A stretch of DNA of 20,127 bases from IMG/VR virus record IMGVR_UViG_3300022839_000117, positions 1 to 20,127 of that record. One strand, 5' to 3'. Below are positions 1 through 20,127 of the stretch, piece by piece. Made by a program: the position numbers and the translations under genes. Below the pieces are notes generated by a model. That model had not been told where the DNA came from, did no database searches, and worked only from the letters and a program-made list of their open reading frames with translations. This stretch comes from a virus. How positions within the stretch are numbered: the stretch's first letter is position 1; every line of letters begins with the position of its first letter.

Positions 1-123
1 GTGCCACCGTACATACCCGGCACCTACCGCGACCACGGTGAGGAAATAAGCGCCCTGCTGCGCGAGGACCGACTGGAAAAGCTGGCCAAAGAGTGCCTCG
101 AAATGAAGGAGAAAAAACCGTGA
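1..123 (+). CDS. C-terminal part of an unrecognised small phage protein (5' end outside window)
   Basis: An open frame runs from the first base to a TGA at 121-123 and gives 40 residues, beginning VPPYIPGTYRDHGEEISALL and ending in a Lys/Glu-rich stretch (LAKECLEMKEKKP). The GTG at base 1 could be a start, but the frame is open to the window edge, so the true start cannot be placed. The end overlaps the GTG start of the next gene by four bases (GTGA), and the Shine-Dalgarno of that gene lies inside this frame, so the two are probably co-transcribed on the plus strand. I do not recognise the family. The charged, helix-prone composition is typical of small early phage proteins. Confidence 0.5.
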   Translation: MPPYIPGTYRDHGEEISALLREDRLEKLAKECLEMKEKKP

Positions 124-707
124 CTGAAACAACGCAAGACTTACTGGCGCGGCTGACCGGATTCACGCCGGGAAGATGGAGACTTGACGCCTTTAATGAT
201 GAATGTGTTTGCGGCAAAGTAGAGGCTGTAATTCTCGGCGGAGGATTTGACATTGCAGTTTTGCCGGGGGCGTACCTAAAAGCGGACGCCGATGCTCAAC
301 TGATCGCCGCCGCCCCTGAACTTCACCGCATCGCCACCGAACAGGCGGCAGAGATCGCGCGGCTGCGGGAAGCATTAACAGAAATAGCTGATTGTGTTGA
401 TATATCAGACGCTGACGCTGTGGCGCATGCCGCCCTACAGGCCAAGGGTCTTGTAACCGTTGCCGCCGCAGACGCCCGCATCGAAGCGGCTGTGCGGGCG
501 GCGCTGGAAGTGGCTGCGGATACACTGAAAAGTGAATACAGAATTACATCGACGCAGTTGGGCGATTCAACTGTTTTCGGGTGTGACGTGGGCAGCCCTG
601 CGGCGTGCTACACTACCATCCGCGCCATCGCCGCCGATCACGCCGCAGTGGCCGCGATTGTGAAGGGCGCAGGCCACCCGCACCCGAACGGTCAATCGAC
701 TGGCTGA
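120..707 (+). CDS. Small phage protein of unknown function ('AQLIAAAPEL' type)
   Basis: The GTG at 120 is the preferred start. It has a strong Shine-Dalgarno (AAGGAG, 106-111) eight bases upstream and overlaps the previous stop as GTGA; the ATG at 93 lies inside the upstream gene. The product has 195 residues. The N-terminal third contains TPGRWRLDA and, near residues 54-65, DAQLIAAAPELH. This combination recurs in many uncharacterised early or accessory phage proteins. A helical, alanine-rich segment with coiled-coil character follows (EQAAEIARLREALTEIA), then a C-terminal half containing ADARIEAAVRAALEVAADTL. No catalytic motif is visible. It is the last intact plus-strand gene before the convergent late operon, and its tail runs directly into the integrase relic. 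The family resemblance is from memory of motifs and the function is unknown. Confidence 0.75.
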   Translation: MTETTQDLLARLTGFTPGRWRLDAFNDECVCGKVEAVILGGGFDIAVLPGAYLKADADAQLIAAAPELHRIATEQAAEIARLREALTEIADCVDISDADAVAHAALQAKGLVTVAAADARIEAAVRAALEVAADTLKSEYRITSTQLGDSTVFGCDVGSPAACYTTIRAIAADHAAVAAIVKGAGHPHPNGQSTG

Positions 708-913
708 TCCAGCGATATCTCGGATTCCAGAAGAAGATGGTAGACGCTAGCCAGATGTCAGCAGCGACACTGAAGCAGCGCAACAGCATCCTTTCGCGGC
801 TGTGCGACTTCACCGATCCGGACGGCACGCGCTACGGCGATTGCGACATGGTCGCCCGCCAAATGCACAAATTATCCAGCGTTTTCAATGGCACAGTGTC
901 CCGAAGTGCATGA
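686..913 (+). pseudogene. Internal fragment of a tyrosine-recombinase (phage integrase), truncated at both ends
   Basis: From about 686 the plus-strand frame reads ERSIDWLIQRYLGFQKKM, then MSAATLKQRNSILSRLCDF and DPDGTRYGDCDM, before losing resemblance and stopping at 911-913. The pattern 'xxWLIxxYLxS...LSxxTxxQRxxIL' is that of the SAM-like core-binding domain in integrases of alphaproteobacterial phages and islands. Nothing corresponding to the N-terminal arm-binding region precedes it, since the preceding bases encode the tail of the 120-707 gene in another frame. The catalytic domain with its R-HxxR-Y residues is absent. No ATG or GTG with a ribosome site opens the fragment (the in-frame GTG at 605 lies within the upstream gene), so it is probably not expressed as a useful protein. 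Assignment rests on motif memory and is moderate. Confidence 0.5.
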
Positions 914-1122
914 ATAAGCCCTAAATCATATCAATAGGTTACAAGCCGTTTGTCCCGCACGGACGCAAAAAGCCCGCCCCGGCGCGAACCGGAGCGGGCA
1001 ATGCTTTGCGTACAGGCAAACGTCAGCAAAGGTATGTAACGTAGAGTAATGGACCTTTCATCGTTTAGGAATATGCGGCTGGTCCCCGCCGCCGGGTCGT
1101 TTACTTCGCCGTCAGGTGATCT
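914..1122. other. Non-coding convergence zone between the plus-strand genes and the late operon
   Basis: These 209 bases hold no supportable gene on either strand. The only clear signal is the hairpin terminator at 967-999. The AT-rich stretch just after the integrase relic (about 921-945) is the only place resembling an attachment region, but I see no repeat or tRNA end there to support an att call. Confidence 0.6.
967..999 (-). terminator. Rho-independent terminator of the minus-strand late operon
   Basis: Read on the minus strand, GCGGGC pairs with GCCCGC (994-999 with 972-977). The stem continues across one A/C mismatch with CCGG/CCGG around a six-base loop, giving a ten-pair GC-rich stem. 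It is followed at once by TTTTT (complement of 967-971). It sits 124 bases beyond the stop of the last late gene. On the plus strand the hairpin is followed only by AATGCTTT, so it is a weaker terminator in that direction, but it may also insulate the convergent plus-strand genes. Confidence 0.9.
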
Positions 1123-2316
1123 CTACCCCACGGTCACCACGATATTGAGCAGGCCGTTCGGCGGCATGGCGGGCAATCCAGCAGGCGGCTCCACGACCGT
1201 GCCACCGGCAAGGCGCAGAGTACCATTGTCCAGCCACGCATCCTGCGATCCGTCGAGCATCCCCGAAATGCGTTGTTGCCATGCTTGGCCCTGATCCGCG
1301 TTTCCGCCCGCGTCTGGCACAAAGTCAGATATGAGCGATCCACCTGCCACCCATGCCAGATCGTTGCGGGAAATCACCCGGTTGCCTGCGCGTGATCCCC
1401 CAACCAATCCGCCGGTGATGAAGATGTAGCTGTTGTCTTCTGCCACGATTGTGGTCGCGCCCGAGTTGTCCAGCAACCGCAAAGCCCCGCCAGATCCACC
1501 AACCGCGCCATTCGTCTGCGCGTTGACTGAAAGGTTCCCGCTGACTACCGCCAAGTTATCCACCGGGTTGACCATGATGCCGTTGGAGGACAGGCCGGAT
1601 ATGGTGTTTCCGGTGATGGTCACGTTCCGGCCTTGCACGTTGATCGGTATCACCCAGAGACCGACTTGCTGCTGAAGGTTCACATCATCCCAGAAATAGT
1701 TGTCCTTGATGGTGATGCCATCGGGGGTGTGGCCGGGGGTGTTGTAGATCTGGATCGCGTCAACGTGCGCGTAAGTGCCAGAAGTGCCCACGTCGTACTT
1801 GATCCACAGCGGACCAAAACGGCAGTTCTGGATCGTGAGGTTCTGAACGCCCTGCGCCTCGAACCAGTCGTGCGACCTCTGTGCTCCATCCATGTCGAAA
1901 TAGCAGCAGTCGATCATGATGTCGCTACAAGCTGGCGTGATGCTTGCCGATGCTTCTAGGTGCAGTTTCCCGCTGCCCAAATATCGGCAATACTGGAATG
2001 TGAAGTCGCTGCTGCGCCGGAGTGTCGTGAATGACCGAATGTCGGAGTTGTAGAACCCCCAGCGCGAATTGAGGTTCCACGTCACTGAACCCGATGGCAC
2101 GACCGTGCGGTTGAAGTTCAGGCCCTGCGCACCAGACAAGGTGAACCGCGTGAAGGTTGCCCCGTCGAAATCCAGTTCGATGAAACCGGATGGGATGCTT
2201 TTTGAAAACGTGTAGCTGCCAAAGCTGCCGCCGGAGCCGTCGATGATGTCCCCCGCGACCGCAGACGATAGGGCGGCGGTCAGATCGGCGGCGGTTGCAA
2301 CTGTGTAGGTGGTCAT
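1123..2316 (-). CDS. Right-handed parallel beta-helix tailspike / putative surface depolymerase
   Basis: The 397-residue product starts MTTYTVATAADLTAALSSA, a typical opening of beta-helix proteins, and continues with short Asn/Gly-punctuated beta coils, for example VQNLTIQNCRFG, DGITIKDNYFW, NVTITGNTISGLSSNGIMV and LAVVSGNLSVN. These match the pectate-lyase/parallel beta-helix repeat pattern of phage tailspikes. Such proteins bind, and often cleave, surface polysaccharide; I cannot identify catalytic acids by inspection. The start overlaps the preceding stop as ATGA (2313-2316), so translation is coupled to the FN3/LamG-like protein, probably its partner in the adhesion apparatus. It is the last gene of the late operon before the terminator. 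It lacks an obvious tail-attachment head domain, which the upstream proteins may supply. Confidence 0.8.
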   Translation of the reverse strand: MTTYTVATAADLTAALSSAVAGDIIDGSGGSFGSYTFSKSIPSGFIELDFDGATFTRFTLSGAQGLNFNRTVVPSGSVTWNLNSRWGFYNSDIRSFTTLRRSSDFTFQYCRYLGSGKLHLEASASITPACSDIMIDCCYFDMDGAQRSHDWFEAQGVQNLTIQNCRFGPLWIKYDVGTSGTYAHVDAIQIYNTPGHTPDGITIKDNYFWDDVNLQQQVGLWVIPINVQGRNVTITGNTISGLSSNGIMVNPVDNLAVVSGNLSVNAQTNGAVGGSGGALRLLDNSGATTIVAEDNSYIFITGGLVGGSRAGNRVISRNDLAWVAGGSLISDFVPDAGGNADQGQAWQQRISGMLDGSQDAWLDNGTLRLAGGTVVEPPAGLPAMPPNGLLNIVVTVG

Positions 2317-3539
2317 GTGATGTTCCCCGCTATTACGTTGTCCAGAACGGCAGCGCGATAGTGTCCGATGCCGGGAGCCGCTGCGGCGGCCAATGCGGTG
2401 TCTGTAGCCGTAAGAACCTGAACGCCGTTCAGGTACAGCTTGATCACAGAACCGACCACATCAACACGGGCCAGCTTTGGAAGTCCGCCTGCGAACGTGC
2501 CCGTCACCAGTGTTGTGGACACGCCAGCCACCCGCTTAGAAATTGCGATTGCCGTCCCTGTTACCGTGGCGCGGTAGTAGTTATTCGCGTCCGCATACCG
2601 CAAGAACAGGCGCGCGGTATCCAATCCCACCGACACAATATCGGCCTGCACGTATTGGTCTGCGGCATAGGTTCCGGTCCCAGTGTAGTCAGCATAGGAA
2701 CTAGACCCGGTATCGGTATTGACCAACTGCCCCGAGACATAGTTGAAATGGTTTGGCGATCCGTTTGATGCGCGTAGGGTCCAGAAACCGCTGGTGACGA
2801 TGTGCCCCGAGCCTGCGCCCGCGTCTGTAATCACAGGCGTGTAGGTCGGACCGCTTGGCGATGCCTCTGTCGTTCGCTCAACAGGCAAGGACGGTGCGCC
2901 CCGACCTGCGGCACTTACGGCCCGCGTGCGGAAGTAGTGCAGCGTGTCTGGCAGCAGACCCGTGATCGCCTGTGGGTCCGCAATGTCAAAAACGATGACC
3001 CAGTCCTCAAGATTGGTGCTGTACTCAACCTCGTAGGACGTGATCGGGTCACTGCCAGCCGCCGGTGCCGCCGCGCGATCAACGCTGACGCTGGTCGGGC
3101 CTGTCACCGTAACGGCTGGCGCTGCCATCTGCGCAGGTGGCGATCCAGCGAAAGCATACTGCGCACTATCAACGGCAGACGCATTTTCGTCCGCATCATC
3201 AAGCATTAAGTGCATGTAGTGGTCCCCCACCGGAACGATGCTAAAATCAACCGCCCGCGCGCTGGTGCCTGCCGTGACTGTAAACGAACCGCTGGCCTCT
3301 CCACCACCCGCTTTGACCTGCGCCGCCAAGCGCGATGCGTTGTTGTCCACGAGGTAGTAGATCGTGCCGACCTCATTGACCGTAAGCGATGCGGTGCCCG
3401 TCTCTGGGTCATAGGCGGACATGGTGATGGCGGGAAGTAGCGGAGCCGGAGGGGGCCTCACTCCGCCCATACCGTTGCCGCTCAACAGGCCCCCAGACAT
3501 CGGTGATCGGGAAAGCGCGCTTGCGCCAAACGCGTTCAT
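2313..3539 (-). CDS. Multidomain tail-associated adhesin with Ig-like, fibronectin type III and LamG/ConA-like domains
   Basis: This 408-residue protein has a Gly/Ser/Pro-rich N-terminus (1-38), then a beta-sandwich segment (about 40-135, with YDPETGTASLTVNEVGTIYY). A fibronectin type III domain follows at about 139-226, with SYEVEYSTNLEDWVIVF, LPDTLHYFRTRAVSAAGRG and the closing VERTTEAS. The C-terminal part (about 232-408) looks like a concanavalin/LamG fold of the 'profile of a film of sugar' type: ADQYVQADIVSVG, ARLFLRYADANNYYRATV, LYLNGVQVLTATDT. These folds bind carbohydrate or cell surfaces in phage fibres. Its ATG overlaps the preceding TGA by one base (TGATG), and its stop overlaps the tailspike start. 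Likely part of the host-recognition apparatus; the exact virion position is not deducible. Confidence 0.75.
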   Translation of the reverse strand: MNAFGASALSRSPMSGGLLSGNGMGGVRPPPAPLLPAITMSAYDPETGTASLTVNEVGTIYYLVDNNASRLAAQVKAGGGEASGSFTVTAGTSARAVDFSIVPVGDHYMHLMLDDADENASAVDSAQYAFAGSPPAQMAAPAVTVTGPTSVSVDRAAAPAAGSDPITSYEVEYSTNLEDWVIVFDIADPQAITGLLPDTLHYFRTRAVSAAGRGAPSLPVERTTEASPSGPTYTPVITDAGAGSGHIVTSGFWTLRASNGSPNHFNYVSGQLVNTDTGSSSYADYTGTGTYAADQYVQADIVSVGLDTARLFLRYADANNYYRATVTGTAIAISKRVAGVSTTLVTGTFAGGLPKLARVDVVGSVIKLYLNGVQVLTATDTALAAAAAPGIGHYRAAVLDNVIAGNIT

Positions 3540-3808
3540 CAGACTGGCGCCGTAGCTGTGATGTTCATGGGCTGATCAGACCGGACCCAGAACCGCACGC
3601 CGTCGGGCGGGGATGCATCATGCCGAAACACGCCAAACCCATGATGGCCCGCAGGGTGCCCACTGAACGCTTCCAGCGGGGCGGTTGCGGTGGCCGTGAA
3701 CGCATAGGCAAAACGATAGACGCTTGTGACTGTAACATCACCGCCGGATGAAATGAGTGTCCAGTCCCCAGTGCCGAGAACCGTCTCGGATGTATTTGCA
3801 GTAACCAT
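3539..3808 (-). CDS. Small putative virion protein upstream of the adhesins
   Basis: The 89-residue product reads as one small beta-rich domain (SETVLGTGDWTLISSGGDVTVTSVYRFAYAF, quoted here in part: DWTLISSGGDVTVTS), without signal peptide or membrane helix. A Shine-Dalgarno-like AAAGGATC lies about eight bases before the ATG at 3808. The stop overlaps the adhesin start as TGATG. The alternating polar/hydrophobic pattern and the position suggest a connector or accessory protein of the adhesion module. I do not recognise the family. Confidence 0.65.
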   Translation of the reverse strand: MVTANTSETVLGTGDWTLISSGGDVTVTSVYRFAYAFTATATAPLEAFSGHPAGHHGFGVFRHDASPPDGVRFWVRSDQPMNITATAPV

Positions 3809-3832
3809 AGGGTAGATCCTTTTGTGTTGAGA

Positions 3833-4039
3833 TTAAATATCGTTGCCTTTTTCGCACCGCGCCGATGCAAAAAGCACCTTGGCCCCCAGATCGCTTGCCA
3901 GCCGCAGCAATTCGGCCCGTGTGGGTACAATCTTCTCGCGGCATGTGCTTTCAATCGGGAATGGCCCTTTGCGCTCAGGGCGGCACTCCGCGTCCGTCAG
4001 GCTGGTTTGCAGGCATAGCGTGGCGATAAGCATCCACAT
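3833..4039 (-). CDS. Small secreted cysteine-containing protein of the lysis/membrane cassette
   Basis: The 68-residue product starts MWMLIATLCLQTSLTDAEC, a plausible short signal peptide with a possible cut after DA (residue 17). That would leave a mature domain with cysteines at 19, 33 and 62, which suggests an exported protein, possibly with a disulphide. There is no convincing lipobox. The ATG at 4039 overlaps the TAA of the upstream membrane-protein gene (TAATG), which supports a real, translationally coupled gene despite its size. I do not recognise a family. A periplasmic accessory role in lysis or exclusion is only an inference from position. Confidence 0.6.
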   Translation of the reverse strand: MWMLIATLCLQTSLTDAECRPERKGPFPIESTCREKIVPTRAELLRLASDLGAKVLFASARCEKGNDI

Positions 4040-4446
4040 TAGCGTTCGGCCCTCCAGCAGAGCGTGAACCGGCGCGGGTAAAATGGGGCGCTGAACCAGT
4101 TGTATCGGGTCCGCTCATGCGGTGGCAGGCTATGGTGCAGCGCCGCTAGGGCGAACAGCGAAGCTACAACAGCGCCGATATTGAAGCCCGTGTTCACGAC
4201 ATTTGCCGACATGGAATAGGTGATCTCAACCATCCACCCAAACTCACCCGCAATCGGGCGCAGCAGAGACCACCAGAGCAACCGGGTCCAGACGAGGCTG
4301 CTAGTGAGCGCAACAAACCGGCTCATCATGCTGTTCGCATCTTCACCCTTCATGCGCATATGAGGTGCAAAACCAACCGTAACCAAGGCCATCAGAAGAA
4401 ACGCGACAGATGCCGTCACGATGTTGGCCCAAAACATAATCATCAT
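4039..4446 (-). CDS. Multi-pass membrane protein of unknown function
   Basis: The 135-residue protein has a hydrophobic N-terminal helix (FWANIVTASVAFLLMALVTV, about 5-25), a second apolar stretch around LVWTRLLWWSLLRPI (about 51-66), and a third at NIGAVVASLFALAALHH (about 91-107). It ends in a basic aromatic tail (RYNWFSAPFYPRRF). The start overlaps the preceding stop as ATGA, and the stop overlaps the next start as TAATG. It sits among lysis genes; a role in membrane disruption, superinfection exclusion or holin regulation is possible but unproven. Two further in-frame ATGs close to the start leave the N-terminus uncertain by a few residues. Confidence 0.7.
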   Translation of the reverse strand: MMIMFWANIVTASVAFLLMALVTVGFAPHMRMKGEDANSMMSRFVALTSSLVWTRLLWWSLLRPIAGEFGWMVEITYSMSANVVNTGFNIGAVVASLFALAALHHSLPPHERTRYNWFSAPFYPRRFTLCWRAER

Positions 4447-4628
4447 TCGGATTTCCTTTCTGGGAGGATGCCACCTACCAGCGTTACAATGTGTTCGCTG
4501 CGTTCCTGCATCGCTCTCTCAAGCCGTTGCCGCACAGCCTCGGCGCGCTCACGGGTCAGCACCGCCTCTACTTCTTCGCGAGTGGGGCGCGTCCTTTTTC
4601 CTACCAGCTTTGACCAGAATTCAACCAC
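4443..4628 (-). CDS. Small charged helical protein, unknown function
   Basis: The preferred start is the GTG at 4628, six bases ahead of the upstream gene's stop, with GAGAGG ending seven bases before it; a second GTG at 4634 is possible. The longer upstream extension is rejected because it reads arginine/serine-rich nonsense antisense to nothing and overlaps the previous gene entirely. The 61-residue product begins VEFWSKLVGKRTRPTREEVE and continues with a strongly charged amphipathic helix (ERAEAVRQRLERAMQERSEH), then a short apolar end. It overlaps the genes on both sides, as expected in this cassette. No family is recognised. Confidence 0.55.
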   Translation of the reverse strand: MVEFWSKLVGKRTRPTREEVEAVLTRERAEAVRQRLERAMQERSEHIVTLVGGILPERKSE

Positions 4629-4839
4629 GTCCACCCCTCTCAAATATCTTGAGCGCCTGCTCCAGTGTTTTGGTGTTGTCGGACATTTGGCTGGAGTGCG
4701 TCTTGTGGTCGGAAAACCTGTTGTCGATCTGCTCATTGAGGCGCGCCCAGAGCGCACGGATTACCCAGCCCATCCCGAGAATGATCAAGCCGGGAAGCCC
4801 GTATGCCTCAATGAACTGAGGGAGGTTGATGGCGTCCAT
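4621..4839 (-). CDS. Holin-like small membrane protein (one helix plus coiled coil)
   Basis: The ATG at 4839 overlaps the spanin-lipoprotein stop as TGATG and is preferred over the GTG nine bases upstream. The 72-residue product has one N-terminal membrane helix (YGLPGLIILGMGWVIRALWA, about 13-32) followed by a polar, helix-forming tail (LNEQIDNRFSDHKTHSSQ). This layout resembles small BhlA/XhlA-type holins or holin-associated proteins, which also have a single membrane helix with a coiled coil. It could instead be an accessory of the holin encoded at 5273-5539. Location in the lysis cassette supports a membrane role. Confidence 0.6.
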   Translation of the reverse strand: MDAINLPQFIEAYGLPGLIILGMGWVIRALWARLNEQIDNRFSDHKTHSSQMSDNTKTLEQALKIFERGGRG

Positions 4840-5063
4840 CAGCCACACACCGCATCTGTCCCCAGCACGATGTCAGTAGCCACCTGACCCACCGCCTCTG
4901 GCGTCTCAGGGTGCGCCATCAGAGCGCCGCGCAGGGCGTCCGTGCGCGGCTTGAGGGCAACGCACGGCACGCCATCACTCGACGGCGAGACACTGCGCAG
5001 ACAGCCGCTCAAGCCAGCCGCAGCCAGCATCAGCGCCAGCGCCTTCATTGAATATCTGTGCAT
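4839..5063 (-). CDS. Outer-membrane lipoprotein spanin subunit (Rz1-like)
   Basis: The ATG at 5063 is chosen because AAAGGA lies about ten bases upstream and it opens directly into a lipoprotein signal peptide: MHRYSMKALALML, then AAAGLSGC with a lipobox LSGC at Cys21. The mature part is about 54 residues and contains two further cysteines. The first 89 bases of the gene lie inside the preceding Rz-like frame in another register, the nested arrangement typical of Rz/Rz1 pairs. Spanins fuse inner and outer membranes at the end of lysis of Gram-negative hosts. The mature part lacks the proline-rich character of lambda Rz1, so the assignment rests on lipobox, nesting and context. Confidence 0.7.
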   Translation of the reverse strand: MHRYSMKALALMLAAAGLSGCLRSVSPSSDGVPCVALKPRTDALRGALMAHPETPEAVGQVATDIVLGTDAVCG

Positions 5064-5181
5064 CGTCCAGCGTCCTTTCGAGTTGATCTGTGCGGGCGTT
5101 ATCCGCGCCTCGTGAGTACATCCACAGGCCAGCGGCAGCGATGCCAGCGGCCAAGGCGGCGATAATGGCAAGGCGCATCAT
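4975..5181 (-). CDS. Inner-membrane spanin-like protein (Rz-like), unusually short
   Basis: This 68-residue protein opens MMRLAIIAALAAGIAAAGLW, a single N-terminal membrane anchor, and continues with a short periplasmic helix (DNARTDQLERTLDDAQIFNE) and a Cys-containing end. The composition resembles the Rz-position proteins of alphaproteobacterial phages, which often carry an 'I/LDDAD...WLxR' pattern. The start is one of two adjacent ATGs at 5181 and 5178; both overlap the TGA of the tiny upstream ORF. Its 3' half overlaps the lipoprotein gene in a different frame. The periplasmic part is only about 45 residues, much shorter than in lambda Rz, so bridging the periplasm would need the partner or oligomers. 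Confidence 0.65.
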   Translation of the reverse strand: MMRLAIIAALAAGIAAAGLWMYSRGADNARTDQLERTLDDAQIFNEGAGADAGCGWLERLSAQCLAVE

Positions 5182-5276
5182 GTCCACCACCACACGATGC
5201 CTGCGACGATGGCGAGCAGTACCAGCCCCCAGAACACCGTCACGATGACGCCCGCACCGGTCGGCCCGATCCTCAT
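5178..5276 (-). CDS. 32-residue single-helix membrane peptide
   Basis: ATG at 5276 overlaps the holin stop as ATGA, and the TGA at 5178-5180 overlaps the start of the Rz-like gene. The peptide begins MRIGPTGAGVIVTVFWGL and continues VLLAIVAGIVWWWT: a polar N-terminus followed by one hydrophobic helix ending in a tryptophan cluster. Exact coupling on both sides and its membrane-peptide character support a real gene, even though it is too short for ordinary gene callers. It could act as a pinholin-like or antiholin-like peptide, which is inference. Confidence 0.6.
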   Translation of the reverse strand: MRIGPTGAGVIVTVFWGLVLLAIVAGIVWWWT

Positions 5277-5539
5277 GTGTCTTTTGGGTTGAGGCTGTAA
5301 GGCCGCGCCCGTCCGCTGCGCTCCCATGCGATAATCAGGCCTGCGACGACACCGACCAGCCGCACAGCGCCTTCCGCAGATTCCGCGTCCATGCCCAGCA
5401 CAGATACCAGCAGAGCCGTGATCGGCCCCGTCTCGCCGCTCTCAACGATTGCCAGAATGGCGTCCAAGCCTGACAACAGCACAGGCATTATGCCCAGCAG
5501 AAAAGACCGAGTGTAGCCGATGAAGATTGAAGTGCCCAT
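5273..5539 (-). CDS. Holin, probable three-helix class
   Basis: The ATG at 5539 lies two bases after the endolysin stop. AAGGAG eight bases upstream decides this start against longer extensions, which would run inside the endolysin gene. The 88-residue product has hydrophobic stretches around FLLGIMPVLLSGLDAILAIV (about 14-33), ITALLVSVLG (about 40-49) and VRLVGVVAGLIIAWE (about 59-73), followed by a basic/polar C-terminus. Size, two to three apolar helices and position immediately after the endolysin fit a holin that forms inner-membrane lesions to release or activate the endolysin. Confidence 0.75.
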   Translation of the reverse strand: MGTSIFIGYTRSFLLGIMPVLLSGLDAILAIVESGETGPITALLVSVLGMDAESAEGAVRLVGVVAGLIIAWERSGRARPYSLNPKDT

Positions 5540-5540
5540 A

Positions 5541-6314
5541 TCAGGCTCCTTTTCTGTTGATGAAAAATGCAATGATGCGCGCCCAGAAACTGGATGTGGG
5601 GGCTGTCGCGGGGCGAGTGTCGATAGCGGGTTCAGGTATATCGACGGGAGCGGGCATGATCGGCGCGACCGGATCAGGCCGCTTGACAGCAACACCGCCG
5701 CCCGCATCTATCGCCGCCAAGAACGCGCGATGGTATCCCGCAATCAGTTCCCACTTGTCTGTGATGTTGACCGTGCGCCGCGCGCCGCGCAGATCGCCCT
5801 TGTCGAGATAATATCGCAGGCCATAGCCGTGACCATTCCAGCGGCCGTCCAGCAATCCTTTGATCATCACGCGGGCGCTGATGGCTGGATCAAGCATCAT
5901 ATCGGGATAGCGAAACAGATCTACGCCAGCATCGGCTGACGATTTGGAGTAGTTTTCCGCCCACGTAAGCTGCACAAGTCCGCGCCCGTAGTAGACGTGT
6001 CCGTAAATGCCGATGGGCTTTGCGTACTTCGCAACAGCACTCGCTGGCCCACGCTTGATCGCCAGAGCGTTCACAGCCCGCCGCGCCCCTGCGTCCGTAC
6101 TGGCGAACCCCTCGCGCACTGGCACCATGCGTCCGCCTACTTCGTGGTAGGCCGTAGCAAGCGCATAGGCGAGCGTATTGGCGCGCCCGTCGCCCACCTG
6201 CCCGAACGCCGTCAGGATGCCTTCCACCCCGTCCACCTGCGACTGTGACAGGCTGGTGCCGAATACACCGCTATTGCGTTGCCGCAGTGATTTGTAAAAT
6301 GCTGCCTTATCCAT
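5541..6314 (-). CDS. Endolysin with GH19 chitinase-like muralytic domain and hydrophobic C-terminal tail
   Basis: AAGGAG ends seven bases before the ATG at 6314 but only one base before the ATG at 6320, so 6314 is the start, giving 257 residues. The first 190 residues form the GH19-type lysozyme/chitinase domain of phage endolysins: ATAYHEVGGRMVPVREGF with likely catalytic Glu58 and a second Glu68, and YYGRGLVQLTWAENY around 108-122, the family's substrate-groove motif. A proline-rich linker (about 212-240) leads to SSFWARIIAFFINRKGA, a hydrophobic, aromatic C-terminal tail that could anchor or associate with membrane. There is no N-terminal signal, so export depends on the holin. The gene precedes the holin gene directly. 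It cleaves peptidoglycan glycan strands by family precedent. Confidence 0.85.
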   Translation of the reverse strand: MDKAAFYKSLRQRNSGVFGTSLSQSQVDGVEGILTAFGQVGDGRANTLAYALATAYHEVGGRMVPVREGFASTDAGARRAVNALAIKRGPASAVAKYAKPIGIYGHVYYGRGLVQLTWAENYSKSSADAGVDLFRYPDMMLDPAISARVMIKGLLDGRWNGHGYGLRYYLDKGDLRGARRTVNITDKWELIAGYHRAFLAAIDAGGGVAVKRPDPVAPIMPAPVDIPEPAIDTRPATAPTSSFWARIIAFFINRKGA

Positions 6315-6329
6315 GCACATACTCCTTGC

Positions 6330-6343
6330 CCCGCCTGGGCGGG
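6330..6343 (-). other. Perfect six-pair hairpin in the leader of the endolysin gene
   Basis: CCCGCC and GGCGGG (6330-6335, 6338-6343) are perfectly complementary around a two-base turn, with an effective loop of four if the inner pairs open. The hairpin lies between the upstream stop (6371) and the endolysin Shine-Dalgarno (6321-6326). No T-run follows, so it is not a normal terminator. It may tune translation or RNA stability of the lysis message. Confidence 0.4.
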
Positions 6344-6348
6344 TTCTG

Positions 6349-6369
6349 TCGGTTAAATTGTCAGGGTGG
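6349..6369 (-). repeat. Spacer element, copy B (stop-proximal GACAATTTAA-type sequence)
   Basis: On the message strand, CCACCCTGACAATTTAACC follows two bases after the stop of the 6371-6664 gene. A nearly identical sequence, CCACCCCCGACAATTAAAC, follows directly after the stop at 19981. By my alignment 18 of 22 columns agree. Both copies are followed by a hairpin, then a Shine-Dalgarno and an ATG. Confidence 0.45.
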
Positions 6370-6370
6370 C

Positions 6371-6664
6371 TTACTGCCTATCGCCTTGCAGAGATTGCAA
6401 CGCGTTGTTTCGGTCCAGTGTCTTGAGCGCGTCTGTCACTTCAGCCGTCCAGCTTTCCGCGCAGTGATCCACCTGCCCGAACAGCCGAAAGAACCTGTTG
6501 ATCCAAATGCGCCCGCGCGGCCAAGGCTCGCTATGCGCCCGCGCGCTGATGGATTGTCGGGTTGATCCGCCAAAGACGGCAGCGTTCACGAAACGGCTCC
6601 CGACCTGACCGATTGCCACGAATGTGCGCGCAACGATGTAAATCGGACGAGGCATCTGTCTCAT
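6371..6664 (-). CDS. Conserved phage protein of unknown function ('FGGS...SARA...QVDHC' type)
   Basis: The 97-residue product carries SRFVNAAVFGGSTRQSISARAH, quoted in part as VFGGSTRQSISARAH (about 30-44), then a basic aromatic segment (WPRGRIWINRFFRLFGQVDHC, in part INRFFRLFGQVDHC). I recall this pairing of a 'GGS..S.SSR/ARA' loop with a later 'F...DHC' motif from small proteins encoded near tail-fibre and lysis genes in many phages of Gram-negative hosts; their function is not established. The ATG at 6664 overlaps the previous stop as ATGA. It is the last gene before the lysis cassette leader. Confidence 0.7.
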   Translation of the reverse strand: MRQMPRPIYIVARTFVAIGQVGSRFVNAAVFGGSTRQSISARAHSEPWPRGRIWINRFFRLFGQVDHCAESWTAEVTDALKTLDRNNALQSLQGDRQ

Positions 6665-6957
6665 ATTACGAGCGCTATCGCGTAGGTGAAAATGTCATCA
6701 ATCTGCGCGGACGTGAACCCATCTCCCGCAAGCGCGTCGATCAGCGCATTTGTGCGGCGGATCTCGCTGGCGTATTCCCAGACGACCGCAGCCTGTGGGT
6801 CGCTGTCCGCTATGGCCTGCACCGTGTCCAGCAGTCCCAACTGCAAGAGCGTCAGGCGGATCTGCGCGGGGCTGACCACCATGCCTTGCAACGTGGCCGC
6901 CCGCTCTTGTGCGGCGCGATCCTCGGCGGTGACAACTTGTGCCCAGTCTATGGTCAT
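6661..6957 (-). CDS. Conserved phage tail-region protein of unknown function
   Basis: This 98-residue, largely helical protein includes VSPAQIRLTLLQLGLLDTV (about 27-45), VVWEYASEIRRTNALIDAL and FTSAQIDDIFTYA. The same order (SPAQIRLAL...LLD, W-EYA--IRR-N, QIDD-F--A) is familiar from small proteins encoded just after tail fibres in many proteobacterial phages, perhaps fibre assembly or accessory proteins. There are no membrane segments. The start overlaps the preceding stop as ATGA and the end overlaps the next start as ATGA, so it sits in a tightly coupled trio. The function is not established. Confidence 0.7.
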   Translation of the reverse strand: MTIDWAQVVTAEDRAAQERAATLQGMVVSPAQIRLTLLQLGLLDTVQAIADSDPQAAVVWEYASEIRRTNALIDALAGDGFTSAQIDDIFTYAIALVI

Positions 6958-7280
6958 TCTTCTTCCTCCAGAACAGGTTGCGGGTTTTCGTAGGGCGGCA
7001 GATCAACCGGCCCGTCGCCGGTCAGTGTGACTGGCTCTGGGAAGCGGGTTTCACGCGGTGCGTCAGCGCCATGAGGGAGCGTCACAGGCACGGTCAGCAG
7101 CCCGTCCGGGCGCGTCACATCACCTGCGATCCACTCGCAATCTATAGCCGTGGCGGGCAGTGTCGCGCCGCTCGGCAAGCTGGAGAAATCAAGCGTGACG
7201 CCGTTGCCTGTCAGCGTGTCACCCTTGCGTGACAGGGCGAGCGGTGTATCGCCCCGAACGGGAGAGAAAGTCAGTTGCAT
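6954..7280 (-). CDS. Conserved small protein following the tail fibre, unknown function
   Basis: Two starts are possible. The ATG at 7292 overlaps the tail-fibre stop (TGATG), while the ATG at 7280 has GGAGG five bases upstream and opens MQLTFSPVRGDTPLALSRKG, the usual beginning of this type, so 7280 is preferred (108 residues). The protein is beta-rich and contains LTGNGVTLDFSSLPSGATLP, VTLPHGADAPRETRFPEPV and an acidic C-terminus ending EEEE. The combination 'LPHGAxAPxxxxFPxPV' recurs in small proteins next to tail-fibre genes of alphaproteobacterial prophages. It may act in fibre assembly; the function is unknown. Confidence 0.7.
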   Translation of the reverse strand: MQLTFSPVRGDTPLALSRKGDTLTGNGVTLDFSSLPSGATLPATAIDCEWIAGDVTRPDGLLTVPVTLPHGADAPRETRFPEPVTLTGDGPVDLPPYENPQPVLEEEE

Positions 7281-7291
7281 ATTGTCCTCCA

Positions 7292-8305
7292 TCAGAACCA
7301 ACGGCCTGTTGCGACCAGTGAAAATGCTCGGCTTTTAGAACCATCCGAAGCGACCGACAGGGCGGAAAATTGGAAGGAACCCACGTTTCCGGTGTTTGTG
7401 CCAACCGCACCATACGCACTAAAGTTGATGGGAGTGACCATCGACGCTGGCGTAGTAGAAAATGCCACTGGCAACGTCCAGATAATGCCCCCAGATCGAA
7501 AGCCGCCAAGATACGCGGTCGTGATGGCGATGGTTGTGGTCAGGTTGAACCAACAGATCTGCGTGCCATCGGCAAACCGTATGTAATTACCGTTGGCGTT
7601 GTCGCCTTCCTCCAGGATTGCCCCCGTCGGGACGCCCGCTAACTGACTGACCGTGCCGAGAATGTTTCCGGCAGTGTAAACCGGCGCCCAAGCGGTCCAG
7701 GTCGTGCCGCTGTTCAAAGAGTGCCGGGAGAACCGGAGCTGGCTCCCGAGAATCAGCGCATCCTGCCTGATGTTGGTCGTGAATGTTTTCGTGACCACCA
7801 CCGTACCCGAACTTGCAGTCGGGGAGTTTGGGTCAGAAGACTGGTAGGTGTAAGATCCAACTTTGAGCGCAGAGTTAAGGGCCGCGATGGGAAGGGGTTC
7901 TGCGACACCAAGCCCAAGGCCGAACGCTCCAACTTTCAAAAGCCTCCCCGGCGTGGCGTCGTCCAGTGCAGACTGGACGCCCGAACCTGTCGCAGGAACG
8001 TCGATTTGGAACGCGGTGTCGCTAACAAGCAAACGGCGAATGCCCCCCGTCGAGATAGCTAGCTGGTTCGGCGCAGGGGAGTATATCCCGGTATTGCTAT
8101 CCCCGTCGAAGGCAAGGGAAGGCAGGGCAGCGGTTCCCAAGCCCAAGACCTTGGCGAAGTCGGTCTCGAACCAGTCTGCCATGTCCTCGACGTAGGCAAC
8201 CAAAGATGGGAAAGACCCTAGAAACCCCTGCGCCTCAGAAGCAAAATCGGGGTCGCCCAGAACGGGAGGCGGATTGGGAAATGTGAAGAGTGCTGGTCGC
8301 GCCAT
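7292..8305 (-). CDS. Tail fibre protein / receptor-binding protein
   Basis: The N-terminal 60 residues (MARPALFTFPNPPPVLGDPD, then SEAQGFLGSFPSLVAYVEDM) form the conserved attachment-type region common in alphaproteobacterial phage fibres. A middle part carries FDGDSNTGIYSPAPNQL and TPGRLLKVGAFGLG, which mark fibre shaft segments. The C-terminal part contains NILGTVSQLAGVPTGAILEE and GNYIRFADGTQICWF, a motif of phage receptor-binding tip domains. The product has 337 residues. The start overlaps the upstream TAA (TAATG). Located immediately after the tail-tip protein and before three small conserved genes, it is a good candidate for the primary host-recognition fibre. Confidence 0.85.
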   Translation of the reverse strand: MARPALFTFPNPPPVLGDPDFASEAQGFLGSFPSLVAYVEDMADWFETDFAKVLGLGTAALPSLAFDGDSNTGIYSPAPNQLAISTGGIRRLLVSDTAFQIDVPATGSGVQSALDDATPGRLLKVGAFGLGLGVAEPLPIAALNSALKVGSYTYQSSDPNSPTASSGTVVVTKTFTTNIRQDALILGSQLRFSRHSLNSGTTWTAWAPVYTAGNILGTVSQLAGVPTGAILEEGDNANGNYIRFADGTQICWFNLTTTIAITTAYLGGFRSGGIIWTLPVAFSTTPASMVTPINFSAYGAVGTNTGNVGSFQFSALSVASDGSKSRAFSLVATGRWF

Positions 8306-9225
8306 TATGCGGCTCCTGTCAGTGAGAGCGTGGCTTGCGTTTGCCCGCCTGATTGAAGGGAAGGAAAGAAGTCATCGGCCACGCCGTAGACGCTGACGTA
8401 AAAGTCCACCATGTCGGGGCCGGGGTAGAAGAACGCTGGTGCACCCCGCGCTTCCTCCAGTGCCCGTTGGATGCGCCTGTTTGCGCGCGTCGGGAAGGAC
8501 AACTCCCACTCCGCACGGCGCGCAGTGGGGCGTTTCACAATAGTGATATTGCCAAAGTCGTCCACTTCCTTCCGGCTGTAATCTGTAAAACCGCTGCGCG
8601 TACCTTCCAGAATGGTGCCAAGCACCTCGGCCTTGCCCGCGATGATCTCTGCCACCTCAGCAATGCCGCCAGTCGTTGTCAGAGTGATCTCAAGCGTGGA
8701 GCCGGCCACTGCGTTAATGCCGTCGAAAACAACTTCAGGGTCGAACGTGTCAGAGTAGGTAAAGAAGCCGAGCCAATCCGCGATTGCACTCACGTCGAGA
8801 AGTTCTCGGGTCTGGTTGTAGGTTTCTGCACCCAGCGAGTTTGTCACCTGCACACGCGCTGTCACCGCGACCAGACCGACCAGCGCCACCGCGTCCAGCC
8901 GCGATGGCACACCGATCAGAAAGTTGATGCTGTCGGGGTTGGTCGTGGACTGGCCAAGGGATTTGTCGAACACGCGCCAACGGTTTGTGGAGCCGACAAT
9001 CAACCAGTGCGTTGGAATGTTGCCAGTGTTGGGGGCGAAGGGATTATTGCCTACGTTCCCATCGGTGACGCTCTCCAGAACCAGATGGCGCAGAGTTGTA
9101 ATAACCCTGTCGCCTCGGGCATAGGTCGTCGCCTCCGAGTATCCGGCATAGTCGTCTTCGGGCACGTTAGATGAGATGAAATTGCCGTTATTGACCTCGA
9201 AAGGCACCACCATCAAAGCCGTCAT
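8305..9225 (-). CDS. Tail-tip/baseplate protein with carbohydrate-binding-like N-terminal segment
   Basis: The 306-residue protein follows the tape measure gene directly, and its ATG overlaps that stop as ATGA. Residues about 28-80 (YSEATTYARGDRVI, HLVLESVTDGNVGNNP, THWLIVGSTNRWRVFD) resemble the chitin/carbohydrate-binding modules found in phage tail-tip proteins. The rest is beta-rich and includes ARVQVTNSLGAETYNQTREL and VDFYVSVYGVADDFFPS. It probably occupies the distal tail or baseplate position, linking the tail tube end to the fibre. No protease or NlpC/P60 motif is seen. The assignment comes from position and composition. Confidence 0.7.
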   Translation of the reverse strand: MTALMVVPFEVNNGNFISSNVPEDDYAGYSEATTYARGDRVITTLRHLVLESVTDGNVGNNPFAPNTGNIPTHWLIVGSTNRWRVFDKSLGQSTTNPDSINFLIGVPSRLDAVALVGLVAVTARVQVTNSLGAETYNQTRELLDVSAIADWLGFFTYSDTFDPEVVFDGINAVAGSTLEITLTTTGGIAEVAEIIAGKAEVLGTILEGTRSGFTDYSRKEVDDFGNITIVKRPTARRAEWELSFPTRANRRIQRALEEARGAPAFFYPGPDMVDFYVSVYGVADDFFPSLQSGGQTQATLSLTGAA

Positions 9226-12200
9226 GCTTGAGCCTCCGCTTCCCTACGTTCTTCGATCAAGCGCACCCTGCGAAGGTCAGCGTTGCCGTTCTTCACGAGC
9301 TGGGTGTTTTCGTCACGCATGCGCGCGACTTCCTCCGTCAGCTTCACAACTAGTTCCTCCAGCTTTTCGGTATTGCCGCCCATCATCGCGCGGGTCTGTG
9401 TCGCGCTGTAGATCCGCGCCGCGCCGGTGGCTTCAAGTTCCGGCCCGTTCTCGCCAACCATGCGCAACCCGCCCATGTGCATCCCACCGGATGCAAACCC
9501 GGGCACGGAAACTGCGCCAGACCAGTATTCCGACGACAGGTCAAAGTTGCGACCGATGCGCTCAAGCGCGCCAAGAGATCCAATGGCACGCAATGCGGCC
9601 TCCGTCTCCCGGCGAACTATGTCCGAGGTTTTAATCGCCCCAGAGGTTGAGCGCAGTGCGACACCCGACATCTGCGCAAGCTGGGCAAGTTGGCTGGCAG
9701 ACACGTCAAAGATGCCTTGGTATTCTACCCCGAACTCCAGCCACTTGTGATCTTTGAACGTGCCCGCAGACAAAACCGCGCTCGCCTGATCTGCAACGAT
9801 TGCTAACCGCAGGCCGTCCAAAGATGACCGGAGGCCATCCATAGGCGCGACCAAGGATGCCTGCGAAGCAGTCTGCTCAGCCATAAGCGTTGCAAAGCCA
9901 GTTGACGGGTCGAAGGTGTAGGATCCACCGAGATTGATAGTGCCCGACGATGCGCCCGAGATCGCATTGAGAAGCGCCAGCTGGGGCGCCGTCAGGGAGG
10001 ACGTGTTGACCACACCGTCGATTGTACGGGTAATACGGCCCGTGCCTTCGCTAAGTTGAGCCAGCAGGGCGGTGCCCATTGCGCTCAAGGTCGTGCCGCT
10101 GAAAATCGAAGCGATGTCGCGCTGCACCGAAGATTTGCCAAGGGAAAGCTGGCGAAGAAGCATCATGCCCGTTGCGTCGATACCAGCAGGGTTCACCATC
10201 GCTTGGATGGTGCGCAGCGCGGTGGTGCCTTCTGTGTTCAGTATCTCGATTTCGGCAGGGGTCAGATCGCTGGCGTAAACCGCAGCAATCGTCAGGGCGC
10301 GCACGGCCTGCGTGTTGGCGTTTAGCAGGAGGCGCTGCACCGTAGGAGGAATGTCGGCAGCGAGAGCCGCAGTCACGTTCACGGCATAGTCGCCCTGTTG
10401 CTCCAGCAGGATTCTGCGGTGCGTGCCGTTGATGCTAAGAGCCGCAGTGACCTGAACGGCGAATGAGCCGGCGTCTCCGAATACAATCTGGCGCACATCG
10501 CTTGACACAGACGGGGCCATAGCCGCCGACACCGCGACGGCATAGGCCCCCAAGTTGGCAAGAGCCAGCTTCATAGCCTGCGCGTCTGCACTCGATGCAA
10601 GGGTGACGTTGACCACCCGTGCCAGCTCCGACGATCCTGCCAGCGCCACCCGCATGACGTCAGGTGCCAGTGCCGAACCAGCCACCAGATTAATCGTTCG
10701 GCTGATCGCAGACGATGATGCCAGCGCCATTGCCACCAGATCGGGCGCAAGCGTGTTCTGCGCCAAGAACTTGACCGTCTTGATGTGCTCGGAAACGCCG
10801 GTCAGCGCGAGCCACTTCTGATCGGGCGTCAGGTCGGCGCGCACAAGAAAGTCGATCTGGCCTGTGATGCCGTCTTGCGCGTTCGCAATCAGCCTGCGCA
10901 CATCGGCGGGCAGATCTGCGGTCGCGAGCAGGTCCACCGTGACGGACAATCGCTCTTTGAGGAAGGCGTAATTGATCATCTCGGCAGCCTTGATCGCACC
11001 TTCGAGCGCGCCAAGCTGACCGTTCAGTCCGTCGATGTCGGAAGGCGAAAGCGGATCACCGTTATTGATCGCGTCGCGAACCACGCCCAGCAAGTCCACC
11101 TGTTGCCCCAGCAGACCAGCAATCACATCATGCCGCGCGCCCTCGACATCAGATACGCCGGAGACAAGCTGTAAATCGGACAAAACCCGCGATTCAGCCC
11201 GCGCGACCTCAAGCGCACTGGTCGCAGTAGCCTTTGTGTTGTCTAGCAGCGTGCGCGCGGCAGCCGTAAGATCGCCCGCCGCCTCGTTGTCGCCGCCGAT
11301 GGCCGATGCCAGCAGGGTCTGGAACCGCATCTCGGAGAACGCCCGCGCCTGCTGGGCCGAGATGAGCGCCCCGGCAGTGCCGCGCATGTCCGCAATGAAC
11401 GCGCGCAAGGTGGAAGCCGTGCGATACCACAATGCAGCCGCCTGCTCATTTGCCCGCATGGCGTTGCTGGTGTCGCCGATGATCTGGTCAATCTGCGTCG
11501 TAATGCTGCCTGCCATCTCGGCGATCTGTGCCGTGAAATTGGCGACAGACGGCAGCACGGCGTCGAGAGCACCGGAGAGAGAGACCAGAGCCGCATATGT
11601 CTCGCGCCCGCCAACGGTTGTAAGATCGAGCGCATCCACCATCCGGCGAAACTCTGCTCGGCTCTGCGGCATTGCGATATTGAGCGCGCCGAACTGCGCG
11701 CCAATCTGGCGCTGTGCAGTCGCGAACCGTTCTGCGTCGGTGTAAAAGGCGGTGAAGAACGCCGTGGTTGCCGCGTTCATGGCCTCGATACCACCGAATA
11801 GCGCGGCAAAGTCGGACGCCGTGCCCGCACCGATCACGGAAACCTCCTGCAATGTGTGGCCAAGGGTGTCCATGATCAGATTGACCGCTGACAGATCACC
11901 GGCCAGCCGTGACAGCGTAGCGCCTGCCTCCTCACCATCGCGCGCAAACGCCTCGAGGCCGGGGGTCAGTGCAGCGAACGCATCGCCGATGCCTTGCAGC
12001 GCCTCAGAAACAGCCCGCTGTGCATCCTCTTCGCTCATGCCCTTGGTGGACAATTGGACTTCATGGGCGAAGCTGGCGAACGCATCGGACCCCACGCCAA
12101 GCGAACCTGCTGCCGCCAACACATTGCCCTGCATCTGCGCAACGATGGCCTCGAACGGATCTGCAACGCTATCCTCCGCCGCTTGAAACGATGTGCTGAC

Positions 12201-15200
12201 CTTCTTGGACAGACCCCAAAACTTCTTCTTTTCGATGGTGCTGAATGTCTCAACTAGCGTGTCCATACCGTCGATAGTGACGCGCAGTCCTGCGTCCAGC
12301 TCTTTGGTTTTGGACTTGAAGAACGAGAATACCGCCGCCACAGCCAGCAGTGGCGCCGCAATTGCGCCTATTGCGCCCGCGATGGCCGTTCCTGTTCCCG
12401 TTGCGAAAGCTGTACCAACCTGCGCGCCAATCGCACCAAACCCGCCAGACAAGCCACCGCCCAAAAACCCGCCGACCGAGTTCATAAAGCCCCCGGCGAG
12501 GGCGCTGCCGATACCGCCAAGCCCGCCCAGAGCGCCGCCTGCGCCAAGTATTCCGCCGCCGGGAACGCCTGCCGCCGCTGCTGTGCCACCGCCCGAAAAC
12601 GCCGTTGTGAGTGCCAGCTTGATCGGGTTCGCAATCGCCGTGGCGATCATCTGCTTAATCATGTTTTTGAAGCTGTCTAGCAAGCTGCCGAAATCGCGTA
12701 GGCCGCTCGCCACGAAGTCTCCGATAGCATCGCCCATGCTGGCAATCGTCGGGTTGCTGTTGGCAAATTCTTCGTTGATGTCTGCAACAGCTTTTTGATA
12801 CGCGCCATCTGATAGGCCAGCGCCAACGAGGCGGTCCAGCTTTTCGATCTCAGCGTTGTACTTCTTGAGCGGGTCAGCGTCGAACTCTAGCCGCTCGATT
12901 TCGTCGGCCATCTTGTCGATTTCTTTAGACGCGTCTTTGGTTGCTTTAGACAGGCCACCGCCTCCACCGCCTCCACCGCTGCCAAGCGATGCCGTCATTG
13001 CCTTTGTCAGTTGCTCATTAACCTCCTGCGCGGAACTGCTGCGCTCAACTGCTGCGGTGTAGTTGTTAAGTTCAACCGTTGCAGCGGCGCGGATAACTCC
13101 ATCGCCAGAACCAAGGGCCGATGCCAGTTCTGCCTTCTTGGCCGCAACCATGCCCGCAGTTCTTGCCTGAATCAGCGTGTTGCCAGATTCGAGCGCGCGG
13201 TTCTGCGCCTCAAGCCCGATTGCCCCTACATTCAAATTAGCCGTGGCACTGATAACGCCAGCCAACGCAGACGCCGCCGCGCTCAGGTTCTGCGCAAGAC
13301 GTGCCGCCTCACCCGCTGCCCCGCCAATGTTAGACGAAGCCGCCGATGCGTTTGCAGCTACATCTGCCGCGCTACGGGCCGCATTGAGCAAAGACTGGTA
13401 AACGGCGCGGGTAGGTGCATCCATGCCCTCCAGCCCGCCGGACGCATTGTATATCTCTCTTGCAACCTGTGCCGCAGCTTTGGCCTGTTCATTCAGCCCG
13501 TCCGCAGCCGTGATGTCATACAGCGCGAGATATAGCGTGGTGGCGCTCTCTGCGGACATATCGAGGCCAGCAGCAACCTTTACAGCACCATCCACAAGGC
13601 CGGTTAGACCCGCCATAGCGTCCGCAGTCGCAAGGTCGTTCTGGGCCTGCATCAAGTCACGCACAGATATTGCCATGGTCCCGTATTTTGCGATCAGGTC
13701 AGACATGGCGGGGATCGCCGCGAATGTGGACGCAGTGTATTTGCCGCTGGACGCTGTGAGAACTTCGACAGCCTCCGCAGTGCCTGCTGCCGTAGAACCG
13801 AAATTTTCAACCGCATGATCGGCAGCAGAAAGGCGCGTTTCTGCATTGAAAAGCTGAACCTGCAAGCCCTCAAGTTCCGCTATCAAGACGGGCAGATTGT
13901 ACCCGCCAACTCCGAACTTTGCCGCTGTCTCTGCTGCTGCAACGCGCGCCTGCGCTGCATCAACTGCCATAGACAGCGCATCTTGCGCCGCCTTGGCCTG
14001 TGATGTCATGGCCTCAAGGTTGCCGCGAGTGACGTTTGTATAGTAGTTTTCAGTCGCAGTATTCAGGCCGACCTGTGTATCAACCACGCCTTGCAATGCT
14101 GTCTTTAGCGTTTCCGCAGCCTGTTGGTTGTTGCTGAATGCGCGGTAAGTCGCGGTCGCCCCAGCTACTACCGCAACAAACGGGATCAGGTTCATAGCTA
14201 GCGCCATACCCTTCGCCGCGATGGCACCCGCGATGAAAAGACCCTCTGACGTTGCCAGCCATGCGCTCAATGTGACCAGCCCACCGATGACGGCAGGAAT
14301 TTGACGCACAGCCAAAATACCCAACGCGATGGCGAGAGCGTCTGAATTATCCGCCACAAGCGCCATCAGTGACGCCGCGCCCTCCAATGCTGTGGCGAGT
14401 GCGGGCAGGACCATAGACCCCATCCGAGTCAGCGTGTTACCCATTGCCTGTAGAGCGTCGTCCATCCGGTCGCTAGCCGACGCGTCAACAGCCGACATAG
14501 CCTCTTCGGTAGCTCCCAGCTTCGCATTCATCTGTGCTAGGATTTCGGTGAACGACTGACCTGCCGCCCCAGCAAAACCCAGCGCAACGGCTGTGGCCTC
14601 GGTTGATCCGAAAAGCTGCTGCAAAAGCACGTTGCTGCCGCCTGTTGCCTCGTTCACGGCCTGCAAGAAACCTGCAAGGCCCATCGCTTCAAGACCAGCG
14701 GCGTTGAACTCAAGGCTCAGATCATTTGCCAGATCCTTAGCTTGTTCAGTGGGTGCCAAAATTGAGTTGAGGGCTGCTCGCAATCCGGTAGTGGCAACCG
14801 CAGTCGTGAGACCGCCCTTTGTAAGTGCGGAAACCGCCGCCGCCGTCTCATCAAACGAAACGCCAAGCGATTGCGAGTAAGGCAGTACAGCGCCAAGGGC
14901 AGACGCCAATTCGGGAATGGTAGTCACACCCGCCTTCATCGCCACAAAGAGCGCATCGGACGCATCTGCCGCACTCTGACCCTCGGCCTTGTAGACGTTC
15001 ACCGCTGTCGTGAGAATACCTGTCGCAGATGCAACATCCGTAATACCGCCGATTGCCAGTTTGTTTGCGGCGTCCAGCAATTCGGTAGCCTCAGATGCAC
15101 TACCTGCGCCTCCGGAGATTGCCTGATAGAACGCGCGCACCTGCTGTTCGTCCGAGGTTCCGTATGCGTCCGCAAGGCCCCGCGCAGATGCCGCCACCTT

Positions 15201-15563
15201 GTCGATTTCGCCGGGAATACCAGTAAGCAATGTAGCCGTCTCGGATAGCGCCATATCAAGCGACTTGGCCGCTGTGATCGCTGCCGTTGCGGTCTGAACC
15301 GAAAACAAACCAGCGGCCAGACCGCCAAGGGCTTTTGTCATTTTTAACGCTGCGCCGGACGCTGCACCCGTTGCGTCTCCGAAACCACGGACCTGCGGTG
15401 TAGCAGTGCTCGCGGATTTGCCCGCACCCTCAAAACCTTTGGCCGTCCCCTTGACCGCTTTTTCAGTATCTCCGCCAGCCTTTGTGGTATCCTCAAGAGC
15501 CTTTTTCCCCTTCAAAAGACCTTCTGTTCGGGCTGTGAGCAGGAGTTCCGCAAATGACTGCAT
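9222..15563 (-). CDS. Phage tail tape measure protein, TP901-type, with C-terminal 27-residue repeat array
   Basis: This 2113-residue protein sets siphovirus tail length. The TP901-like core spans about 100-380, with ETATLLTGIPGEIDKVAASA, ELLDAANKLAIGGITDVASA and LGVSFDETAAAVSALTKGG. Hydrophobic helices follow around 385-480, a polyglycine run near 862, a charged helix (KEIDKMADEIERLEFDADPL) and a long Gly/Ala-rich apolar segment (about 990-1085) ending VAAVFSFFKSKTKELDAGL. Residues 1545-1878 are about twelve degenerate units of some 27 residues. Near the C-terminus FASGGMHMGG and RMVGENGPELEATGA match the usual terminal motif, before a coiled coil. ATG at 15563 has AAGG about nine bases upstream. 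The stop overlaps the tail-tip gene (ATGA). If fully extended as helix it would span roughly 300 nm, so part may be processed. Confidence 0.95.
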   Translation of the reverse strand: MQSFAELLLTARTEGLLKGKKALEDTTKAGGDTEKAVKGTAKGFEGAGKSASTATPQVRGFGDATGAASGAALKMTKALGGLAAGLFSVQTATAAITAAKSLDMALSETATLLTGIPGEIDKVAASARGLADAYGTSDEQQVRAFYQAISGGAGSASEATELLDAANKLAIGGITDVASATGILTTAVNVYKAEGQSAADASDALFVAMKAGVTTIPELASALGAVLPYSQSLGVSFDETAAAVSALTKGGLTTAVATTGLRAALNSILAPTEQAKDLANDLSLEFNAAGLEAMGLAGFLQAVNEATGGSNVLLQQLFGSTEATAVALGFAGAAGQSFTEILAQMNAKLGATEEAMSAVDASASDRMDDALQAMGNTLTRMGSMVLPALATALEGAASLMALVADNSDALAIALGILAVRQIPAVIGGLVTLSAWLATSEGLFIAGAIAAKGMALAMNLIPFVAVVAGATATYRAFSNNQQAAETLKTALQGVVDTQVGLNTATENYYTNVTRGNLEAMTSQAKAAQDALSMAVDAAQARVAAAETAAKFGVGGYNLPVLIAELEGLQVQLFNAETRLSAADHAVENFGSTAAGTAEAVEVLTASSGKYTASTFAAIPAMSDLIAKYGTMAISVRDLMQAQNDLATADAMAGLTGLVDGAVKVAAGLDMSAESATTLYLALYDITAADGLNEQAKAAAQVAREIYNASGGLEGMDAPTRAVYQSLLNAARSAADVAANASAASSNIGGAAGEAARLAQNLSAAASALAGVISATANLNVGAIGLEAQNRALESGNTLIQARTAGMVAAKKAELASALGSGDGVIRAAATVELNNYTAAVERSSSAQEVNEQLTKAMTASLGSGGGGGGGGLSKATKDASKEIDKMADEIERLEFDADPLKKYNAEIEKLDRLVGAGLSDGAYQKAVADINEEFANSNPTIASMGDAIGDFVASGLRDFGSLLDSFKNMIKQMIATAIANPIKLALTTAFSGGGTAAAAGVPGGGILGAGGALGGLGGIGSALAGGFMNSVGGFLGGGLSGGFGAIGAQVGTAFATGTGTAIAGAIGAIAAPLLAVAAVFSFFKSKTKELDAGLRVTIDGMDTLVETFSTIEKKKFWGLSKKVSTSFQAAEDSVADPFEAIVAQMQGNVLAAAGSLGVGSDAFASFAHEVQLSTKGMSEEDAQRAVSEALQGIGDAFAALTPGLEAFARDGEEAGATLSRLAGDLSAVNLIMDTLGHTLQEVSVIGAGTASDFAALFGGIEAMNAATTAFFTAFYTDAERFATAQRQIGAQFGALNIAMPQSRAEFRRMVDALDLTTVGGRETYAALVSLSGALDAVLPSVANFTAQIAEMAGSITTQIDQIIGDTSNAMRANEQAAALWYRTASTLRAFIADMRGTAGALISAQQARAFSEMRFQTLLASAIGGDNEAAGDLTAAARTLLDNTKATATSALEVARAESRVLSDLQLVSGVSDVEGARHDVIAGLLGQQVDLLGVVRDAINNGDPLSPSDIDGLNGQLGALEGAIKAAEMINYAFLKERLSVTVDLLATADLPADVRRLIANAQDGITGQIDFLVRADLTPDQKWLALTGVSEHIKTVKFLAQNTLAPDLVAMALASSSAISRTINLVAGSALAPDVMRVALAGSSELARVVNVTLASSADAQAMKLALANLGAYAVAVSAAMAPSVSSDVRQIVFGDAGSFAVQVTAALSINGTHRRILLEQQGDYAVNVTAALAADIPPTVQRLLLNANTQAVRALTIAAVYASDLTPAEIEILNTEGTTALRTIQAMVNPAGIDATGMMLLRQLSLGKSSVQRDIASIFSGTTLSAMGTALLAQLSEGTGRITRTIDGVVNTSSLTAPQLALLNAISGASSGTINLGGSYTFDPSTGFATLMAEQTASQASLVAPMDGLRSSLDGLRLAIVADQASAVLSAGTFKDHKWLEFGVEYQGIFDVSASQLAQLAQMSGVALRSTSGAIKTSDIVRRETEAALRAIGSLGALERIGRNFDLSSEYWSGAVSVPGFASGGMHMGGLRMVGENGPELEATGAARIYSATQTRAMMGGNTEKLEELVVKLTEEVARMRDENTQLVKNGNADLRRVRLIEERREAEAQA
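9930..10931 (-). repeat. Protein-coding tandem repeat: about twelve units of ~81 bp in the tape measure gene
   Basis: Residues 1545-1878 of the tape measure protein divide into about twelve units. Units 2-6 and 8 are exactly 27 residues; others run 25 to 31. Examples are LAQNTLAPDLVAMALASSSA, VAGSALAPDVMRVALAGSSE and LVRADLTPDQKWLALTGVSE. The shared pattern is an apolar start, 'L-APD', 'xxLAL', a small-residue turn and a closing beta-like 'xxVxVxA'. The DNA is diverged, so this is an old protein repeat rather than a recent tandem duplication. Confidence 0.8.
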
Positions 15564-15574
15564 TTTGAGATACC

Positions 15575-15603
15575 TTGTACCATCGCAGAACCCGCCCTAT
15601 TTT
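15575..15603 (+). promoter_or_regulatory. Candidate sigma-70 promoter for the plus-strand moron
   Basis: TTGTAC (15575-15580) and TATTTT (15598-15603) are separated by 17 bases. Each hexamer matches consensus at four of six positions. It lies 25 bases upstream of the ATG at 15628, between the divergent tape measure start and the moron, as expected for a self-contained moron transcription unit. Confidence 0.45.
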
Positions 15604-15627
15604 GAGCGCGAACCAACGGAGATAATT

Positions 15628-15828
15628 ATGGACGGTGTTTTGGGAATTTTAGGCGTAATCGCCTTGATCGCGGGGGCCGCTCTAGCAATAGCTGGGGTTG
15701 CTGGGCTTGGGGCGTTTAACGTCTACCAAGGGTTTGCATTGATAGGGTCTGGCATTGGTATGCTGGCGTTTTCTGAAGTCATCAAAACGCTAAAGGAGAT
15801 ACGCGACAAAATGCCTTCGCCGAAATAG
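15628..15828 (+). CDS. Small two-helix membrane protein encoded antisense to the late operon (putative moron)
   Basis: ATG at 15628 follows GGAG by about eight bases. The 66-residue product begins MDGVLGILGVIALIAGAALA and continues IAGVAGLGAFNVYQGFALIG with two Gly/Ala-rich hydrophobic helices (about 2-26 and 34-50), then a basic cytoplasmic-type tail (IKTLKEIRDKMPSPK). It lies between the second chaperone frame and the tape measure gene but on the opposite strand, so late transcripts run antisense across it. Independent orientation, promoter and interruption of the otherwise continuous tail operon are the marks of a moron, often a lysogenic conversion or superinfection-exclusion gene. The family is not recognised and function is inference. 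Confidence 0.7.
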   Translation: MDGVLGILGVIALIAGAALAIAGVAGLGAFNVYQGFALIGSGIGMLAFSEVIKTLKEIRDKMPSPK

Positions 15829-15899
15829 ACACCCCGCTAACGGGATGCCTTTGGCCTATCCACTGGCGCGATTGCCAGCGCGTTAGTGCCGTTTTCGCG
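15829..15899. other. Convergent spacer between moron and chaperone frame, several overlapping short stems
   Basis: The 71 bases contain CCCG-CTAA-CGGG (15833-15844) and CTGGC-GCGATT-GCCAG (15863-15878). CCGTTT pairs with AAACGG across the chaperone stop (15889-15907), followed on the plus strand by a pyrimidine-rich CTTCTTTTT (15912-15920). None is a textbook terminator, but the last could stop plus-strand moron transcripts. Confidence 0.35.
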
Positions 15900-16319
15900 C
15901 TAAACGGGCGGCTTCTTTTTACCGCCCATGCCCGCCTTGATCTTTTCGGAGACAAGCCGCCGCTCCAGCGCAATGCCGGGATCGTCGTCCCTGTCGTCAT
16001 AAACAGGTGCAACGGCCATTGCCTCTTTGCCGTGGTGGTGCCCGTCGATATAGGCGTTGGACATTTGGCGGATCATGCGGGCTTCGTCTGGCTCTAGGCG
16101 CAACCCAAGCTGGCGATCCATGGCGTCAATCTCCAGCCACGAATGGGCGCGCAGATTGCCCATGCTGTCCGCATCACACCAGCCCAGATCGTGGGACAGC
16201 CATTCAATGAAATGCTCGCCCGCGTCGATATCCGGCAGTCCGTTGGGGATGCCCTCTTTGGCGTAGAGTGCCGCGCGGCTGGTTTTCCAGTCATCCGGCT
16301 TTGAATGAAGGAAACCCAT
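15900..16319 (-). CDS. Tail assembly chaperone, second frame (lambda T-like extension made by -1 frameshift)
   Basis: Read alone from the ATG at 16319, this frame gives 139 residues (MGFLHSKPDDWKTSRAALYA onward). However, no Shine-Dalgarno precedes the ATG, and the frame is open upstream to 16388, crossing the end of the first chaperone gene in the -1 register. Entered at the slippery site 16379-16385, it reads GEQGQLAQEWRSRLTLYARQ before the MGFLHS segment, a hydrophilic stretch that looks like natural protein. The expected fusion is about 302 residues. In lambda-like tails the G and GT products bind the tape measure protein and recruit tube protein during assembly. The C-terminus ends in KAGMGGKKKPPV. 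Confidence 0.75.
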   Translation of the reverse strand: MGFLHSKPDDWKTSRAALYAKEGIPNGLPDIDAGEHFIEWLSHDLGWCDADSMGNLRAHSWLEIDAMDRQLGLRLEPDEARMIRQMSNAYIDGHHHGKEAMAVAPVYDDRDDDPGIALERRLVSEKIKAGMGGKKKPPV

Positions 16320-16336
16320 TTGCCGCGCGTAGAGGG

Positions 16337-16807
16337 TTAGGCGGCTTCGCCACTCTTGCGCCAGTTGGCCTTGTTCGCCAAAAAAGCATCAATGCCCTCA
16401 TGAAGCCACTCGGCCTTTGCCAGCAGTTCAAGCGCGGCGTCCGGCGTGTATTCCAGCAATTCAACCTTGCCGTCAGGCTTGCCGCTTGGGATGTGCGTCA
16501 CGTTGCGCCAGCCTGTCAGCATTTCCGCGTAAAACTTGGCGTTGGATGCCGTCACCTTCGCGGCGCGGTCTGCAATCTCATCCTCGGAATAGTCTTCGAT
16601 GCGCCGTTCTTTCTTGCCCTTCGGCTGTAGCGCCGCGATCCGCTTTGCGTGCCGGATGCCTGCGCGCTTGCCTGCGGGGCTTTCGGTGCCGATGAAATCC
16701 ATCTCGATTGGCTGGCCTTCGTGGTATAGCTGTTCGCCGTCATATTCGACGTGGTAGGTTGCGGCGTTCTGAGCGTCACGGGCGGGGTTGATACGTGCAA
16801 AATCCAT
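16337..16807 (-). CDS. Tail assembly chaperone, first frame (lambda G-like)
   Basis: The 156-residue product begins MDFARINPARDAQNAATYHV and includes a charged middle (AKRIAALQPKGKKERRIEDY, with RIEDYSEDEIADRAAKV) and a helical end (LELLAKAEWLHEGIDAFLAN). AAGGA lies eight bases before the ATG. It sits between the major tail protein and the tape measure gene, the invariant place for the chaperone pair of siphoviruses. The codons Ala-Phe-Leu at 141-143 contain the T-TTT-TTG heptamer, so a minority of ribosomes should continue into the 15900 frame. Function is by position, size and the frameshift architecture rather than strong sequence motif. Confidence 0.8.
   Translation of the reverse strand: MDFARINPARDAQNAATYHVEYDGEQLYHEGQPIEMDFIGTESPAGKRAGIRHAKRIAALQPKGKKERRIEDYSEDEIADRAAKVTASNAKFYAEMLTGWRNVTHIPSGKPDGKVELLEYTPDAALELLAKAEWLHEGIDAFLANKANWRKSGEAA
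16379..16385 (-). promoter_or_regulatory. Programmed -1 ribosomal frameshift site (T TTT TTG)
   Basis: The message reads GCT TTT TTG in the frame of the first chaperone gene, giving a perfect X-XXY-YYZ heptamer. Slipping back one base enters the frame of the second chaperone gene, which is open here because its nearest upstream stop (TGA, 16389-16391) is four bases before the heptamer. The shift occurs at codon 143 of 156, close to the C-terminus as in lambda G-GT. Confidence 0.85.
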
Positions 16808-16838
16808 TGTGTTTGTCCTTGGGGTTCTGGTTCATTGC

Positions 16839-16888
16839 GGGGTGCGACGGTAGAACCATCCGCGCCACACCCCTAGCCGCCGAAGCGG
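16839..16888 (-). other. Two hairpins between major tail gene and chaperone gene
   Basis: Immediately after the tail-protein stop the message forms CCGC-TTCG-GCGG (16877-16888), a stable UUCG tetraloop hairpin. A longer imperfect stem follows, in which GGGGTG pairs with CACCCC (16868-16873 with 16839-16844) and two mismatches lie inside. There is no T-run. These may protect the upstream message or attenuate downstream transcription. Confidence 0.5.
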
Positions 16889-16889
16889 A

Positions 16890-17339
16890 TTACGGGTTGG
16901 GGATAACCACCCAATCAGTTGTGACGCGCATTGTGGAGGATGCGGTCACAACGTCATCAACGCCGCTGACGTTGGGCATGAACATCATGACCAGTGCGCG
17001 CGCCCAGTATTCGGTTCCGTCCTGCAATGTGATGCAGATCGAATAGGATTCGTCGCTGATCAGCGCGGCCTGCATCAGGATCTGGCCTGCATCGTCGGGG
17101 TCCAGAGCCATAGCTGGCGAAATGGTCCCGTTGTTGTAGCTGCCCTTGCCGTACTTGGTCATACGATCTGCCAGCGGGTTGTGTGTGACCTCGGCATACT
17201 CGCGGCCAAAGAAGTCGCCGATGTTGGTCACTTCGCCGACGATGATGCCGGTGAGTGCGCCGTAGCCCGCTGCGTCGAATGTCGCGGGAGCTCCAGCTAC
17301 GATGGACAGGGATGCGCCTGCCGCTGTTTGGTAAGCCAT
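16890..17339 (-). CDS. Major tail tube protein
   Basis: The 149-residue protein lies directly before the chaperone pair, the usual position of the siphovirus tube subunit. It begins MAYQTAAGASLSIVAGAPAT, has a Gly/Ala-rich N-terminus with a beta-type core (ALTGIIVGEVTNIGDFFGRE, YAEVTHNPLADRMTKYGKGS), then SYSICITLQDGTEYWARALV and a terminal VTTDWVVIPNP. This matches lambda gpV/TTP-like proteins in size and in the 'E.THNPL.D....Y..G..NNG' pattern seen in this group. AAAGGA lies about nine bases before the ATG. The spacer on each side carries a hairpin, consistent with separate control of a product needed in many copies. Confidence 0.85.
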   Translation of the reverse strand: MAYQTAAGASLSIVAGAPATFDAAGYGALTGIIVGEVTNIGDFFGREYAEVTHNPLADRMTKYGKGSYNNGTISPAMALDPDDAGQILMQAALISDESYSICITLQDGTEYWARALVMMFMPNVSGVDDVVTASSTMRVTTDWVVIPNP

Positions 17340-17384
17340 AGTGATTTCCTTTCAGGAATTGGATGCGCCACGCGGGCGCGGGTG

Positions 17385-17399
17385 TCCGGGCAGGCCGGA
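17385..17399 (-). other. Stop-proximal hairpin before the major tail gene
   Basis: TCCGG and CCGGA (five perfect pairs, five-base loop) follow directly after the TAA of the 17400-17651 gene on the message strand. No T-run follows. It may act as a 3' stabiliser or processing site ahead of the tail protein message. Confidence 0.35.
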
Positions 17400-17651
17400 T
17401 TACTTGGCGGGGGAAAGGCCGTTGCGGAACTCCGCGATGACTTCGCCGTCAACTTCTGTCGCGTCATGCACGATGCCTTGGTAGACAGTGCCGCCCACGT
17501 TGATTTGCAGGCTCTTGCCCTTGGACGGCACATCGCCTTTGAACACAGCCGCAGGATAGCGTTTGCCATCGCGCGGGATGCGGATCAGGCGGGCCTTGAC
17601 TGGCTTTGGGATCGGCTTTGGAGCCGCTGGCGCGGGGGTATCTTCGGGCAT
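17400..17651 (-). CDS. Small basic protein between tail terminator and major tail genes, unknown function
   Basis: The 83-residue product has a Pro/Ala/Lys-rich N-terminus (MPEDTPAPAAPKPIPKPVKA) and a compact beta-type C-terminal domain (LQINVGGTVYQGIVHDATEV). AAAGGA stands seven bases before the ATG, in a leader almost identical to that of the first chaperone gene (AACCCCAA-GGA-AAACAC-like). The flexible charged arm plus small domain and its place next to tail genes suggest a minor structural or assembly role. I do not recognise a family. Confidence 0.65.
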   Translation of the reverse strand: MPEDTPAPAAPKPIPKPVKARLIRIPRDGKRYPAAVFKGDVPSKGKSLQINVGGTVYQGIVHDATEVDGEVIAEFRNGLSPAK

Positions 17652-17667
17652 GGTGTTTCCTTTGGGG

Positions 17668-18069
17668 TTATATGGCGAGGAAGTCGATCTGGACGTTCAC
17701 TCTCCAATCCGCACCGTCTCGCATGGCGGGCAGAATGTTGGGCGCGTCCAGTATCGTCACCTTGCCGCTGGCGTCTGTCAGGCGCAGCGCCTTGGGAAAG
17801 TGCACCGCGATGCTGTCCGCGATTGTTTCGGCTGGCCCTGCGAATTGATCCAGATCGGCAACCACCGTGACCTGCATGAACCCGCGCGATGATGTTTCGC
17901 CCTGCCCGTTCATGCTTGGCGTGCGCCGCGATACCCGCACCATCTGCACTGCCAGATAGGGCCGCGTCATGGTGTCTGGCTTGTCTTGATTTTCATACAG
18001 GATCGGATATGCGGGCGTCATGGTTTTCAGGCGGGCGCGGAGTACGCGGGATATGTCAGCTTCACGCAT
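17668..18069 (-). CDS. Tail terminator-like protein (lambda gpU-like, DUF4128 type)
   Basis: The 133-residue protein opens MREADISRVLRARLKTMTPA and continues ILYENQDKPDTMTRPYLAVQ, VSRRTPSMNGQGETSSRGFM and VVADLDQFAGPAETIADSI. The pattern 'I...L..RL......P..Y.N.....RPYL.V........G......G..QV.V' is that of small phage tail terminator proteins, which cap the tube and join it to the head. The start is coupled to the gp10-like gene (TGATG at 18067-18071). Order gp10-like, terminator, tube protein is typical for siphoviruses. Confidence 0.75.
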   Translation of the reverse strand: MREADISRVLRARLKTMTPAYPILYENQDKPDTMTRPYLAVQMVRVSRRTPSMNGQGETSSRGFMQVTVVADLDQFAGPAETIADSIAVHFPKALRLTDASGKVTILDAPNILPAMRDGADWRVNVQIDFLAI

Positions 18070-18464
18070 CAGATTTCCTTTGCGCGCTTGGCGACAAATT
18101 CGGGGAACCTCTTGGCGTTTATTGACACAAAATGGCGTCCCTGCATTTTGCTGGTTCCGACCTCAACTGGTAAGGCATGTGGCGCGGTCCATGCGAATTT
18201 GAGCGTGTCGCCAATGTCAAAGCCCGCGATTGCCACCGTGTAGCTTTTTGCGCCCTTGATCCCGTCGCTTGTTAGCGAGTTGATCAATTCGGCCTCGGCA
18301 ACGGGTATCTTGCCTTGCTCGAACGTCCCGCCCTTGGTCACGCCGCGCGATGGCGTCATAGCAGCTTCCATCACGTCTTGGATCGCCTCTGCTGCGACAT
18401 AGCGCATATTCTTGACGGTCATTTTCTCAATGTCTTTGAGTTGAGCCGTGAAAGATTTTGTCAT
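18069..18464 (-). CDS. HK97 gp10-like head-tail joining / tail completion protein
   Basis: This 131-residue protein (MTKSFTAQLKDIEKMTVKNM...; central EAELINSLTSDGIKGAKSYT; WTAPHALPVEVGTSKMQGRH; end FPEFVAKRAKEI) fits the HK97 gp10/minor tail Z group. Members have an N-terminal helix, an 'SL..........Y.V.IG' strand and a 'A..VE.GT....G' turn near the C-terminus; here VEVGT is clear at about residues 100-104. The family acts at the head-tail connector. The gene begins one base after the stop of the upstream head gene and its stop overlaps the terminator start, matching conserved order. Confidence 0.75.
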   Translation of the reverse strand: MTKSFTAQLKDIEKMTVKNMRYVAAEAIQDVMEAAMTPSRGVTKGGTFEQGKIPVAEAELINSLTSDGIKGAKSYTVAIAGFDIGDTLKFAWTAPHALPVEVGTSKMQGRHFVSINAKRFPEFVAKRAKEI

Positions 18465-18465
18465 G

Positions 18466-19479
18466 TCAGTCCCTCGGCAGTTTCACGCGATGGATTGCAA
18501 CGCACCTGCACCCGATTGAATGAGCCGCGCCGCCCGCTGGATCGTGCGGGTACTTCATGCGCGCCCCATCGGGGAAGTTGAACGTTTCGCCAAGCTGGAT
18601 TACCGTGCCATCCATCGCCACATGATCGTCACGCGGGTTGACGGATAGGTTATGCTGCCAACGCACCGTGACGCTTTCGACATTGCCGCCTTCGAGCATC
18701 TGGCGATAGCTTTCATCACGTCCGGTCGCCTGCGCAATAAACGCCTCGTTGCGCGCCACCGTCTTTGCACGGTTGCCCGTGGCCTTAGCGGTATATGCCT
18801 GCGTCACGCGGTCAACATCGGCCTGAGATAGTGCGCGCCCTTCGTTGATAGCCTTGCGCACCAGCTTATTGAAACGGCGGTCACTTTCCTTGTATCGCGC
18901 CGCGCCGCCTTCGAAATACTCGCCAATGCGGTCAGGATCGCCCAACATGCTGCGGATATTGATTGCTCGGTCTGTCTGCGGCTGTGTAAGCCCCAACACG
19001 CCGCCAACCCGCCTGTTGCCTACCCTACGCCCCGCTAAGTCGCGGGCAACGCCTGTGAGCGCCCTATTTGACGCCAGCCCGTCTGAGATGACCTTGCGCG
19101 CGTTTATGATTGCGTCGTCGCTGATATTGGTGACAAGCGCCGCCGCCTGTTCTGTCGCCAATGCCACCGCGCGGGGATGTGCGCCGTCGAACGAAAACCG
19201 CCCCGCCAAGCCCTTCGGCAAGTCCTGCGTTACCGCCAACCCACCGCCAATGAATGCGTCCTGAATTGCGCGTTGGAGCGGGTACATCACGCCGCTGTCA
19301 ATCTTGAACAATTGCGCCGCCGCTTCGATGTTGCCCGCCTCTAGCAACCGGACCAGCGCCGCCGTGTCTATGCCTGCGCTGGCCTTTGCCATCGCCTCGG
19401 TAAACGCCTTACGGATGGATGCGGTTTGGGTTCGTAGCAGTGCCTCGATGCGGCGTTGCTGTGGTGTCTTACGGGCCAC
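18466..19479 (-). CDS. Phage head morphogenesis protein (SPP1 gp7 / Mu F-like)
   Basis: The 337-residue protein starts at a GTG (19479) that overlaps the previous gene by eleven bases; no strong Shine-Dalgarno is seen, so the start is less certain. The long helical N-terminal part is followed by the characteristic C-terminal domain (about 230-335): KTVARNEAFIAQATG, then SVNPRDDHVAMDGTVIQLGE, FNFPDGARMKYPHDPAGGAA and SIGCRCVAIHRV. The 'R..H..MDG......F..P.G....YP.DP.........CRC' signature defines the SPP1 gp7/Mu gpF minor head protein family, linked to portal and prohead assembly. Its place directly before gp10-like rather than next to a portal gene is slightly unusual. Confidence 0.9.
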   Translation of the reverse strand: MARKTPQQRRIEALLRTQTASIRKAFTEAMAKASAGIDTAALVRLLEAGNIEAAAQLFKIDSGVMYPLQRAIQDAFIGGGLAVTQDLPKGLAGRFSFDGAHPRAVALATEQAAALVTNISDDAIINARKVISDGLASNRALTGVARDLAGRRVGNRRVGGVLGLTQPQTDRAINIRSMLGDPDRIGEYFEGGAARYKESDRRFNKLVRKAINEGRALSQADVDRVTQAYTAKATGNRAKTVARNEAFIAQATGRDESYRQMLEGGNVESVTVRWQHNLSVNPRDDHVAMDGTVIQLGETFNFPDGARMKYPHDPAGGAAHSIGCRCVAIHRVKLPRD

Positions 19480-19717
19480 TTGCTACAGCCATTTTCGCTA
19501 TCAATTCGAGCGGCAGGGCGGGGCTACCAATGTCGGCGTGATAATCGCCAATTGCTTTTGACTGATCGCAAACGCGCGCCCATGCTTTATCGTTGATGGA
19601 TCGCAATATTTCAGCTTCGTTAACGCTCAACTCCGCGCAGAGATACGCCTGATATTCGTTTCGGGCCGTGCAATTGCGGAGGTGTTCGCGAATTGCAGTA
19701 AAGTTGCGCTTGGGCAT
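19469..19717 (-). CDS. Small phage protein of unknown function in the head-tail region
   Basis: The ATG at 19717 overlaps the stop of the preceding gene (TGATG) and is preferred over the upstream in-frame start at 19738. The 82-residue product (MPKRNFTAIREHLRNCTARN, with YLCAELSVNEAEILRSINDK and ALPLELIAKMAVASGP) is helical and has two cysteines. No motif of known head completion proteins is evident. The stop falls inside the beginning of the head morphogenesis gene, so both are translated from one message. Confidence 0.6.
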   Translation of the reverse strand: MPKRNFTAIREHLRNCTARNEYQAYLCAELSVNEAEILRSINDKAWARVCDQSKAIGDYHADIGSPALPLELIAKMAVASGP

Positions 19718-19917
19718 CAGGTCGCGGCCTTCATGCACAGCACAAGCGCCTGCTCAGGCGTAAATCCCTCTTTGATGTGTGCGTCATAGCTGATCCGGTG
19801 CATCTTGGCTTGGATAGCAGCAAGGCGTACCTGCCCCGGCCATTCGCGGTCAAATTGGTCACAGATCGCAGCGATTTTCGCGCCGTTTATTGCGGCATTT
19901 CCTGTTGCGTTGCTCAT
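19717..19917 (-). CDS. Small phage protein of unknown function
   Basis: AAGGA lies seven bases before the ATG at 19917, so this start is chosen over an in-frame upstream one in the spacer. The 66-residue product begins MSNATGNAAINGAKIAAICD and includes YDAHIKEGFTPEQALVLCMK, a helical 'GFTPEQAL.L' ending reminiscent of short phage proteins encoded near head genes. Its stop is coupled to the next start (TGATG). The function is not recognised. Confidence 0.6.
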   Translation of the reverse strand: MSNATGNAAINGAKIAAICDQFDREWPGQVRLAAIQAKMHRISYDAHIKEGFTPEQALVLCMKAAT

Positions 19918-19940
19918 GGTGGTTCCTTCCACGCGCTTAG

Positions 19941-19956
19941 GCCGCACGGATGCGGC
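19941..19956 (-). other. Perfect hairpin in the spacer before the 19917 gene
   Basis: GCCGCA and TGCGGC pair perfectly over six bases with a four-base loop. It lies between the upstream stop (19981) and the Shine-Dalgarno of the next gene. There is no T-run on the message strand. It is placed like the hairpin at 6330-6343 and follows the same short spacer element. Confidence 0.45.
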
Positions 19957-19959
19957 GTT

Positions 19960-19980
19960 TCGTTTAATTGTCGGGGGTGG
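19960..19980 (-). repeat. Spacer element, copy A (stop-proximal GACAATTAAA-type sequence)
   Basis: CCACCCCCGACAATTAAAC follows directly after the stop codon of the partial gene at the window edge, followed by the hairpin at 19941-19956. It matches copy B at 6349-6369 in 18 of 22 aligned columns, in the same stop, element, hairpin, Shine-Dalgarno order. Confidence 0.45.
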
Positions 19981-20127
19981 TCAGTCTTTCGCGGCCAAGG
20001 CCATCACATAGCCCAGCAGAAACGCCGCTTCTATCTGTCGATCATATTCCGCAAACACATCCGGCGCAATCATGTGCATTGCCCAATGCGCATCTGCGGT
20101 GCGTCCGGCGTCCAGATGCGACTGCAC
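19981..20127 (-). CDS. C-terminal part of a small phage protein (5' end outside window)
   Basis: The frame is open from the window edge to the TGA at 19981-19983 and gives 48 residues, including SHLDAGRTADAHWAMHMIAP, EYDRQIEAAFLLGYVMALAA and KD at the end. The composition is protein-like, with a helical end. It follows the codon use and strand of the late operon, and the next gene begins after a 63-base spacer. No family is recognised from this fragment. Confidence 0.6.
   Translation of the reverse strand: MQSHLDAGRTADAHWAMHMIAPDVFAEYDRQIEAAFLLGYVMALAAKD

What the first reader, a model, noticed from the sequence alone, without database searches (positions are those of the whole stretch)
16317..16391. 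Textbook T-TTT-TTG -1 frameshift joins the two tail chaperone frames
The heptamer TTTTTTG at 16379-16385 is in the zero frame of the first chaperone gene (codons GCT TTT TTG). The -1 frame becomes open only four bases upstream (TGA at 16389-16391) and stays open through the second frame. The second frame's own ATG has no Shine-Dalgarno. All signals agree that the second protein exists as a fusion of about 302 residues, made by a minority of ribosomes. The mechanism is known from lambda G-GT; this instance should be annotated as ribosomal slippage, not as two genes.
Basis: partly seen in the sequence, partly recalled or inferred. Interest (0 to 1): 0.65.

Follow-up and report, generated by a model that had tools for sequence, protein, structure and literature searches.

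The report
Phage tail chaperone made by frameshift
This virus very probably makes its long tail-building helper protein by letting a few ribosomes slip back one base on a run of six T's, the same trick that phages lambda and P2 use, so the two open frames are one slippage gene; the finding is sound but ordinary.

Summary
T_TTT_TTG lies at 16385-16379 (- strand), in frame, 42 nt before the stop of a 156-aa phrog_313 tail assembly chaperone (G). The -1 frame opens after TGA 16391-16389 and runs 159 codons (T), giving a 302-aa fusion. The pair sits between the major tail protein and tape measure genes, as in lambda G/GT.

Comparative evidence is strong. GCTTTTTTGG is invariant in five of five close relatives. 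Homologous T frames elsewhere follow other in-frame heptamers (A_AAT_TTT, T_TTT_TTC, G_GGA_AAG, G_GGA_AAC). In several, conserved T residues precede any possible start codon. One contig is a natural chimera that keeps this G and heptamer with a foreign T, still in the -1 frame. Synonymous shuffling gives such a site in 0.5% of trials. TTTTTTG itself is the published phage P2 E/E+E' site.

Corrections: the main junction peptide should read AFL-GEQ, not AFF-GEQ. No conserved stimulator was found, and this heptamer is not among the efficient ones in E. coli, so a low shift rate is expected.

Verdict: new member of a known kind, to be annotated as ribosomal slippage. A conserved hairpin leader before G, without Rfam match, may be newer than the frameshift.

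The parts
16337..16807 (-). G: tail assembly chaperone, zero frame, 156 aa, stop TAA 16339-16337
   Evidence: phrog_313 'Tail assembly chaperone' E 2.5e-7; predicted fold resembles viral proteins annotated tail assembly / tape measure chaperone, E 4e-6 to 1e-2; between major tail protein and tape measure genes
16379..16385 (-). Slippery heptamer T_TTT_TTG in frame with G
   Evidence: invariant in five of five close relatives
16389..16391 (-). TGA, last -1 frame stop before the heptamer
   Evidence: same place (6 nt from codon start to heptamer) in all five relatives
15900..16379 (-). T: -1 frame extension, 159 codons plus stop TAG, C-terminal part of the 302-aa G-T fusion
   Evidence: phrog_18915 E 4e-10; homologous T frames in other phages
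16317..16319 (-). First ATG of the T frame, no Shine-Dalgarno; probably not used
   Evidence: -1.1 kcal/mol; absent in L012
16808..16891 (-). Leader between major tail protein stop and G ATG: hairpin CCGC-UUCG-GCGG, then an 11-bp hairpin whose loop UGGUUC can pair with GAACCA before the ribosome site; not part of the frameshift itself
   Evidence: no Rfam match

Best explanation
A lambda G/GT-type tail assembly chaperone gene of a siphophage-like virus. Most ribosomes translate G and stop at 16337 (156 aa). A minority, with tRNA-Phe on UUU and tRNA-Leu on UUG in the P and A sites, re-pair one base back on UUU UUU, continue in the -1 frame through T and make a 302-aa G-T fusion. By analogy with lambda, G and the G part of G-T coat the tape measure protein and the T part recruits tail tube subunits. 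Shown here: site, frame, conservation, homologues, absence of a usable T start in several relatives, gene order. Inferred: the slippage itself, its low frequency, and the roles of the two products.
For: In-frame heptamer in a 0/-1 overlap; 0.5% by chance; GCTTTTTTGG invariant in five relatives while only 45 of 107 conserved-residue codons are identical in DNA over the gene; homologous T frames behind six other heptamer types or variants at the corresponding place; conserved T residues before any start codon in L010, L012, L018, L030; the L012 chimera keeps heptamer and -1 frame with a foreign T; gene order and families; P2 precedent for the same heptamer.
Against: No experiment. No conserved stimulator. 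U_UUU_UUG is not in the most efficient class in E. coli. Two related records lack a canonical heptamer.
Confidence: 0.95

Rival explanations
1. Two separate genes: T is translated on its own from ATG 16319, by reinitiation 17 nt after the stop of G.
For: An ATG exists there and four of five close relatives keep it.
Against: No Shine-Dalgarno (-1.1 kcal/mol); ATG absent in L012; other homologues have no start for 33-48 codons while the preceding T residues are conserved; heptamer conservation would be unexplained.
Confidence: 0.03
2. Transcriptional slippage: RNA polymerase adds or drops a U on the T6 run, and normal ribosomes read the altered mRNA into T.
For: T6 is a homopolymer run.
Against: Six is short for efficient slippage (usually nine or more A/T; own knowledge). 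Homologues use G_GGA_AAC, G_GGA_AAG and A_AAT_TTT, which lack such runs but all allow tandem tRNA slippage.
Confidence: 0.02
3. Sequencing or assembly error: an indel in the T run splits one continuous gene.
For: Homopolymer runs are error-prone and the source is a viral metagenome contig.
Against: Four other contigs share the same T6 and frame relation; distant homologues from sequenced isolates have the same two-frame layout with other heptamers.
Confidence: 0.01

Closest known systems
Phage P2 E / E+E' (-1 frameshift at TTTTTTG; PMC3091744)
   Same: Identical heptamer, chaperone gene pair between tube and tape measure genes, no downstream structure detected
   Different: P2 is a myophage; E is 91 aa and E+E' 142 aa, against 156 and 302 here; sequence homology between the proteins was not tested directly
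Phage lambda G / G-T (-1 frameshift; review PMC5009743)
   Same: Gene order, 0/-1 overlap, canonical heptamer near the end of G, long C-terminal extension
   Different: Heptamer differs (lambda G_GGA_AAG, own knowledge); ratio and role shown in lambda (30:1), only inferred here
Salicola phage CGphi29 and Paracoccus phage Pkon1 chaperone pairs
   Same: T homologous to the window's T (28-34% identity), -1 frame, canonical heptamer at the corresponding place
   Different: Heptamers A_AAT_TTT and G_GGA_AAG; deposited tables show two hypothetical proteins and no joined feature
phrog_313 tail assembly chaperone family
   Same: G matches at E 2.5e-7; the GGGAAAC-type G and Dinoroseobacter phage R5C also match
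   Different: Window G is only distantly related to the GGGAAAC-type G (22-24% identity)

Membership tests
lambda G/GT-type frameshifted tail assembly chaperone | Pair lies between major tail protein and tape measure genes | tested here: met
   phrog_158 major tail protein 17339-16890 and tape measure 15563-9222 flank it
lambda G/GT-type frameshifted tail assembly chaperone | Second frame is -1 to the first, overlaps it and is open past its stop | tested here: met
lambda G/GT-type frameshifted tail assembly chaperone | Canonical X_XXY_YYZ heptamer in the zero frame inside the overlap | tested here: met
   T_TTT_TTG at 16385-16379
lambda G/GT-type frameshifted tail assembly chaperone | Heptamer and frame relation conserved in relatives | tested here: met
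   5 of 5 close relatives; 24 of 26 related records with some canonical heptamer
lambda G/GT-type frameshifted tail assembly chaperone | Second frame lacks its own translation start signals | tested here: met
lambda G/GT-type frameshifted tail assembly chaperone | First protein belongs to a tail assembly chaperone family | tested here: met
   phrog_313 E 2.5e-7; fold matches among viral chaperones with a medium-confidence model (pLDDT 65); no PDB match
lambda G/GT-type frameshifted tail assembly chaperone | Both products made, in a fixed ratio needed for tail assembly | not testable with these tools
   needs reporter assay, proteomics and mutants
Bacterial -1 frameshift signals with stimulators (dnaX, IS911 type) | Upstream SD or downstream hairpin/pseudoknot conserved with the heptamer | tested here: not met
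   SD-like sequence varies among relatives; downstream fold energies not below shuffles and no two-sided changes in the tested stem; an alternative consensus fold in five sequences is not decisive

The most novel reading that the evidence does not exclude
The chaperone cassette (G, slippery site, T) is exchanged between phages as a unit, and T domains are also exchanged behind an unchanged slippery site. A conserved two-hairpin leader, possibly with a loop-downstream pseudoknot, stays in place before G and would be an undescribed cis-acting RNA that sets chaperone translation relative to tube and tape measure.
Probability: 0.35. Interest if true: 0.45.

Novelty: new member of a known kind. Interest (0 to 1): 0.2.

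Why it matters
For annotation: G and T should be one slippage gene with two products. Several deposited relatives split the pair into two hypothetical proteins, start T dozens of codons too late (Pkon1 p49) or leave T out (Rhizobium phage RHph_TM3_3_9). For biology: it adds T_TTT_TTG to the heptamers that serve one family of homologous T domains, where several different heptamers now appear at one homologous joint. The L012 chimera is natural evidence that T works as a fused, exchangeable domain.

Tried and rejected
Downstream stimulatory RNA structure: folds of 41-99 nt were not better than shuffles and the tested stem had no two-sided changes; an RNAalifold consensus had three two-sided pairs but also several mismatches, not accepted. 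Upstream SD-like GAGGG: present in two of five relatives only. Stand-alone T, transcriptional slippage and sequencing error: see rivals. The first heptamer scan missed sites within a few nt of the stop because of its search bound; Dinoroseobacter phage R5C (GGGAAAC, 3 nt before the stop) was recovered. A genome-contig search with G found no relative, and the leader pattern there gave a single Lentilactobacillus hit that was not followed up, so no host was assigned. PDB sequence and fold searches with G gave nothing significant. The T model was too poor to use (pLDDT 47). MAFFT could not align the leader hairpins across types, so no covariance model was built; pairs were counted on a hand alignment, which favours pairing by construction.

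Full report
What was checked. The window is a 20,127-base virus record whose tail genes run on the - strand: head morphogenesis, tail completion, tail terminator, major tail protein (17339-16890), G (16807-16337), T (to 15900), tape measure (15563-9222). TTTTTTG lies at 16385-16379 and G is read GCT TTT TTG, so the heptamer is X_XXY_YYZ in frame. The -1 frame is closed by TGA 16391-16389 and then open for 159 codons; the fusion is 302 aa. All coordinates in the finding are right. One detail is not: after tandem slippage the A-site codon has already been read as Leu, so the main junction is AFL-GEQGQLAQ; AFF would be a minor form (established mechanism, own knowledge).

Chance. In the listed - strand genes of the window, P(TTT|Phe) x P(TTG|Leu) is 0.066. 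Synonymous randomisation of the whole G gene gave a canonical in-frame heptamer in an open -1 overlap in 0.51% of 20,000 trials. Alone this is suggestive; conservation makes it firm.

Close relatives. Four IMG/VR contigs encode G at 86-94% identity. GCTTTTTTGG is invariant in all five sequences, and in codons 141-156 8 of 9 conserved-residue codons are identical in DNA against 45 of 107 over the gene. This is as expected for a slippery site followed by dual-coding sequence.

Distant relatives. tblastn with T found Salicola phage CGphi29 and Paracoccus phage Pkon1. Both have G and T in 0/-1 frames with A_AAT_TTT and G_GGA_AAG at the corresponding places. Loci fetched through the tape measure and major tail proteins add G_GGA_AAC (IMG/VR contigs, a Rhizobium phage, Dinoroseobacter phage R5C), T_TTT_TTC (two Vibrio phages), A_AAT_TTC (Bacteriophage sp. 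438212), A_AAT_TTT (Acinetobacter phage Effie) and G_GGA_AAG (Pseudomonas phages). In all, 24 of 26 records examined this way have a canonical site; Vibrio phage P23 and Marinobacter phage PS3 do not.

Is T ever made alone? In the window the first T start is ATG 16319 with no Shine-Dalgarno (-1.1 kcal/mol). In L012 that ATG is gone and the first start is 35 codons in; in L010, L018 and L030 it is 47, 48 and 33 codons in, although homology to the window's T starts within a few codons of the heptamer. Only a fusion yields those residues.

A natural recombinant. Contig IMGVR_UViG_3300012170_000295 (L003/L012) is about 91% identical in DNA to L021-type phages up to the start of G, window-like across G and the heptamer (81%), and L021-like again from about the stop of G (74%). 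Its T is 72-74% identical to T's that elsewhere follow G_GGA_AAC. The crossover lies in the overlap downstream of the heptamer and keeps the -1 frame. Conversely L016 has a tape measure 89% identical to the window's but a different G/T pair, and L017 has G/T 87-89% identical but a tape measure 47% identical. So chaperone cassette and tape measure reassort.

Stimulators. None is conserved: the SD-like GAGGG 9 nt upstream occurs in two of five, and downstream folds are ordinary. This matches phage P2, which uses the same TTTTTTG without a detected structure (PMC3091744). In E. coli tests U_UUU_UUG is not in the most efficient class (PMC4066793), so a low shift rate is expected; other phage chaperone sites gave 6-7% in reporters (PMC3711429) and lambda's product ratio is about 30:1 (PMC5009743).

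Membership. Every lambda G/GT feature testable in sequence is met; the protein ratio and its need in assembly could not be tested. The P2 precedent for the heptamer makes this a new member of a known kind, not a new variant.

Outside the given coordinates. The 84 nt between the major tail protein stop and G's ATG form two hairpins, CCGC-UUCG-GCGG and an 11-bp stem. The same arrangement precedes both the TTTTTTG and the GGGAAAC types of G, in 14 distinct leaders including the window's. The second stem varies strongly in sequence yet pairs in every type (81 of 81 counted cells, 7 of 9 pairs with two-sided changes, hand alignment); fold z-scores are -0.8 in the window and -1.5 to -3.2 in five other types. 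Its loop (UGGUUC) is complementary to GAACCA just before the ribosome site, and the two vary together (GGUUUC/GAAACC, GUGGUUUG/CAAACCAC, UUGGUUU/AAACCAA). This suggests a pseudoknot near the ribosome site; shuffling support is modest (0.02 to 0.27 per sequence). Rfam has no match. This is a lead, not a result.

Noticed in passing
16808-16891 (- strand); 14 distinct leaders among L011-L055, L072, L099, L162: Conserved two-hairpin leader before G, with a strongly covarying second stem and a loop complementary to GAACCA near the ribosome site (possible pseudoknot); no Rfam match.
   Followed up: partly
15826-15860 (- strand); L011, L013, L016, L017, L018, L021: Conserved 9-bp hairpin GGCAUCCCG-UUAG-CGGGGUGUC at the T / tape measure boundary, holding the T stop codon in its loop in most relatives, with A-U to G-C changes on both sides in L011 and L016; 76 nt here are 93% identical to L018 although T is about 31% identical.
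   Followed up: partly
15628-15828 (+ strand); L021 group, L048: A 66-aa hydrophobic, probably membrane protein is encoded antisense to the tail operon between T and the tape measure gene; relatives at 59% and 43% identity sit at the same place in other contigs, while L017 lacks it. No PHROG match.
   Followed up: partly
L003/L012 (IMGVR_UViG_3300012170_000295) 664-1588: Natural chimera: window-type G and heptamer joined to a T of the GGGAAAC-type phages, crossover inside the frameshift overlap.
   Followed up: yes
L009, L010, L028-L031, L036 (deposited phage records): Deposited annotation shows the chaperone pair as separate proteins, starts T late (Pkon1 p49 at 3160, the -1 frame begins at 3019) or omits T (L029), although an in-frame heptamer is present.
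   Followed up: partly
L034 3501-4423 (Vibrio phage P23): G and T lie in 0/-1 frames without a canonical heptamer; the listed T start is a TTG with no obvious ribosome site, so a non-canonical shift is possible.
   Followed up: no
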